64,000 nucleotides of DNA, taken from the NCBI RefSeq assembly GCF_002706375.1, contig NZ_CP017706.1, positions 620,001-684,000 of the forward strand, given 5' to 3'. Below are positions 1-64,000 of the stretch, in pieces. A program made the position numbers and the translations under genes. The notes under the pieces were generated by a model. It searched no databases and was not told the origin of the DNA. It saw only the letters and a list, made by a program, of their open reading frames with translations. How positions within the stretch are numbered: position 1 is the first letter of the stretch; each line of letters begins with the position of its first letter. This DNA comes from Lactobacillus amylovorus DSM 20531. Lineage in GTDB: Bacteria; Bacillota; Bacilli; Lactobacillales; Lactobacillaceae.

Positions 1-191
1 TTATTCTCCAGTTTTCTAAATATATTCATATATGATGTAAAGTACTATTACCTAGAAACGCAGTCTTTGCTTTTCTAGAAATATTTTACAATTTATCATT
101 CAATTACATTTTAATGATATCACACATATATAACACTTGTTACGAATACTCGTTGCTTTATTTTTTAACTATATATATATTCAAAGTAAGT

Positions 192-228
192 AAAAAAAGT
201 ACATGCAATTTTTTACACGTACTTTTTT
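192..228 (-). terminator. Terminator after birA (works in both directions)
   Basis: Inverted repeat whose arms read AAGTACGTG and CATGTACTT on the minus strand, followed by a T-run. It lies directly after the birA stop and closes the fatty-acid operon. A T-run on each side suggests it works in both directions. Positions 1-191 hold AT-rich sequence in which I see no gene. Confidence 0.75.
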
Positions 229-934
229 ACTTATTAAGTTCTACCTTGATAACTTCACCACTTGAATATCTTCGTAGAGTGTTTTGACATGCAATAACCA
301 ATCGCCCCTGATTATCAATTGTTACTACTCGACCAGTAATATGCTTGCGGCCTACTTTTAAAGTTACTTTTTTATTTTTCAGATAAGAAAGCTCCCGATA
401 GTTATCTAAAAATTTAGCATTTTGATAAGTCTTGGTAGCTTGGATTATTGCTTTAACTAATTTTCGACTAATTTGATTATTATCAACATCACTTTGCGTG
501 ATATTACCGACATGATCTGAAATACTGCTAGGAAAAGATGTAGTAGTGATATTTATACCTATTCCAACAATTAATCCAAATTTAGTTTTCTCTGTCAAGA
601 TGCCAGCAATTTTTCTATCATTTAAATAGATATCATTAACCCATTTTAATTGAAAATCATTTGCTGGAAACTGCTTTTTAAGCACTGGAACTACTGAAAT
701 TCCAATTGCCAGTGTTAATAAACCTGCATAATTTAGATCTATTTTAAAATTAGGTAAAGCGATACTTAGATAAATTCCTGTTTTAGCAGGTGAATAAAAC
801 GATCGTCCTCTTTTGCCATAACCTGCAGTTTGTTCTTGTGCAATAAAGGCCGCAGTTTTATTATTTTTTTCTTCTAAATACTTCTTGGCTAAATCTTGCG
901 TTGAAGTAACTTTCCGATATTCATATATTTGCAT
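227..934 (-). CDS. birA: Biotin--[acetyl-CoA-carboxylase] ligase (BirA, short form)
   Basis: Attaches biotin to the lysine of AccB through biotinyl-AMP, so it activates the acetyl-CoA carboxylase encoded upstream. The protein is 235 residues. The biotin/ATP-binding motif GYGKRGRSFYSP is near residues 38-49, and the catalytic-core motif KWVNDIYLNDRKIAGILTE is near residues 97-115. A small C-terminal SH3-like domain follows. The N-terminal winged-helix repressor domain of bifunctional BirA is missing, so this is a ligase only. The start overlaps the fabI stop (TAATG), which indicates translational coupling. It is the last gene of the fatty-acid operon, as in other lactobacilli. Confidence 0.93.
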   Translation of the reverse strand: MQIYEYRKVTSTQDLAKKYLEEKNNKTAAFIAQEQTAGYGKRGRSFYSPAKTGIYLSIALPNFKIDLNYAGLLTLAIGISVVPVLKKQFPANDFQLKWVNDIYLNDRKIAGILTEKTKFGLIVGIGINITTTSFPSSISDHVGNITQSDVDNNQISRKLVKAIIQATKTYQNAKFLDNYRELSYLKNKKVTLKVGRKHITGRVVTIDNQGRLVIACQNTLRRYSSGEVIKVELNK

Positions 935-1692
935 TAGCGCAAATGGACACCTTTATCTACAAAAATCACGTCTCCAGTAACACCACTAGCCAAATCACTC
1001 ATTAAGAAAGCACAGGTATTACCAACCTCTTCTTGCGTAACATTAACACCATCAACAGTTTCACTCTTAGAAATCTTGAGTAAATCTGCATGTCCTTTAA
1101 TACCAGAAACGGCTAGAGTACGCATTGCGCCTGCAGAGATGGCATTTACGCGAATACCATCTGCACCTAAATCTCGTGCTAAATAGCGCATGCTTGATTC
1201 CAAAGCAGCCTTGGCAATACCCATGGTGTTGTAATTAGGCAATGCTCTTTCTGATCCCATGTAAGTTAAGGTTACAAGACTGGCCGGATTATTTAATATT
1301 TTTACGCCAGCTTTAGCGACAACTAGGAAAGAATAAGCTGAAACATCAAGCGCCTGACTGAATCCTTCTCTAGTTGAATTTAGAATTGAACCGCCTAATT
1401 CTTCTTTTTTAGCAAAAGCAATCGCATGAACAATACCATCAATCTTGCCAAAACGAGATTCAATCGTGTTAAAAGCTTGTTCAATACTTTCATCGCTAGA
1501 TACATCACATTCAATTAAACGATTTTCATCAGTAACTAATTTACTAATAAATTTCTTTAATCGCTCATTTTGATAAGTATAAATTATTTCTGCTCCTTGT
1601 TTTTCCATTGCTTGAGCGCAGCCCCATGCAATAGAACGATTATTGGCAACACCCATTACCAAGATTTTCTTTCCTGTTAAAATTCCACTCAT
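934..1692 (-). CDS. fabI: Enoyl-[acyl-carrier-protein] reductase FabI (NADH)
   Basis: Catalyses the last reduction of each elongation cycle of type II fatty-acid synthesis (trans-2-enoyl-ACP to acyl-ACP). The 252-residue protein has the short-chain dehydrogenase Rossmann start (KKILVMGVANNRSIAWG) typical of FabI. The active-site tyrosine/lysine motif occurs as Y-N-T-M-G-I-A-K around residues 154-161, and the C-terminal VTGDVIFVDKG segment is also typical. It lies between accA and birA. FabI is the triclosan-sensitive type of enoyl reductase; no FabK is seen in this window. Confidence 0.95.
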   Translation of the reverse strand: MSGILTGKKILVMGVANNRSIAWGCAQAMEKQGAEIIYTYQNERLKKFISKLVTDENRLIECDVSSDESIEQAFNTIESRFGKIDGIVHAIAFAKKEELGGSILNSTREGFSQALDVSAYSFLVVAKAGVKILNNPASLVTLTYMGSERALPNYNTMGIAKAALESSMRYLARDLGADGIRVNAISAGAMRTLAVSGIKGHADLLKISKSETVDGVNVTQEEVGNTCAFLMSDLASGVTGDVIFVDKGVHLR

Positions 1693-1700
1693 TTTTTCTC

Positions 1701-2471
1701 CTAGAATTTCCTAAATCTTTTGTATCGTCTAGTTAGCAATTCTTTATCAGATAAGCCACTCAACTTATGCATTTCATTCTGTAATTTTTCGACAATATTT
1801 TGACAAACCTTTTGATGATCATCGGGTTCAGCAATAATGCCTTCAATAACACCCATTTTTAACAAATCATTAGGCGTTAATTTCATAACCTCCGCGGCTT
1901 CACTAGCTCTCGTCGCATCCTTCCACAAGATAGATGCAAAACCTTCTGGCGACAAAACAGAATAAATACTATTTTCTAGCATCCAAACTTCATCCCCACA
2001 AGCAAGTGCTAAGGCACCACCAGAGCCACCTTCGCCATACATGATCGTAATAATTGGCGTTGGAATCTGACTAATTTTAAGTAAATTATGAGCAATTGCC
2101 TGTCCTTGACCATTTTCCTCTGCACTCTTGCCAGGATAAGCTCCTGCTGTGTCTACAAATAAAAAGACCGGCCGTCTAAACTTGCCTGCATCTTGAATTA
2201 AGCGCAAGGCTTTACGATAACCACTTGGTTCAGGTTGTCCAAAATGTTTTTGCATTCTTTCTTTAATAGAATGTCCTCTACTAGTTGTAATTACTGTTAC
2301 TGTTTTTTTATTAAAAGTAGCTAGACCACCTACTATTGCTGGATCATCATTACCACAGCGATCGCCATGAAGTTCAAAAAAATCTGGAAAAAGCAATTTA
2401 CGCAGTTCATGTCCAGAAATGTGGCTTTCATCTCTTGCTGCCTTAACGATATCCATTGCAGTTTTAGTCAT
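1701..2471 (-). CDS. accA: Acetyl-CoA carboxylase carboxyltransferase subunit alpha
   Basis: With AccD forms the carboxyltransferase that moves CO2 from carboxybiotin to acetyl-CoA, giving malonyl-CoA. The crotonase-like fold is recognisable from ELHGDRCGNDDPAIVGGLA, from VFLFVDTAGAYPGKSAEENGQ, and from the oxyanion region YGEGGSGGALALACGDEVWMLE. I chose the ATG at 2471 (256 residues); an upstream GTG would add three residues. This ATG overlaps the end of accD (ATGACTAA), which suggests coupled synthesis of the two subunits. The protein is shorter than E. coli AccA, as usual in Firmicutes. Confidence 0.94.
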   Translation of the reverse strand: MTKTAMDIVKAARDESHISGHELRKLLFPDFFELHGDRCGNDDPAIVGGLATFNKKTVTVITTSRGHSIKERMQKHFGQPEPSGYRKALRLIQDAGKFRRPVFLFVDTAGAYPGKSAEENGQGQAIAHNLLKISQIPTPIITIMYGEGGSGGALALACGDEVWMLENSIYSVLSPEGFASILWKDATRASEAAEVMKLTPNDLLKMGVIEGIIAEPDDHQKVCQNIVEKLQNEMHKLSGLSDKELLTRRYKRFRKF

Positions 2472-3309
2472 GAACTCCACCTACCTTAATTAACCATTCG
2501 ATTGTTTTCTTTTCTTGTGGACGTTTGACAATATGATCAACAAAACCATGAGCTAACACATTTTCTGCATCTTGCAAATCGGGTGCTACTTTTTCATGAA
2601 TAGTTTGTTCAATCACCCTTCGACCTGCAAAGCCTACCATCGCATGTGGTTCGGCTAAAATAATGTCGCCTTGGCTAGCAAAACTAGCAGTTACTCCACC
2701 AGTAGTCGGATCTGTCAAAATAACTAAATAAAAAAGTCCAGCTTGACTATGCTTGGCAACTGCATTAGATACCTTGGCCATTTGCATTAAAGAAAGGATT
2801 CCTTCCTGCATTCTGGCACCACCTGAAGCTGTAAATAATACCACTGGTAAGTGCTCTTCTGTAGCTCTTTCAAATAAACGCGTTAATTTTTCACCAGTCA
2901 TTTGTCCCAGCGAACCCATAATAAAAGTGGGATCCATAATACCTAAAGCAAACTTAGTTTCATTTATTCGTGCTAAGCCTGTCCATACCGATTCTTTTAA
3001 ACCACTAATTTTTTGAGCACGTTCAATCTTTTTTGGATAATCAGGGAAATGCAATGGATCCGAAGGTTCAATATCCTTATTCCACTCCCATGCTTTATCA
3101 ACTAACCAAACCAAGCGTTTTTTAGCAGAAATTCTAAAACCATAAAAGCAATATGGACATTCACAAAACTTATCTAATTCATTAGCAAATATTTCATGAT
3201 GACATTTAGGACACTCACGAAGCAAACCATCGGGCACACGATCATCTGCTATTTTATCTGCCTTAATATGAGTCTCAGTTGGAGTGTTTTTACGCGGAAA
3301 TAGTTTCAT
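2464..3309 (-). CDS. accD: Acetyl-CoA carboxylase carboxyltransferase subunit beta
   Basis: Beta subunit of the carboxyltransferase, partner of AccA. A four-cysteine zinc ribbon (CPKCHHEIFANELDKFCECPYC pattern, about residues 34-55) is visible, as in other AccD proteins. It is followed by the crotonase-type core with LFTASGGARMQEG and GGVTASFASQGDIILAEP. The length of 281 residues is normal. It overlaps accC at its 5' end (about 20 nt) and accA at its 3' end, so accC-accD-accA form one coupled block. Confidence 0.95.
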   Translation of the reverse strand: MKLFPRKNTPTETHIKADKIADDRVPDGLLRECPKCHHEIFANELDKFCECPYCFYGFRISAKKRLVWLVDKAWEWNKDIEPSDPLHFPDYPKKIERAQKISGLKESVWTGLARINETKFALGIMDPTFIMGSLGQMTGEKLTRLFERATEEHLPVVLFTASGGARMQEGILSLMQMAKVSNAVAKHSQAGLFYLVILTDPTTGGVTASFASQGDIILAEPHAMVGFAGRRVIEQTIHEKVAPDLQDAENVLAHGFVDHIVKRPQEKKTIEWLIKVGGVHD

Positions 3310-4672
3310 TTATTTCATTCCTCCATTGCGGCATAAAAATCTGTTCAAGGTAAGTATTAGTAAAATTGCCTTTAATAAAAGTAGGATCATTTAATATACT
3401 TAAGTGAAATTCTTGATTAGTAGTTACGCCTCGTAAAACCATTTCATTAAGCAACCGTTTCATCTTGACAATCGCTTCTTTACGCGTAGAACCCAAGGCT
3501 ACGACTTTAGCTAACATCGAATCATAATATGGCGAAATCTGTTGTCCTTGATAAAGTGCTGTATCGATTCGCATCCCTGGATTACCAACAGGCAAATACA
3601 AATAATTTATTTTACCAATCGATGGCATAAAATTACTGGCCGGATCTTCTGCATTAATACGGCATTCAATTGCATGACCCTTAACTTTTAAATCTTCTTG
3701 CGTAAAAGGCAATGGTTCACCACTAGCCACCTTTATTTGTGCTTTAACCAAATCAACCCCTGTTACCATTTCAGTTACGGTATGCTCTACCTGAATTCGA
3801 GTATTCATCTCCATAAAATAAAAATGATGCTCTGAATCCATCAAAAATTCGATTGTACCAGTGTTGACATAATCAGCTGCTTCAGCAGCTCTGACCGCAA
3901 TTTGTCCTAGATTTTCACGTTCAGTTTGCGTAATCAAATCACATGGACTTTCTTCCAAAACTTTTTGCTTATTTCTCTGTAAAGAACAATCACGTTCTGG
4001 AAAATAAACTGCATGACCAAATGCGTCACGAAAGATTTGAACTTCGATATGCTTCACGTTCTGCATTACCTTTTCCAGATACATTCGATCATCACCAAAG
4101 TCATTTTTAGCTTCACTTTGAGCTGATGCTAAAGCCGTCGCCATTTGGCTAGGATCAGCTACTTGTCTAATTCCTTTACCGCCACCACCAGCTGCAGCTT
4201 TAAGTAGAACTGGATAGCCAACTTTTGCCGCAATTTTTTTAGCTTCATCAGCATCTTTAATAAAATCCTTTGAACCAGGAGTTACTGGAACACCATGAGC
4301 CATCATCAACTGACGCGCGTGCTCTTTGTTGCCCATTTGATCAATCATCTTAGATTTGGGTCCAATAAAAATCAAACCACAGTCCTCACACATTTGAGCA
4401 AATTCCGCATTTTCAGATAAAAAACCATAGCCTGGATGAATCGCCTGTGCCCCAGTACCTATCGCAGCCGATAAAATATTTTTAATATTTAAATATGAAT
4501 CTGTAGGTTGTGGTCCACCAACGCAAACTGCTTCATCAGCTAATTGAACATGCAGGTTTTCACGATCTGCGGTTGAATAGATAGCAACCGTCTTGATACC
4601 CATTTCTTTCAAAGACCGAATAATACGGACAGCAATTTCACCACGATTTGCTACCAAAACTTTTTTAAACAT
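3290..4672 (-). CDS. accC: Biotin carboxylase subunit of acetyl-CoA carboxylase
   Basis: ATP-dependent carboxylation of the biotin carried by AccB. The 460-residue protein has the N-terminal biotin-carboxylase domain (MFKKVLVANRGEIAVRIIRS), the ATP-grasp glycine loop KAAAGGGGKGIRQV near residues 159-172, the catalytic segment MNTRIQVEHTVTEMVTG, and the C-terminal biotin carboxylase domain. It follows fabZ2 after about 10 nt and overlaps accD. Confidence 0.96.
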   Translation of the reverse strand: MFKKVLVANRGEIAVRIIRSLKEMGIKTVAIYSTADRENLHVQLADEAVCVGGPQPTDSYLNIKNILSAAIGTGAQAIHPGYGFLSENAEFAQMCEDCGLIFIGPKSKMIDQMGNKEHARQLMMAHGVPVTPGSKDFIKDADEAKKIAAKVGYPVLLKAAAGGGGKGIRQVADPSQMATALASAQSEAKNDFGDDRMYLEKVMQNVKHIEVQIFRDAFGHAVYFPERDCSLQRNKQKVLEESPCDLITQTERENLGQIAVRAAEAADYVNTGTIEFLMDSEHHFYFMEMNTRIQVEHTVTEMVTGVDLVKAQIKVASGEPLPFTQEDLKVKGHAIECRINAEDPASNFMPSIGKINYLYLPVGNPGMRIDTALYQGQQISPYYDSMLAKVVALGSTRKEAIVKMKRLLNEMVLRGVTTNQEFHLSILNDPTFIKGNFTNTYLEQIFMPQWRNEINETISA

Positions 4673-4682
4673 TAATTTTCAC

Positions 4683-5114
4683 CTAGCCAATCATAAACGT
4701 GAGCTCTGCTTGAGCAATTTTTTTATCTTTTACCCATGCTTCACCTATGCCAACACCGATATTTCTTCTAATTTTGGTTAATTTCGACATTAAAATTATT
4801 TGATCACCAGGTCGTGCCTGACCCGTAAAATCAGCTTCTTTAATACCACCAAAGTAAGCAGTCTTGCCAGCAAATTTCTCTTCGCTTAAAAGTGCGATTG
4901 CACCTGTTTGTGCCATTGCTTCCACAATTAAAATAGAAGGAAAAACAGGATTTTTAGACGAACTTGCTTGTACAAAGCTTTCACCAAAGCTCACATTATG
5001 AACGGCTTTAGCCTCTTGACCTGCCTTAAGTGAAAAAACATGATCAATTAATAGCATGGGGAAACGATGTGGAATAATCGTTTTAATTTCGTTAATTCCT
5101 AGTTCTTCGCTCAT
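4683..5114 (-). CDS. fabZ: FabZ-family protein lacking the catalytic histidine (FabZ2)
   Basis: Hot-dog-fold protein of the 3-hydroxyacyl-ACP dehydratase family, 143 residues, with the normal FabZ start (IIPHRFPMLLIDHV) and the EAMAQTGAIALLS helix. The catalytic motif normally reads F-Q-G-H-F-P-x-x-P-x-x-P-G. Here it reads V-Q-A-S-S-S-K-N-P-V-F-P-S (residues 48-60), so the catalytic His is Ser51, while the paired Glu (Glu65) is kept. The codons GCA AGT TCG TCT AAA are clear, so this is not a frame effect. By family knowledge dehydration should be impaired. It may work with FabZ1, act as a structural partner, or have a changed activity. It sits between accB and accC, the usual place of the second fabZ in lactobacilli. 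Confidence 0.85.
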   Translation of the reverse strand: MSEELGINEIKTIIPHRFPMLLIDHVFSLKAGQEAKAVHNVSFGESFVQASSSKNPVFPSILIVEAMAQTGAIALLSEEKFAGKTAYFGGIKEADFTGQARPGDQIILMSKLTKIRRNIGVGIGEAWVKDKKIAQAELTFMIG

Positions 5115-5117
5115 AAA

Positions 5118-5561
5118 TTAATCTTCCTCTACAGTAATTAACGGTTGACCTACTTCAACTAAATCTTCATTTTCAACCTTTACGCCAGTAACGGTACCCG
5201 TTAAATCACTCTTAACTTCCGTCATCATCTTCATTGCTTCAATAATGCAGATAGTATCGCCTTTATTAACATGATCGCCTATCTTAACAAATGCAGGCTG
5301 ATCTGGTTTTGCTTGCAAATAAACAATTCCAACAATTGGCGCTTTAACCGATTTAGCATTTTGGGTAGCAAACTTAGGAGTAAAAGCTTTAGCCTGTTCT
5401 GTTTTCTCAATTGGATTTGTGGATTTAACTATTGGTTGTTGAGAAATCTTATTCTTGTTTTTACTCAAATAGAAATGGAAATCACCATCATCAATTTTTA
5501 ATTCACGCAAATCTGAATCTTCAAATTGATTCATTAAGGCTTGTATTTTTTCTAAATCCAT
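5118..5561 (-). CDS. accB: Biotin carboxyl carrier protein of acetyl-CoA carboxylase
   Basis: Carries biotin between AccC and the AccA/AccD carboxyltransferase. The 147-residue protein has an N-terminal helix, a charged/Pro-containing linker (about residues 35-70) and the C-terminal biotinyl domain. The biotinylated lysine is Lys111 in EAMKMMTEV. The start codon abuts the fabF stop. BirA at the end of the same operon is the expected modifying enzyme. Confidence 0.96.
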   Translation of the reverse strand: MDLEKIQALMNQFEDSDLRELKIDDGDFHFYLSKNKNKISQQPIVKSTNPIEKTEQAKAFTPKFATQNAKSVKAPIVGIVYLQAKPDQPAFVKIGDHVNKGDTICIIEAMKMMTEVKSDLTGTVTGVKVENEDLVEVGQPLITVEED

Positions 5562-6796
5562 TACTTTTCACTCCACTTCTTAAATGCTAAAACTGCATTG
5601 TGTCCACCAAAACCAAAAGAGTTAGAAATTGCATACTCAATATTCTGCTTTTGATTATCCTGATTAACTAAATTAATTTGGCATTCTGGATCTTGATTAA
5701 AACAACCAACGTTAGGTGGCAAAACACCTTTTTCTAAACTAGCAACCGTGATTACCGCTTCAATTGCTCCAGCAGCACCTAGCAAATGCCCAGTCATTCC
5801 TTTAGTTGAGCTAACCAAAACTGAGCAGTCTTTACCAAAGACTTGATTGATTGCCTTGCTTTCACCAGCATCATTAGCATGAGTAGCAGTACCATGCGCA
5901 TTAACATAGCCCACTTGATCAGGAGTAATACGGGCCTGCATAATTGCTTTGCTCATTGAACGAGCGGCTTCAGTTCCTTCAGGATCAGGCGAAGTAATAT
6001 GATATGCATCACTAGTTGCACCGTAACCAACAATTTCGCCTAAAACTTTGGCACCACGAGCTTGTGCATGTTCCAAGCTTTCAATAACTAATGCACCGGC
6101 ACCTTCACCCATGACAAAACCATTTCGATCTTGATCAAAGGGCAAAGATGCATGATTAGAGTCAGTACTAGTTGATAGAGCAGTCAATGCCGCAAAACCG
6201 GCGATGGCAGTTTCATTGATAGTTGCTTCAGCACCACCAGTGATCATTACTTGTGCATCCCCTTCTCTAATTCGGCGATAAGCTTCACCAATTGAGTTAG
6301 TTCCTGAAGCACAGGCAGTCACGATTGAAGTTGAAATATTTTTAGCATTAAAACGAATAGAAATATTACCGGCCGCCATATTGGCAATTGCCATTGGAAT
6401 AAAGAATGGTGATACACGTTTTGGACCCTTATCATGCATTCGAATAACTTGATCTTGAATAGTAGTTAATCCACCTATTCCGGAACCAAAAATCACACCT
6501 AAATCTTCTGGATTAGTATTTTTATCATCAATGCCAGCCATCTCCATTGCTTCACTGGCAACTTGAATGGCATATTGAGAATATAAATCTAACCTTCTGG
6601 CTTCTCTTTTGCCGACATAGTCATTTTTGTCATAATTATCGATTTCACCAGCCACACTAATACCAGTTTCTGATGCATCAAATTTAGTAATTGGTTTAAT
6701 ACCAATTTTGCCCGCTAGAGAATTCTTAACAAAATTTTCAACGCCATTACCATTGGGAGCAATGACGCCCATTCCTGTAATTACTACTCTTTGCAT
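5561..6796 (-). CDS. fabF: 3-oxoacyl-[acyl-carrier-protein] synthase II
   Basis: Elongating condensing enzyme (KAS II) that joins malonyl-ACP to acyl-ACP. The 411-residue thiolase-fold protein shows the nucleophile Cys in TACASGTNSIGEA, the two catalytic histidines in VNAHGTATHAND and STKGMTGHLLGAAG, and the C-terminal NSFGFGGHNAVLAF motif. It lies between fabG and accB. Confidence 0.96.
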   Translation of the reverse strand: MQRVVITGMGVIAPNGNGVENFVKNSLAGKIGIKPITKFDASETGISVAGEIDNYDKNDYVGKREARRLDLYSQYAIQVASEAMEMAGIDDKNTNPEDLGVIFGSGIGGLTTIQDQVIRMHDKGPKRVSPFFIPMAIANMAAGNISIRFNAKNISTSIVTACASGTNSIGEAYRRIREGDAQVMITGGAEATINETAIAGFAALTALSTSTDSNHASLPFDQDRNGFVMGEGAGALVIESLEHAQARGAKVLGEIVGYGATSDAYHITSPDPEGTEAARSMSKAIMQARITPDQVGYVNAHGTATHANDAGESKAINQVFGKDCSVLVSSTKGMTGHLLGAAGAIEAVITVASLEKGVLPPNVGCFNQDPECQINLVNQDNQKQNIEYAISNSFGFGGHNAVLAFKKWSEK

Positions 6797-6805
6797 ATTG
6801 CCTCT

Positions 6806-7534
6806 CTAAATAGTCATTCCGCCGTCAACCACAATTGTTTGACCAGTAACATAATCATTTTGAGCTAAGAAAACCGCACCTTGGGCTACTTCTTCGGCCA
6901 AGCCAAAACGACCTAAAGGAATCTGTTCTAAAATATTTTTCTTAACTCTGTCGGACAACTTTTGCGTCATTTCGGTATCAATCATGCCCGGTGCAATTGC
7001 ATTAACGCGAATACTTCTAAGTGCTCCTTCGCGAGCGATTGATTTAGTTAAACCAATTAGCCCTGCCTTAGCGGCTGCATAATTAGCTTGCCCAGCGTTG
7101 CCGTGTAAACCAACCACACTAGATAAATTAATAATGACGCCGGAGCGTTGCTTGTTCATTTTCTTCATGATTGCTTTACTTAAGAAAAATGGTACTTTCA
7201 AATCTAAATTAAGCACCTTTTCAAAATCAGCTTCATGCATGCCAATGAACATCTTGTCTTTGGCTAAACCGGCATTGTTCACCAAGATATCAATTTGACC
7301 AAATAAATCCCAAGCTTTTTTGCTTAATTCATCTAAGTCAACCTGAGTCAAATCCGCTTGTAGATACTGATATTCAACATTTTCTTGCTCTAAAGCATTT
7401 TTTAAATCTTCAGACAATTCTTTTCGGCCATTCAAGATCAGCTTTGCGCCCTGCTTAGCAAAAGCAATCGCCATTGCGGCGCCGATTCCATGAGTTGAAC
7501 CTGTAATAAAAACGACTTTATCCTTTAATTCCAT
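6806..7534 (-). CDS. fabG: 3-oxoacyl-[acyl-carrier-protein] reductase
   Basis: NADPH-dependent reduction of 3-oxoacyl-ACP. The 242-residue short-chain dehydrogenase has the TGSTHGIGAAMA cofactor loop (residues 11-22), the NNAG motif, the catalytic Ser in INLSSVVG and the Y-A-A-A-K pair (YAAAKAGLIG). The C-terminal YVTGQTIVVDGGMTI ending is typical of FabG. Its start overlaps the fabD end by 17 nt. Confidence 0.95.
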   Translation of the reverse strand: MELKDKVVFITGSTHGIGAAMAIAFAKQGAKLILNGRKELSEDLKNALEQENVEYQYLQADLTQVDLDELSKKAWDLFGQIDILVNNAGLAKDKMFIGMHEADFEKVLNLDLKVPFFLSKAIMKKMNKQRSGVIINLSSVVGLHGNAGQANYAAAKAGLIGLTKSIAREGALRSIRVNAIAPGMIDTEMTQKLSDRVKKNILEQIPLGRFGLAEEVAQGAVFLAQNDYVTGQTIVVDGGMTI

Positions 7535-8459
7535 GTTCTTCCTCTACAAAAGCTTGATATTCTGCATAACTGCCAATGTGACTGCACTTAAGGTGACGAT
7601 CAATTTGTTTAGCAAACGAAGATAAAACTTTGCCTGGTCCGATTTCTAAAATTCGATCAACTTGGTCATGTTCAATCAAATATTTCACACAACTACCAAA
7701 GTGAGTTGGTACAGCTAATTGTTTAGCCATGATTTCACCCCAGTTTTTATCAAAAGGTAAAGCAGTTGTATTTGAAATAACTGGAACTGAATTTTCTTTA
7801 AAATCCACATCTGCTAACCGTTTAGTCATTTTAGCTTTGGCATGATCAAATAGTGGCGTATGGAAAGCTCCGTTAACTTTCAACATAATGATTCGATGAG
7901 CTAAGCCTTTTTCTTTGATTTGTTTAAGTGCAAGTTCGACATCGCTCTTCTCACCTGCAATAACAACTTGCTTAGGCGAATTATAGTTAGCGATATAAAC
8001 ACGCTTAGCTTGTCTTTGTAAATCGTCAATCAAGACTTCAAGTTCATCTAAATCTGGCTTTAAAATGGCGGCCATTCCATTTTCCACTTGATCAGCATCT
8101 TCTTGCATATAACGTGCGCGATCACTGACCAAACTCAAACAGTTTTCTAAATCTAAGGCACCACTTACACACATTGCACTGTATTCACCTAAAGAAAGAC
8201 CGACCATACCACCGATATTTAAATCAGTGTCCCTTTTTAGCATGCGGTAAATGCCAATTTCAAAAGCTACCAAAGCGGGCTGCACATTGATTGTTTTATT
8301 TAGCTCGCCATTTTTATCTTCAAAAATAGCAATCAAATCTTGATGGCTGGCAGAACTAGCTTTTTCGATCGTGTCTTTAAACAAAGGATCTTCTAAAAAA
8401 TCAAGTCCCATTCCTGCTTTTTGTGCACCTTGACCGCTAAACAGAATACCGTAACTCAT
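7518..8459 (-). CDS. fabD: Malonyl-CoA:ACP transacylase
   Basis: Loads malonyl groups from CoA onto AcpP. The 313-residue protein has FSGQGAQKAGMG near the N terminus, the nucleophile Ser in GLSLGEYSA (about residue 91), and the catalytic His in VNGAFHTPLF. The start abuts the acpP stop and the end overlaps fabG. Confidence 0.95.
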   Translation of the reverse strand: MSYGILFSGQGAQKAGMGLDFLEDPLFKDTIEKASSASHQDLIAIFEDKNGELNKTINVQPALVAFEIGIYRMLKRDTDLNIGGMVGLSLGEYSAMCVSGALDLENCLSLVSDRARYMQEDADQVENGMAAILKPDLDELEVLIDDLQRQAKRVYIANYNSPKQVVIAGEKSDVELALKQIKEKGLAHRIIMLKVNGAFHTPLFDHAKAKMTKRLADVDFKENSVPVISNTTALPFDKNWGEIMAKQLAVPTHFGSCVKYLIEHDQVDRILEIGPGKVLSSFAKQIDRHLKCSHIGSYAEYQAFVEEEHGIKG

Positions 8460-8704
8460 TATTTTTGCTTATCCATTTCTGTTTGAACGAAGTCAATTAA
8501 TTGACTAACAGTTTGAATGCTGTCATCGGCATCTAAATCAATGTCGTACTTGTCTTCTAATTCATTCAAAATTTCAAAAAGATCCAAACTGTCGGCATCT
8601 AAATCATTTTTAAAGTTAGTAGTCATTGTGATCTTTTCTGGTTCAACATCTAATTCGTCTTGAGCAATATCTTGTACGTCTTTTAAAATTTCTTCTTTAG
8701 TCAT
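8459..8704 (-). CDS. acpP: Acyl carrier protein of fatty-acid synthesis
   Basis: The 81-residue carrier of growing acyl chains. The phosphopantetheine attachment serine is in the D-A-D-S-L-D-L-F-E motif in the middle of the protein, with acidic helices on both sides. This is the housekeeping ACP of the operon. A second and quite different ACP is encoded in the peptide island at 12095. Confidence 0.95.
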   Translation of the reverse strand: MTKEEILKDVQDIAQDELDVEPEKITMTTNFKNDLDADSLDLFEILNELEDKYDIDLDADDSIQTVSQLIDFVQTEMDKQK

Positions 8705-8722
8705 TGTTTGTTCTCCTTAAAA

Positions 8723-9691
8723 TTAATACTTAATAATTAGTGTGGCGGTCGTTAAGCCACCACCAAATCCACTTAAAGCGATAACTTCGCCTGGTTTTAT
8801 TTGCCTTTTTTGCATCATTTCTGCTAGCAAAATTGCTTCACTAGCAGCTGCTGTATTGCCATACTCGTCAATATCAATCGCAAATTTGCTTAATGGCTGT
8901 TTTAACTTTTTAGCTACTTGAGCAATGATTCGGCTGTTTGCTTGATGCAAAAGAAAATAATCGATTTGCTCAAGTTCAACTTGTGCATCTGAGCAAGCTT
9001 TCAGAATTGATCGTGGAACTTCATGTGTGGCAAAGCGATAAACTTCTTGGCCATTCATAGTGAAGGCTGATAATTTTCTCTTATTTTTTAAGACATCATC
9101 AGTAACACCTAAATGACCAGCAACTAATCGATCACCTTTGTTGCCAAAAGTTCGTAAACTTTGCCCTAAAAAGTGTTTCATATTGGTTTGCTCTAATAAA
9201 ACACCACCAGCCCCATCGCCAAATAAAACTGCTGTTGAACGATCCGTCCAATCTAACAGCTTAGATAACACCTCAGCTCCAATCACTATTGCATTTTGCA
9301 AATGATTCGTTAACATCATCCCTCTAGCAAGGCTAACAGCATAAGAAAAACCTGAGCAGGCCGCCGAGATATCAAAGCAAACTGCATTTTCGGCACCGAT
9401 TCTACCTTGAACCATTGCTGCAGTAGCTGGCGTCATATTATCAGGTGACATCGTTGCCACAATGATGAGGTCAATGTCTTGAGCAGATACGCTACTTTTT
9501 TTCAACAGGCCTATCGCTACTTGAGTTGCTAAGTCTGAGGTATTTTCCTTTTGACTAATGTATCGTCTTTTTATACCTGTACGTTTAACAATCCATTCGT
9601 CCGAGGTATCCATGATTTTACTTAAATCATTATTGGTAACAATATGCTCAGGCACAGCAAAATTAGTCGCTACAATTTTTACGTCTTTCAC
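8723..9691 (-). CDS. fabH: 3-oxoacyl-[acyl-carrier-protein] synthase III
   Basis: Starts fatty-acid synthesis by condensing acetyl-CoA with malonyl-ACP. The 322-residue thiolase-fold protein shows the full KAS III catalytic triad: Cys112 in FDISAACSGFSYA, His in LLHQANSRI and Asn in EYGNTAAASE. The C-terminal SGFGGGLTTATLI motif is also typical. It is the second gene after the operon promoter. Confidence 0.96.
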   Translation of the reverse strand: MKDVKIVATNFAVPEHIVTNNDLSKIMDTSDEWIVKRTGIKRRYISQKENTSDLATQVAIGLLKKSSVSAQDIDLIIVATMSPDNMTPATAAMVQGRIGAENAVCFDISAACSGFSYAVSLARGMMLTNHLQNAIVIGAEVLSKLLDWTDRSTAVLFGDGAGGVLLEQTNMKHFLGQSLRTFGNKGDRLVAGHLGVTDDVLKNKRKLSAFTMNGQEVYRFATHEVPRSILKACSDAQVELEQIDYFLLHQANSRIIAQVAKKLKQPLSKFAIDIDEYGNTAAASEAILLAEMMQKRQIKPGEVIALSGFGGGLTTATLIIKY

Positions 9692-9693
9692 TT

Positions 9694-10089
9694 TTATTCT
9701 GTCCTAAAACTCAAATCTGCTGTACAAGCTTTTTTCTCAGCAATTAAAACCTCTGCTTGGCAAGAATATTTTTCCTTAGCAATAACTTTGATCGTCAATT
9801 GCATCCCTGGTTTAACCATTTCACGGAAACGTCCGCGCTTAACCTGAGTAAGAACCAAATCTGGCTCATCCCACATTAACTTGGCTGCTTCCACCATTGA
9901 TTCAATTAAAAGTACTCCTGGCATCACTGGATTATTAGGAAAATGTCCTTGAAAGTAGATTTCATTAGCACTAACACTCTTTTGAGCAATGATTTGCTTG
10001 TCTTTATCCAAAACAACAACTTGGTCCAGTAGCATCAAAGATGGCTGACAATCTAACTTACTTTGAATTTCAGCAGCATTAATTGGCAT
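9694..10089 (-). CDS. fabZ: 3-hydroxyacyl-ACP dehydratase FabZ1 (catalytically complete)
   Basis: First gene of the fatty-acid operon, 131 residues. It keeps the full catalytic motif Y-F-Q-G-H-F-P-N-N-P-V-M-P-G with His49 and Glu63, unlike the FabZ2 encoded further down. It is therefore the likely working dehydratase; related FabN proteins of enterococci also isomerise, and the sequence alone does not exclude that here. A Shine-Dalgarno sequence (CGGAGATG) lies before the ATG. The promoter and FabT-like palindromes are directly upstream. Confidence 0.9.
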   Translation of the reverse strand: MPINAAEIQSKLDCQPSLMLLDQVVVLDKDKQIIAQKSVSANEIYFQGHFPNNPVMPGVLLIESMVEAAKLMWDEPDLVLTQVKRGRFREMVKPGMQLTIKVIAKEKYSCQAEVLIAEKKACTADLSFRTE

Positions 10090-10120
10090 AATTTCATCTC
10101 CGTTTTTCTCATTTTATTAT

Positions 10121-10152
10121 AATTAGTATATCTAACTATTTGATATGCAAAT
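10121..10152 (-). promoter_or_regulatory. Two palindromes resembling FabT operators
   Basis: ATTTGATATGCAAAT at 10138-10152 is a perfect interrupted palindrome (ATTTG/CAAAT arms). AATTAGTATATCTAACT at 10121-10137 is a second, imperfect one. Both lie just downstream of the -10 box of the fab operon. FabT of streptococci binds similar TTTGA/TCAAA palindromes, and a fabT gene lies next door, so repression of the operon through these sites is a reasonable inference. Confidence 0.6.
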
Positions 10153-10178
10153 CATATCATTATTCTTTTTATTGTCAA
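10151..10178 (-). promoter_or_regulatory. Promoter of the fatty-acid operon
   Basis: On the minus strand TTGACA (10173-10178) and TATGAT (10151-10156) are separated by 16 nt. This is a near-consensus sigma-A promoter about 60 nt upstream of fabZ1. The FabT-like palindrome overlaps its downstream edge. Confidence 0.7.
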
Positions 10179-10264
10179 CAAATATTAAGCTCATATAGAA
10201 ATCGAGAAATTCGATATTCTTAGTATTGAAAGCCTTTTTATTTAAAAATTATTTTTTCGTGCAT

Positions 10265-10297
10265 TAAAAAAAGCAGGCTGAATCTTCAGTCTGCTTA
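10265..10297 (-). terminator. Terminator of fabT
   Basis: Minus-strand hairpin AAGCAGACTG/CAGCCTGCTT with a T7 tail, between fabT and the fab promoter. It shows that fabT is a separate transcription unit from the operon it probably controls. Confidence 0.8.
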
Positions 10298-10314
10298 GTA
10301 AAGCCAAAATAGTA

Positions 10315-10749
10315 TTAATGTGAGTTCAAAAAATCGTCCAAGTTCTTAAAAGCATGATAAATCGTTTGCAATTCATTTTCATCTAGATTTTGCAAAAAGC
10401 TTTTAACCATACGATTGTGATAAGCATGATATGCACGACATACCACTCTACCCCGCATCGTTAACTTCAAATGAACAACGCGGCGATCTTGTCGGCCACG
10501 AATTCGTTCAACGTAGCCTTTTCTAACTAGTCGATCGACAGTTACTGTCATCGTAGCTCTTGTTAAATGTAATTTTTCTGCTACTTGAGATGTAGTTGGA
10601 CGTTCATACATGGTAATAGCATCAATGGCGTGCAATTCTTTTGGGGTAAGATCATTGAAGCGACTTTTCTTTAATTCTTCTTCAATTCGTTGAATTCCGT
10701 AGTATACATGATATAAAGCATCATTAATTTCCTGGTATAAGTTATTCAT
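10315..10749 (-). CDS. fabT: MarR-family regulator of fatty-acid synthesis (FabT)
   Basis: The 144-residue MarR-type winged-helix protein has a recognition-helix region TTSQVAEKLHLTRATMTVTVDRL and a wing VERIRGRQDRRVVHLKLT. Its position just upstream of the fatty-acid operon, and the operator-like palindromes there, identify it as FabT, which represses fab genes with long-chain acyl-ACP as co-repressor. It has its own terminator. An extended -10-like sequence (TGCTATTAT) lies upstream in the space shared with the divergent rgg gene. Confidence in MarR is very high; FabT rests on context. Confidence 0.88.
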   Translation of the reverse strand: MNNLYQEINDALYHVYYGIQRIEEELKKSRFNDLTPKELHAIDAITMYERPTTSQVAEKLHLTRATMTVTVDRLVRKGYVERIRGRQDRRVVHLKLTMRGRVVCRAYHAYHNRMVKSFLQNLDENELQTIYHAFKNLDDFLNSH

Positions 10750-10896
10750 AAAGATTACCTATCTTCTTAGTTAAGTTCTCAGTAATAATAATAGCATTTT
10801 ATGAACATAACTACATATCTCAGATTTGTTATTATGTATAATAAATATTTCTTATTAAATTATCCCTGATAAAATATCGAAAAAGGAGGTATGCCA

Positions 10897-11709
10897 ATGA
10901 ATATGAAACTTGGAGAATATCTAAGAGAAGAACGAAAGAAATTAGGATTAACGCAACAAGACTTTGTACAAAATATTATTTCCGTTTCTCAATATTCTAG
11001 AGTGGAAAACGGTGAACAAGATTTTAAAGTATCAGATTTTGTTAAACTAATATCCATTAATAATTTAGATATAAATCAATTGATTCAAACTTTTCAAAAT
11101 AATACACAAATAAAACAAACTGTATTAGAAACTTTAGCTCAAGCCTTTTACGATAGAGATTTAACGAAGGTCAAAAAAATAAAAGACTATTTAAAACAAA
11201 GTAGCCTTGATAATTCATTATTGCTTAGAACAGAATTGATTATTTTGACTTTAGAAAATAAAGATATTTCGCATAATAAAAATCTTGAAAGACAATTTTC
11301 AGAAGAATTAAACAAGTTTGACGATTGGACAAATGACAAAGTATTTCTTCAATTATTCGGAAGTTCAATGTTAATTTTCGATATGGATAGATTAAACATT
11401 TATATGAACAAGATTTTGAGTGAGTATACCAACAAAATTTACTCCCTTTCATTTGAAGATCAAAGAAGAATTGCAGGTATTTGTATAAACTATTTAAATC
11501 GTTGTTATTCAGAGAAGAATTTAGTCTTGGTTAATAAATCTATTAATCTTTTAAATAAATTAGCACGAAACCCGGATCTATTAATGTATAGGTTGCTAGG
11601 AAAATACTTTAAATATTTGTTTAATAATGAAAATGTAAAAAAAGATCAAATATTAGATCTTCTAAAAGATGCAGGATACGAAAAATTTACTATAAATCTT
11701 GCCAAGTAA
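10897..11709 (+). CDS. Rgg-like transcriptional regulator of the peptide island
   Basis: The 270-residue protein has an N-terminal XRE-type helix-turn-helix (LGEYLREERKKLGLTQQDF through YSRVENGEQDF, about residues 4-43). The all-helical C-terminal part resembles the TPR-like peptide-binding domain of Rgg/GadR/MutR regulators. Several ATGs are close together; AAGGAGG at 10883-10889 is 7 nt before the ATG at 10897, so I chose that one over 10891. Rgg proteins often sense a short hydrophobic peptide encoded next door and activate a neighbouring operon. Such a peptide follows immediately at 11795. The gene is AT-rich, like the rest of the island and unlike fabT. Confidence 0.85.
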   Translation: MNMKLGEYLREERKKLGLTQQDFVQNIISVSQYSRVENGEQDFKVSDFVKLISINNLDINQLIQTFQNNTQIKQTVLETLAQAFYDRDLTKVKKIKDYLKQSSLDNSLLLRTELIILTLENKDISHNKNLERQFSEELNKFDDWTNDKVFLQLFGSSMLIFDMDRLNIYMNKILSEYTNKIYSLSFEDQRRIAGICINYLNRCYSEKNLVLVNKSINLLNKLARNPDLLMYRLLGKYFKYLFNNENVKKDQILDLLKDAGYEKFTINLAK

Positions 11710-11718
11710 TAAAATTTG

Positions 11719-11763
11719 CAAATTTACAAATTTCAAATTTATTTATTATTTACGTTTTATAAT
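11719..11763 (+). promoter_or_regulatory. Activator-type promoter with three CAAATTT repeats
   Basis: A perfect TATAAT lies at 11758-11763 without a recognisable -35 box. Where the -35 box should be there are three CAAATTT copies at 11719, 11727 and 11734. A good -10, no -35 and iterons directly upstream is what an activator-dependent promoter looks like; Rgg is the obvious candidate. The promoter would drive the short peptide and the operon behind it. Confidence 0.5.
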
Positions 11764-11794
11764 CAGTTTATCTTCTAAAGAAAGGAGAATGGTT

Positions 11795-11830
11795 ATGGTT
11801 ATCGTTGTATTACCAGTTTTAAGTAATTAA
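11795..11830 (+). CDS. Short hydrophobic peptide, candidate Rgg pheromone or leader peptide
   Basis: Tiny reading frame encoding MVIVVLPVLSN (11 residues). An in-frame ATG at 11789 would give MVMVIVVLPVLSN, but the strong Shine-Dalgarno AAAGGAG (11781-11787) is 7 nt from the 11795 ATG and only 1 nt from the other. The gene sits between an Rgg regulator and its likely target operon, the usual place of SHP pheromones. It is shorter than typical streptococcal SHP precursors (about 20 or more residues) and has no charged N terminus, so it could instead be a regulatory leader peptide. Function is inferred from position and hydrophobicity. Confidence 0.55.
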   Translation: MVIVVLPVLSN

Positions 11831-11915
11831 AAAATACCTAAAATTCAATTCATTAAAGCATTGACTAGGTACTCAAGTTAAGAAAAATAATGTTATATAT
11901 TAAAGGAGTATTTAT

Positions 11916-12041
11916 ATGAATAACAACTGTCAAGTATTAAACCCAGATGCTAAATTAGATTTCGAAATTTTGGATCAACTTAAAGAAGCTGGTCACGAAT
12001 TACTTTCTGGTCCAAAACAAAGTTGTAATAATAATTGTTAA
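11916..12041 (+). CDS. Candidate RiPP precursor peptide ending in CNNNC
   Basis: 41-residue peptide with an excellent ribosome-binding site (AAAGGAG at 11903-11909). An acidic, helical, leader-like part (KLDFEILDQLKEAGHELLSG, residues 13-32) is followed by a short tail PKQSCNNNC (residues 33-41) with two cysteines and three asparagines. The N terminus reads MNNNCQ, so N-N-N-C occurs at both ends. The ELLSG boundary resembles leader ends of other modified peptides. It is directly followed by a terminator and then by genes for a carrier protein, an adenylating enzyme and an acyltransferase, which supports a ribosomally made, modified peptide. I know of no described family with this core; cleavage site and modification are unknown. 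Confidence 0.7.
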   Translation: MNNNCQVLNPDAKLDFEILDQLKEAGHELLSGPKQSCNNNC

Positions 12042-12071
12042 TTAAAGAAGGGCTTCGGCCCTTTTTTAATT
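12042..12071 (+). terminator. Hairpin terminator/attenuator between precursor and enzyme genes
   Basis: AAGGGC-TTCG-GCCCTT hairpin followed by T6, with extra A/T pairing outside, starting right after the precursor stop. Placed between precursor and biosynthetic genes, it should give many precursor transcripts and few read-through transcripts, a common arrangement in RiPP operons. Confidence 0.85.
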
Positions 12072-12094
12072 AACAAAACATAGGAGTACTGCTA

Positions 12095-12358
12095 ATGGAT
12101 AAAAAGGAAATAAAAGAAAAAATACTTTTAATTATCAAGAATTATTTAGAAGATAACGGAATTGATGCTCAAGATTTAAATGAAAAATCTAACCTTATGA
12201 AAGATTACGAATTAGACTCTTTAGATTATCTAGAACTATTTGATAATTTAGAAGAAAAACTTGATATTCAAGTTTCTGATAATATGAAAGACTATGATGC
12301 TTTATTATCAGTAGAACAATTAATACAATATGTAATTTCAAACAAAACAAATGTATAG
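12095..12358 (+). CDS. Dedicated acyl carrier protein of the peptide island
   Basis: 87-residue acidic protein with the carrier-protein motif E-L-D-S-L-D-Y-L-E-L-F; Ser42 is the expected phosphopantetheine site. It differs from AcpP of the fatty-acid operon (81 residues, D-A-D-S-L-D-L), so it is not a recent copy. A ribosome-binding site (AGGAG) precedes the ATG. Its end overlaps the start of the adenylating-enzyme gene by 8 nt. With the acyltransferase two genes on, it suggests that an acyl group, or an activated peptide or amino acid, is held as a thioester during biosynthesis. Confidence 0.88.
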   Translation: MDKKEIKEKILLIIKNYLEDNGIDAQDLNEKSNLMKDYELDSLDYLELFDNLEEKLDIQVSDNMKDYDALLSVEQLIQYVISNKTNV

Positions 12359-13409
12359 AATTAAAAAGACTGTTAAATTATTTCAGAATAAAAACAAAAT
12401 TAAGATAATCTTTATGAATACTCATAAAGAAATAAATATTAAATGCACTGAGGTATGTCGCTTTATTTTAAATTTACTTACTTCTGGTATAACAAAATCT
12501 AATTTAATTAATCGAATTAAAAATAACTATCCTCGGGTATCCGACAAAGAAATACAAGACTTTTTTTACTTCTTAATTGAATCTCAAGTGATTGAAAAAG
12601 TTAGAAAAAATAAATATGAAAATTCTATTGTAAGCAGACAAGTCATTTTTTATTCAGATATTGTATCTAACTCAGAAGCTATGCAAGATAAATTAAGTAA
12701 TAAGACGATTTTAATTTTAGGCTTAGGTGGTGTAGGTAGTTGTATTTCATATTTCTTAGCTCAAGCAGGAATAACTCATTTCATACTTGTAGATTCTGAT
12801 ATAGTTGAAAATACTAACCTAGGTAGACAGGCTCTATATTTTAAAGATGACATTGGAAAATATAAAGTTGATGCAATATCCAATAAACTCAAAAAAATAA
12901 ATCCTAATATAGTTGTTGAAAAGCATGTATTTACTATACACAGTAAAAATGATTTTACGAAAATAAATCAAATTCCAGATATTGTAGTTAATTGTCTTGA
13001 TGAACCCAATAGTTATTTTACTGGAAAATGGGTAACTAATTACTACCTCAGTTTAGGTGTACCCATGATAAATGGAATTGGTTACAGAGGAAGAACTATA
13101 AGTTTAGGTCTCACTACGATTCCAGGGAAAACTATTTGCTGGAATTGCGCTAATTTATCATACGGTAGTGAAATCAAAAATTACGTGCCTGTTTTAAATC
13201 ATGATTCACAAGCAGGTGTTACAAGCACTCTGGCTAATTTCATTGCTTCTATTCATGCTCAAGAAGTTATAAATGTTTTATGCAAAGAATTGAATCCTAT
13301 TTTAACTAATAAGATAGGAATAATTGATTTTCTTACTTTAAAAATCAAGTGGATTACGTTGACAATTAATAAAAAAGATTATTGTCCTATTTGTAAAAAG
13401 GGAAACTAA
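12351..13409 (+). CDS. E1/ThiF-like adenylating enzyme, MccB-like, with N-terminal recognition-like domain
   Basis: 352 residues. Residues 1-85 form a small alpha/beta-looking domain in the place of the peptide-recognition (PqqD-like) domain of MccB. Residues 117-352 are a ThiF/MoeB-type domain: GLGGVGS nucleotide loop (124-130), VDSD (147-150), and Asn156, Arg159, Lys172 and Asp217 at the positions of the ATP-handling residues of MoeB-like enzymes. A structural zinc site is formed by C263-x-x-C266 and C345-x-x-C348. Family members adenylate a C-terminal carboxylate; MccB does so on the microcin C peptide. The likely substrate is the 41-residue peptide. No YcaO, lanthionine synthetase or radical SAM gene accompanies it. 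There is no clear ribosome-binding site, so translation is probably coupled to the ACP gene. Confidence 0.85.
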   Translation: MYRIKKTVKLFQNKNKIKIIFMNTHKEINIKCTEVCRFILNLLTSGITKSNLINRIKNNYPRVSDKEIQDFFYFLIESQVIEKVRKNKYENSIVSRQVIFYSDIVSNSEAMQDKLSNKTILILGLGGVGSCISYFLAQAGITHFILVDSDIVENTNLGRQALYFKDDIGKYKVDAISNKLKKINPNIVVEKHVFTIHSKNDFTKINQIPDIVVNCLDEPNSYFTGKWVTNYYLSLGVPMINGIGYRGRTISLGLTTIPGKTICWNCANLSYGSEIKNYVPVLNHDSQAGVTSTLANFIASIHAQEVINVLCKELNPILTNKIGIIDFLTLKIKWITLTINKKDYCPICKKGN

Positions 13410-13412
13410 TAT

Positions 13413-14360
13413 ATGATTAAACAAGCTTTTATTTTCGATTCCTTAATTAAAGATTATAAATTTTATCAAGGTTTATTAAAAGAATATACTGACTATGACA
13501 AACAATTACAGGTTTTCAAAAAAATCAGAGAAGAATCTGTAAATCAAGAAATAGTCAAGAACATACAACTGTATAAAAAACTAATTGATAATATTCTTTT
13601 AACGAATATCAATTCAAGTTCAGAAAGGAAAATTGAAATTATTGAGAAATATTTTACAAGAGATTTTTATAATACTCCTGTATACTATGGCTTTCACCTA
13701 TTTCATTTTTATTCTCCAGATTTTATAAAAGATAATGTCGAAATTATTAATGAAAAAGTCTATTTAGATTCTATAAAAAAATACGGTGCAGTTGTACTTA
13801 ATCCTTTACATAATGATTTATATCAAATATTAACGAATTACATTTCCTTAATAAATAAAAATATAATTTGTTCTTTATATGGATTAGAAACATCTTTAAA
13901 AAAGATAGAAAAAATCAATAAGTTATACACTCCTACTGTTAAGAACATTGAGTATAATTATATAGTTGACAATTACGGTGTTCCATATCCGTTAATATTA
14001 AGAAAAGCATTAAAAGATATTAGCCAAGGCAAAGTGGTAGCAATCCCACCAGAAATTTCAATGGGCTTAGGACCACAACATACTGTAAAATTATTAGGTA
14101 AGGATGTCTCAATGCCATTAGGTAGTTCATGGGTAAGCAACAAAATGCAGGTTCCAATTATAATATTACATACTGAAATGACAGAAAAATATAAAATTAA
14201 GATCACTTTTGAAGATCCGATTTATCCATCTGAAATTCAAAATCGACAAAATATTATTGATGAATCTACACATGTATTTAAAAAAATAGATAAAATCATC
14301 AGAAACAATCCATATTCTTGGTGTGGATATGATACTTTCGACAAAATGATGATAAAGTAA
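13413..14360 (+). CDS. LpxL/HtrB-like acyltransferase of the peptide island
   Basis: 315 residues. The region from about residue 125 to the end resembles bacterial lysophospholipid/lipid A acyltransferases of the LpxL type: GAVVLNPLHNDLYQIL (125-140) in the place of the catalytic-histidine motif, GKVVAIPPEISMGLG (206-220), and KLLGKDVSMPLGSSW (226-240), then the ending NPYSWCGYDTF. The usual H-x4-D/E motif is altered: His133 is followed at +5 by Gln138, with Asp135 at +2. LpxL enzymes take acyl-ACP as donor and the island has its own ACP, so N- or S-acylation of the peptide is plausible. Lactobacilli have no lipid A. Family assignment is from motif reading; the substrate is inferred. Confidence 0.65.
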   Translation: MIKQAFIFDSLIKDYKFYQGLLKEYTDYDKQLQVFKKIREESVNQEIVKNIQLYKKLIDNILLTNINSSSERKIEIIEKYFTRDFYNTPVYYGFHLFHFYSPDFIKDNVEIINEKVYLDSIKKYGAVVLNPLHNDLYQILTNYISLINKNIICSLYGLETSLKKIEKINKLYTPTVKNIEYNYIVDNYGVPYPLILRKALKDISQGKVVAIPPEISMGLGPQHTVKLLGKDVSMPLGSSWVSNKMQVPIIILHTEMTEKYKIKITFEDPIYPSEIQNRQNIIDESTHVFKKIDKIIRNNPYSWCGYDTFDKMMIK

Positions 14361-14366
14361 AAGCCT

Positions 14367-15533
14367 ATGTTAAACAAAAAATCCTATTTTATCTCACGTG
14401 CCGTTGGCGGCATAGCCAATTCACTTTTCAGCATGGTCTTCATCTGGTGGCTACAAACATCCACCAAAAGTTCCTTTGTTGTGGGAATCGCCGAAGCCAT
14501 CTTTTCCACCACAGCTGCCCTTTCCATCTTTTATGGTCCAATTATCGATCGCTATTCATTTAAGAAAACTAGCTATTACTCAATGCTCGTACAAACAGTT
14601 TTCTTATTTGCCACAACCGCTGCAGTTTATCAGTTCAGTAAAAGTTACATTTTAGCGTTAATTTGCGCAGGTGTAGTCTCCATCTGTGATGAATTCTTTA
14701 ATCCAGCGGATCGAGCAATTTTAAAGGAAACGGTAGCTGATGAGCAAGAGTTAAATAATCTAATCTCAAAAGTTAGCAGTATCGATCAGTTCGTAAACAT
14801 TGCTGGAACAGTATTTTCAGGTCTTTTATTAACCTGGTTGATTTCCGCCAATGTAATGTTAATTTGTAGTTTGCTAAGTTTAATCAGTCTTGTATTTTTG
14901 TTCTATGCTTTAAAAGAAGTTAAAAACAGAGTACCACAAGAGGCAAAGCCCAAATACTATAAGCAAATTTTTAGTGGCTATAAGTTTATCAAAAATAACC
15001 AATTTCTAAATCATTATTTTTGGTCTTCAATCCTGTACTCATTTGTAACGCCAGCAATGACAATCTTATTGCCACGAATCGCCCAAAGAAGCGGTAAAGC
15101 CAGCTTCTATAGTATGTTCTACATCTGCTTCATGCTTGGTTTTATCATCGGTGCAACTATTGCAGGTAAATTAACTGTACGAATAAAAACTATTGGTTTT
15201 ACCTGGCTAAGTAGTGCTATTCCCTTAATTTCGATGATCTTCTTCAGTAATAGTTGGCTCATCTTCATGGGACTGATTTTTCTATTTGGTTTGATGACAA
15301 GCATTCATAATATTTTAGCTGAGTCAATGATTCAAATTACCTCAAATGACGAAGTACTTGGACGTGTTTTAACCACTATTCGCACTAGTACCTCTATTGG
15401 TGGACCGATTAGTTCAATTGCAGCTGGTATTTTGCTTGATAATTCTGACGAAACAGTTTTGATCTTGGCCTGCGGATTCATCATTCTTGTTAGTGGATTT
15501 AATATTTTCAGAGCAATTGGTAAAACAGCATAA
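14367..15533 (+). CDS. MFS transporter, possible peptide exporter
   Basis: 388 residues with about 12 membrane segments, of the macrolide-efflux (MefA/MFS_3) type. It starts with RAVGGIANSLFSMVFIWWLQ and has a YGPIIDRYSFKK loop between segments 2 and 3. It begins 7 nt after the acyltransferase stop and shares its terminator, so it is probably co-transcribed and could export the modified peptide. Its base composition is visibly less AT-rich than the preceding genes and it has only a weak ribosome-binding site. It may therefore be an older chromosomal gene next to which the island inserted. Confidence 0.8.
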   Translation: MLNKKSYFISRAVGGIANSLFSMVFIWWLQTSTKSSFVVGIAEAIFSTTAALSIFYGPIIDRYSFKKTSYYSMLVQTVFLFATTAAVYQFSKSYILALICAGVVSICDEFFNPADRAILKETVADEQELNNLISKVSSIDQFVNIAGTVFSGLLLTWLISANVMLICSLLSLISLVFLFYALKEVKNRVPQEAKPKYYKQIFSGYKFIKNNQFLNHYFWSSILYSFVTPAMTILLPRIAQRSGKASFYSMFYICFMLGFIIGATIAGKLTVRIKTIGFTWLSSAIPLISMIFFSNSWLIFMGLIFLFGLMTSIHNILAESMIQITSNDEVLGRVLTTIRTSTSIGGPISSIAAGILLDNSDETVLILACGFIILVSGFNIFRAIGKTA

Positions 15534-15571
15534 AAAAACCACAGAGTCGATTTTTCAACTCTGTGGTTTTT
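15532..15571. terminator. Bidirectional terminator between MFS and cupin genes
   Basis: Long hairpin with AAACCACAGAGT and ACTCTGTGGTTT arms, an A-run before and a T-run after. It serves the convergent MFS (+) and cupin (-) genes. Confidence 0.85.
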
Positions 15572-15587
15572 AAATATCAAAGTGTTT

Positions 15588-16001
15588 TTACTTTAAGTTG
15601 TTGTAGTAGTCTGGGGCTACATCTTCGTACCAAGTAGTCTTAGCCTTGTCAGTATCAGCCATGATTGAAAGGTGTGAGAACCATGAATCTTTAGCTGCAC
15701 CATGCCAGTGTCTAGTGTTTGGTGAAACAATGTAAACGTCACCTGGGGTCATCTTGTGAGCTGGCTTCCCCTCTTCTTGTACCCAGCCTTCACCAGCAAC
15801 ACAAACTAAGATTTGTGGAACTGTGTGTTCATGCCACTTGTTAATACAGCCTGGTTCAAAGTTAACATTTGCAATGTTGCAGTTAGCTTTGGTTGCAAGT
15901 GGGTTTAAGTAACTTTTACCGGTGAAATACTTTGCGTATGCATCGTTTGATGTACCAAAACCAAATGGAGTATTCTTTACTTCTTCTTCATTCTTAGCCA
16001 T
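15588..16001 (-). CDS. Cupin-domain protein
   Basis: 137-residue single-domain cupin. Metal-binding motif 1 reads WHEHTVPQILVCVAGEGWVQEE (His, His, Gln, Glu positions) and motif 2 reads PGDVYIVSPNTRHWHGA. Such proteins range from isomerases to dioxygenases, and related ones are often annotated as carboxymuconolactone-type cupins. The substrate cannot be inferred. It is a single gene with its own ribosome-binding site (AAGGA), converging on the MFS gene; it is not obviously connected to the peptide island. Confidence 0.85.
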   Translation of the reverse strand: MAKNEEEVKNTPFGFGTSNDAYAKYFTGKSYLNPLATKANCNIANVNFEPGCINKWHEHTVPQILVCVAGEGWVQEEGKPAHKMTPGDVYIVSPNTRHWHGAAKDSWFSHLSIMADTDKAKTTWYEDVAPDYYNNLK

Positions 16002-16125
16002 ATTATTATCCTTCTTTTCTTTATTGATTGCTTATCATTTATTTCAATTAATATTCTATTCTCAAAAGAAGGAATTGAGAAATATTTATAATTACTAGTT
16101 AGTTATAACTTTTGCTTATAGTAAA

Positions 16126-16187
16126 TGTTATAATAAAGGTCCTTGGCAGGGGCACTAAAGTCGATTTAAATTAAATCGGCTTTTTTC
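16126..16187 (+). ncRNA. Candidate short non-coding RNA
   Basis: An extended -10 promoter (TGTTATAAT, 16126-16134) is followed about 50 nt later by a hairpin (CGATTTA/TAAATCG, 16162-16178) and a T6 run, with no reading frame between. This would give a transcript of about 50 nt. It lies upstream of the 26-residue peptide gene at 16312. It may be a small RNA or part of a regulatory leader; there is no -35 box and no match to an RNA family that I recognise. Confidence 0.35.
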
Positions 16188-16199
16188 TCACTCTTTTTA

Positions 16200-16220
16200 T
16201 GAAAGCGCTTTTATTATAAT
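16200..16220 (+). promoter_or_regulatory. cre-like site overlapping a promoter
   Basis: TGAAAGCGCTTTTA (16200-16213) closely fits the CcpA catabolite-repression element and abuts a perfect -10 box TATAAT (16215-16220). A site in this place would block the promoter when preferred sugars are present. The first reading frame downstream with a ribosome-binding site is the 26-residue peptide. Confidence 0.6.
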
Positions 16221-16311
16221 GAATTCTATGTTAAAGTAAATGGTGTAAAGGATAATATGAATTGGAATAAACATTATGATGTTTATTCTCCAGATAAGGA
16301 GATGGCTTATT

Positions 16312-16392
16312 ATGACAGCCACTATTGGAATTACTTTTTTAGCACTTGAACTAATTGGGGTCTTTGTTTTAACTGCAATTACTCCAGATTAG
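16312..16392 (+). CDS. 26-residue hydrophobic peptide
   Basis: Small gene for a peptide that begins MTATIGITFLALELIG and ends VFVLTAITPD: one membrane segment with a single acidic residue inside it. AAGGAG lies 10 nt before the ATG and a promoter with a cre-like site lies about 90 nt upstream. The product could be a small regulatory membrane protein or a type I-like toxin. It lacks the basic C terminus of Fst-type toxins, so the second idea is weak. Function unknown. Confidence 0.5.
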   Translation: MTATIGITFLALELIGVFVLTAITPD

Positions 16393-16458
16393 CTATCATT
16401 ACAAATGCAACACTCCTAGAATAATTTTTGCACATTGTTTAAAACCCTTAAATGTAAC

Positions 16459-16499
16459 AAAAAACAACCAATGTCTGAATGACGACATTGGTTGTTTTT
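16459..16499. terminator. Terminator after the flippase gene
   Basis: AAAAACAACCAATGTC/GACATTGGTTGTTTTT inverted repeat with A/T tracts on both sides, just after the flippase stop on the minus strand. It can also end transcripts coming from the 26-residue peptide gene. Confidence 0.85.
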
Positions 16500-16512
16500 G
16501 TCTTATTCAATT

Positions 16513-18159
16513 TTAACCATGGATGTGAAACTTAACCAAAATATTTTCGATTCGACTACCCATAATCTTTTGGGCTAAATCCGTCTTCAATGCAGCAAAG
16601 CCATAAAAGGCAATACCGACACTAACAGATAAAATTACTAAAATCAGAGCCGTAATTCTATGATCTGGATTCAAGAACTTGCCTAAACCCATTTCTACCA
16701 ATTTAACAATCAAGAACATCCCGATTGAAAATGCAGTGATTCCGATTAATCTGCGGCTGGTTCTATTCAAATTGAAATCATATTGTACTTCCAAGTGTTT
16801 AAGTGATAAAAGCACAATTACTAATAAACCAAGATTAGTAGCAACTAGTGGTCCGTAGATCTTGAATAAAAAGATCATTGGGAACTGCAAGATCCCTTTT
16901 AGAATTAAACCTAAGACTAAATATTTAATAGCCAGGCCATTTTCTGATAAACCTTGCAAAATTGCCATTAATACCGTGAACAAACCCAAGCTAATTGCAG
17001 TAAATGAAGATAAGTAAAGCACTTTACTACCAAGTGGATCTGGACCATAAAAGACGGTATAAATTGGTCTACTAATAGCTGCCATCCCAAATGCGGCTGG
17101 AATCATTACGAATAAGAACAAGTCCATCGTATTCGCAATCTGTCTAGAAATGCTTCTGAAGTCGCCCCTTGTATGCGCTGCTGATAAAAGCGGAATTGCA
17201 GTTACCGCCATCGCACTAGCCAAAGAAACGATAATCATAATTAACTTGTTAGCATTCAAACCAAACAGTGCGTACCAGTCTTCAATTGTATCTGAGCTAG
17301 CGTGAACCAAACCAGCAATCATTGGGTGGAAAGTATATTGGTCAACCAATGAGAACAAGGTAATTCCTGAATCAATAATGATAAATGGAATAGCCTGTTC
17401 AATAATTTCCACAAATAATTGTGTGGTTGAAACTCGCAGACGATTATTGGAATGAGCAACTAAGCTATCTAGCTGCTTTCTTCTTGAAAATAAGAACCAG
17501 ACAAGCAAGCCGATACCAAATGCGGCACCAATTGCGGCAGCTAAATTAGATTGAATAACTGCGTGGACATATGAACCATGCTGCACTTGCATAATTACAA
17601 AGGCAGTTAACAGCATCCATACCACACGCGCAAACTGCTCCACAAATTGCGACATGGCACTCGGCATCATATCCGCGTAACCCTGGAAATATCCACGCAT
17701 GATACTCAAAATCGGAATAATCAAAATGGCATAAGACAAGCTACGCATAACCGCAACCTGTCTCGGATCGCTTTGACTCCCATTTGACGCCAAAAGCGGC
17801 GAGACAAAATACATAATCGCGGCCGATACGACACCTAGGATTGCCATTAGGACTAATCCTCTATGAAATAGTTTACGTCCAATACCATATTCGTTTAGCG
17901 CATTGTACTTGGCTACCTGCTTGGCAATTGCACCGGGAATTCCAGCAGTCGAAATCAGAATAAAAATGGTATAGATATTATAACTTCGAGCCGTCAACGC
18001 ATTAGCAATATTCCCATATGCACCCATCCATGCATACCATGGAATGATATATAGCGCACCTAGAATTCTTGAAGCAATCGAACCAAAGGTCATCCATGCG
18101 GAGCCTTTTAGAAACGTATTTTGTGTATCTTTGCTATTTAAGTTATTTTCTTCTTCCAT
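16513..18159 (-). CDS. Polysaccharide/lipid II flippase-like protein (MurJ/SpoVB family)
   Basis: 548 residues, about 14 membrane segments, of the MOP superfamily. The N terminus (KGSAWMTFGSIASRILGALYIIPWYAWMG) and the pattern of basic loops match the YtgP/SpoVB group, whose members include the Bacillus lipid II flippase. Length fits that group (about 540). It lies downstream of leuS on the same strand, 90 nt away, as in many lactobacilli. Lipid II or wall-polysaccharide transport is inferred from the family. Confidence 0.85.
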   Translation of the reverse strand: MEEENNLNSKDTQNTFLKGSAWMTFGSIASRILGALYIIPWYAWMGAYGNIANALTARSYNIYTIFILISTAGIPGAIAKQVAKYNALNEYGIGRKLFHRGLVLMAILGVVSAAIMYFVSPLLASNGSQSDPRQVAVMRSLSYAILIIPILSIMRGYFQGYADMMPSAMSQFVEQFARVVWMLLTAFVIMQVQHGSYVHAVIQSNLAAAIGAAFGIGLLVWFLFSRRKQLDSLVAHSNNRLRVSTTQLFVEIIEQAIPFIIIDSGITLFSLVDQYTFHPMIAGLVHASSDTIEDWYALFGLNANKLIMIIVSLASAMAVTAIPLLSAAHTRGDFRSISRQIANTMDLFLFVMIPAAFGMAAISRPIYTVFYGPDPLGSKVLYLSSFTAISLGLFTVLMAILQGLSENGLAIKYLVLGLILKGILQFPMIFLFKIYGPLVATNLGLLVIVLLSLKHLEVQYDFNLNRTSRRLIGITAFSIGMFLIVKLVEMGLGKFLNPDHRITALILVILSVSVGIAFYGFAALKTDLAQKIMGSRIENILVKFHIHG

Positions 18160-18252
18160 GAATTTTCCCTAATAAGAAGTATTAACTAATTAATTATCAC
18201 GCAATTTAAGCGATAAGTATAAAACTTATTGTTCTTTTAGGAAAAACTTAAC

Positions 18253-20667
18253 TTATTTAGCTACGATGTTAACGATCTTGTTTGGTACGACGATAACTTT
18301 CTTAACGTCCTTGCCTTCTAAGAATTTTTGAACGTGTGGAAGTGCCATAGCTTGTTTTTGAACGTCGTTTCTGTCAGCATCCTTAGCTGCTTGGAACTTG
18401 CCACGAAGCTTACCGTTGACTTGAACCATGATTTCAACAGTTGATTCAACTAACTTAGCTGGATCGTAAGTTGGCCACTTAGCGTAAGTAATTGATTCAT
18501 CATGACCAAATATTTGCCAAATTTCTTCCATCATGTGTGGAGCAACTGGCGCCAAAAGCTTAACGAAGCCTTCTGCGTATTCCCGTGGAATAGTCTTAGC
18601 CTTTTGTGCAGCATTGATGAAGACCATCATTTGAGAAATAGCAGTGTTGAAATGAAGTGCATCAAAGTCTTCAGTTACCTTCTTAACAGTTTCGGCGTAA
18701 ACCTTATCAAGTTCGCCATCGTTCTTATCAACAATGCGTTCTTGAGGAATTGCCTTAAGGTCAAGGTCGTTAACGAATAGACGCCATACACGGTCTAAGA
18801 ACTTCTTAGTTGAAGCTGGACCATTGTCGTCCCAGTCGATTGATGCATCAAGTGGTCCCATGAACATTTCGTACATTCTAAGTGAGTCTGCACCGTATTC
18901 ATCGATCACGTCATCTGGGTTAACAACGTTCCCCTTAGACTTAGACATCTTTTCGTGGTTCTTCAAAATCAAACCTTGGTTGTACAAGCGTTGGAATGGT
19001 TCCTTGGTTGGAACAACACCCAAGTCGTAAAGAACCTTGTGCCAGAATCTTGCATAAAGAAGGTGACGAACGGCGTGTTCTGCACCACCAATGTAAAGAT
19101 CAACTGGAAGCCATTGCTTAAGTAAGTCATAGTCAGCTAATTCTTTATCATTGTGTGGGTCAACATAACGAAGGTAGTACCAGCTTGAACCTGCCCAGTT
19201 AGGCATAGTGTTAGTTTCACGCTTACCTTTTCTACCGTTTTTATCAACTACATTTACCCAGTCAGTCAAGTTAGCTAATGGACTTTCTGGAGTACCTGAT
19301 GGCTTAATGTCAGTTGCATGTGGCAAACGAAGTGGCAATTGGTCTTCAGGAACAAGAGTAGTTTCACCATCTTCCCAGTGAATAACTGGAATTGGTTCAC
19401 CCCAGTAACGTTGACGAGAGAAGTCCCAGTCACGAAGCTTGTAGTTAACCTTCTTTTCACCACAGTTGTGGTCTTCAAGCCAGTCAACCATCTTCTTCTT
19501 AGCGTCTTCAATGTTTAAGCCGTTTAAGAATTCTGAATTAATGTGTGGACCATCCTCAGTGAAGGCTTCCTTAGTAATGTCGCCGCCTTTAAGTACTGGA
19601 TTAATTGGTAAACCAAACTTGGTAGCAAAAGCGTAGTCACGATCATCGTGGGCAGGAACTGCCATTACGGCACCTGTACCGTAGCTTGCTAAAACATAGT
19701 CTGAAATCCAGATTGGAACTTCCTTGCCGTTTACTGGATTAATTGCGTAAGCACCAGTAAAGACACCAGTCTTGTTCTTGTTCAAGTCAGTTCTTTCAAG
19801 GTCTGATTTTGATTCAATCTTCTTGATGTAGGCATTAACTTCGTCTCTGTGTGCATCAGTAGTAATTTCTTGTACCAACTTGTTTTCTGGAGCAAGAACA
19901 GTGTATGAACAACCGAATAAAGTATCAGGACGAGTAGTAAAGATATCGAAGGTCTTGTCGCTGCCCTTAATCTTGAAGGTTACTTGAGCACCAACTGAAC
20001 GGCCGATCCAGTTTCTTTGCATTTCCTTAACTGGTTCTGGCCAGTCCAAGCCATCAAGGTCTTCCAAAAGACGGTCTGCATATGCAGTCATCTTAAGCAT
20101 CCATTGACGCATGTTCTTACGGTAAACTGGGTAACCACCACGTTCAGTCTTACCATCGATAACTTCTTCGTTTGCAACAACAGTACCTAAATCTGGTGAC
20201 CAGTTAACTGGAACTTCGGCTTCATATGCGAGGCCCTTCTTGTACATTTGTTCAAAGACCCATTGAGTCCACTTGTAGTAGTTAGGGTCTGAAGTGGTAA
20301 CTTCACGGTCCCAGTCATACGAGAAACCTAACTTGTTCAATTGACGCTTGAAGTTAGCAATGTTGTTCTTAGTAACAACTTCTGGATCTTCACCAGTCTT
20401 TAAAGCGTATTGTTCAGTTGGCAAACCAAATGCATCCCAACCCATTGGGTGAAGCACGTTGTAGCCTTGTGCACGCTTCATTCTAGAAACAATATCAGTT
20501 GCAGTGTATCCTTCTGGGTGACCAACGTGAAGTCCCTTACCAGATGGGAATGGGAACATATCCAATGCATAATAATTCTTCTTATTGGGATCAGTACCTG
20601 TCTTAAAAGTATCGTGCTTTGCCCAATAATCTTGCCATTTCTTTTCAACTACTTTGTGGTTATACAA
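18253..20667 (-). CDS. leuS: Leucyl-tRNA synthetase
   Basis: Charges tRNA-Leu. The 804-residue class I synthetase has the HIGH-type motif H-V-G-H ([16 protein letters not shown], about residues 39-54), the editing domain with [12 protein letters not shown] and [16 protein letters not shown], and the KMSKS motif ([15 protein letters not shown]). The length is normal. Expression is controlled by a T-box leader immediately upstream. Confidence 0.97.
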
Positions 20668-20689
20668 ATCATTTACTCCTTTGCAAAAT

Positions 20690-20900
20690 AAAAAGCCCTA
20701 TGAACTAAATCATAGGACGAAATAATCGCGGTACCACCTAAGTTTCACATAATGTGACACTTAATTTGCTCCTTAACGCGGATGGCAACGATAGGTTCTT
20801 ATACCAGGACGAGTTCGTAATTTTATTCTAAGGCTTCGCAGCAACCAGCCTCTCTCTGAAAAAATATCCTTACTAATACTTCCTGACCTTTATTTTCTTA
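20690..20900 (-). promoter_or_regulatory. T-box riboswitch of leuS (leucine)
   Basis: The minus strand upstream of leuS carries the conserved antiterminator sequence AGGTGGTACCGCG (20727-20739). A terminator hairpin (CCTATGA/TCATAGG, T-run at 20690-20695) and upstream stem I features such as AGAGAG follow the T-box layout. The triplet CTC (leucine), in GAACTCG at 20811-20813, is a fitting specifier. Uncharged tRNA-Leu should favour read-through into leuS. Confidence 0.92.
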
Positions 20901-20956
20901 TAGATAATGATTATAATTTACCACAAATGCTAAAAATTACAAGAGGGGTGCACTTT

Positions 20957-21619
20957 TTGATTAATACAAAAAATCCACCAAGAGACACCTTAATCCCAGG
21001 TGCTATTTTTGTGGTCATCTATGCTGCGTGGGCGATTTTAGTTTCATCAAGCTCACAATTTATCCATAGTTTTGACAACGCAGTAATTAGTATGGTTTGC
21101 AACACAAATCCGGCTAACGTTGCTTTTGCCAAAACTTTTACCAATTTAGGTAACACCAACGTAATCACGATTGAAACTATTATTTTATTCATCATTTTAA
21201 TCGTCTTTAAGCAATACGCCTACGCGTTTTTCACGGCGGGGATAATGATCTGCGCTAACGCTTACAACTGGATCATCAAACATGCCGTTCAACGGCATCG
21301 TCCAATTGTCCACCACCTGGTTTATGCGGATGGCTACAGTTTCCCATCTGGTCACTCAGTTGGTAGTGCAGCACTGTTTGGAGTTTTAATTATTTTGACT
21401 ATTTTGCTCGTGAAAAGCAAATTCTGGAAAACATTGTTGATCATCATTTGGGCACTATTTCCAATCTTGATTGGCTACACTAGAATCTTCGTTCACGTTC
21501 ACTACCCATCAGATGTGTTTGGTGGTTGGATCGAAGGAATCACCTTTGTCTTACTTGGTTATTCATTCTTGTACCACTTCTACATTGAGCCAAAAATGAT
21601 GGAGCACAAACGAAAATAA
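20957..21619 (+). CDS. PAP2-family membrane phosphatase
   Basis: About 220 residues with six membrane segments and all three phosphatidic-acid phosphatase 2 motifs: KHAVQRHRP, FPSGHSVGSA and TRIFVHVHYPSD. It could act on undecaprenyl pyrophosphate or phosphatidic/phosphatidylglycerol phosphate; the sequence does not decide. I chose the TTG at 20957 because GAGGGGTG (20943-20950) is correctly spaced; the ATG at 20927 has no ribosome-binding site. It is transcribed away from leuS. Confidence 0.88.
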   Translation: MINTKNPPRDTLIPGAIFVVIYAAWAILVSSSSQFIHSFDNAVISMVCNTNPANVAFAKTFTNLGNTNVITIETIILFIILIVFKQYAYAFFTAGIMICANAYNWIIKHAVQRHRPIVHHLVYADGYSFPSGHSVGSAALFGVLIILTILLVKSKFWKTLLIIIWALFPILIGYTRIFVHVHYPSDVFGGWIEGITFVLLGYSFLYHFYIEPKMMEHKRK

Positions 21620-21624
21620 GCGAT

Positions 21625-21658
21625 AAAAAATAAGCATCAACTGATGCTTATTTTTTTG
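21625..21658. terminator. Bidirectional terminator between PAP2 and ndh
   Basis: AAATAAGCATCA/TGATGCTTATTT hairpin with A and T tracts on either side, between convergent genes. Confidence 0.9.
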
Positions 21659-21672
21659 CATTCGTTTTTCTT

Positions 21673-22884
21673 TTAATGATACAAGTCAAAACGACCAACT
21701 GATAATGTTTCCTTTAAACCACCAGTTTCCATCAATGACTTATCAATGATTATTTTCTTCAAAGCTGAAGCCATATATCCTTTGTATCCGTGGCCCATTG
21801 CCTTACCTGCAGCCTTAGTTTCACCCACTGCTACAACTACACCTAAATCATGGTAAACGTACTTTGAAGGTCTTGCTTGGCCGTTTATGCGGCTTCTAAT
21901 ATCCTTAGCAGCATAGTTTGCCATTGAAAGAGCCATTTGAGCTGTATTTGGCCATGGCCACTTTTTACCAGGGACCATAACGCTGGAAACATCCCCCAGA
22001 AGGTAAATATCATCACTTTCAGGAGCAGTTAAATGATCGCTGACCATTACTCTGCCACGACGATTCTTAAAGCCTGATGCCTCAATCACAGGGCTGCCGC
22101 TGAAGCCCATCATCCAAATTCTAGTACCTGCTGGGATTTCCTTGATTTCATCAGAATCTTTCATTTTATATAAAACGGAATGATCTGAAACTCCTTGCAC
22201 AAAGGCTGGATTAATAATTTCAATACTATTTTTCTTAACTAAACCCAGTGCATAATCTAAGAGCTTACCTTGGAACATTGGCAAAAGAGCTGGCGAACCA
22301 TCCAGCATCTTGATCGTAATGTCCTTAGCATCTGCTCCGGCCATTTTGGCAAAGCGTGGACGTGCTTCGGCTAAGGCACCTGCTAATTCGATTGCTTGAA
22401 AGCCAGCACCGCAGATCACAATTGACAAATGCTTTTTATCTTTATCCTCACGATATGCTTTCATTTCTGCATAAATATGATCACGAATTGCTTGTGCTTC
22501 CTTAACATTGCTCATTGGCAAAGCATTTTCTTTAGCACCTTGAATGCCCATATCGTTTAAGACCCAGCCTAAGCCAACTACCAAATAGTCATAGCTAAGC
22601 GGTGCATGATTCTTTAATTCAACGTTCTTTTCTTTGATGTTGATCTTTTCTACTCGATCGACAATTAATTCAGTCATATCTTTATCAAGCACATCACTTA
22701 ACTGATAAGACATTCTCGTATATGGATAACTGCCTGAAGCAACCTCATAGAGTCGCATGGTTTCGTAGTGGTATGGATTTTGATCAACTAGGATAATTTT
22801 TACTTCTTTGTGCAATTTCTTTTGTAAAGCGATAACAGTTTTCAAACCTGCATACCCTGCACCTAAAACAACGATTGTTTTCAT
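21673..22884 (-). CDS. ndh: Type II NADH dehydrogenase (NDH-2)
   Basis: Membrane-associated flavoprotein passing electrons from NADH to quinone without pumping protons. The 403-residue protein has the FAD-binding GAGYAGLKTV motif at the N terminus, the second nucleotide-binding loop VICGAGFQAIELAGALAE (about residues 155-172), and the C-terminal LLGDVSSVM FAD motif. It lies 20 nt downstream of menA and upstream of the cyd genes on the same strand, so it is the entry point of a short respiratory chain ending in cytochrome bd. Confidence 0.92.
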   Translation of the reverse strand: MKTIVVLGAGYAGLKTVIALQKKLHKEVKIILVDQNPYHYETMRLYEVASGSYPYTRMSYQLSDVLDKDMTELIVDRVEKINIKEKNVELKNHAPLSYDYLVVGLGWVLNDMGIQGAKENALPMSNVKEAQAIRDHIYAEMKAYREDKDKKHLSIVICGAGFQAIELAGALAEARPRFAKMAGADAKDITIKMLDGSPALLPMFQGKLLDYALGLVKKNSIEIINPAFVQGVSDHSVLYKMKDSDEIKEIPAGTRIWMMGFSGSPVIEASGFKNRRGRVMVSDHLTAPESDDIYLLGDVSSVMVPGKKWPWPNTAQMALSMANYAAKDIRSRINGQARPSKYVYHDLGVVVAVGETKAAGKAMGHGYKGYMASALKKIIIDKSLMETGGLKETLSVGRFDLYH

Positions 22885-22903
22885 AATAATCCTCGATTTC
22901 TAG

Positions 22904-23803
22904 CTAAAGCAAAACGCCAATGATGTAAGTAATTGAATAAGTTAAAGCACCTACTAATAGCGTTTTGACTGCACAAATAAACGTTTCAGTTTTTACCTGT
23001 TTTTGTAACAGTAATTTGTTTTGCTTATAAACAAACGGTACAATTAAAACTGTTAACCAGACAGTGACTGGTGCAATTTTCAAAAATGGTAAAACAATGA
23101 TGACTAAAAATGCCAAAACATTTTTCATACTGTAAGCAGTCAATGCGGCTTTTTTACCAATGAAGTGTACGATTGTCTTGCGATGATTGTCTTCATCTTC
23201 TTGCGCATCACAGATGTTGTTGGCTAGCATTAAATTAGAAATCCATAACTCGTCAGCTAGAGCCAACAAGAAGACTTGGCCAACACTAAGCCAGTTCCAA
23301 GCAAAGACCTGATAAGCATTCAGATAAACGCTCAGCAGTACAATCATAAAGCCCATAGTAAAGCCTGAAGCTAACTCACCTAAGGGCAAACTTGAAATCG
23401 GGTGTGGACCAGATGAATAACCAAAACCAATAAAGTAACAGAAGAGACCCATCCATAGAACTGCCCAACCGGTTTGTGAAGCTAGCCAAATTCCGATAGC
23501 AGCTGAAATTAGTGTCATGCTGATAATCAGATTTCTGACTAACTTAGGATCGATATTTTCTCGACCAATAATGTTAGTTTTTTGTTGGTAAGATTTACTA
23601 TCTGCGTGATAATAGTCATTATAATTATCCAACATATCTACTACCATATTGAACATAAACATGGCAATGAAGAAGACAATTGATACGCCCCAGTTAATGG
23701 AATGATAATAATATGCACTGAAACATAATCCCAGCGAGAACGGCATCACGCTAGCCGGTTTCGCCTTGATTTCTACCAATTCTAAAAATGTACTTATTGA
23801 CAT
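22904..23803 (-). CDS. menA: UbiA-family prenyltransferase (MenA-like)
   Basis: Joins a polyprenyl chain to 1,4-dihydroxy-2-naphthoate to make demethylmenaquinone. About 299 residues and eight membrane segments. The prenyl-diphosphate motif occurs as D-M-L-D-N-Y-N-D-Y-Y-H-A-D and the second acidic motif as N-N-I-C-D-A-Q-E-D-E. I chose the ATG at 23803 because GAGAGGAAG precedes it by 7 nt; a longer form would add six residues. No other men gene is in the window, so the naphthoate precursor may be taken from outside, as proposed for other lactic acid bacteria. Confidence 0.87.
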   Translation of the reverse strand: MSISTFLELVEIKAKPASVMPFSLGLCFSAYYYHSINWGVSIVFFIAMFMFNMVVDMLDNYNDYYHADSKSYQQKTNIIGRENIDPKLVRNLIISMTLISAAIGIWLASQTGWAVLWMGLFCYFIGFGYSSGPHPISSLPLGELASGFTMGFMIVLLSVYLNAYQVFAWNWLSVGQVFLLALADELWISNLMLANNICDAQEDEDNHRKTIVHFIGKKAALTAYSMKNVLAFLVIIVLPFLKIAPVTVWLTVLIVPFVYKQNKLLLQKQVKTETFICAVKTLLVGALTYSITYIIGVLL

Positions 23804-23876
23804 CAAGACACTTCCTCTCAAAGATGTCTAATTATTTATAATAATTATAGTTTTATTTAGTTAAGGAACCTCATCA

Positions 23877-24857
23877 ATGAATAATTCTAAACCATGGAAA
23901 AAATATCCTCTGATCGCCAGTGAGCTTGAAGAGGTCAACCAATTCATTCAGAAGACCATCAAGACACCACACAAGAGCCTGCAAACTGCTTTATTGCAAA
24001 TGGCAGATAACGGTGGCAAATATTTACGACCTAGTCTGCTTTTGCTTGCAGCTCATGCAGTGGGCAAAGCTAACAAGCAAACTATCAAGTTAGCTTCATC
24101 CATCGAAATTTTACACATGGCCACTTTGATTCATGATGATATCATTGATGACTCCGACGAACGCCGTGGCAACGTAAGCATTCAAGCTGCTTTTGGTAAA
24201 GATGTAGCCGTTTATACTGGCGATTTACTCTTTACCGACTTCTTCGACTTGATGCTTAACGCCATTGATGAAAATGAATATCTCGCCCGCAATGCGCAAA
24301 CGATGCGCAAGATTTTAAACGGGGAATTAGGTCAGATGGCTGAACGTTTTAATCTAAAACAGACACTAGATGACTATCTTGGTGATATCAAAGGTAAAAC
24401 CGCCGCTCTCTTCCGTTTAGCCGCTGAAGAAGGTGCCCATTTTGCTGGTGGCAATATCGATCAAAGCAGTGCTCTAGCACAATTTGGTGAAAACTTAGGC
24501 ATTGCCTTTCAAATTGTCGATGACATTCTTGATTACAGCGGTGGCAAGCAGTTAAACAAACCAACGCTAGAGGATTTAGCCACTGGAGTCTATTCTCTGC
24601 CACTTTTGCTTGCATTAAACCAACCTGCACTAAGAAATAAGCTGCTACCTTTACTTAACAAGAAACGCCAAATGACTTTAGCAGATATGCAAAAAGTACA
24701 AAGTATTCTGTTAGACAGCACTGTTATTGACGATAGTCACAAGTTAGCCCGTCAATATGCGCAAAAGGCAATTGATAACTTAGCCATTTTTAAACCTAAT
24801 CCTGCTGTTTTATTACTTAAGAAATTACCTAACACGCTGTTAACACGCAGCTTTTAG
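23877..24857 (+). CDS. Polyprenyl diphosphate synthase (component II type)
   Basis: 326-residue trans-prenyltransferase that makes the isoprenoid tail, probably for MenA next door, which is divergently transcribed. The first aspartate motif is L-I-H-D-D-I-I-D-D-S-D-E-R-R and the second V-D-D-I-L-D-Y-S-G. Chain length cannot be told; HepT/IspB-like enzymes give C30-C40 products, and no separate component I gene is visible here. A ribosome-binding site (AAGGA) precedes the ATG. Confidence 0.88.
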   Translation: MNNSKPWKKYPLIASELEEVNQFIQKTIKTPHKSLQTALLQMADNGGKYLRPSLLLLAAHAVGKANKQTIKLASSIEILHMATLIHDDIIDDSDERRGNVSIQAAFGKDVAVYTGDLLFTDFFDLMLNAIDENEYLARNAQTMRKILNGELGQMAERFNLKQTLDDYLGDIKGKTAALFRLAAEEGAHFAGGNIDQSSALAQFGENLGIAFQIVDDILDYSGGKQLNKPTLEDLATGVYSLPLLLALNQPALRNKLLPLLNKKRQMTLADMQKVQSILLDSTVIDDSHKLARQYAQKAIDNLAIFKPNPAVLLLKKLPNTLLTRSF

Positions 24858-24886
24858 TCGATCAAAGTCCTTGATCGGCTTTTTTC
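24857..24886 (+). terminator. Terminator of the polyprenyl synthase gene
   Basis: GTCGATCAAAG/CTTGATCGGC hairpin followed by T6. It lies within the last codons of the converging cydC-type gene, so that coding end is also a terminator on the other strand. Confidence 0.8.
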
Positions 24887-26613
24887 AATTCACGATAACG
24901 TGAATTTTGCCACAATTGTTCTGGCGTACCCTGCATGGCAATCTGACCGTCTTCGATAAAAATAACCTGATTCATTTTTTCAATACCTTGCAAATGGTGA
25001 GTTATCCAAATCAAAGTTTTACCATTCAGTTGCTTCATAAAAGTTTCAATGACAGCTTGCTCTGTAATTGGATCTAAACCTACGGTTGGTTCATCTAGCA
25101 AAACGATAGGCGTATTTTTCAAAAGAATACGAGCTAAAGATAAGCGGTGCCGCTCACCACCAGAAAAGCGCAATCCCGCTTCTTCTACTTGCGTCTCCAG
25201 CTTTTCAGGTAAAGCCTCAATCGTCTTTTTCAAACCTACTCGGTCAAGTACATCCCAGAGTTGATCATCACTTGCCTCTTTATTACCTAAGCGTAGGTTA
25301 TTAGCAATTGTCGTGTTGAACAAATATGGCTTCTGATTAATGACGCTAAAGTATTTCGGCATTTGATCGCCAAACTTTGTAACATCGATACCATTCAAAT
25401 CAATTTGTCCTTCAGTTGGCTTTCGATCACCTCTTAATAAGGCAGCCAAAGTACTCTTGCCTGCTCCGCTTTTACCCAAGATCGCAATCTTTTCACCAGC
25501 ATGAATATTTAAATTAATGCCACGTAAGATTTCTTTCTTAGTATGTAGATAAGTATAGTGAATATTCTGAATAGTTAAATTATATGGTGCTGCAATTGAC
25601 AGCGCCTTTTCTTTTACCTTTTGATCAGGATCAGGTAGGTTATTCAATCTAACTAATGACTTTTGATAAACATTTGTTTCCTGTGCTGCCGTTGGTAAAC
25701 CGGCCAAAGCTTCATTGAGTGGAAAGGCCGCCAAAACAAAGGCTGCAATCCAGTTAGTTAATAGACTCTGCTGACCACCAAATTTAGCTGCACCCCAGAT
25801 AATTAAGCTAATAACTATCAGCAAAAAGAGCATCTGCATCAAGAAATTTCGGAAGCGTTCAAACTTCTTCATCCTTTGGTGAACGTCCAATAATTTTTCT
25901 CGACTATCAACGTGCAACTGTAAGAATTCCTGACTTCTGCCAGCAAGCATCCAATCGGTTACACCCATGACATTGTCAGTCAGGTCAACGTAGAGCTTGT
26001 CTTGTGCAGCTTTTTCATAATCTTGCCGTGCTCCATTAATCACAATTGACCAAATAGGAATTGCAAAAATCATTAAACCGAAGGTAACTAGCATCCACAA
26101 GCCCATCAGTGGCGATAAAATACCTAGACTGATGACAATAATAGCGTAAAGTCCCCAGGCTACGAACATCGGAAAGATTGACCGTAAGTAAAGATTTTGA
26201 ATGTGACTAATATCATCTGAGAGCAATCCTAAAACATCCCCCAGCTGATATTTACTGTTGAATAATGCCGCGTCTTTTTCCAAGGCATCATACATCTTTT
26301 GTCTAAACTTAGATGTCATTCGTAAAACCCAATTATGGCTGACGATTCTTTCAAAATACTGAATCGTTGGTCTAGCAATTCCCAACGCTCTTGTTAAAAC
26401 TATTGGCACATATACCAGCAAAATATTTTCTGGACGTGTGGCAGATTTACTAATTAAAAAGCCTGCACAAAACATCAAGCCTGCACCACAGACAAAAGTT
26501 AAAATCCCTAAGAAAATGGCTAAAATTAATGTCTTTTTGTAACGGTGTAAAAATGGTTTTACCCAGCGATCATGTTTTAACGCTTTAATAATTAGAATTT
26601 TATTGCTCATCAT
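24862..26613 (-). CDS. cydC: ABC exporter CydC-type subunit for cytochrome bd assembly
   Basis: 583-residue half-transporter: an N-terminal six-helix domain and a C-terminal ATPase with Walker A (AILGKSGAGKST), signature LRFSGGERHRLSLARILL and Walker B (PIVLLDEPTVGLDP). With the preceding gene it forms the heterodimeric CydDC exporter of thiols/haem-related reductants needed for cytochrome bd. It overlaps the preceding gene by 14 nt. E. coli naming is used; Gram-positive naming may swap C and D. Confidence 0.88.
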   Translation of the reverse strand: MMSNKILIIKALKHDRWVKPFLHRYKKTLILAIFLGILTFVCGAGLMFCAGFLISKSATRPENILLVYVPIVLTRALGIARPTIQYFERIVSHNWVLRMTSKFRQKMYDALEKDAALFNSKYQLGDVLGLLSDDISHIQNLYLRSIFPMFVAWGLYAIIVISLGILSPLMGLWMLVTFGLMIFAIPIWSIVINGARQDYEKAAQDKLYVDLTDNVMGVTDWMLAGRSQEFLQLHVDSREKLLDVHQRMKKFERFRNFLMQMLFLLIVISLIIWGAAKFGGQQSLLTNWIAAFVLAAFPLNEALAGLPTAAQETNVYQKSLVRLNNLPDPDQKVKEKALSIAAPYNLTIQNIHYTYLHTKKEILRGINLNIHAGEKIAILGKSGAGKSTLAALLRGDRKPTEGQIDLNGIDVTKFGDQMPKYFSVINQKPYLFNTTIANNLRLGNKEASDDQLWDVLDRVGLKKTIEALPEKLETQVEEAGLRFSGGERHRLSLARILLKNTPIVLLDEPTVGLDPITEQAVIETFMKQLNGKTLIWITHHLQGIEKMNQVIFIEDGQIAMQGTPEQLWQNSRYRELKKADQGL

Positions 26614-28318
26614 GATCGCCTCTCATCTTTTCTATCAATTTGACAAAGTAGCCATTTTTCTTTTCCAGTTCGTCAAAGGTTCCTTGTTCCACCAATTTGC
26701 CATGATCCATTACCAAAATATAATCCATCTCTTTCATCCAGTGCAGCCTATGCGTAGCGAAAATCACTAGATGATCTTTCATTAGTGGCAACATTTTTTT
26801 CTTCAAGTCAACTTCAGTTTCAATATCCAGATGGGCTGTAGGCTCATCGAAGATCATGACTTTACGTTGTTGATCTAGAAAGGCACGGGCCAAAGCAATT
26901 CTTTGTGCTTGTCCTCCAGATAAGACACGCTTGCCTTGACCGATAATCGTATCTAAACCATCCGGTAGTTCCTTTACCAAATCATCCAAACCAACTACAT
27001 GAATTGCTTGCCTAATTTCATCATCAGAAGCCCCCGGAGTATAAAAGGCAACATTATCACGCAAACTTGCAGTGAAAACATAGGGATTCTGTGGAATATA
27101 AATCAATTGTTTGTGCCAGTTAGGTATGTTTAATGTTTTCGCATCTTGTTTTTGAATTGTAATTTCACCATTTTTTGGAGTTAAAAAGCCACTAAGCAAA
27201 TTAATCAAAGTTGACTTACCCGAGCCACTCATTCCGATTACGCCAACTTTTTCATAGCCATGAATATTTAACGAAACAGGACCTATCTTACTGCCTTTTT
27301 CATATTTAAAATTCATATCTTTAATTGTTAGTTGGTCGTCTTGACTCCATTGACTTAATTGCAATTCTTCTACCGGCTCTTTTGGCGCCTTGATCAATTC
27401 ATTGATCCGATGAAAAGCATTTTTTCCATTCAAGGTTGCGTGAAAATCACCGGCAAAATTACGAATCGGCAAAAAATATTCTGGCGCCAAAATCAAAATC
27501 GCTAAAGCTGGGAAAAGCGTAATCTTGCCATTTAACAAATCAAATCCAAGATAAACGGCAATCACAGCAATCGATAAAGTAGTAAAAAAATCTAGTGCAA
27601 ACGTCGATAACATTGCGACACGCAAAACAGCCATAGTTTTACGTCTAAAGTTTTCGCTTAAATGAAAAATACTGGTGGAATAGCGCTTGCTCAAGCCCAA
27701 GTATTTCAATGTATCAATTCCGCGCAATGAATCAATAAAGTTATTAGACAATATCTGGAAATTACCAAATTGTTTAATCGCCTTATCTTGTGCCGCATGT
27801 CCCAGAATAATCATAAACAGTACGATTAGTGGGTACATGATTAATAAGATCAGCGCACATTGCCAATTGACGAAGAGCATTGCAATAAAAAGCAAAACTG
27901 GCACGATCATCATCGTTAAAACTTTGTTATAGATCAGTTTAATGTAATTGCGGACTTCATCAATTCCATCTAGCGCCATAGTAATTAAACTGCCTGTTCC
28001 CTGCTTTTGGACTAAAGCCTGACCTTCATTAAAAACTTTGCTTAATAACTTCTGCCGCAGCTTTTCTGATTCCTGGTTGGAATAATGGCCCAGCATTTTA
28101 TCCTGAAACCACTCATTTAACTGCCGACCAGTAAAACAAAGCGCAAATAGCAGTAAGTACAGCCAGTTCAGCTTTTTTCCCTGCCAGAGAATAGTCAGAA
28201 CCATACTTAACGATAGAGCTTGACCAATAATCAAAAAGGCTTGCAGAACTTCAAGCACTGCAAGCCTTCTAACAATTACACCAGCACCATCAAGTTTAAA
28301 AAGGTGTTGATCAATCAT
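26600..28318 (-). CDS. cydD: ABC exporter CydD-type subunit for cytochrome bd assembly
   Basis: 572-residue half-transporter. The membrane part resembles E. coli CydD (SLRGIDTLKYLGLSKRYST and DFFTTLSIAVIAVYLGF). The ATPase has Walker A (GVIGMSGSGKSTL), signature LSGGQAQRIALARAFL and Walker B (VMIFDEPTAHLD). It starts 1 nt after the cydB stop, within the cydABDC operon. Some Gram-positive annotations name this gene cydC. Confidence 0.88.
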   Translation of the reverse strand: MIDQHLFKLDGAGVIVRRLAVLEVLQAFLIIGQALSLSMVLTILWQGKKLNWLYLLLFALCFTGRQLNEWFQDKMLGHYSNQESEKLRQKLLSKVFNEGQALVQKQGTGSLITMALDGIDEVRNYIKLIYNKVLTMMIVPVLLFIAMLFVNWQCALILLIMYPLIVLFMIILGHAAQDKAIKQFGNFQILSNNFIDSLRGIDTLKYLGLSKRYSTSIFHLSENFRRKTMAVLRVAMLSTFALDFFTTLSIAVIAVYLGFDLLNGKITLFPALAILILAPEYFLPIRNFAGDFHATLNGKNAFHRINELIKAPKEPVEELQLSQWSQDDQLTIKDMNFKYEKGSKIGPVSLNIHGYEKVGVIGMSGSGKSTLINLLSGFLTPKNGEITIQKQDAKTLNIPNWHKQLIYIPQNPYVFTASLRDNVAFYTPGASDDEIRQAIHVVGLDDLVKELPDGLDTIIGQGKRVLSGGQAQRIALARAFLDQQRKVMIFDEPTAHLDIETEVDLKKKMLPLMKDHLVIFATHRLHWMKEMDYILVMDHGKLVEQGTFDELEKKNGYFVKLIEKMRGDHDEQ

Positions 28319-28319
28319 A

Positions 28320-29336
28320 TTAATATCCTTCTCCTATTGCAGGCATTTCAATTCTCTTGCGGAAAATCCAGTATGACCAAATTGTGTAAGCCAAAATACA
28401 TGGAATTAAAATTATTGTAGCAATCGTCATCACAATTAATGTGTAATTAGATGATGATGCGCTTTGAATCATCAAATCATATTTACTACTGATTGATGAA
28501 ATCATGACTCTTGGGAATAATCCACAGAAAATCAAAGCAACTAATGACACCAAGGTCAAGCCACTAAAGAAGAATGCCCAGCCTTGTTTGTTAACAAAGT
28601 TAGCTACATGACCTGCTACTGAAAAGCCCACGATCAAAGCCAAGCAAAGCAAGGTCAAAATTGGGTGTACTTGCAAGAAGTCAGTTTGGAACAATAAAAG
28701 TAGTGCAAAGATAACTTCACCAACATAAAGTACCCAGTAAAGAGCTTTAGAGTAGTTTTGTGCACGATCACTTATTACGCCCTTAGTCTTTAAAGCAATA
28801 TAGTTCAAACCATGCAAATATGTTAACAAAGTTAAAGCAATACCGCCGACAATTGAGAACCAGTTAAAGTAGTCAAAGAAGTGCGCAGTCATATCGCCGT
28901 GAGCATCAAGTGGCATCCCTTTAATCATCGAAATAAACATCACGCCTAAAAAGAAAGGTGCAATAAAACTACCAATGGCCATTGCGTTATCCCAAAATGG
29001 TTTACGTGGCTCAGGGCTCTTGGCACGAAACTCAAAAGAAACACCACGAATAATTAAACCTACAAGGATAATAAGCAAGATCAGGTAATAGCCTGAGAAC
29101 AATGAAGCATACCAATATGGGAATGATGCAAACATCGCACCACCTGCCGTAATTAGCCAAACCTCGTTTGCATCCCAAACCGGGCCAATCGTAGCAATAA
29201 TTTGACTTCTTTCTTTTTCATTATGACCTAAAGTCTTAGCGGCCATTCCGACTCCGTAGTCAAAGCCATCAAGAAAGAAGAAACCACTAAATAAAACTCC
29301 AATTAATATGAACCATAGGATTTGCAAGAATGACAT
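28320..29336 (-). CDS. cydB: Cytochrome bd ubiquinol/menaquinol oxidase subunit II
   Basis: 338-residue membrane protein with about eight to nine segments and the typical start FLDGFDYGVGM and EVWLITAGGAMFASFPYWYA segment. Partner of CydA in the terminal oxidase. Its start directly abuts the cydA stop. Confidence 0.94.
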   Translation of the reverse strand: MSFLQILWFILIGVLFSGFFFLDGFDYGVGMAAKTLGHNEKERSQIIATIGPVWDANEVWLITAGGAMFASFPYWYASLFSGYYLILLIILVGLIIRGVSFEFRAKSPEPRKPFWDNAMAIGSFIAPFFLGVMFISMIKGMPLDAHGDMTAHFFDYFNWFSIVGGIALTLLTYLHGLNYIALKTKGVISDRAQNYSKALYWVLYVGEVIFALLLLFQTDFLQVHPILTLLCLALIVGFSVAGHVANFVNKQGWAFFFSGLTLVSLVALIFCGLFPRVMISSISSKYDLMIQSASSSNYTLIVMTIATIILIPCILAYTIWSYWIFRKRIEMPAIGEGY

Positions 29337-30773
29337 TTAAAAGGCCCCCTTTGCAAATGGATCTGTTTCCTTATCACTAGTTTGACCCTGCATAGCCAAT
29401 TCTTCAGGATCATTGTGTAAGAAGCGAACAATTAAGCTAATTAAAATAATAGCTAAGCCGGTAAACAAACAGAAGTAAACAATATTCGATGTAAGTAGTG
29501 AAGCAACTGAAACATTTGGTGAAACACTTTGAGCAATGGTAAATAGTCCATAAACTGTCCAAGGAGCACGACCAAGTTCAGTAATTAACCAACCACAAGT
29601 ATTAGCAATAAATGGTGTAAAGGTCATTAAAGCTAATACCCATAGGCACCAACGATGCTCATAAAGAGTTTGCTTCTTCTTACGAGTCAAAATTAAGCCC
29701 ACAATTGAAACAAGAGCCATCAATGCACCAAATCCTGCCATAAAGCGGAAGCTCCAGAATAAAGTGTTAACTGGAACATAATAGTTCATCTTATGGCCAT
29801 CAATATGAGTACCATACTTCTTTTCCATTTCTTTATTGACTTCTTCCATCCCTTTAACAGAACCAGTAGTACTGTGGTATGAAAGAATACTCAACATATC
29901 TGGAATTTCGATTTTACCTTTAACTTCATGAGTCTTAGTATTAGCAAAACCAATCATCGTCCATGGAGCTTTTTCACCAGTTGTCTTATATAAAGCTTCT
30001 GTTGCTGCAAACTTCATTGGTTGTTCATGAACCAAGTATTGCATTTGGACATCCCCCATGCCAATTGAACCAATGGAGAAAATAAGCATCAATGTTAAAC
30101 CAATGCGAATTGTCTTATGATAAATTGCTTTATTAATATCAGACAATGTCCGTTTCTTCAAAAGTTGGAAAGCTGCTAATCCAGTAATAATTGTGGCACC
30201 TGTCAAAATTGCGCCAGTGATTACATGACCGAATTCAAACATTAATTGTTTATTGGTCAAAAGAGCACCGAAGTTAACCATTTCGGCACGACCATTTCTA
30301 ATGGCAAATCCGGTTGGATGTTGCATAAATGAGTTAGCAGTTAAAATCCAAACTGCAGATGTGATCGTCCCAAAGATAATCATCCAAATAAAGAACAAAT
30401 GTAAGCCTTTCTTAACTTTGTCCCAGGTAAACATCCATAGTCCAATAAAGGTTGATTCGATGAAGAATGAAAGTAATGCTTCAAATGCAAGTGGTGCACC
30501 GAAGATATCACCCATAAATCTTGAATAGTCGGACCAGTTCATCCCAAATTGGAATTCCTGAATAATACCTGTTACAACTCCCACTGCAAAGCTCAAAAGA
30601 AATACATTTCCCCAGAACTTTGTCATTTTCTTATATTCAGGCTTGCCAGTATGAACATACATAGATTCCATAATTGCTACAACGAACACCGTACCAATTG
30701 AAAATGGTACGAAGAAAAAGTGAAAGATCGTTGTCATAGCAAATTGGAATCTCGCTAAACTAACAATATTCAT
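29337..30773 (-). CDS. cydA: Cytochrome bd oxidase subunit I
   Basis: 478-residue haem-binding subunit of the terminal oxidase. The N terminus (LARFQFAMTTIFHFFFVPFSIG) carries the expected haem b595 histidine (His19 in E. coli), and the GRAPWTVYGL segment is typical. The quinol loop is short, as in Gram-positive bacteria. I chose the ATG at 30773 because GGAGG is 8 nt upstream; the ATG at 30788 would add five residues. Lactobacilli do not make haem, so function depends on external haem. Confidence 0.94.
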   Translation of the reverse strand: MNIVSLARFQFAMTTIFHFFFVPFSIGTVFVVAIMESMYVHTGKPEYKKMTKFWGNVFLLSFAVGVVTGIIQEFQFGMNWSDYSRFMGDIFGAPLAFEALLSFFIESTFIGLWMFTWDKVKKGLHLFFIWMIIFGTITSAVWILTANSFMQHPTGFAIRNGRAEMVNFGALLTNKQLMFEFGHVITGAILTGATIITGLAAFQLLKKRTLSDINKAIYHKTIRIGLTLMLIFSIGSIGMGDVQMQYLVHEQPMKFAATEALYKTTGEKAPWTMIGFANTKTHEVKGKIEIPDMLSILSYHSTTGSVKGMEEVNKEMEKKYGTHIDGHKMNYYVPVNTLFWSFRFMAGFGALMALVSIVGLILTRKKKQTLYEHRWCLWVLALMTFTPFIANTCGWLITELGRAPWTVYGLFTIAQSVSPNVSVASLLTSNIVYFCLFTGLAIILISLIVRFLHNDPEELAMQGQTSDKETDPFAKGAF

Positions 30774-30829
30774 TTTTAGCGCCTCCATAATTTCCCATTA
30801 CATACGTCCCTGTCTAAAATAACATTCAT

Positions 30830-30905
30830 TATTTTGTTCAACTTAAGTGTACAACCTCTTCTTTTTACTTTCAAGCCGGCTATTAATGCGCTTTCAATAA
30901 TGTTA
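30830..30905 (-). promoter_or_regulatory. Putative cydA promoter with a partial cre-like site
   Basis: On the minus strand TTGAAA and TACACT are 17 nt apart, about 100 nt upstream of cydA. Just upstream is TGAAAGCGCATTAA (about 30885-30898), whose first half fits a CcpA site and whose second half does not. Both assignments are tentative. The rest of the 30774-31050 stretch holds no gene. Confidence 0.4.
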
Positions 30906-31050
30906 TCTTATTTTAGTGTTAGCTTTGCCTTTTAATTATAACATTATGAGTTTGTTATACAGTTTCTTTCAAAAAAAGCTAAAGAAAAAAGACTAGTTTT
31001 AAGGATGTCAATAAAAAAGAGCACTTTTATAAAAATATATATTTTCGTAA

Positions 31051-32222
31051 ATTGCAATAATAAATTGAACATTTATACTGCTTGATAGATATGATCTAAT
31101 TCTTTCTCAAAGATTTCATCTGGAGTATGATATGCCAAGATCTTTCTTGGTAGCGAATTGCACCAGGTTTCAATATTAATGATATCTTGAAGAGAATAGT
31201 TATTGATGTAATCACCCTTGGGAATAAATCTGCGAATAAGGCCATTGTGTCTTTCAACAGTGCCTTTATCACAAGAAGTATATGGATGAGCATAGTAAAC
31301 CAGGGTTTTTGAAACTGTCTCCAGATTGGATAAATCCGCAAACTCTGATCCATTATCAGTTGTAATTGTCTTAAAGATGTCATTCCAGTGTTCACTATAC
31401 TGTTTGCGCAGAGCCTGAAAAGCAGTCATCACACTGGCGGCTGTCTTATCAGGAATACGCAAGATTAAAAATTCACGGCTCATTCGTTCAGACAAAGTTA
31501 GCAGTACTTGATCATCCTTAGTTTTATGTCCTAAGACTAAATCGCATTCCCAGTGGCCAAATTCCTTACGATCATTGATCTCCTTGGGACGTTCTTCAAT
31601 ACTTCGGCCAAGCTTTTTCTTATTTTTACGAATGCGATGTATTTTAGTATTGCGCTTTAACTTTTCTGGCAAATCAGAATTTCTCATACCCATTAAGCAT
31701 TGATCTACATAGTTGTACAAGGTTCTGGTGCAAACTACCTGATCACGAGAAAATTCTCCTAAAGCTAAGCAGCGATTGGCACATACATCAAGAGACCAGC
31801 CATCTTCGCAGAAATGCTTATTAACGTATTTGATAAAGTCAGATTTCTTTAAGAAATCTGATTTACGACCGCAATTCTTACGATGTATTTGGTAAGCTTT
31901 ATCACCTTGTTGTGCCTTATAGCGTTTTTGCTTACCATGATAAAGCAAAACAGTACCACGTTTAACCTCATAACTGATAGTAGAAGGAGAGCAATCAAGC
32001 TCACGAGCAATAGCCCTAAGAGAGAAACCGTCTTTAATACGGGTTTGAATAACAACCCGTTGCTCAAATGATAAATGCTTTCCCTTTTGGTGCTTAGGCA
32101 TGATAGAATGTAAAGAGTCCATTTGTGACCTCCAATAGATGTTTTTGTGGTTATTAACATTCTATCAAACAGGTCCAAATGGACTTTTTATTTTTCTAAA
32201 GTGTTCAATTTGATTTTACAAT
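31051..32222 (-). mobile_element. IS30-family insertion sequence
   Basis: About 1.17 kb bounded by imperfect inverted repeats: 21 positions at 31051-31071 and 32202-32222, matching at 17 of 21, sharing TTGAACA at the inner end. One intact transposase gene fills it. I cannot see a clear target duplication. The flanks are inverted copies of an AT-rich sequence (31032-31047 and 32226-32240), so the target may have been a palindrome. Confidence 0.85.
31073..32122 (-). CDS. IS30-family transposase
   Basis: 349 residues, apparently intact. The N-terminal helix-turn-helix (LSFEQRVVIQTRIKDGFSLRAIARELDCSPSTISYEVKRG) is typical of the family. The DDE core follows: first Asp in HWECDLVLGHK, second in TTDNGSEFAD, and Glu in SCDKGTVERHNGLIRRFIPKG. 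GGAGG lies 6 nt before the ATG. Confidence 0.95.
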   Translation of the reverse strand: MDSLHSIMPKHQKGKHLSFEQRVVIQTRIKDGFSLRAIARELDCSPSTISYEVKRGTVLLYHGKQKRYKAQQGDKAYQIHRKNCGRKSDFLKKSDFIKYVNKHFCEDGWSLDVCANRCLALGEFSRDQVVCTRTLYNYVDQCLMGMRNSDLPEKLKRNTKIHRIRKNKKKLGRSIEERPKEINDRKEFGHWECDLVLGHKTKDDQVLLTLSERMSREFLILRIPDKTAASVMTAFQALRKQYSEHWNDIFKTITTDNGSEFADLSNLETVSKTLVYYAHPYTSCDKGTVERHNGLIRRFIPKGDYINNYSLQDIINIETWCNSLPRKILAYHTPDEIFEKELDHIYQAV

Positions 32223-32283
32223 CGGCGAAATATATATTTTATTTTAAAATTTTTAAATGGGCTAGTTTGTTATTCTATTTTCA

Positions 32284-32316
32284 AGCAAAAAAGCCAGATA
32301 TCTTTATGATATCTGA
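32284..32316 (-). terminator. Terminator of the DHA2 exporter gene
   Basis: GTCAGATATCA/AGATATCTGGC hairpin with a T6 tail on the minus strand, just beyond the exporter stop codon. Confidence 0.8.
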
Positions 32317-32323
32317 CTTTATT

Positions 32324-33784
32324 TTATTTATTTATAATTTTACGGTCTTTATATGTCTGGTTTAACAAAATTGAAATTATGATAACAATCATTGAAACAA
32401 CATAGGCTGCTTTCAAACCACCTAAAAGTATTTGACGCAATTGTGGTACAACATTGCTTGCTAAAGTCTTGGCATTTTCTGCGGAAACAATCTTGTTCAT
32501 CATTTCCTGCGTTAGACCTGGATGTTTTGTTAGACCTTTAGCTACCATCGTATTAAAAGCAATACCGTAAATGGAGACCATCATTGTTTGTCCCAAATAT
32601 TTCATCAAGGTATTAAACGACGTAGCTACACCAATATCGTCCTTTGGAACTAACACTTGCGACCTTACCTGTGAAGCCGTCGTAATCGCGCCAAAAGCTG
32701 TTCCGTTGAATGCAGCAACGATGCAAAATACCCAAAATGGAGTATAAATTGGCACTAAAATTAAAACTAGGTCAGCACCAACTAAAATGGTCAACATATA
32801 GTCATACGTTTTCTTTATACCCCAACGGCCTAGCATCCCGCCAATTAAGAACGAACCTACAATCCACATCAATGAACTTGGCGTTACGGCAAAACCGGCA
32901 AGTGAAGCATTAGTACCATTAATTCCCTGCATCCAAGTTGGAATATAGAATTCAAAGCCGATAACTACACCTGAGATAAGTAATGTGATTATGTTTAGTG
33001 CAAAGAACTCTTTATCTTTTAGCATCGAGAGCGGCATTATTGGATCCGCTGCGCGCTTTTCTGCCCTAAAGAATAGAATTACAGATACTACAATCAAAAC
33101 GGCTAGAGCGGCCATAACTAGCATATTCGTGCTGCTACCTAAATCTTGCAAGAAGAACATTAAAGCTAGAAGCAACAATACTAACCAAACTGTACCTTGC
33201 AAGTCCAATTTTGAACTCGATTTATGCTTAGGTTCTCTTAAATATATAAGTACTAATAAAAACGCAATAATTCCAATTGGCACATTAATATAAAAGACCC
33301 AGTGCCAAGACAGATGTTGCACAATAAATCCACCTAAAAGCGGAGCAATAACTGAAGCCACTCCCCAGAAGCCCGAGTTAAGTCCTAACATTTTAGCGCG
33401 TTTTTGCAAAGTATAAAGGTCAGCGATAATAGTGATTGCGACTGGCTGAACCGCCCCTGAACCTAATCCCTGAATTATTCTAAACAATATCAGTTCAATC
33501 ATGTTTTGTGCTAGGCCACATAATGACGATCCAATGACAAACAATGCAATTCCAAACAAAAAAACTGGCTTTCGCCCAATGCTATCCGCCAGTTTTCCGT
33601 ATAAAGGAGTCGAAACAGCCGTCATCAGCAGAAAGATCGATACAACCCAGTTCATAATTTCTAGCCCATCAAGGTCTGAAACTATTGTAGGCATTGCAGT
33701 AGAAACGATCGTTCCTTCAATAGCGGTCATAAATGTTGTCATAAAAATCGCAAGCGTGACTACAGGCACGTTTGTTTTTTTCAT
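32324..33784 (-). CDS. Multidrug-type MFS exporter (DHA2, EmrB/QacA family)
   Basis: 486 residues with about 14 membrane segments. Motif A (PLYGKLADSIGRKPVF) follows segment 2, and the motif C-like sequence WGVASVIAPLLGGFIVQHLSWHW is around segment 5. Substrate unknown. It starts 22 nt after the metK stop with a good ribosome-binding site (GAGGAG), so it may be read together with metK and be affected by the SMK-box promoter, although translation is independent. Confidence 0.87.
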   Translation of the reverse strand: MKKTNVPVVTLAIFMTTFMTAIEGTIVSTAMPTIVSDLDGLEIMNWVVSIFLLMTAVSTPLYGKLADSIGRKPVFLFGIALFVIGSSLCGLAQNMIELILFRIIQGLGSGAVQPVAITIIADLYTLQKRAKMLGLNSGFWGVASVIAPLLGGFIVQHLSWHWVFYINVPIGIIAFLLVLIYLREPKHKSSSKLDLQGTVWLVLLLLALMFFLQDLGSSTNMLVMAALAVLIVVSVILFFRAEKRAADPIMPLSMLKDKEFFALNIITLLISGVVIGFEFYIPTWMQGINGTNASLAGFAVTPSSLMWIVGSFLIGGMLGRWGIKKTYDYMLTILVGADLVLILVPIYTPFWVFCIVAAFNGTAFGAITTASQVRSQVLVPKDDIGVATSFNTLMKYLGQTMMVSIYGIAFNTMVAKGLTKHPGLTQEMMNKIVSAENAKTLASNVVPQLRQILLGGLKAAYVVSMIVIIISILLNQTYKDRKIINK

Positions 33785-33806
33785 TTAATTTACTCCTCGA
33801 ATATTT

Positions 33807-35006
33807 TTATTGATGATCTTTAATATAATCAAGCAAATCTTGAGTCTTATCGGTCTTTTCCCATGGTAAATCGACATCTGTTCTGCCAAAGTGACCATAT
33901 GCAGCAGTTTGTTCGTAAATAGGACGACGCAAGTTAAGCATCTTGATAATGCCAGCTGGACGAAGATCAAATACGTTGCGAACTGCTTCGGTTAAAAGTT
34001 CATCGTCAACTTTACCTGTGCCAGCAGTATCGATCATGATTGATACTGGGTGAGCTACACCGATGGCATATGCAAGTTGTACTTCACAACGATATGCAAG
34101 ACCTGCTGCTACGATGTTTTTGGCAACGTAACGGGCAGCGTAACTAGCACTACGGTCAACCTTTGTTGGATCCTTACCTGAGAAGGCACCACCACCGTGA
34201 CGAGCGTAACCACCGTAAGTATCAACGATAATCTTACGACCAGTTAAACCAGAGTCACCTTTAGGACCACCGATAACGAAACGACCAGATGGGTTAATCA
34301 AAAACTTAGTCTTTTCATCCAAGTATTCAGCTGGAATAACTTCCTTAATTACTAAGTCGATCATTGCGCGGCGAATTTCTTCATTTGAAACTTCTGCATC
34401 GGTTTGAGTAGAAATAACTACTGTGTCCACACGGAGTGGCTTATTATTTTCATCATATTCTACAGTAACTTGAGCCTTAGCATCTGGACGAAGCCAATCT
34501 AAAGTATGATCTTTTCTAAGTGCGGCTACTCGTCTCATCAAGCGGTGAGCAAGTGAGATTGGCAATGGCATAAGTTCAGGTGTTTCCTTAATAGCGAAAC
34601 CAAACATTAAGCCTTGGTCACCAGCACCGATTTGGTCCAACTCATCCTTATCAGACTTGTTTTCTCTAGTTTCAAGTGAGTGATCAACACCACCGGCGAT
34701 ATCTGGTGATTGTTCATCGATATCAACCATTACGGCACAGTTGTTACCATCGAAACCTAATTCAGGACGATCATATCCAATCTTCAAGACGGTCTTGCGT
34801 ACGACATCTTGAATGTCGACATATGCATTGGTAGAAATTTCACCAAATACGAAAACCATACCTGTAGTTACGATCGTCTCACAAGCTACGTGTGAGTTAG
34901 GATCCTTCTTAAGCATCGCATCCAAAATTGCATCTGAAATTTGGTCAGCAACCTTGTCTGGATGTCCTTCAGAAACTGATTCTGAAGTAAACAAACGTCT
35001 TTCCAT
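33807..35006 (-). CDS. metK: S-adenosylmethionine synthetase
   Basis: Makes S-adenosylmethionine from methionine and ATP. The 399-residue protein shows all family motifs: [29 protein letters not shown] (about residues 122-133) and [16 protein letters not shown]. Upstream is an SMK-box, so translation is switched off when the product accumulates. Confidence 0.97.
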
Positions 35007-35010
35007 ATTA

Positions 35011-35094
35011 GTCCCCCTATATAGACATTGGCTATTCGGTTACAAGGCATCTTCATTAGCTAACAACTAGTGAATCCTCTCAGGACTTGAACCG
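35011..35094 (-). promoter_or_regulatory. SMK-box (SAM-III) riboswitch of metK
   Basis: The leader reads GGTTCAAG (35086-35093), then TGCCTTGTAACCGAA (core around 35036-35048), then AGGGGGACT as the ribosome-binding site 6-10 nt before the metK ATG. The CTTGTAACC arm pairs with GGTTCAAG with one bulged base. This is the layout of the SAM-binding translational switch known from metK of lactic acid bacteria. Confidence 0.88.
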
Positions 35095-35127
35095 ATAAAA
35101 TTATTACTTTCGTTCGCTCTTTTGCAT

Positions 35128-35157
35128 AAAAAAAGACTACCGCCTCTGCGGTAGCCC
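35128..35157 (-). terminator. Terminator of the Glu-Val tRNA operon
   Basis: GGCTACCGC/GCGGTAGTC hairpin with loop AGAG and a T7 tail on the minus strand, directly after tRNA-Val. It separates the tRNA operon from the metK leader. Confidence 0.9.
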
Positions 35158-35164
35158 CGAACGA

Positions 35165-35237
35165 TGGAGGATACAGGGCTCGAACCTGTGACCTCCTGCT
35201 TGTAAGGCAGATGCTCTCCCAGCTGAGCTAATCCTCC
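35165..35237 (-). tRNA. tRNA-Val (UAC)
   Basis: 73-nt cloverleaf; anticodon loop CTTACAA; GGTTCGAGC T-loop. Same sequence as the copy at 56008. Confidence 0.96.
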
Positions 35238-35242
35238 ATAAG

Positions 35243-35314
35243 TGACCCGTACGGGATTTGAACCCATGTTACGGCCGTGAAAGGGCCGTGTCTTAACCAC
35301 TTGACCAACGGGTC
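35243..35314 (-). tRNA. tRNA-Glu (UUC)
   Basis: 72-nt cloverleaf; anticodon loop CTTTCAC; acceptor GACCCGT/ACGGGTC. First gene behind the tandem promoters at 35342-35460. Confidence 0.96.
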
Positions 35315-35341
35315 ATATCTCTTAATCAAGAGCACTTCATT

Positions 35342-35370
35342 ATAATAACTAATTAAGTTTCAAAAGTCAA
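35342..35370 (-). promoter_or_regulatory. Promoter of the Glu-Val tRNA operon
   Basis: Minus strand TTGACT (35365-35370), 17 nt, TATTAT (35342-35347). A second upstream pair, TTGCAT-17-TAATAT, lies around 35424-35455. The same two-promoter design occurs before the tRNA-Glu at 53389. Confidence 0.75.
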
Positions 35371-35455
35371 GAACTTTTTTAAATCTTAGTTATCTGAGTG
35401 ACATCTCAATCACAACGTTTATTATATTACTAGATAACGTAGTAATATGCAAGGG

Positions 35456-36343
35456 TTATTTTGAAAAAATATCAAATAATTTTTGATAATTGCCACGCAT
35501 CCACTCGTAATAGCTTGTGCCATTAGGCATGGTCTCTCTCACCTTCAAGACAGGGATCTGATTTTGGTTAGCTAATTTAACCATTCCATTGACAGTGCTG
35601 CTTGAAGCTTGAACATTATTAACGAAGAAAGAAATCTTCTTATGCTTAATGGATTGCTGCATATTATGAACTACCTGTGCACTAGGGTCCGTCTCATTCT
35701 CTACGGCCTCTTCAAAGGCAGTATTTCCGATCTTAAAGTGGCAACGTTCAAGAGCATAGTCAAATACCGGCTCACTGACAAATACGGGCTTAGAGTGTTT
35801 TCCATCAATTTGAGCAGCAAGCTCCTTGATATTCTGAATTTTCTTTAAATAGTTTCGGCCATTTTTTCTAAAATATGCCGCATTCTTTGGATCAATCTGG
35901 CTTGCCCGTTTCACAATGTAATTTACATATCGTTTAGGCATATCCAAGTTATACCAAATATGCGGATTATCGCCCTGCTTTAAGCCCATAAGTTGTTCAC
36001 CAACTTTGGTCACATGAATATCATTCGAATCAGCTAATTTAGTCATCCAATCATCGTAACCCAAGCCATTAGCAATTACGATATTCGCGTTAGCTACTTC
36101 TTTAGCAGAATTGGTAGTAGGTTCAAAATCATGAGGATCAGTGTCGCCATTAGTAATAATAGCTTGAACTTCTCCGTGTTTACCTACGATATTTCTGGCA
36201 ATATTTGCATAGATATTAGTTGAAGTTACAATATCTACTTTATGATTTTTAGTATTTGCTTCTCTTTTTGTAGAACATGCAGTTAGAGTTAAAACTATCC
36301 CTAATAAAGTCGTGATTAATAAAAATACTTTCTTTAACTTCAT
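35456..36343 (-). CDS. Zinc/manganese ABC transporter substrate-binding lipoprotein (orphan)
   Basis: 295 residues. The lipoprotein signal MKLKKVFLLITTLLG...LTAC gives Cys24 as the lipidated residue. The mature part is of the ZnuA/MntA (cluster A-I) type with metal-ligand motifs DPHDFEPT and NPHIWYN and a conserved Glu-containing SEPVFDYAL. I chose the ATG at 36343 with AAAGGAG upstream; the longer frame from 36406 would bury the signal peptide. No permease or ATPase gene is nearby, so it must use a transporter encoded elsewhere. It sits alone between tRNA genes. A palindrome in its promoter suggests metal-dependent control. Confidence 0.87.
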   Translation of the reverse strand: MKLKKVFLLITTLLGIVLTLTACSTKREANTKNHKVDIVTSTNIYANIARNIVGKHGEVQAIITNGDTDPHDFEPTTNSAKEVANANIVIANGLGYDDWMTKLADSNDIHVTKVGEQLMGLKQGDNPHIWYNLDMPKRYVNYIVKRASQIDPKNAAYFRKNGRNYLKKIQNIKELAAQIDGKHSKPVFVSEPVFDYALERCHFKIGNTAFEEAVENETDPSAQVVHNMQQSIKHKKISFFVNNVQASSSTVNGMVKLANQNQIPVLKVRETMPNGTSYYEWMRGNYQKLFDIFSK

Positions 36344-36364
36344 GTCATCTTCGCTCCTTTTAGA

Positions 36365-36396
36365 ACCATTATAAAGGATTGTTCTTATTATAAGAA
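36365..36396 (-). promoter_or_regulatory. Promoter with perfect palindrome before the metal-binding lipoprotein gene
   Basis: A TATAAT box lies about 25 nt before the start codon on the minus strand (36368-36373). The 15-base palindrome TTCTTATTATAAGAA (36382-36396) overlaps the expected -35 region. This is a fitting operator for a metal-responsive repressor, but it matches neither the AdcR nor the MntR consensus well. Confidence 0.45.
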
Positions 36397-36404
36397 GGTA
36401 AAAC

Positions 36405-36438
36405 AAAAACCGCCTTAGAATTCTTCAAAGACGGTCCT
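36405..36438 (-). terminator. Terminator of rRNA operon 1
   Basis: Hairpin ACCGTC/GGCGGT with a 16-18 nt loop region and T-run on the minus strand, after tRNA-Ser. It ends the 16S-23S-5S-Asn-Ser transcript. Confidence 0.7.
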
Positions 36439-36450
36439 TTTAACCCATTA

Positions 36451-36541
36451 CGGAGTGTGAGGGATTTGAACCCTCGATACAGGTATAAGCCCGTATACAT
36501 GATTTCCAATCATGCTCCTTAAGCCACTCGGACAACACTCC
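36451..36541 (-). tRNA. tRNA-Ser (GGA)
   Basis: 91 nt with long variable arm; anticodon loop TTGGAAA; discriminator G. Confidence 0.95.
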
Positions 36542-36551
36542 ATAAAAAGTG

Positions 36552-36624
36552 CTCCGGCTGTCAGACTCGAACTGACGACATCTTGATTAACAGTCAAGCG
36601 CTCTACCAACTGAGCTAAGCCGGA
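36552..36624 (-). tRNA. tRNA-Asn (GUU)
   Basis: 73 nt; anticodon loop CTGTTAA; acceptor TCCGGCT/AGCCGGA. First tRNA after the 5S gene of operon 1. Confidence 0.95.
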
Positions 36625-36638
36625 ATATTAAAAAAGAG

Positions 36639-36754
36639 CACGGCAGCTTCCTTTCCTCGCAGGCAGTTGCCCACCAACTACTTTCGGCGTTAAGAAGCTT
36701 AACTTCTGTGTTCGGCATGGGAACAGGTGTATCCTTCTTGCTTTCGCCACCGTA
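36639..36754 (-). rRNA. rrf: 5S ribosomal RNA (operon 1)
   Basis: About 116 nt with the conserved segment CCGAACACAGAAGTTAAG and complementary ends. Ends placed by eye. Confidence 0.93.
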
Positions 36755-36825
36755 CTCTTTTGAGCTACTACGCTCAAAACTAAACATAATCTTTCGCAAA
36801 AAAACTTTTCAGATCGCTTCGCTTT

Positions 36826-39731
<2,906 letters not shown>

Positions 39732-39927
39732 TTACTCAAGAATTCTCTTCTCGGTCGCTCTACAATCTGTTCTCTTTGATTGTCTCGGTTTTTTGCTTGG
39801 ATTATATTCAGTTTTCAATGTACTAACTCTTTGAGGTACTACCCTCAAAACTAAACAAAGTTTCTCAGTGTGCTTCCGCTTGCTCTGGATACTTCTCTTA
39901 GTATTTCTACTCTCCATATCCTTCGCT

Positions 39928-41500
<1,573 letters not shown>

Positions 41501-41667
41501 AAGTTTGAAATGACTTCATTTCGATTATTTAAGATCTTTGTCTCAAATTTATTGCTTGCGAATTGACTTCGCTTTTTGTTTGGGTTTTTACACCCGCACA
41601 CTTTTAGCGAAACTTTGTTCAGTTTTCAAAGTACTACCTCCGTCCGGTTCAACCAGACGGCTTTTAT

Positions 41668-41903
41668 ATTTTATCAAACCCTCAAGCCCTTGTCAAGAAC
41701 TTTTTTGAATTTGTTTTTCGTCATCCGCTCGAGTTATTCATCTCTTGCCTGACGACATTTAAATATATTACCAGCTTCTTCTCCCCTTTGCAAGTACTTT
41801 TTTCATTTTATCGATTTTTCCTTTGCTCAGGCTTCTTATTCAAGCTGTGCCGCTTCTCTCGAAACGACTTTATTAAGTTACCCTATTTCTGCTCTTTTTG
41901 CAA
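41668..41903 (-). promoter_or_regulatory. Tandem promoters of rRNA operon 1
   Basis: Three minus-strand promoters with 17-nt spacers: TTGACA/TAAAAT (41691-41696, 41668-41673), TTGCAA/TAATAT (41788-41793, 41765-41770) and TTGCAA/TAACTT (41898-41903, 41875-41880). The first two are inside the segment shared with operon 2; the third is specific to this copy. I see no gene in the remaining 41904-42099 stretch. Confidence 0.75.
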
Positions 41904-42099
41904 GTTTGCCCCTTCGTTCGCTTCACTTATGAAACGCGTGGTTTAGTTGTAACCACTTCTAAAATTGCATCCCTCATTCGACAATTATTTTCTTAACACT
42001 AAAAGTTTAACGCAACTGATCGTTCGAAATTTGCTTAAAATCCACTTATTTTTCGTCAAAAATTTTTTGATTTTTTTCAAAATAAACAAAAAAGTCCAC

Positions 42100-42111
42100 G
42101 ATCTTCTGATC
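42100..42111. repeat. Target duplication, left copy, of the IS4-family element
   Basis: GATCTTCTGATC, repeated exactly at 43769-43780. Its sequence is itself part of the smpB terminator hairpin. Confidence 0.9.
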
Positions 42112-42241
42112 AATGTCATTAAGTTAAGACATTGACTAATCTGATGACACTTTTTGAGACATTTATCGAATTATTTTATTTGATAAATGTCTTTTTTTGA
42201 TAGCACAAATAAGCCATCTTAAGATAGCCGTTTAAATTAGT

Positions 42242-43612
42242 TCAAGCTGCTAGACGATAAGGAAAGCCAACTACTAATTTAACTTTTAGATTTCGTTTAT
42301 CTTTTCTTCCTGGTCGAATGGGCGTTAAATAAAATGCCACATCTAGCAGTAATTGTGTGAAGTTTTTATCTGAATTATCACTTATACTAAAATATCGTCG
42401 CCAGATACAACAGGCCATTTTAAAATCTATTTGATATTGATATTTTCCCTGAGTATACGGTTTTGAGCTCGCAATTATTGATAAACTCACGGCATTATAC
42501 ATTGCAAAATGGGCGTATATTTCCATATAAACAAATTGATCTTTTTTAGAATGAAACTGTATGCCGCTTAAGTCATATTTAAGCTCCCTAAAAGAAGTTT
42601 CTATTCCCCAGCGAAGATGATAGATCTCTTTCATTCTAGCTAAAGGATATTCATTTCGATCTAAATTGGTGATGAGGACTTCCCACTCATCGTCTGAACC
42701 TGGTGGATTGATTCTAAACTTACAAACTCTAAATCTAACATCACACATATCCTCAAAATCCCAGCGTTGATCTCTGGTATTTTTAGAACGAACAGCTTTA
42801 TAGTGATGCTTTTTGTGAAGAATCAGGTGAAGAAACTTTTCTGTATCTTTATGGGTGACATAATAATAATGTGACGAAGTTACTCTGCATGATAAGTCAA
42901 TATCGTATTCATGATTCGACATAGCTACAATTTCTTTAAAAGCACCATCTCCGGATTTTGATCGCATAACATAGTGGCAATGTTTTAATCGATTGCAATT
43001 TTCAATTAAATTAAAGCTAATGTAGCCACGATCCATCAGGACTAGAAAATCTTTTTCTTGCTGGGCTAATTTCTTTATCATGGTTAAAGCTGCCTCACGT
43101 TCATCCATTTTTTGTCTAGGTTGGATAACCATGTCTAAATATAATTTATTCAAAACATCATAAAAAGCGTTTACATGTATCTGGCAATATTTTCTACCAT
43201 CTTTGCCTTGAAAAATATTCTTTGATTTTGGATTAAAAGGCTGATCAAAATCGGAACCATCAATCGCTACAACTAAGTATTTGTCATCTAGTAATTGCGG
43301 TGCATTGTTTGCCTGACTAAGCTCAGCCATAATTTCTTTAAAGCATTCAGGCTTTAATTTAGCCTTTTGTTGTTCAAAAGCCGAAGCAGTCATTCTAGAA
43401 TTTATGTCAGGAAAAGCATGAAAAATTTCCGAATTCAGGCTGCCAGCTCCCATGTTAAGAATTAACTTAATCAAATCAGTGGAATTGAGCTTACGACAGC
43501 GAATAAAAGCTTGATCAGATACAGAGAAATCGTGAATGTTGTCAGCGATTTTATTGATAATACTATCCATCAGCTTTAAAATATTTGAGTGAAGGGATTT
43601 CATAAGAGGCAC
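42242..43612 (-). CDS. IS4-family transposase
   Basis: 456 residues, apparently intact. DDE residues: Asp in VVAIDGSDFDQP, Asp in LVLMDRGYISFNLIE, and the YREK signature Y-H-L-R-W-G-I-E-T-S-F-R-E-L-K typical of the IS4 family. Perfect ends and an exact target duplication suggest recent activity. Confidence 0.93.
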   Translation of the reverse strand: MPLMKSLHSNILKLMDSIINKIADNIHDFSVSDQAFIRCRKLNSTDLIKLILNMGAGSLNSEIFHAFPDINSRMTASAFEQQKAKLKPECFKEIMAELSQANNAPQLLDDKYLVVAIDGSDFDQPFNPKSKNIFQGKDGRKYCQIHVNAFYDVLNKLYLDMVIQPRQKMDEREAALTMIKKLAQQEKDFLVLMDRGYISFNLIENCNRLKHCHYVMRSKSGDGAFKEIVAMSNHEYDIDLSCRVTSSHYYYVTHKDTEKFLHLILHKKHHYKAVRSKNTRDQRWDFEDMCDVRFRVCKFRINPPGSDDEWEVLITNLDRNEYPLARMKEIYHLRWGIETSFRELKYDLSGIQFHSKKDQFVYMEIYAHFAMYNAVSLSIIASSKPYTQGKYQYQIDFKMACCIWRRYFSISDNSDKNFTQLLLDVAFYLTPIRPGRKDKRNLKVKLVVGFPYRLAA

Positions 43613-43694
43613 AGCTTTCTATGAAAGACCAGATAATATGACGAAAGTGAGCAGAAGGGCAAATAAACTCTGCTTACTTTTTATTTTAAAAAGA

Positions 43695-43725
43695 AAAAAG
43701 ACCGAATCAAAATGATTCGATCTTT
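43695..43725 (-). terminator. Terminator inside the IS4-family element
   Basis: Minus-strand hairpin AAAGATCGAATC/GATTCGGTCTTT followed by a T-run, upstream of the transposase. It can stop smpB-rnr transcripts from entering the transposase gene and may replace the split smpB terminator. Confidence 0.7.
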
Positions 43726-43768
43726 AAAAGCTGTCGATATAATGTCAATGTCTTAACTTAATGACATT

Positions 43769-43780
43769 GATCTTCTGATC
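43769..43780. repeat. Target duplication, right copy, of the IS4-family element
   Basis: GATCTTCTGATC. Joined to the left copy it restores CACGATCTTCTGATCGTG, a hairpin with 7-bp arms followed on the minus strand by T6: the original terminator of smpB. Confidence 0.9.
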
Positions 43781-43790
43781 GTGAACTTGT

Positions 43791-44264
43791 CTAAATACCA
43801 TATCTGCGATGAATTTCGCGTTTTTGGTCTCTTTCTTTAATTGTCTGACGCTTGTCATATTCTTTTTTACCTTGACCTACGCCAATTAAAACTTTAGCAA
43901 AACCGTGCTTCAAATAAACCTTTAATGGAATAATTGCAATACCACGTTCGGCTTGTGCTTTAGCTAATCGATTAATCTCCTTTTTGTGTAAAAGAAGTCG
44001 CCGACTTCTAAGTGGTTCGTGATTATATCGATTGCCTTGCTTATATTCACTAATATGCACGTTCTCCAAAAAAGCCGAGCCATTAATAATCTGCACGTAG
44101 CCATCGCGTAAATTGATACGACGGGCACGCACGGACTTAATTTCTGTCCCAGTTAAAGCAATACCAGCTTCATATGTTTCTTTAATGAAATAATCGTGGC
44201 GTGCTTTTTTATTCTGTGCAATTAAGTTTTCGTCTTTTTCTTTTTCTTTTTTCATTAAGGTCAC
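43791..44264 (-). CDS. smpB: SsrA-binding protein SmpB (trans-translation)
   Basis: Binds tmRNA and helps it rescue stalled ribosomes. The 157-residue protein has the conserved start [22 protein letters not shown], the core [22 protein letters not shown], and the basic C-terminal tail ([22 protein letters not shown]). It follows rnr by 3 nt; RNase R works together with SmpB/tmRNA, so the pairing makes sense. Confidence 0.96.
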
Positions 44265-44267
44265 TCC

Positions 44268-46610
44268 TTAATGTTTAAAATTTCTTTGGTTTCTTCTATT
44301 ACTGCCACGTCCATGACTTCTACGGTCTCCGCGACTATTATAGTTGCCACCACCACGGTGACCATGATCATTATGGAAACCTCTATTGCCACGACGACGG
44401 TTATTCATCCCTCTATCACGATGTTTTCTCTTAGGTGCATTAGGGTCATAAACTTCAAAGTTCAATTGATGCTGTTCAACGTTAGCATTAATAAGGGTAA
44501 CCTTAATTGGCATCCCTATCTTGTATTGTTTATGCGTACCACGTCCCGTCAAAGTCAATGATTTTTCGTTAAAGCTGTAGAAGTCATCAGTTAAGTTAGA
44601 AATATGCACTAAGCCTTCAACGGTATTAGGCAGTTGAATAAACATCCCGAAACTAGTAACTGAAGATACTACGGCATCAAAGTGTTCTCCCACTTGATCT
44701 GCCATGTATTCTGTCATCTTCAAATCGTTTACTTCACGTTCAGTATCAATTGAACGTCTTTCTTGTGTAGAAGTTTGTTCCGCAACATCTGGTAAATATC
44801 CAGCAAAGTGTTTTTGAATGTCTTCACTAGTACCCTTTTCTTGGTACGCATGAATCATTCTGTGCACCATCAAGTCAGAGTATCTTCTAATTGGTGAAGT
44901 AAAGTGGGTGTAGTATTTAGCCGCAAGGCCAAAGTGTCCCAAAGCTTCTTCAGAGTATCTGGCCTGCTTTAAACTACGTAACATCATCATTTGCACAACT
45001 GCTTCTTCAGGTGTACCAGTTGTCTTAGATACTACTTTTTGCAAATCTAATGGCTTAACGTTCTCTGGATCTGCATGAATATTTAAGCCAAATGCACTAC
45101 AGAATTCAAAGAAGTTTCTAATTCTTTCAGAATCTGGAGTTTCGTGAACACGGTATAAGAATGGAACTTGCTTCTTGTAGAAATCTTCTGCGACAGTTTC
45201 ATTTGCCATTAACATGAAGGACTCGATCATCTTTTCGGCTGTACCACGTTCGTGAAGAACGATATCAGTTGGCTTGCCTTGATCATCCACAATAATCTTT
45301 GCTTCTGGTTCTTCAAAGTCAATCGCACCACGTGCATGACGTTGCTTGTATAAAATAGCATGCAAATCAGCCATTTCTTCAAGCATTGGACGTAATTTGA
45401 CGTATTTATCTTCCAAACCGTCCATGTCGCCCTTCAAGGTTTGGTTAACCTTGTTGTAAGTCATACGTCCATGTGAGCGCATTACAGCAGGATAAATCTT
45501 GTAGCCTACTCTCTTACCTTCAGGCGTAATTTCCATGTCACAAGATAAGACAAGACGGTCTACACCTTCATTTAAGGAACAGATACCATTTGAAAGTCTA
45601 AATGGCAACATTGGAATAACTCGATCAACCAAGTAAGTACTGTTGCCACGAGCAAAGGCTTCTTCATTCAAAGGAGTATTTTCAGTTACATAGTGAGATA
45701 CATCCGCAATATGAACTCCTAAATGGTAGTTGCCGTTAGGAAGTTTCCATAAAACTACGGCATCGTCAAAGTCTTTTGAGTCATCCCCATCAATAGTTAC
45801 GGCAGGTTGATCAGTAATATCTACTCTGCCTTTTTTCTCTTCTTCAGTAACATGGTCTGGAATTGCATTAGCTTGTGCCATTGCATCTTCAGGCCAATCA
45901 GTTCTGACATCATGAGCTGAAACAATTGACATAATATCAACGCCAGGATCATTTTTATTACCAATGATCTTGATAACAGCACCTGTCATTGATTCAGGAT
46001 TATCTTTGTCAGGGTAGTCCTTAATTGATACCTTAACCATGTCGCCCATTTGTGGGATTAAACCATTTTCAGATAAGTAAACACGGTATTTATGTAACTT
46101 CTTGTTGTCACTAATAGCATAACCAATGAAATGACTGACTTTTCTTTGTTCATCAGTTAATGGGTGAAATTCACCAACTAAACTTTCAAGGCCACGTTCA
46201 AGAATTTCTTCGATTTGTCCTTCTGGCCCTTTACCATTCCATGGGTTGCCCCCAGCTGTAATCTTAACCTTTACTCGGTCGCCATCAACAGCGTATTTAG
46301 TATAGTCGGCGGCGATAAAGACATCATAGGCTTCTTCATCATCAAGTTTTACAAAGCCAAAGCCTTTATCATTAGCTCTAAAGTTTCCTTCAACGATGGT
46401 ATTTTCTTGAGCTAATTGATATTGTCCTTTACCATCTGTAATAATCTTTTTTTCATGCTCTAAAAATGAGAGAGCTTTAATTAATTCAGTAAAATTACCT
46501 AATCTATCACGACGTGCTTCTCGTTCGATTTGATCTACACGAAATTGTTTTTGTGGATTATGGCGAAAAATTTCTAAAACACCGGACAAAATTTTTTCGT
46601 TTTGTGCCAT
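44268..46610 (-). CDS. rnr: Ribonuclease R
   Basis: 3'-5' exoribonuclease that degrades structured RNA and trans-translation substrates. The 780-residue protein has an N-terminal winged helix, a cold-shock domain (GFGFVKLDDEEAYDVFI near 90), the RNB catalytic domain with the aspartate cluster TIDGDDSKDFDDAV (about residues 273-286), a C-terminal S1 domain (VSSVTSFGMFIQLPNTVEGLV), and a very basic Arg/Gly/His-rich tail. Operon order secG-rnr-smpB is common in Firmicutes. Confidence 0.96.
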   Translation of the reverse strand: MAQNEKILSGVLEIFRHNPQKQFRVDQIEREARRDRLGNFTELIKALSFLEHEKKIITDGKGQYQLAQENTIVEGNFRANDKGFGFVKLDDEEAYDVFIAADYTKYAVDGDRVKVKITAGGNPWNGKGPEGQIEEILERGLESLVGEFHPLTDEQRKVSHFIGYAISDNKKLHKYRVYLSENGLIPQMGDMVKVSIKDYPDKDNPESMTGAVIKIIGNKNDPGVDIMSIVSAHDVRTDWPEDAMAQANAIPDHVTEEEKKGRVDITDQPAVTIDGDDSKDFDDAVVLWKLPNGNYHLGVHIADVSHYVTENTPLNEEAFARGNSTYLVDRVIPMLPFRLSNGICSLNEGVDRLVLSCDMEITPEGKRVGYKIYPAVMRSHGRMTYNKVNQTLKGDMDGLEDKYVKLRPMLEEMADLHAILYKQRHARGAIDFEEPEAKIIVDDQGKPTDIVLHERGTAEKMIESFMLMANETVAEDFYKKQVPFLYRVHETPDSERIRNFFEFCSAFGLNIHADPENVKPLDLQKVVSKTTGTPEEAVVQMMMLRSLKQARYSEEALGHFGLAAKYYTHFTSPIRRYSDLMVHRMIHAYQEKGTSEDIQKHFAGYLPDVAEQTSTQERRSIDTEREVNDLKMTEYMADQVGEHFDAVVSSVTSFGMFIQLPNTVEGLVHISNLTDDFYSFNEKSLTLTGRGTHKQYKIGMPIKVTLINANVEQHQLNFEVYDPNAPKRKHRDRGMNNRRRGNRGFHNDHGHRGGGNYNSRGDRRSHGRGSNRRNQRNFKH

Positions 46611-46639
46611 GTAATTAATCTCCGATCTTTATTTAATAT

Positions 46640-46673
46640 AAAAAAAGCCTCCCCATCATACTGATCGGGAGGT
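46640..46673 (-). terminator. Terminator between secG and rnr
   Basis: GTACCTCCCGATCAG/...GGGGAGG hairpin with a T7 tail on the minus strand. It should reduce read-through from secG into rnr. Confidence 0.8.
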
Positions 46674-46680
46674 ACAAAAT

Positions 46681-46914
46681 TTATTTTGAAGACATGTAAG
46701 CTAGAATAATAGCAAAAACGAAAAAGAATACCAATAAAACTGAGGTTACTTTTTCCATAAATGCTTCAAAACCACGTTTTTTGGTTTGACCACTAAAAAC
46801 GGCTCCGCCTGATAAGGCGTTCAATGCATCTTGTTGTTTTTGTGGCTGCATCATTGTTGCAATAACGATTAAAATTGAAACAATGATTAGTAGCGTCATA
46901 ACTAAATTATACAA
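46681..46914 (-). CDS. secG: Preprotein translocase subunit SecG
   Basis: 77 residues with two membrane segments joined by a Gln/Gly-containing loop (MMQPQKQQDALNALSGGAVFSG), as in other SecG proteins. I chose the TTG start at 46914, since GGAGG lies 7 nt upstream and the resulting N terminus (YNLVMTLLIIVSILIV) fits the family. An upstream ATG at 46962 has no ribosome-binding site and would add 16 unlikely residues. Confidence 0.92.
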   Translation of the reverse strand: MYNLVMTLLIIVSILIVIATMMQPQKQQDALNALSGGAVFSGQTKKRGFEAFMEKVTSVLLVFFFVFAIILAYMSSK

Positions 46915-46981
46915 TGCGCTGCCTCCAATACACACATACGGCTTACCTATCAATTTTATCACAAACTGCTATTTTTTGCAG

Positions 46982-49042
46982 TTATTTTTTTAACTCAGGA
47001 GCATCTGTCTTGAAATCTTTCTGAGTTGTCTTCTTATGATTCTTATACCAAAGAGAGGTCTTGCTTGGATCATCATATAGACGTTTTAATGACGGCTCCT
47101 TGTTATAATCATAATCTTTAGGTTTCACTTTAGTAAACCACTTAGGACGATAGAACCGCAACAAATTACCGTTAATCACACGATCAGACAGAGAAAGCTG
47201 TGTAGTAACCTGGTTAGAAATCGAAGTAAGTTTAGTCTTCAACTTCTTATCGGGTTTTATCTTCTGTCCTGTCTTGGTGTCATAATAATTGCTGCCTACT
47301 TTAGAGTATTCTGGCGTAATAAAGTCACCATTTCTCTGTGCCACAATTTGAGGCGTATGCTTACTCAACAAATCATAGCCAAATTGAATAGTTCCCTTAT
47401 CATTTACACCAAGCAAATTAAGCAGTGTTGGCAAAACATCAATTTCACCGCCATAAGTATGGTTAATGCCACCTTTAAGTCCCTTCATATGGAACATCAA
47501 TGGGACTCTTTGAAATTGTAAATTATCAAAATCATTAAATGACTTCTTCTTAAGCAATTCAGCACTTGCTTTATGGTGGTTGCCTGAGATTCCGTAGTGG
47601 TCACCATAGAGAACAACCAAAGTGTTCTTATCAAGACCGGTCTTCTTCATCCACCGCATTAGTTCACCAATGGCTTGATCAAGATAGTGCGCTGTTTGAA
47701 CATAACCATCAACGGTTTCATCCCCCGTGTTGGTTTTATCAATGGTCTGATTCTTCTTATCAAGTTGATATGGATAGTGGTTCGTTACCGTAATCATCTT
47801 CAAATAAAATGGTTGTGGCAAACGTTCAATATACTTGATTGATTGGTCAAAGAAGATCTTATCCTTTAAGCCATAGCCGATGTAATAGCTTGGCTTATTT
47901 TTATAAAAGGAAAGTGGCATAAAGTATTGGTAGCCAAATGACTTATAAGCATTATTTCTATTCCAAAATGATCCAGCACCACCATGCATTACAGCAGTAG
48001 TATAGCCTGCTTCTTGATGCAAAATTGCTGGGGCACTTTCAAAAGTATTGGAAGTACCATAAGTAGACATTGCAGAGCCTGATTGCAAACCATACAGTGA
48101 GTTCTCAAGCATCATTTCTGCATCGGAAGTCTTACCTTGACCTACTTGATTAAAGAAATTATCAAAACTAATAGTATCTTTTTGATGATAGATCTTATTC
48201 AAGTTAGGCGTTACTTCTTTACCCTTCCACTTATAGCCAATCAAAAATTGCTGGAAACTTTCTAGGTGAATGATTAAAACATTCTTTCCTTTAGCTACGC
48301 CAGTATATTCAGGATTTGGTTTAACATAATTGGCTTTCAAATAGTTTCTAACAGAGCGTAAGTCAGAAACATTAGCCTTAGCCATCTGCGCACTAGTCTG
48401 CGCTGTCTTATAGCCGTCATAAACGGCATATTCATTGATTCCCAAATATTTAACAATGTAGTTATTATCAAAAGTTCTTGTTAAAAGACCTGAACGATCC
48501 TTTTGAGCCATCAACAGATTTAATCCCATTAGACTAGCTGCTAAAAGTTCAATTAAAAGATTTACCTTAAGCTTCAAAGGACGAACGTCTATCTTGATAA
48601 CTTTCGTAAGCAGCAATGCAATAACTATCGCGATATCAGCAAAGGCCAAGAAATCACTTGCTAAAGTTATCCCTGCAATACTTTTTCCTAAATTATCTGA
48701 AGTTGAACCTGATGTCTTAATGATTGAAAATGACAAAAAGTTTGAAAACTCTCGGTAATAAAGAATATTTGAAAAAAGCCATAGTGTCAGGATGAAATCA
48801 ATTATCAAAACTATCCAATACGATTTCCGCCCTTTAAAGAACAATCCGATTCCTAAAAGGAGCATCCCTGAAGGAATAGGATTAATTAAAAGCAAAAATT
48901 GCTGCATTGGACCAACTGCACCTAAATTAAACTTGGTCAAATAAATAAAGTATGTTTTCAGCCAAAATAAAACTAAAACAATCGTAAAAAATCCAAGTTT
49001 GGTTTGCGTTAGCCATTTAAAAAAAGACTTGATACGTTCCAT
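46982..49042 (-). CDS. ltaS: Lipoteichoic acid synthase (LtaS-like)
   Basis: Polymerises glycerol phosphate from phosphatidylglycerol onto the glycolipid anchor. The 686-residue protein has five N-terminal membrane segments (residues about 15-180), a linker, and an extracellular sulfatase-fold domain with Glu261 in IIHLESFQQF and the nucleophile Thr305 in GQGKTSDAEMM. Further metal-site residues are seen in MHGGAGSFWNRN and LYGDHYG. The length is at the upper end of the family. The anchor glycosyltransferases are encoded just upstream. Confidence 0.92.
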   Translation of the reverse strand: MERIKSFFKWLTQTKLGFFTIVLVLFWLKTYFIYLTKFNLGAVGPMQQFLLLINPIPSGMLLLGIGLFFKGRKSYWIVLIIDFILTLWLFSNILYYREFSNFLSFSIIKTSGSTSDNLGKSIAGITLASDFLAFADIAIVIALLLTKVIKIDVRPLKLKVNLLIELLAASLMGLNLLMAQKDRSGLLTRTFDNNYIVKYLGINEYAVYDGYKTAQTSAQMAKANVSDLRSVRNYLKANYVKPNPEYTGVAKGKNVLIIHLESFQQFLIGYKWKGKEVTPNLNKIYHQKDTISFDNFFNQVGQGKTSDAEMMLENSLYGLQSGSAMSTYGTSNTFESAPAILHQEAGYTTAVMHGGAGSFWNRNNAYKSFGYQYFMPLSFYKNKPSYYIGYGLKDKIFFDQSIKYIERLPQPFYLKMITVTNHYPYQLDKKNQTIDKTNTGDETVDGYVQTAHYLDQAIGELMRWMKKTGLDKNTLVVLYGDHYGISGNHHKASAELLKKKSFNDFDNLQFQRVPLMFHMKGLKGGINHTYGGEIDVLPTLLNLLGVNDKGTIQFGYDLLSKHTPQIVAQRNGDFITPEYSKVGSNYYDTKTGQKIKPDKKLKTKLTSISNQVTTQLSLSDRVINGNLLRFYRPKWFTKVKPKDYDYNKEPSLKRLYDDPSKTSLWYKNHKKTTQKDFKTDAPELKK

Positions 49043-49113
49043 TGCTCTCTCCTCTCGTTACGGTATTTTATCTTACTACGGATTTGAGCAAGACTCATTT
49101 CTTTTAATAAAAA

Positions 49114-50139
49114 TTAATTACTTTCTGTACTTTTTATCTTTTTCGGCTTAAAAATCCAACCGAAAATTCCTAAAATCATACCGAAAAAGTAAGTTGCAAA
49201 ACGCCAAACAAACATTGCAAGAATTAAAGCACCATGCGATGAAACAAAAGTAGAAAACAATGTTTGGAAACTATATTCCGCTCCACCTGAAGCACCAGGA
49301 ATTGGAATAATTGCCATAAACATAATAATCATAATATTCATCTGCGTGACGCTGCTCCATGAACATGGAACATTCAATGCTGTCAGCACCATAAACGGGA
49401 TCGAGTAAAAGAACAATAACTGTAAAACAGTTAAAATGGACGAAATTATTAGTTTATTCTTTTCTTTTTTGAGTTTTTGACTTTCTGCATAAAACGTATC
49501 GATTTTTTCTAAAGTAGCTGTACGCCATTTTTCAACACGTTCCTTTTTCATAAATTTGCCTAATAAATCCATCACCCAATTAGTTGCTCTTTTGGTAAAA
49601 CGGTAGGCAAACATAATCGCGAGTAAGAAAATGATCGAACTAATATGGATTAAAAAGCCAATCGCTATAAATACAGCTAGGCCGGCAAACTTAGTCATTA
49701 CTGTATGGAAGCCAAAAATAATCGTAAAGACGTAGGCGAAGAACACAACTATCTGATAAATGATAAATTTCATTAACAAGATAGATGTTGAACGTCCACC
49801 TTCCATGCCCATTTGGATCATTGCAGCAAGTTGCGAAGGTTGGCCCCCTGTCGACATTGGCGTAATCGCATTAAATAAAGCTTGAATAATAGGAATACGC
49901 AAAAAAGACCAGGCCGATCGTTTAGGCTCATTTTTACGATGGGCCAAAGTTGCCAATATTCCAGCTTCACAAACATAGGATAAAAGCATTAGACCGAACA
50001 CCATTATCAATGCCCAAATATTGAGGCCATGAGCTGCTCCCAATATCTCTGATAATGGCGTAGATTTTAAGTCCGTATATAGAACAAAGGCACTGATTGC
50101 CAAAACAATCAGAACGCCCAATAAATGTTTTTTATTCAT
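49114..50139 (-). CDS. Membrane protein of the flippase-like/LPG-synthase TM family
   Basis: 341 residues, about eight membrane segments, matching the UPF0104/YbhN/MprF-membrane-domain family (GGQPSQLAAMIQMG and PIPGASGGAEYSF motifs are typical). It overlaps the preceding glycosyltransferase gene and precedes ltaS. A role in moving the glycolipid anchor across the membrane is an inference from context. Confidence 0.8.
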   Translation of the reverse strand: MNKKHLLGVLIVLAISAFVLYTDLKSTPLSEILGAAHGLNIWALIMVFGLMLLSYVCEAGILATLAHRKNEPKRSAWSFLRIPIIQALFNAITPMSTGGQPSQLAAMIQMGMEGGRSTSILLMKFIIYQIVVFFAYVFTIIFGFHTVMTKFAGLAVFIAIGFLIHISSIIFLLAIMFAYRFTKRATNWVMDLLGKFMKKERVEKWRTATLEKIDTFYAESQKLKKEKNKLIISSILTVLQLLFFYSIPFMVLTALNVPCSWSSVTQMNIMIIMFMAIIPIPGASGGAEYSFQTLFSTFVSSHGALILAMFVWRFATYFFGMILGIFGWIFKPKKIKSTESN

Positions 50140-51182
50140 TAGCGAATTTGCCCTAATTCTTTTCCTAATTTGTATTGCTCATGATAAAACTCATTCCAAA
50201 TTTTAGCTAATCGTTCCTCAGAATATTCTTGACTAGCTTTATTGGACAATTCACTATACTTCTTTAATAATTGTGGATCTTTTACAGCTTTCTGCAAAAT
50301 TTGATTCATTTCGCCGAAGTCTTTACCGCTCATATAATATCCGTCAATAATTGCCTTATACAAATCAAGGTCACGCAGCAAAACTGGCGTACCACAGCTA
50401 AATGCTTCTAAGACAGACATTGGGAACAATTCATCATATGATGGTAAGACAAACAAGTCAGCAATGTTCAGGTAATTAACCAACTTAGCACGATCAACTA
50501 TTCCGGCAAAAGTTAAGTTCTTAGGTGGATTGTCGACCATCTGCTTGTAGTGATCATATCCATCCGTAATTTTGCCAAATGAAAAGCCACCAGCCCAAAT
50601 AAATTGCACATCAGGATTAGCTTCAGCCATTTTAACAAAATCATCAATACCCTTACGTTCTTGAACTTGTCCGTCGCCAAACACAACGAATTTATCAAGT
50701 GGAATACCTAGTTCATGACGAAAAGCATTTTTACTTGCAAGTGATTCTTCGTAGAACTTTTCCTTAGAAACAAAGTTAGGAATGTATTTTACCTTGTCAC
50801 GATCAATGCCATAATCAACCAATTTATCAATAAAAATTGGATTAACTACAACGATTTGATCCATTCGTTGATAAAAATCAATTACGTAATTATAAAAGAC
50901 CTTTTTAGCAACACCAGGTAATTTAATAGAACCTTCAAGCGTATCAGGTAAAAAGTGTACATAGCCTATTTTTCTACCACGAGCTGGTGAAAAGCTGTTG
51001 GCATAGTAAGTTGGATTAATTGTATGGTAGTGGGTCAAATCACTATTGCCATATTTATTAATCGTTACATAAAATTCATCTACTAAACGCGTTCTCAGCA
51101 ATTTGATCAATTCATTATAAGCAGAGCCAACACCTTGACCCTTAACTGAATCTGCTTGCGAGAACATATTAATTCTAATCAT
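50139..51182 (-). CDS. GT4 glycosyltransferase, LafB-like (glycolipid anchor)
   Basis: 347-residue GT-B glycosyltransferase with the sugar-nucleotide motif SYDELFPMSVLEAFSCG (E-x7-E). It is the middle gene of a coupled set lafA-like, this gene, and the membrane protein. By context and similarity it probably adds the second sugar to glucosyl-diacylglycerol (LafB of lactic acid bacteria), giving the dihexosyl anchor of lipoteichoic acid. Sugar specificity cannot be read from the sequence. Confidence 0.82.
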   Translation of the reverse strand: MIRINMFSQADSVKGQGVGSAYNELIKLLRTRLVDEFYVTINKYGNSDLTHYHTINPTYYANSFSPARGRKIGYVHFLPDTLEGSIKLPGVAKKVFYNYVIDFYQRMDQIVVVNPIFIDKLVDYGIDRDKVKYIPNFVSKEKFYEESLASKNAFRHELGIPLDKFVVFGDGQVQERKGIDDFVKMAEANPDVQFIWAGGFSFGKITDGYDHYKQMVDNPPKNLTFAGIVDRAKLVNYLNIADLFVLPSYDELFPMSVLEAFSCGTPVLLRDLDLYKAIIDGYYMSGKDFGEMNQILQKAVKDPQLLKKYSELSNKASQEYSEERLAKIWNEFYHEQYKLGKELGQIR

Positions 51183-51195
51183 CTACATCCTCTTT

Positions 51196-52359
51196 TTATA
51201 AATCTTCGTGCTTAGGCTGATAATTATCAATTGCATATTGATAAAAATTATATACATCTGTAGCAAATTGATCAGAGGAAATTTTTTGCAATTTATTTTG
51301 TAAAACTTCCTGAGGAATTTTTCTGCGCCCTTTTTTAAGCAATTCAATAATTTCTTCTAGCATTTCTTTTTGAGTAGTGAAGGTACGACCGAAAATTTCT
51401 TTATCAAAAATATTCTCTGTGTAATCAGTATCATAAACTACACATGGAGTACCAGCAGCTAATGCTTCAATATAAGTAAGCCCTTGAGTTTCTGTATCAC
51501 TGGCCGAAACAAAAAGATCTGCCATGCGGTAATAGTTGCCGACATCGCCGTGTTCAACGTTCCCAGCAAAAATCACATAATCTTCCAAAGTTAAACGTTC
51601 TACTTGATCTTTTAGAACATCAACATCTGGTCCATCACCAGCAATCACGAATTTAACATTTGGAAATTCTTCAATAATATCGGGCATCACATTTAAAATA
51701 TGATTTATTTTCTTTTCAGCTGCAATTCTACTCAATGTCAAGATTACTGGCACATCCTTAGCAATGCCTAAATCTTTTCGCACATCACGTTTTGCGTCGC
51801 AATTTATTCCCTGAATATCTACGCCAGTAGGAATAACTCTAATAGGAATTTGTACGCCATAACGGTGCAACAAATCTTCTACTCGACCACTAGGGGCGAT
51901 ACAGCCATCCATATTTTTCAAATAGCTTTTTACAAATTGTTTAACATGGTATGGACGAAGTAAGTGACCATTAAGAATATAGTGCAAGTAATCTTCATAC
52001 ATTGTGTGGTATGTATGAATAGCGGGAATATCTAATTGGTGAGCTACATATTTTCCAATACTTCCCAAGGCAAATTCGGTTTGTGTATGAACAATATCCA
52101 AATTTACTTCTTTAGCAACCTTTGTAGCTTCGAACAACCCTCTAAAGGCTATTCTTCTATCGGTAAACGAAACAAACGGTATGCTGCTAAAGCGAAAGAC
52201 ATTTGGCTCCACTGTCCCTTTTTTTACATTTGGATCTGTTGTGGTAAAAATAAATACATTATGCCCCTGCCTTTCCAAGGCGTCTTTTAACGTCTTTATT
52301 GAAGTAGCCACGCCACTTATCTGGGGAAAATATGTATCGGTATAAAGACCAATATTCAT
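51196..52359 (-). CDS. 1,2-diacylglycerol 3-glucosyltransferase (LafA-like)
   Basis: 387-residue GT4 enzyme: N-terminal MNIGLYTDTYFPQISGVATSI, the acceptor-domain motif GLFEATKVAKEVNLDIVHTQTEFALG, HTYHTMYEDY, and the donor motif ASDTETQGLTYIEALAAGTP (E-x7-E). These match diacylglycerol glucosyltransferases that begin glycolipid-anchor synthesis. It is the first gene of the operon ahead of the LafB-like enzyme. Confidence 0.87.
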   Translation of the reverse strand: MNIGLYTDTYFPQISGVATSIKTLKDALERQGHNVFIFTTTDPNVKKGTVEPNVFRFSSIPFVSFTDRRIAFRGLFEATKVAKEVNLDIVHTQTEFALGSIGKYVAHQLDIPAIHTYHTMYEDYLHYILNGHLLRPYHVKQFVKSYLKNMDGCIAPSGRVEDLLHRYGVQIPIRVIPTGVDIQGINCDAKRDVRKDLGIAKDVPVILTLSRIAAEKKINHILNVMPDIIEEFPNVKFVIAGDGPDVDVLKDQVERLTLEDYVIFAGNVEHGDVGNYYRMADLFVSASDTETQGLTYIEALAAGTPCVVYDTDYTENIFDKEIFGRTFTTQKEMLEEIIELLKKGRRKIPQEVLQNKLQKISSDQFATDVYNFYQYAIDNYQPKHEDL

Positions 52360-52442
52360 TTAAATACCTCCATATTTAGCATTATAAAGATTACTCAAAC
52401 TATGTGCAATTTTAAATACTAAATTAATAACATATCTTAACA

Positions 52443-52474
52443 AAAAAAGCGATCCAACTTAATGGATCGCTTAT
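52443..52474 (-). terminator. Terminator of the eleven-gene tRNA operon
   Basis: AAGCGATCC/GGATCGCTT hairpin with a T7 tail on the minus strand, just after tRNA-Leu(CAA). Confidence 0.9.
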
Positions 52475-52480
52475 AAAAGA

Positions 52481-52565
52481 TAGCGGTGATCGGGGTCGAA
52501 CCGATACGTCCGTAATGGACACCAGATTTTGAGTCTGACGCGTCTGCCAATTCCGCCACACCGCC
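52481..52565 (-). tRNA. tRNA-Leu (CAA)
   Basis: 85 nt, class II; anticodon loop CTCAAAA; GGTTCGACC T-loop. Confidence 0.94.
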
Positions 52566-52605
52566 ATAATATTAAATTTTAAATAATCAACTTATTCGGT
52601 TGATA

Positions 52606-52676
52606 AGGCGGAGGTCGGACTCGAACCGACGATTAAGGTTTTGCAGACCTCTGCCTTACCGCTTGGCTACACCGCC
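52606..52676 (-). tRNA. tRNA-Cys (GCA)
   Basis: 71 nt; anticodon loop CTGCAAA; discriminator T. Confidence 0.94.
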
Positions 52677-52699
52677 ATAAGTTATAAAATTATTTAGAA

Positions 52700-52771
52700 T
52701 TGGGATAGCTGGGCTCGAACCAGCGCATGTTAGAGTCAAAGTCTAATGCCTTACCACTTGGCTATATCCCA
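52700..52771 (-). tRNA. tRNA-Gln (UUG)
   Basis: 72 nt; anticodon loop CTTTGAC; acceptor TGGGATA/TATCCCA. Confidence 0.95.
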
Positions 52772-52778
52772 ATACTAG

Positions 52779-52852
52779 GGCGGAATGTGGGATTCGAACC
52801 CACGCATGCCGGATCCACAAACCGGTGTGTTAACCCCTTCACCAATTCCGCC
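52779..52852 (-). tRNA. tRNA-His (GUG)
   Basis: 74 nt; anticodon loop TTGTGGA; the extra 5' G opposite C73 that marks tRNA-His is encoded. Confidence 0.95.
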
Positions 52853-52863
52853 ATGAAGGTAAA

Positions 52864-52934
52864 CAGGGATAGTAGGAATTGAACCCACATCAGCGGTTTT
52901 GGAGACCGATGTACTACCATTATACTATATCCCT
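52864..52934 (-). tRNA. tRNA-Trp (CCA)
   Basis: 71 nt; anticodon loop CTCCAAA; discriminator G. Confidence 0.95.
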
Positions 52935-52938
52935 ATTA

Positions 52939-53020
52939 TGGAGGAGGGTGGATTCGAACCGCCGAACTCAGAGAGAGCGGTTTTACAGACCGCCGCGTTT
53001 AGCCACTTCGCTACTCCTCC
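52939..53020 (-). tRNA. tRNA-Tyr (GUA)
   Basis: 82 nt with long variable arm; anticodon loop CTGTAAA. Confidence 0.95.
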
Positions 53021-53027
53021 AGCTTGA

Positions 53028-53100
53028 TGGCGCGGGACGGAATCGAACCGCCGACACAAGGAGCTTCAATCCTTTGCTCTACCAACTGAGCTACCGAGCC
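53028..53100 (-). tRNA. tRNA-Phe (GAA), copy 1
   Basis: 73 nt; anticodon loop TTGAAGC. The acceptor stem GGCTCGG/CCGCGCC has a T4:C69 mismatch, also present in copy 2. Confidence 0.94.
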
Positions 53101-53106
53101 ATCTTA

Positions 53107-53180
53107 CGGTCCATGTGGGATTTGAACCCACGATCTCCTCCGTGACAGGGAGGCGAGATAAACCACTGCTCCAATGGACC
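53107..53180 (-). tRNA. tRNA-Asp (GUC), copy 1
   Basis: 74 nt; anticodon loop CTGTCAC; discriminator G. Confidence 0.95.
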
Positions 53181-53183
53181 AAA

Positions 53184-53257
<74 letters not shown>

Positions 53258-53266
53258 ATAATATTA

Positions 53267-53353
53267 AGGAGGATGTGGGATTTGAACCCACGCGCGGCAG
53301 AACCGCCTAACGGTTTTCAAAACCGTCCCCTTAAGCCACTTGGGTAATCCTCC
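53267..53353 (-). tRNA. tRNA-Ser (UGA)
   Basis: 87 nt with long variable arm; anticodon loop TTTGAAA. Confidence 0.95.
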
Positions 53354-53388
53354 ATTAGCTTAATGCCAAAATATATTAAACTGGCAAA

Positions 53389-53460
53389 TGACCCGTACGG
53401 GATTTGAACCCATGTTACGGCCGTGAAAGGGCCGTGTCTTAACCACTTGACCAACGGGTC
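53389..53460 (-). tRNA. tRNA-Glu (UUC), copy 2
   Basis: 72 nt; anticodon loop CTTTCAC; same sequence as the copy at 35243. First gene of its operon. Confidence 0.95.
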
Positions 53461-53487
53461 GTGTCTCTTAATCAAAAGCACCTAATT

Positions 53488-53516
53488 ATAATACCGAATC
53501 AAGTCTTAAAAGTCAA
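53488..53516 (-). promoter_or_regulatory. Promoter of the Glu-to-Leu tRNA operon
   Basis: Minus strand TTGACT (53511-53516), 17 nt, TATTAT (53488-53493). A second pair, TTGCAT-17-TAATAT, follows further upstream (about 53588-53616). Sequence and design parallel the promoter region at 35342. Confidence 0.75.
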
Positions 53517-53744
53517 GTACTTTTTTTAACCTTCTTTCAAAACTCAATTGCTTAGGCGATCTCTCAATCACAACGTATCTAATATTAATAGATATGCAGC
53601 TGAAATGCAAGTACTTTTTTTATTTTTTTGCAAAAAAGTGCAAATACGCTGTAATAAAGACATTACACCACTACTTTTATACTTCATTTTCGTCGGCATG
53701 TAATATGTATTCATATCAACTGATGTAGTTAATTTCAAATTCAT

Positions 53745-54068
53745 CTAAACAACTTTTACTGTTTTAGTTTTGCTTTTCTTGTCTACCCTCTTCATTACTT
53801 TTCTAAAATGATTATTTAGACATAAAAAACTTAAATATGTTTTTCCTTCCCAGGGTGCAGAAATAATCAATGTCTTATTTTTATTGTCTATGACGTCTTA
53901 TACTTCTTCGACCATTCTATTAGGCCGTACACTATTTGCAGGCTTATCTTCACCTATTTTTGACTCTGTCAAATTATCTTGATCATACTGTTCGATTAAC
54001 TAATGCACAACCAGAAATTAGATTAGAACATCAATAATTGCAGAACAATAACCTTCTGCTTCCGTCAA
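53745..54068 (-). pseudogene. Degenerate coding remnant
   Basis: One minus-strand frame keeps protein-like sequence across about 320 bp but is broken by three stops. Pieces include LTEAEGYCSAIIDVLI, then LIEQYDQDNLTESKIGEDKP, then TLIISAPWEGKTYLSFL with a basic end. I do not recognise the family. No start codon or ribosome-binding site is convincing. It fills the otherwise empty space between the tRNA promoter and the Nudix gene. Confidence 0.4.
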
Positions 54069-54099
54069 ACCAAAATACATCTAAGTTAATAGGCGACTA

Positions 54100-54522
54100 T
54101 TAGAATTTAATATCTCTAAAGTTTGTTCGCGCTAATTCTTTAACTAACGGAGCATCAGCAGGTGCCCAATTTAATTTCTGAACTTCATCAGCAGATAACC
54201 ATTCCACCTCACTATGAGCAACAAGATCAAAATTATTCGTTAACAATTTTGCAAAGAAAACTGTTAATTTAACTATTCCAAAATCATATTCATAACTTAC
54301 TGTTTCACCCAATTGTGGTCCAATTTGTACTTCATCATGGAATTCCTCTTTAAGTTCTCTTTTAGCGGCTTCCTGAGGTGTCTCGCCCTTCTCTATCTTT
54401 CCACCGGGAAACTCCCACATTCCGCCTACTAATCGATTAGCATTGCGTTTTCCGGCCAATACTTTATTTTTATCTTGATCTATAATTACTACACCTGCAA
54501 CTTTGATAATTTTCTTTGCCAT
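54100..54522 (-). CDS. Nudix hydrolase (MutT-like)
   Basis: 140 residues with a complete Nudix box G-G-K-I-E-K-G-E-(x7)-R-E-L-K-E-E (about residues 37-58), preceded by GGMWEFPGG as in the MutT/CTP pyrophosphohydrolase group. It probably hydrolyses oxidised or non-canonical nucleoside triphosphates. Single gene between two tRNA operons. Confidence 0.88.
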   Translation of the reverse strand: MAKKIIKVAGVVIIDQDKNKVLAGKRNANRLVGGMWEFPGGKIEKGETPQEAAKRELKEEFHDEVQIGPQLGETVSYEYDFGIVKLTVFFAKLLTNNFDLVAHSEVEWLSADEVQKLNWAPADAPLVKELARTNFRDIKF

Positions 54523-54595
54523 TTTATTCTCCTAAATGTTCTTAATTGTATTCTACACTAATCAATCCTTAGGAAATAATATGTTTCAGCCAGAT

Positions 54596-54637
54596 AAAAA
54601 AGACCTAGTCTTGATACTCTATTTCCAAACTAGGTCT
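54596..54637 (-). terminator. Terminator upstream of the Nudix gene
   Basis: AGACCTAGT/ACTAGGTCT hairpin with a long loop and a T6 tail on the minus strand. Backs up the terminator at 54657-54680. Confidence 0.7.
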
Positions 54638-54656
54638 ACTATTTATTTTTAGCAAC

Positions 54657-54680
54657 AAAAAAGCTCGATAAACGAGCTTC
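54657..54680 (-). terminator. Terminator of rRNA operon 2 and its tRNA cluster
   Basis: AAGCTCG/CGAGCTT hairpin with T6 on the minus strand, after tRNA-Ser(GCU). Confidence 0.85.
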
Positions 54681-54691
54681 AAATAATATTA

Positions 54692-54781
54692 CGGAGACTG
54701 AGGGATTCGAACCCTCGCACCGGAATAACCCGATCTACACCCTTAGCAGGGGCGCCTCTTCAGCCACTTGAGTAAGTCTCC
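54692..54781 (-). tRNA. tRNA-Ser (GCU)
   Basis: 90 nt with long variable arm; anticodon loop CTGCTAA; discriminator G. Confidence 0.94.
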
Positions 54782-54783
54782 AA

Positions 54784-54858
<75 letters not shown>

Positions 54859-54863
54859 ATAAA

Positions 54864-54934
54864 AGCGGGTAACGAGAATCGGACTCGCGACTAAAGCTTG
54901 GAAGGCTTTCGTTTTACCACTAAACTATACCCGC
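54864..54934 (-). tRNA. tRNA-Gly (UCC)
   Basis: 71 nt; anticodon loop CTTCCAA; acceptor GCGGGTA/TACCCGC. Confidence 0.95.
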
Positions 54935-54953
54935 ACCTAATATAAAAAATGAG

Positions 54954-55026
54954 TGGCGCGGGACGGAATCGAACCGCCGACACAAGGAGCTTCAATCCTT
55001 TGCTCTACCAACTGAGCTACCGAGCC
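54954..55026 (-). tRNA. tRNA-Phe (GAA), copy 2
   Basis: Identical to copy 1 at 53028, including the T4:C69 acceptor mismatch. Confidence 0.94.
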
Positions 55027-55032
55027 ATCTTA

Positions 55033-55106
55033 CGGTCCATGTGGGATTTGAACCCACGATCTCCTCCGTGACAGGGAGGCGAGATAAACCACTGCTCCAA
55101 TGGACC
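55033..55106 (-). tRNA. tRNA-Asp (GUC), copy 2
   Basis: Identical to the copy at 53107. Confidence 0.95.
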
Positions 55107-55109
55107 AAA

Positions 55110-55183
<74 letters not shown>

Positions 55184-55209
55184 ATAATTATTAAACTATC
55201 TGTAATTAA

Positions 55210-55283
55210 TGGACCTTGTAGGACTCGAACCTACGACAAGACGGTTATGAGCCGTCTGCTCTAACCAACTGAGCTAAAGGTCC
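55210..55283 (-). tRNA. tRNA with CAU anticodon, probably tRNA-Ile2 (lysidine type)
   Basis: 74 nt; anticodon loop CTCATAA; acceptor GGACCTT/AAGGTCC. It differs from both the initiator and the next elongator Met gene and resembles Ile2 genes of bacilli, whose C34 is changed to lysidine. Confidence 0.75.
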
Positions 55284-55295
55284 AAGTTTACAATA

Positions 55296-55369
55296 TAGCG
55301 GCGGGGGGGATCGAACCCTCGACCTCCCGGGTATGAACCGGACGCTCTAGCCAGCTGAGCTACACCGCC
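55296..55369 (-). tRNA. tRNA-Met (CAU), elongator
   Basis: 74 nt; anticodon loop TTCATAC; GGCGGTG acceptor as in elongator tRNA-Met of bacilli. Confidence 0.88.
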
Positions 55370-55400
55370 AAAATATGTAACTAATTACCATTAGATACAA

Positions 55401-55474
55401 TCGGGAAAACAGGATTCGAACCTGCGACCCCCTGGTCCCAAACCAGGTGCTCTACCAAACTGAGCCATTTCCCG
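55401..55474 (-). tRNA. tRNA-Pro (UGG)
   Basis: 74 nt; anticodon loop TTTGGGA; acceptor CGGGAAA/TTTCCCG. Confidence 0.95.
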
Positions 55475-55479
55475 TTATA

Positions 55480-55553
55480 TGCGCCCTGAAGGATTTGAAC
55501 CTTCAACCTTCTGATTCGTAGTCAGACACTCTATCCAGTTGCGCTAAGGGCGC
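55480..55553 (-). tRNA. tRNA-Arg (ACG)
   Basis: 74 nt; anticodon loop CTACGAA; A34 is expected to be changed to inosine. Confidence 0.95.
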
Positions 55554-55561
55554 ATCATCAA

Positions 55562-55647
55562 TGCCGGGGATCGGAGTCGAACCGATACGGTTGAAACCAA
55601 CCGCGGGATTTTAAGTCCCGTGCGTCTACCAATTCCGCCACTCCGGC
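55562..55647 (-). tRNA. tRNA-Leu (UAA)
   Basis: 86 nt, class II; anticodon loop CTTAAAA. Confidence 0.94.
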
Positions 55648-55658
55648 GTGTTGATGAA

Positions 55659-55730
55659 AGCGGAAGACGGGATTCGAACCCGCGACCCCCACCATGGCAA
55701 GGTGATGTTCTACCACTGAACTACTTCCGC
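55659..55730 (-). tRNA. tRNA-Gly (GCC)
   Basis: 72 nt; anticodon loop TTGCCAT; acceptor GCGGAAG/CTTCCGC. Confidence 0.95.
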
Positions 55731-55740
55731 AAAATATAAA

Positions 55741-55813
55741 TGCCGATTATACGACTTGAACGTACGACCCCCTGTTTACAAGACAGATGCTCTACCAACT
55801 GAGCTAAATCGGC
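55741..55813 (-). tRNA. tRNA-Thr (UGU)
   Basis: 73 nt; anticodon loop CTTGTAA; acceptor GCCGATT/AATCGGC. Confidence 0.95.
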
Positions 55814-55837
55814 AAAATGTCAACATGTGGTTGGCAA

Positions 55838-55919
55838 TACGGGTAGTGGGACTTGAACCCACACGTCCGAAAACACTAGAACCTAAATCTAGCGCGTCTG
55901 CCAATTCCGCCACACCCGC
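55838..55919 (-). tRNA. tRNA-Leu (UAG)
   Basis: 82 nt, class II; anticodon loop TTTAGGT. Confidence 0.94.
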
Positions 55920-55932
55920 AAATATAGGGTCA

Positions 55933-56005
<73 letters not shown>

Positions 56006-56007
56006 GA

Positions 56008-56080
56008 TGGAGGATACAGGGCTCGAACCTGTGACCTCCTGCTTGTAAGGCAGATGCTCTCCCAGCTGAGCTAATCCTCC
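56008..56080 (-). tRNA. tRNA-Val (UAC), copy 2
   Basis: Identical to 35165. It begins only a few nt after the 5S 3' end, as in other Firmicute rRNA-tRNA operons. Confidence 0.96.
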
Positions 56081-56085
56081 ATGAG

Positions 56086-56201
56086 CACGGCAGCTTCCTT
56101 TCCTCGCAGGCAGTTGCCCACCAACTACTTTCGGCGTTAAGAAGCTTAACTTCTGTGTTCGGCATGGGAACAGGTGTATCCTTCTTGCTTTCGCCACCGT
56201 A
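56086..56201 (-). rRNA. rrf: 5S ribosomal RNA (operon 2)
   Basis: Same sequence as the copy at 36639. Confidence 0.93.
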
Positions 56202-56272
56202 CTCTTTTGAGCTACTACGCTCAAAACTAAACATAATCTTTCGCAAAAAAACTTTTCAGATCGCTTCGCTTT

Positions 56273-59178
<2,906 letters not shown>

Positions 59179-59374
59179 TTACTCAAGAATTCTCTTCTCG
59201 GTCGCTCTACAATCTGTTCTCTTTGATTGTCTCGGTTTTTTGCTTGGATTATATTCAGTTTTCAATGTACTAACTCTTTGAGGTACTACCCTCAAAACTA
59301 AACAAAGTTTCTCAGTGTGCTTCCGCTTGCTCTGGATACTTCTCTTAGTATTTCTACTCTCCATATCCTTCGCT

Positions 59375-60947
<1,573 letters not shown>

Positions 60948-61114
60948 AAGTTTGAAATGACTTCATTTCGATTATTTAAGATCTTTGTCTCAAATTTATT
61001 GCTTGCGAATTGACTTCGCTTTTTGTTTGGGTTTTTACACCCGCACACTTTTAGCGAAACTTTGTTCAGTTTTCAAAGTACTACCTCCGTCCGGTTCAAC
61101 CAGACGGCTTTTAT

Positions 61115-61349
61115 ATTTTATCAAACCCTCAAGCCCTTGTCAAGAACTTTTTTGAATTTGTTTTTCGTCATCCGCTCGAGTTATTCATCTCTTGCCTGAC
61201 GACATTTAAATATATTACCAGCTTCTTCTCCCCTTTGCAAGTACTTTTTTCATTTTATCGATTTTTCCTTTGCTCAGGCTTCTTATTCAAGCTGTGCCCT
61301 TCTCTCGAAACGACTTTATTAATATATAATACTTGCAAAACAAATGCAA
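61115..61349 (-). promoter_or_regulatory. Tandem promoters of rRNA operon 2
   Basis: Two promoters shared with operon 1 (TTGACA/TAAAAT at 61115-61143 and TTGCAA/TAATAT at about 61212-61240). A copy-specific third one, TTGCAT/TATATT with a 17-nt spacer, is at 61321-61349. The rest of 60948-61484 has no gene. Confidence 0.75.
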
Positions 61350-61500
61350 GCACTTTTTTAATTAATAATTTGTCACGCTTAAAAACGCGACTTCAATAAT
61401 ATAACCTATTTACTACTAACGAGCAAGCATAATTTTCAAATGAATATTGCTCTAATTCATGTTAAAGTTGATACAGCAACACTTAGAGGAGGTTTTTAAA

Positions 61501-62454
61501 ATTAAAAAAGTTGATTTAGCTATCATTGGTGCCGGTCCTGTTGGAACATTTGCCGCACATTTCGCCCATTTACATGGTTTAAATACAATCCTTTTTGATT
61601 CCCTATCCGAGTTGGGCGGTCAACCGCAAATGCTTTATCCTTTTAAACAGATAACTGACATCCCTGCTTTCGGCACAATCAAAGCGCATGATTTAATTCA
61701 AAGATTAACTGCAAACTTAGAAAACGAAACTGAAATAGTAACTAATCATAAAGTTGAAAACATCGTCAAAAACGCAGACGGTTTTACAATTGATGATTCA
61801 GTCTTCGCACGCAGCATTATTATCGCTACAGGAGCAGGCGCATTCAAACCTAAAGAGCTCCCACTTAAAATGAACGATGACATCAAAAAAAGAGTTCATT
61901 ACTTTATTAGGGATCCTAAAAAATTTGCTAACCAAACAATCGGTGTTTTTGGTGGTGGCGACTCAGCTCTAGATTTAGCACTTGAACTTGCAAATTATGC
62001 TGATATTAAATTAATTCATCGCCGTGATCAATTCCGTGGGCTCGAATCAAATGTGCAAAAACTCAAATCCTTAAAAAACGTTGAAATTCTTACCCCATAT
62101 CTTCCTAAAGATATTCAATTAATCGATAATAAGTTAGACATCAGTCTTAAGGAAATGGGAGACACTCAATTGCGTCATGAACAATTCGATCAGATTGTAG
62201 TAGCCTACGGCTTTAGAGCTAATAATCGTTTCGTTAAAAAATGGGGCATCGATCTTAAAGGGACAAATATTCCAGTTGATCGAGCAATGAAAACCAATAT
62301 TGATGGAATTTATGCAGCAGGCGATGTTGTTTCTTACTCTGGACGTGTTCCTTTAATTGCTTTAGGTTTTGGCGAAGCTCAAATTGCTATTACATCAATT
62401 ATGCGCAACCTATTTCCGGAAAAGACTTTAACAATCCATTCAACGAGTATATAG
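61501..62454 (+). CDS. Ferredoxin-NADP reductase-like flavoprotein (TrxB-like, no CxxC)
   Basis: About 318 residues. FAD loop GAGPVGTFAAHFA at the N terminus, NADP loop GGGDSALDLALELA in the middle and C-terminal AAGDVVSYSGRVPLIALGFGEA. It has the thioredoxin-reductase fold but lacks the redox CxxC pair, as in YumC-type ferredoxin-NADP reductases. Start: AGAGGAGG (61485-61492) is 8 nt before an ATT codon at 61501, which gives the expected N terminus KKVDLAIIGAGPVG. The upstream in-frame ATG at 61459 has no ribosome-binding site and would add 14 residues and place the Shine-Dalgarno inside the gene. ATT is a rare start. Confidence 0.85.
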   Translation: MKKVDLAIIGAGPVGTFAAHFAHLHGLNTILFDSLSELGGQPQMLYPFKQITDIPAFGTIKAHDLIQRLTANLENETEIVTNHKVENIVKNADGFTIDDSVFARSIIIATGAGAFKPKELPLKMNDDIKKRVHYFIRDPKKFANQTIGVFGGGDSALDLALELANYADIKLIHRRDQFRGLESNVQKLKSLKNVEILTPYLPKDIQLIDNKLDISLKEMGDTQLRHEQFDQIVVAYGFRANNRFVKKWGIDLKGTNIPVDRAMKTNIDGIYAAGDVVSYSGRVPLIALGFGEAQIAITSIMRNLFPEKTLTIHSTSI

Positions 62455-62463
62455 GGGGTTTTT

Positions 62464-63114
62464 ATGGCTTTAATTGATTTTATTTTGCATATTGACGACC
62501 ACTTAGTCACCATCGTTAATCAATTTGGCGGTTGGTCTTACCTAATCCTTTTCGCCATTATTTTTATCGAAACTGGTTTAGTCGTTTTTCCATTCTTACC
62601 GGGAGATTCTCTTATCTTTGCGGCAAGTGCAATGGCAGCCAATCCAAAGTACGGTTTAAATGTTTGGCTAATTTACGTAGTGGTCGCCTTGGCCGCAATT
62701 GTCGGTGATACGGTCAACTATGAAATAGGTGCTTGGTCTACTCGAGCTGGAGAAAAACATAGCTGGTTCAATAAACTAATCAATGAAAATAACCGATTGG
62801 CAGCTGAAAAGTTCTTCGAACGTCATGGTCCAACCACGATTGTTATAGGAAGATTTATACCATTTATTCGTACTTTTGTTCCGTTCATTTCAGGCGGCAG
62901 CAAGATGCATTATGGCAAATTCATTACATATAATATCGTAGGTGGCCTGCTTTGGACGGGATTATTTACAACAATCGGATTCTTCTTTGGTAATATTCCA
63001 TTTGTAAAGGATCACTTCTCAATGATCGTAATTGCCATTATCCTTGTTTCGGTAGTGCCAATTGCTATTGTTGCTTTAAAGAAAAAATTGTCATTAAAAA
63101 AAGAATTCCATTAA
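62464..63114 (+). CDS. DedA-family membrane protein
   Basis: 216 residues, about five membrane segments, with the family sequence FFERHGPTTIVIGRFIPFIRTFVPFISGGSKM. DedA/SNARE-associated proteins are lipid or undecaprenyl-phosphate transporters or scramblases; which applies here is not known. A ribosome-binding site (GGGGG) precedes the ATG, 9 nt after the flavoprotein stop, so the two are probably co-transcribed. Confidence 0.9.
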   Translation: MALIDFILHIDDHLVTIVNQFGGWSYLILFAIIFIETGLVVFPFLPGDSLIFAASAMAANPKYGLNVWLIYVVVALAAIVGDTVNYEIGAWSTRAGEKHSWFNKLINENNRLAAEKFFERHGPTTIVIGRFIPFIRTFVPFISGGSKMHYGKFITYNIVGGLLWTGLFTTIGFFFGNIPFVKDHFSMIVIAIILVSVVPIAIVALKKKLSLKKEFH

Positions 63115-63136
63115 CGGAATTCTTTGGTTCTATGAT

Positions 63137-63184
63137 AAATCCTGTTGATAGATTTCTATGATATTCTATCAATAGGATTTTTTG
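63137..63184 (+). terminator. Terminator after the dedA gene
   Basis: AAATCCTGTTGATAGA/TCTATCAATAGGATTT hairpin followed by T6. A shorter hairpin (AAGAATTCC/GGAATTCTT) overlaps the dedA stop codon at about 63103-63124. Confidence 0.85.
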
Positions 63185-63259
63185 CATTAAAAAAGAGGCA
63201 CAAGCCTCACTGCATAATGTCCTTTGATACCACTCTTTAGAAATTAAGGTGAATTGCTT

Positions 63260-64000
63260 ATGTCCTCTTATAATGATTGTATTAAATTTTCTCTGAATAT
63301 TAAAGACCCTTTGTTAGAATTTTTTGATATCTCAACTGGCAAATACCGCAATCGTAAAGCCAAGTTCTACCACGCTATTGTACATTTAGACCATTGCTTA
63401 AACTGTGGCTCCGCTAACATCGTACATAACGGTCATTTGTATTCTAATGTGCGTTATCCTGCTTTAGATGCTAGTCTGCCCGTCTTTATCAGAATAGCTA
63501 AAGAAAGAATTATCTGCCGTGATTGTCAGACAAATTCGATGGCTCAAACAGAACTAGTAGATAAATACTGCTGTATTTCTAATGCCACCAAGCGTAAAAT
63601 TATTGGCTCTTTAACCGAAGACTGGTCCATGAAGAGCATTGCCAGACAAACTTCAACTTCAACCAATACCGTGCAACGCGTACTAGAGAAATATAGTCCG
63701 TCTTCCTTTGAAGATACTGACTGGCTGCCGGAATACCTGGCTTTTGATGAATTCAGAGGCGTTGGCAGGCAGCTGCACTTTATTGCCATTGATGGTCACA
63801 CGCACAAAATAGTTAAGGTACTGCCTACCAGATTAAAAAAAGATATTATCAATTACTTTAAACGTTTCCCAATAACCGTAAGAAACAAGGTTAAGACTGT
63901 AACTATGGATCTTAATTACTATTATGACATTATGGCTAAGGAGCTTTTTCCTAATGCTCAAGTAATCCTCGACCGTTTCCATATCGTTCAGATGCTTAAC
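63260..64000 (+). CDS. ISL3-family transposase, 5' part (cut by the window end)
   Basis: Open frame from ATG 63260 (AAGGTG 8 nt upstream) to the window edge, 247 codons without a stop. The zinc-finger-like N terminus (LNCGSANIVHNG and ICRDCQ), the helix-turn-helix (SMKSIARQTSTSTNTVQRVLEKY) and the DDE start (YLAFDEFRGVG, then TVTMDLNYYYD and VILDRFHIVQ) are those of ISL3-family transposases. The left inverted repeat of the element was not located with certainty. Confidence 0.9.
   Translation, partial: MSSYNDCIKFSLNIKDPLLEFFDISTGKYRNRKAKFYHAIVHLDHCLNCGSANIVHNGHLYSNVRYPALDASLPVFIRIAKERIICRDCQTNSMAQTELVDKYCCISNATKRKIIGSLTEDWSMKSIARQTSTSTNTVQRVLEKYSPSSFEDTDWLPEYLAFDEFRGVGRQLHFIAIDGHTHKIVKVLPTRLKKDIINYFKRFPITVRNKVKTVTMDLNYYYDIMAKELFPNAQVILDRFHIVQMLN

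Follow-up and report, generated by a model that had tools for sequence, protein, structure and literature searches.

A Gene Cluster of Lactobacillus amylovorus DSM 20531 as a Candidate Fatty-Acylating Branch of MccB-like RiPPs

We analyzed a 64,000-nt stretch of the genome of Lactobacillus amylovorus DSM 20531 (NZ_CP017706.1, positions 620,001–684,000, forward strand), referred to below as the window. It almost certainly carries a RiPP cluster, which we propose, with moderate confidence, is best explained as a rare fatty-acylating branch of the RRE-ThiF (MccB-like) RiPPs. An E1 enzyme, an LpxL-like acyltransferase (AT), and a Cys-ended peptide form a recurring unit; this unit, the gene content, and the predicted folds are the observations on which the proposal is built.

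Organization of the Gene Cluster

All genes of the cluster were located on one strand, and every gene named in the initial annotation was found at the position and in the direction given there (Table 1). The ACP and E1 genes share 8 bases, and the AT gene comes directly after. The G+C content was 24–28% across approximately 10.9–14.3 kb and about 35% in the MFS gene; because of this difference, the MFS gene may be a separate, host-like addition to the cluster. The hairpin immediately 3′ of the precursor gene had a predicted folding energy of −24 kcal/mol (z −9.1), and a terminator scan called it on the minus strand only. Folding of four other loci gave similar hairpins 3′ of the precursor at L022 and L005 and none at L075 and L094. 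An Rfam scan yielded no match above a gathering score, and no protease family was found by Pfam among the eight neighboring proteins scanned.

Table 1. Features of the cluster in window coordinates.
Feature	Position	Strand	Basis
HTH regulator, weakly Rgg-like	10891..11709 (alternative start 10897)	+	Pfam HTH_3, 2.8e-7
Hydrophobic ORF, 13 residues (11 from 11795), candidate SHP-like pheromone	11789..11830	+	Sequence reading, Shine–Dalgarno
41-residue precursor peptide, tail KQSCNNNC	11916..12041	+	Homologues and Cys-ended ORFs at other loci
Hairpin with T run, putative terminator/attenuator at the boundary between precursor and enzyme genes	12036..12075	+	Fold energy
Dedicated ACP, DSL phosphopantetheine site (motif by eye)	12095..12358	+	PF00550, 1.2e-6
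RRE-ThiF (MccB-type E1) enzyme	12351..13409	+	ThiF PF00899, 1.2e-41
LpxM/PatA-like acyltransferase (AT)	13413..14360	+	Lip_A_acyltrans, 21.9 bits (cut-off 22.3)
MFS exporter, probable product exporter/immunity	14367..15533	+	PF07690 (MFS_1), 1.8e-28

E1 Enzyme and Precursor Peptide

The E1 is a full-length MccB-type protein consisting of an RRE domain (residues 1 to ~85)—the extra N-terminal domain noticed in the initial annotation—fused to an adenylation domain (residues ~95–350) with a CxxC...CxxC arrangement. MccB was the nearest solved structure both by sequence and by fold, and the match extended end to end, including the RRE. Residues D148, D150, R159, K172, D217, C263, C266, C345, and C348 were invariant in 13 sequences; C348 dropped out of this list in a wider set of 18. 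We take these residues to be the nucleotide- and zinc-type positions of the ThiF family. With good confidence, the E1 acts on the 41-residue peptide.

We regard the 41-mer as the very likely precursor of the cluster: homologues of it exist and Cys-ended ORFs occur at six further E1+AT loci, which argues that it is more than a chance ORF. Its SCNNNC end was kept in the homologues P0130–P0132, and the fourth, P0133, deviated at its end. A conserved Cys5 was considered and rejected because P0130–P0133 have Ser at this position. No Glu occurs after residue 28 of the 41-mer, which places the last one 13 residues ahead of the end.

Short ORFs of 19–41 residues ending in Cys or Cys-Thr/Ser were found at all seven E1+AT loci, with the tails SCNNNC, GSC, CMCT, CMCS, and VACT; the tail Cys stands at −1 or −2 depending on the locus and is the only Cys of the GSC peptides. 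This search had been proposed in the initial annotation, and its outcome bears out the reading of the locus as a RiPP-type cluster around the 41-mer; E1+AT loci devoid of such a small ORF were not encountered, nor was the E1/ACP/AT trio as a peptide-free housekeeping pathway. A 19-mer family, MKK(V/I)xEVK...GSC, is common to L. plantarum and two genomes of the window's order, and a tandem pair of such ORFs was present in Rothia and again in L. plantarum. At L006 and L009, the precursor was located 5′ of the AT gene, several kb away from the E1 gene. No Glu at a fixed place was found among the GSC precursors, and a GRC-like Glu-Cys thiolactone as a general rule was dropped because of the tails without a conserved Glu. 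Two Cys-ended ORFs of the L. plantarum plasmid were absent from its gene table, which is incomplete.

Acyltransferase

Structure comparison assigned the AT to the LpxM/PatA fold over almost its whole chain, and precomputed PF03279 matches were present on 6 of 9 AT homologues. H133 (codon 13809–13811) was invariant and the block-3 acid E214 (14052–14054) near-invariant, being Glu in most sequences and Asp in L075 and L094. The AT thus shares the fold, catalytic His, and block-3 acid with LpxM, LpxL, and PatA; unlike in these enzymes, the acid of the HX4D/E motif is replaced, by Gln in the window and by Q, M, or Y over the seven loci. The fold supports the initial designation as LpxL-like; the Pfam score lies just below the cut-off (Table 1). 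In PatA, the relay pairs H126 with E200 rather than with the Asp of HX4D, which contacts Arg164 in the proposed acceptor site (available part of PMC4792965). The retention of H133 and E214 agrees with this relay. A second AT profile (A7), weaker than the first one, retrieved PatA alone from the PDB sequences (0.006) and missed LpxM. Whereas LpxM, LpxL, and PatA belong to lipid A or PIM synthesis, the AT is encoded in a Gram-positive peptide cluster.

Distribution of E1+AT Loci

The E1 and AT genes were adjacent at seven loci (the window, L005, L006, L009, L022, L075, and L094). Apart from the window, they come, in no stated order, from Rothia, Leifsonia, Siminovitchia, two genomes of the same order as the window, and a plasmid of L. 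plantarum; L009, L075, and L094 were absent from the profiles that first exposed the second gene. An E1 lay in the locus of every AT match that scored 100 bits or more, and in that of no weaker match. The unit is rare and patchy, with look-alike clusters in distant bacteria. An AT match at E 1e-4 was absent from 396 of 397 Lactobacillaceae genomes, and a single-protein search matched G029 weakly (E 6e-4). The class search returned 24 AT matches other than the window's own: among the 17 with wide flanks, an E1 was found in G640 alone; five further matches in narrow loci had no E1, and G552 and G708 were outside the comparison. Searches of two further families of Bacilli (11 and 23 genomes) found no AT, but samples this small say little. 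Plasmid searches with the AT retrieved two L. plantarum plasmids and no others, those with the Leifsonia AT or a Bacillus AT retrieved nothing, and scanning viral contigs with the alignments of both enzymes yielded no relative that could be confirmed. Metagenome relatives comprised P0001–P0006 and P0012–P0017, where the linkage of P0003/P0012, P0004/P0014, P0005/P0016, and P0006/P0019 was deduced only from equally long longest contigs.

A Cys at −1 or −2 of an upstream ORF with a Shine–Dalgarno sequence was found at 7 of 7 loci with AT vs. 1 of 22 RRE-E1 loci without it (Fisher p 5.1e-6), under a criterion set post hoc, after the first precursors were known, with the upstream windows of both E1 and AT counted for the former loci and a single window for the latter. 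The loci without AT were mostly viewed with 1.5 kb flanks, and 3 of the 22 had no ORF at all under the Cys-tail criterion. Restricted to the upstream window of E1, the counts were 5/7 and 1/22 (p 0.001); the chance of a Cys-ended ORF in a random 600-nt strand window is 0.056. The E1s of loci with AT clustered on the tree with six label changes (0 of 500 shuffles were as low), P0012, P0014, and P0016 being labelled as AT on inferred linkage, and P0011, P0013, P0015, P0017, and P0020 being left unlabelled and not scored as AT-free. These E1s form about three lineages, and by lineage the comparison becomes 3/3 vs. 1/22 (p 0.002). Since the seven loci are related by the E1 tree, the Cys tails could track the E1 lineage instead of the AT.

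Regulator, ACP, and Exporter

The best PDB chain for the regulator was 4yv6 (E 0.0012), which we take to be an Rgg, a type of regulator that combines an HTH with C-terminal peptide-binding repeats; the alignment covered only residues 1–102, the N-terminal third. No Rgg-named Pfam or NCBIfam family matched the protein, so the earlier assignment as an Rgg regulator holds only in a weakened form. The protein is probably a peptide-responsive activator, and the adjacent hydrophobic 13-/11-residue ORF, preceded by a Shine–Dalgarno sequence, is a candidate SHP-like pheromone. Regulator homologues were detected by tblastn beside 4 of 17 RRE-E1 loci without AT (L029, weak; L036; L040; L044) and beside none of four other loci with AT tested. 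In streptococci, ThiF genes frequently lie beside Rgg/SHP systems (PMC12445099 and PMC13361665, available parts).

The ACP matched TIGR00517 with an E value of 5.3e-10 but with 39 bits vs. a cut-off of 70.45. A dedicated ACP was not found at the other six E1+AT loci, which gave short chance-like matches only (E of at least 0.18), and the earlier claim that a private ACP is part of the pathway did not extend to them. Likewise, the neighboring fatty-acid operon had been suggested as the natural source of acyl-ACP; tblastn with the window genes revealed no fatty-acid genes beside E1/AT at L005, L022, L075, and L094, and a general role of the operon was dropped. MFS genes were located beside E1 at L022 (annotated), L094 (tblastn 4e-10), and L075 (by eye); at L111, an MFS gene whose product is 68% identical to that of the window adjoins an acyltransferase remnant. 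No constant position of the MFS gene beside fabT was seen in the relatives viewed.

Comparison with Known Systems

RRE-ThiF (TLAT) RiPPs include microcin C (MccB), pantocin A (PaaA), GRC (GrcB), enterofaecin (EnfB), and Ind (IndF). The window resembles them in having an RRE-ThiF fusion, a short precursor, and an exporter; unlike them, so far as the accessible portions of the published descriptions go, it also has an LpxL/PatA-like acyltransferase and an ACP. The precursor tails are Asn in MccA, WWIVI in EnfA, and NWYFI in IndA, vs. SCNNNC in the window; GrcA is also Cys-ended. WWIVI- or NWYFI-type tails were not found at the window and were present at L030, L032, L049, and L050, which lack the AT.

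GRC of Streptococcus pneumoniae shares with the window the RRE-ThiF protein, a Cys-ended precursor (39 residues), and a quorum-sensing neighborhood, and its reported clusters are without such an acyltransferase in the part of PMC12250964 available; thus, acylation cannot be deduced from a Cys end by itself. The same source describes an additional N-acetyltransferase in a GRC-like cluster of Macrococcoides caseolyticum. GRC has Glu-x3-Cys at the precursor C terminus as its thiolactone partners, and it has radical SAM partners; both are absent from the window (the Pfam scan of the eight neighboring proteins gave no radical SAM family), whereas the LpxL-like acyltransferase and the ACP are the window's extras.

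E1 (ThiF) RiPPs adjoining Rgg/SHP systems are a known kind (partial texts of PMC12250964, PMC12150305, and PMC12445099), so the claim of an undescribed RiPP class narrows to the AT branch, which we could not find in the searchable literature; the word "acyltransferase" appears nowhere in the text of PMC12250964, PMC13361665, PMC12445099, and PMC12710340. A fatty-acylated RiPP would be an outcome in common with selidamides, lipolanthines, and nostolysamides. Nostolysamides are lanthipeptides acylated on Lys, whereas the window cluster has ThiF and LpxL-type enzymes; such enzymes are not reported for any of the three groups in the available parts of the literature covering them.

Proposed Pathway and Alternatives

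We infer the following chemistry. The leader of the 41-residue precursor would dock on the RRE domain, and the E1 would adenylate the C-terminal carboxylate of the peptide at the expense of ATP, as known for the family. Either a nucleophile in the Cys-rich tail or the thiol of a carrier may then take up the activated C terminus; for example, Cys37 could attack the Cys41 carboxylate to give a five-residue thiolactone, although such a ring is rather doubtful. With acyl-ACP as donor (here, the dedicated ACP), the AT would place a fatty acyl group on the tail, where cysteine is the most likely acceptor. The fold of the AT and its association with Cys tails make a fatty-acylated product reasonably probable; the placement of the acyl group on Cys is tentative. 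Export would fall to the MFS protein, and the operon would be induced at high cell density by the Rgg-like regulator together with the hydrophobic peptide.

The acyltransferase may instead serve self-protection, by membrane-lipid remodelling or by an acylation that keeps the product silent within the cell, while the E1 alone makes an active thiolactone, imide, or amide, like GrcB, EnfB, and IndF. We consider this unlikely, although it is common for RRE-E1 loci of Lactobacillaceae to have no detected AT, which argues that E1 products need no acylation, GrcB forms a Cys thiolactone without such an enzyme (PMC12250964, in part), the tail of the window permits the C37–C41 ring, and the fold matches LpxM and PatA are lipid-acting enzymes (for PatA, available part of PMC4792965). 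The association of AT with Cys tails, also in the E1 window alone, is not readily accounted for by a general lipid-modifying immunity enzyme, and the acid that contacts Arg164 in PatA is replaced at all loci with AT.

Carrier chemistry on a ribosomal peptide would be a further route: the peptide would pass from the E1, as a C-terminal thioester, to the phosphopantetheine thiol of the private ACP, and the resulting peptidyl-ACP would serve the LpxL-type AT as donor for placing the peptide on a lipid or another acceptor. The overlap of the ACP and E1 genes with AT straight after them, the thioesters that MccB forms from tagged C termini with thiols (PMC13255007, in part), and the acyl thioester donors of AT-fold enzymes are in line with this route. 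A dedicated ACP was not found at six of the seven loci, however, and the PatA/LpxM fold appears better suited to a fatty acyl than to a peptide donor; we regard the route as quite improbable. Equally slim is the prospect of a RiPP made by fatty-acid-synthase logic, with the AT building a peptide-lipid conjugate from the carrier-bound peptide and/or acyl chain.

A relative of microcin C, with the E1 producing a peptide-nucleotide Trojan horse tailored by other genes, is very unlikely in spite of the structural proximity to MccB: MccA ends in Asn, the residue modified by MccB (available part of PMC12150305), whereas the window and the six other loci have Cys or Cys-Thr/Ser. No families suggestive of MccE/MccF functions were found among the eight neighbors scanned by Pfam. 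ThiF-type E1s also serve thiamine and molybdopterin synthesis and the ACP and AT are lipid-type genes, but a housekeeping sulfur or lipid pathway with the 41-mer as a chance ORF is barely credible given the RRE domain on the E1, the rarity and patchiness of the AT, the conserved precursor homologues, and a Cys-ended ORF at every E1+AT locus.

Significance

The fatty-acylating branch, if true, joins ThiF E1 peptide activators with lipid-A-type acyltransferases, which are unlinked in the searchable literature. Its AT has an altered acceptor side and may act on cysteine. The finding directs attention to a group of very small ORFs that end in Cys, and it suggests how lactic acid bacteria could make ribosomal lipopeptides, a route open to testing. 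E1+AT clusters seem to be a real, little-known way to lipid-tagged peptides.

Gene organization and distribution

All genes of the island lie on the plus strand, in the order regulator, hydrophobic micro-ORF, 41-residue ORF, hairpin, acyl carrier protein (ACP), E1 (an MccB-type RRE–ThiF enzyme with a leader-binding RRE domain), LpxM/PatA-like acyltransferase, and MFS transporter. The first part of the island looks imported because its GC content (24–28%) is low against both flanks (mostly 36–43%) and the MFS gene (about 35%). To the left lie genes reading as a fatty-acid operon and, in divergent orientation, a gene resembling fabT, which scores 140.5 bits against the FabT model, below the cut-off of 200. 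A second ThiF-type gene in the genome, likely housekeeping, matches model positions 88–247.

Nine acyltransferase homologues were found at E 1e-3 or better by a protein search reaching only relatives that share short exact words. Among 397 Lactobacillaceae genomes, only that of the window encoded the enzyme; in the family of G640, a member of the window's order, 2 of 295 genomes did. Profile matches of any strength occurred in 25 of 398 Bacilli genomes, with scores above 100 bits only in the window's genome and G640. E1 and acyltransferase were neighbors in seven loci.

Seven E1–acyltransferase loci with precursor tails, and coordinates of other features
Locus	Source	Position	Feature
Window	L. 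amylovorus DSM 20531		E1–acyltransferase; SCNNNC
L005	Siminovitchia thermophila		E1–acyltransferase; CFCVACT
L006	Rothia halotolerans		E1–acyltransferase; two copies, CNNRCMCT and CTQDRCMCT
L009	Leifsonia sp. TF02-11		E1–acyltransferase; CGSQCMCS, GTG start
L022	L. plantarum plasmid		E1–acyltransferase; two copies, both NGSC
L075	Genome G640		E1–acyltransferase; MGSC
L094	Genome G1030		E1–acyltransferase; TGSC
Window	L. amylovorus DSM 20531	~10.9–14.3 kb	Low-GC first part of island
	Window's genome	G000:C1:1124278-1124733	Second ThiF-type gene
L111	G058	8033–9389	Acyltransferase remnant
L004	Acinetobacter johnsonii plasmid pXBB1-8	2589–7184	Tandem ThiF/E1 genes
L023	L. plantarum pLL441-2	4992–7024	E1 remnant
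L106	G026	430–1966	Peptide and membrane protein genes
L035		939–1001	Hydrophobic ORF

The order acyltransferase–ABC ATPase–permease–E1 was identical in two actinobacterial families (L006, L009; ABC genes assigned by eye); L022, L075, and L094 shared E1 and MFS genes divergent from the acyltransferase. E1 enzymes of these loci fell into three groups (Lactobacillus; Siminovitchia/L. plantarum/order-level, support 81/86; the actinobacterial pair), clustered beyond shuffles (0/500) but without a single supported clade.

Precursor peptides

The initial annotation had proposed looking for short CNNNC- or Cys/Asn-rich ORFs beside E1 and acyltransferase homologues; Shine–Dalgarno ORFs with Cys last or second-last were present upstream of E1 or of the acyltransferase in all seven loci. 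The 19-residue peptides of L022, L075, and L094, MKK(V/I)xEVK...GSC, clearly form one family as judged by sequence, one L022 copy beginning with MEK instead; both L022 copies are omitted from that plasmid's gene table, itself incomplete by design. Homologues of the window peptide kept the tail in three of four cases; one of them (P0132) and the acyltransferase P0001 come from contigs both 230433 long.

Under the same length and Shine–Dalgarno rule, Cys-ended ORFs occurred in 1 of 22 RRE–E1 loci lacking the acyltransferase versus 7/7 (Fisher p 5.1e-6), with the Cys-end criterion fixed post hoc, once the first precursors were known, acyltransferase-containing loci scored upstream of both genes and the others upstream of E1 only, and three of the 22 holding zero ORFs that passed the rule. 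For the E1 upstream region alone, the counts were 5/7 and 1/22 (p 0.001); collapsing the seven loci to three lineages gave 3/3 (p 0.002). The chance of a Cys-ended ORF in a random 600-nt strand window was 0.056. The sole exception, in L028, lies in another frame, overlying a better candidate that ends in EPSGR. Candidate tails without the acyltransferase were of other kinds, e.g., WWIVV, WWIVI, NWFFI, and NWYFI, or Arg-ended GGR, GSR, GKR, and SGR. The known GRC precursors (GrcB, Glu-Cys thiolactone, Streptococcus pneumoniae), outside the 22-locus set, end in Cys yet come from reported clusters without such an acyltransferase (PMC12250964).

Other Lactobacillaceae carried short Arg-ended candidates upstream of RRE–E1 (L028, L033, L036, L037, L039; EPSGR twice, VGGR, NGGR, VGSR, WGKR), possibly a separate tail class by sequence. 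Enterofaecin-like WWIVV/WWIVI and Ind-like NWFFI/NWYFI precursors adjoin RRE–E1 in L030, L032, L049 (two precursors), and L050. The L035 ORF, upstream of an E1 without acyltransferase, starts MVMVMVISSGLSN and resembles the window's MVMVIVVLPVLSN by look.

Accessory elements and side loci

Strong hairpins lie 3' of the precursor in three loci (window −24, L022 −30, L005 −31 kcal/mol; equaled by no shuffle) and were not found by folding in L075 or L094; an attenuator is compatible with a precursor made in excess. Among the seven loci, an ACP was detected in the window's only; tblastn to E 1 in the other six gave just 14–36-residue matches (E 0.18–0.92). The regulator is weakly Rgg-like; its homologues adjoin E1 in 4 of 17 tested loci lacking the acyltransferase and were absent beside L022, L075, L094, and L005 (0/4 tested). 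Each of the seven E1–acyltransferase loci also has an exporter gene of the MFS or ABC type, several of these assigned by eye. The G058 remnant, in frame with its middle missing, lies directly 5' of an MFS gene that shares 68% identity with that of the window, an arrangement that supports an acyltransferase–MFS link in Lactobacillus.

The L004 pair lies downstream of BREX brxL, between a 66-residue Cys-rich peptide and an ABC-type gene. In L023, E1 is reduced to its C-terminal part, annotated as TOMM leader-binding protein, near an IS256 transposase; such short matches are common to four plasmid records (H29–H32). L106, a possible other bacteriocin-type locus, encodes a small secreted-looking peptide with a Gly/Trp/His-rich tail end and a membrane protein, adjoining an MFS homologue.

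Proposed pathway

According to PMC12250964 and PMC12150305, RRE–ThiF enzymes adenylate the C terminus, which varying nucleophiles then attack, giving a phosphoramidate, bicycle, Glu-Cys thiolactone, imide, or indolylamide; MccB can also yield C-terminal thioesters on tagged proteins (PMC13255007). In S. thermophilus, radical SAM or ThiF genes occur in 11 of 21 rgg regions (PMC12445099). The frame of a quorum-linked E1 RiPP, as given in the initial annotation, is therefore already known; the acyltransferase with Cys tails was not found described in the literature searched. From family knowledge, the RRE would bind the precursor leader and E1 would activate the peptide C terminus. As its fold and association with Cys tails suggest, the acyltransferase would then put a fatty acyl group on the tail, probably on Cys, and the product would be exported, as is expected of the family.
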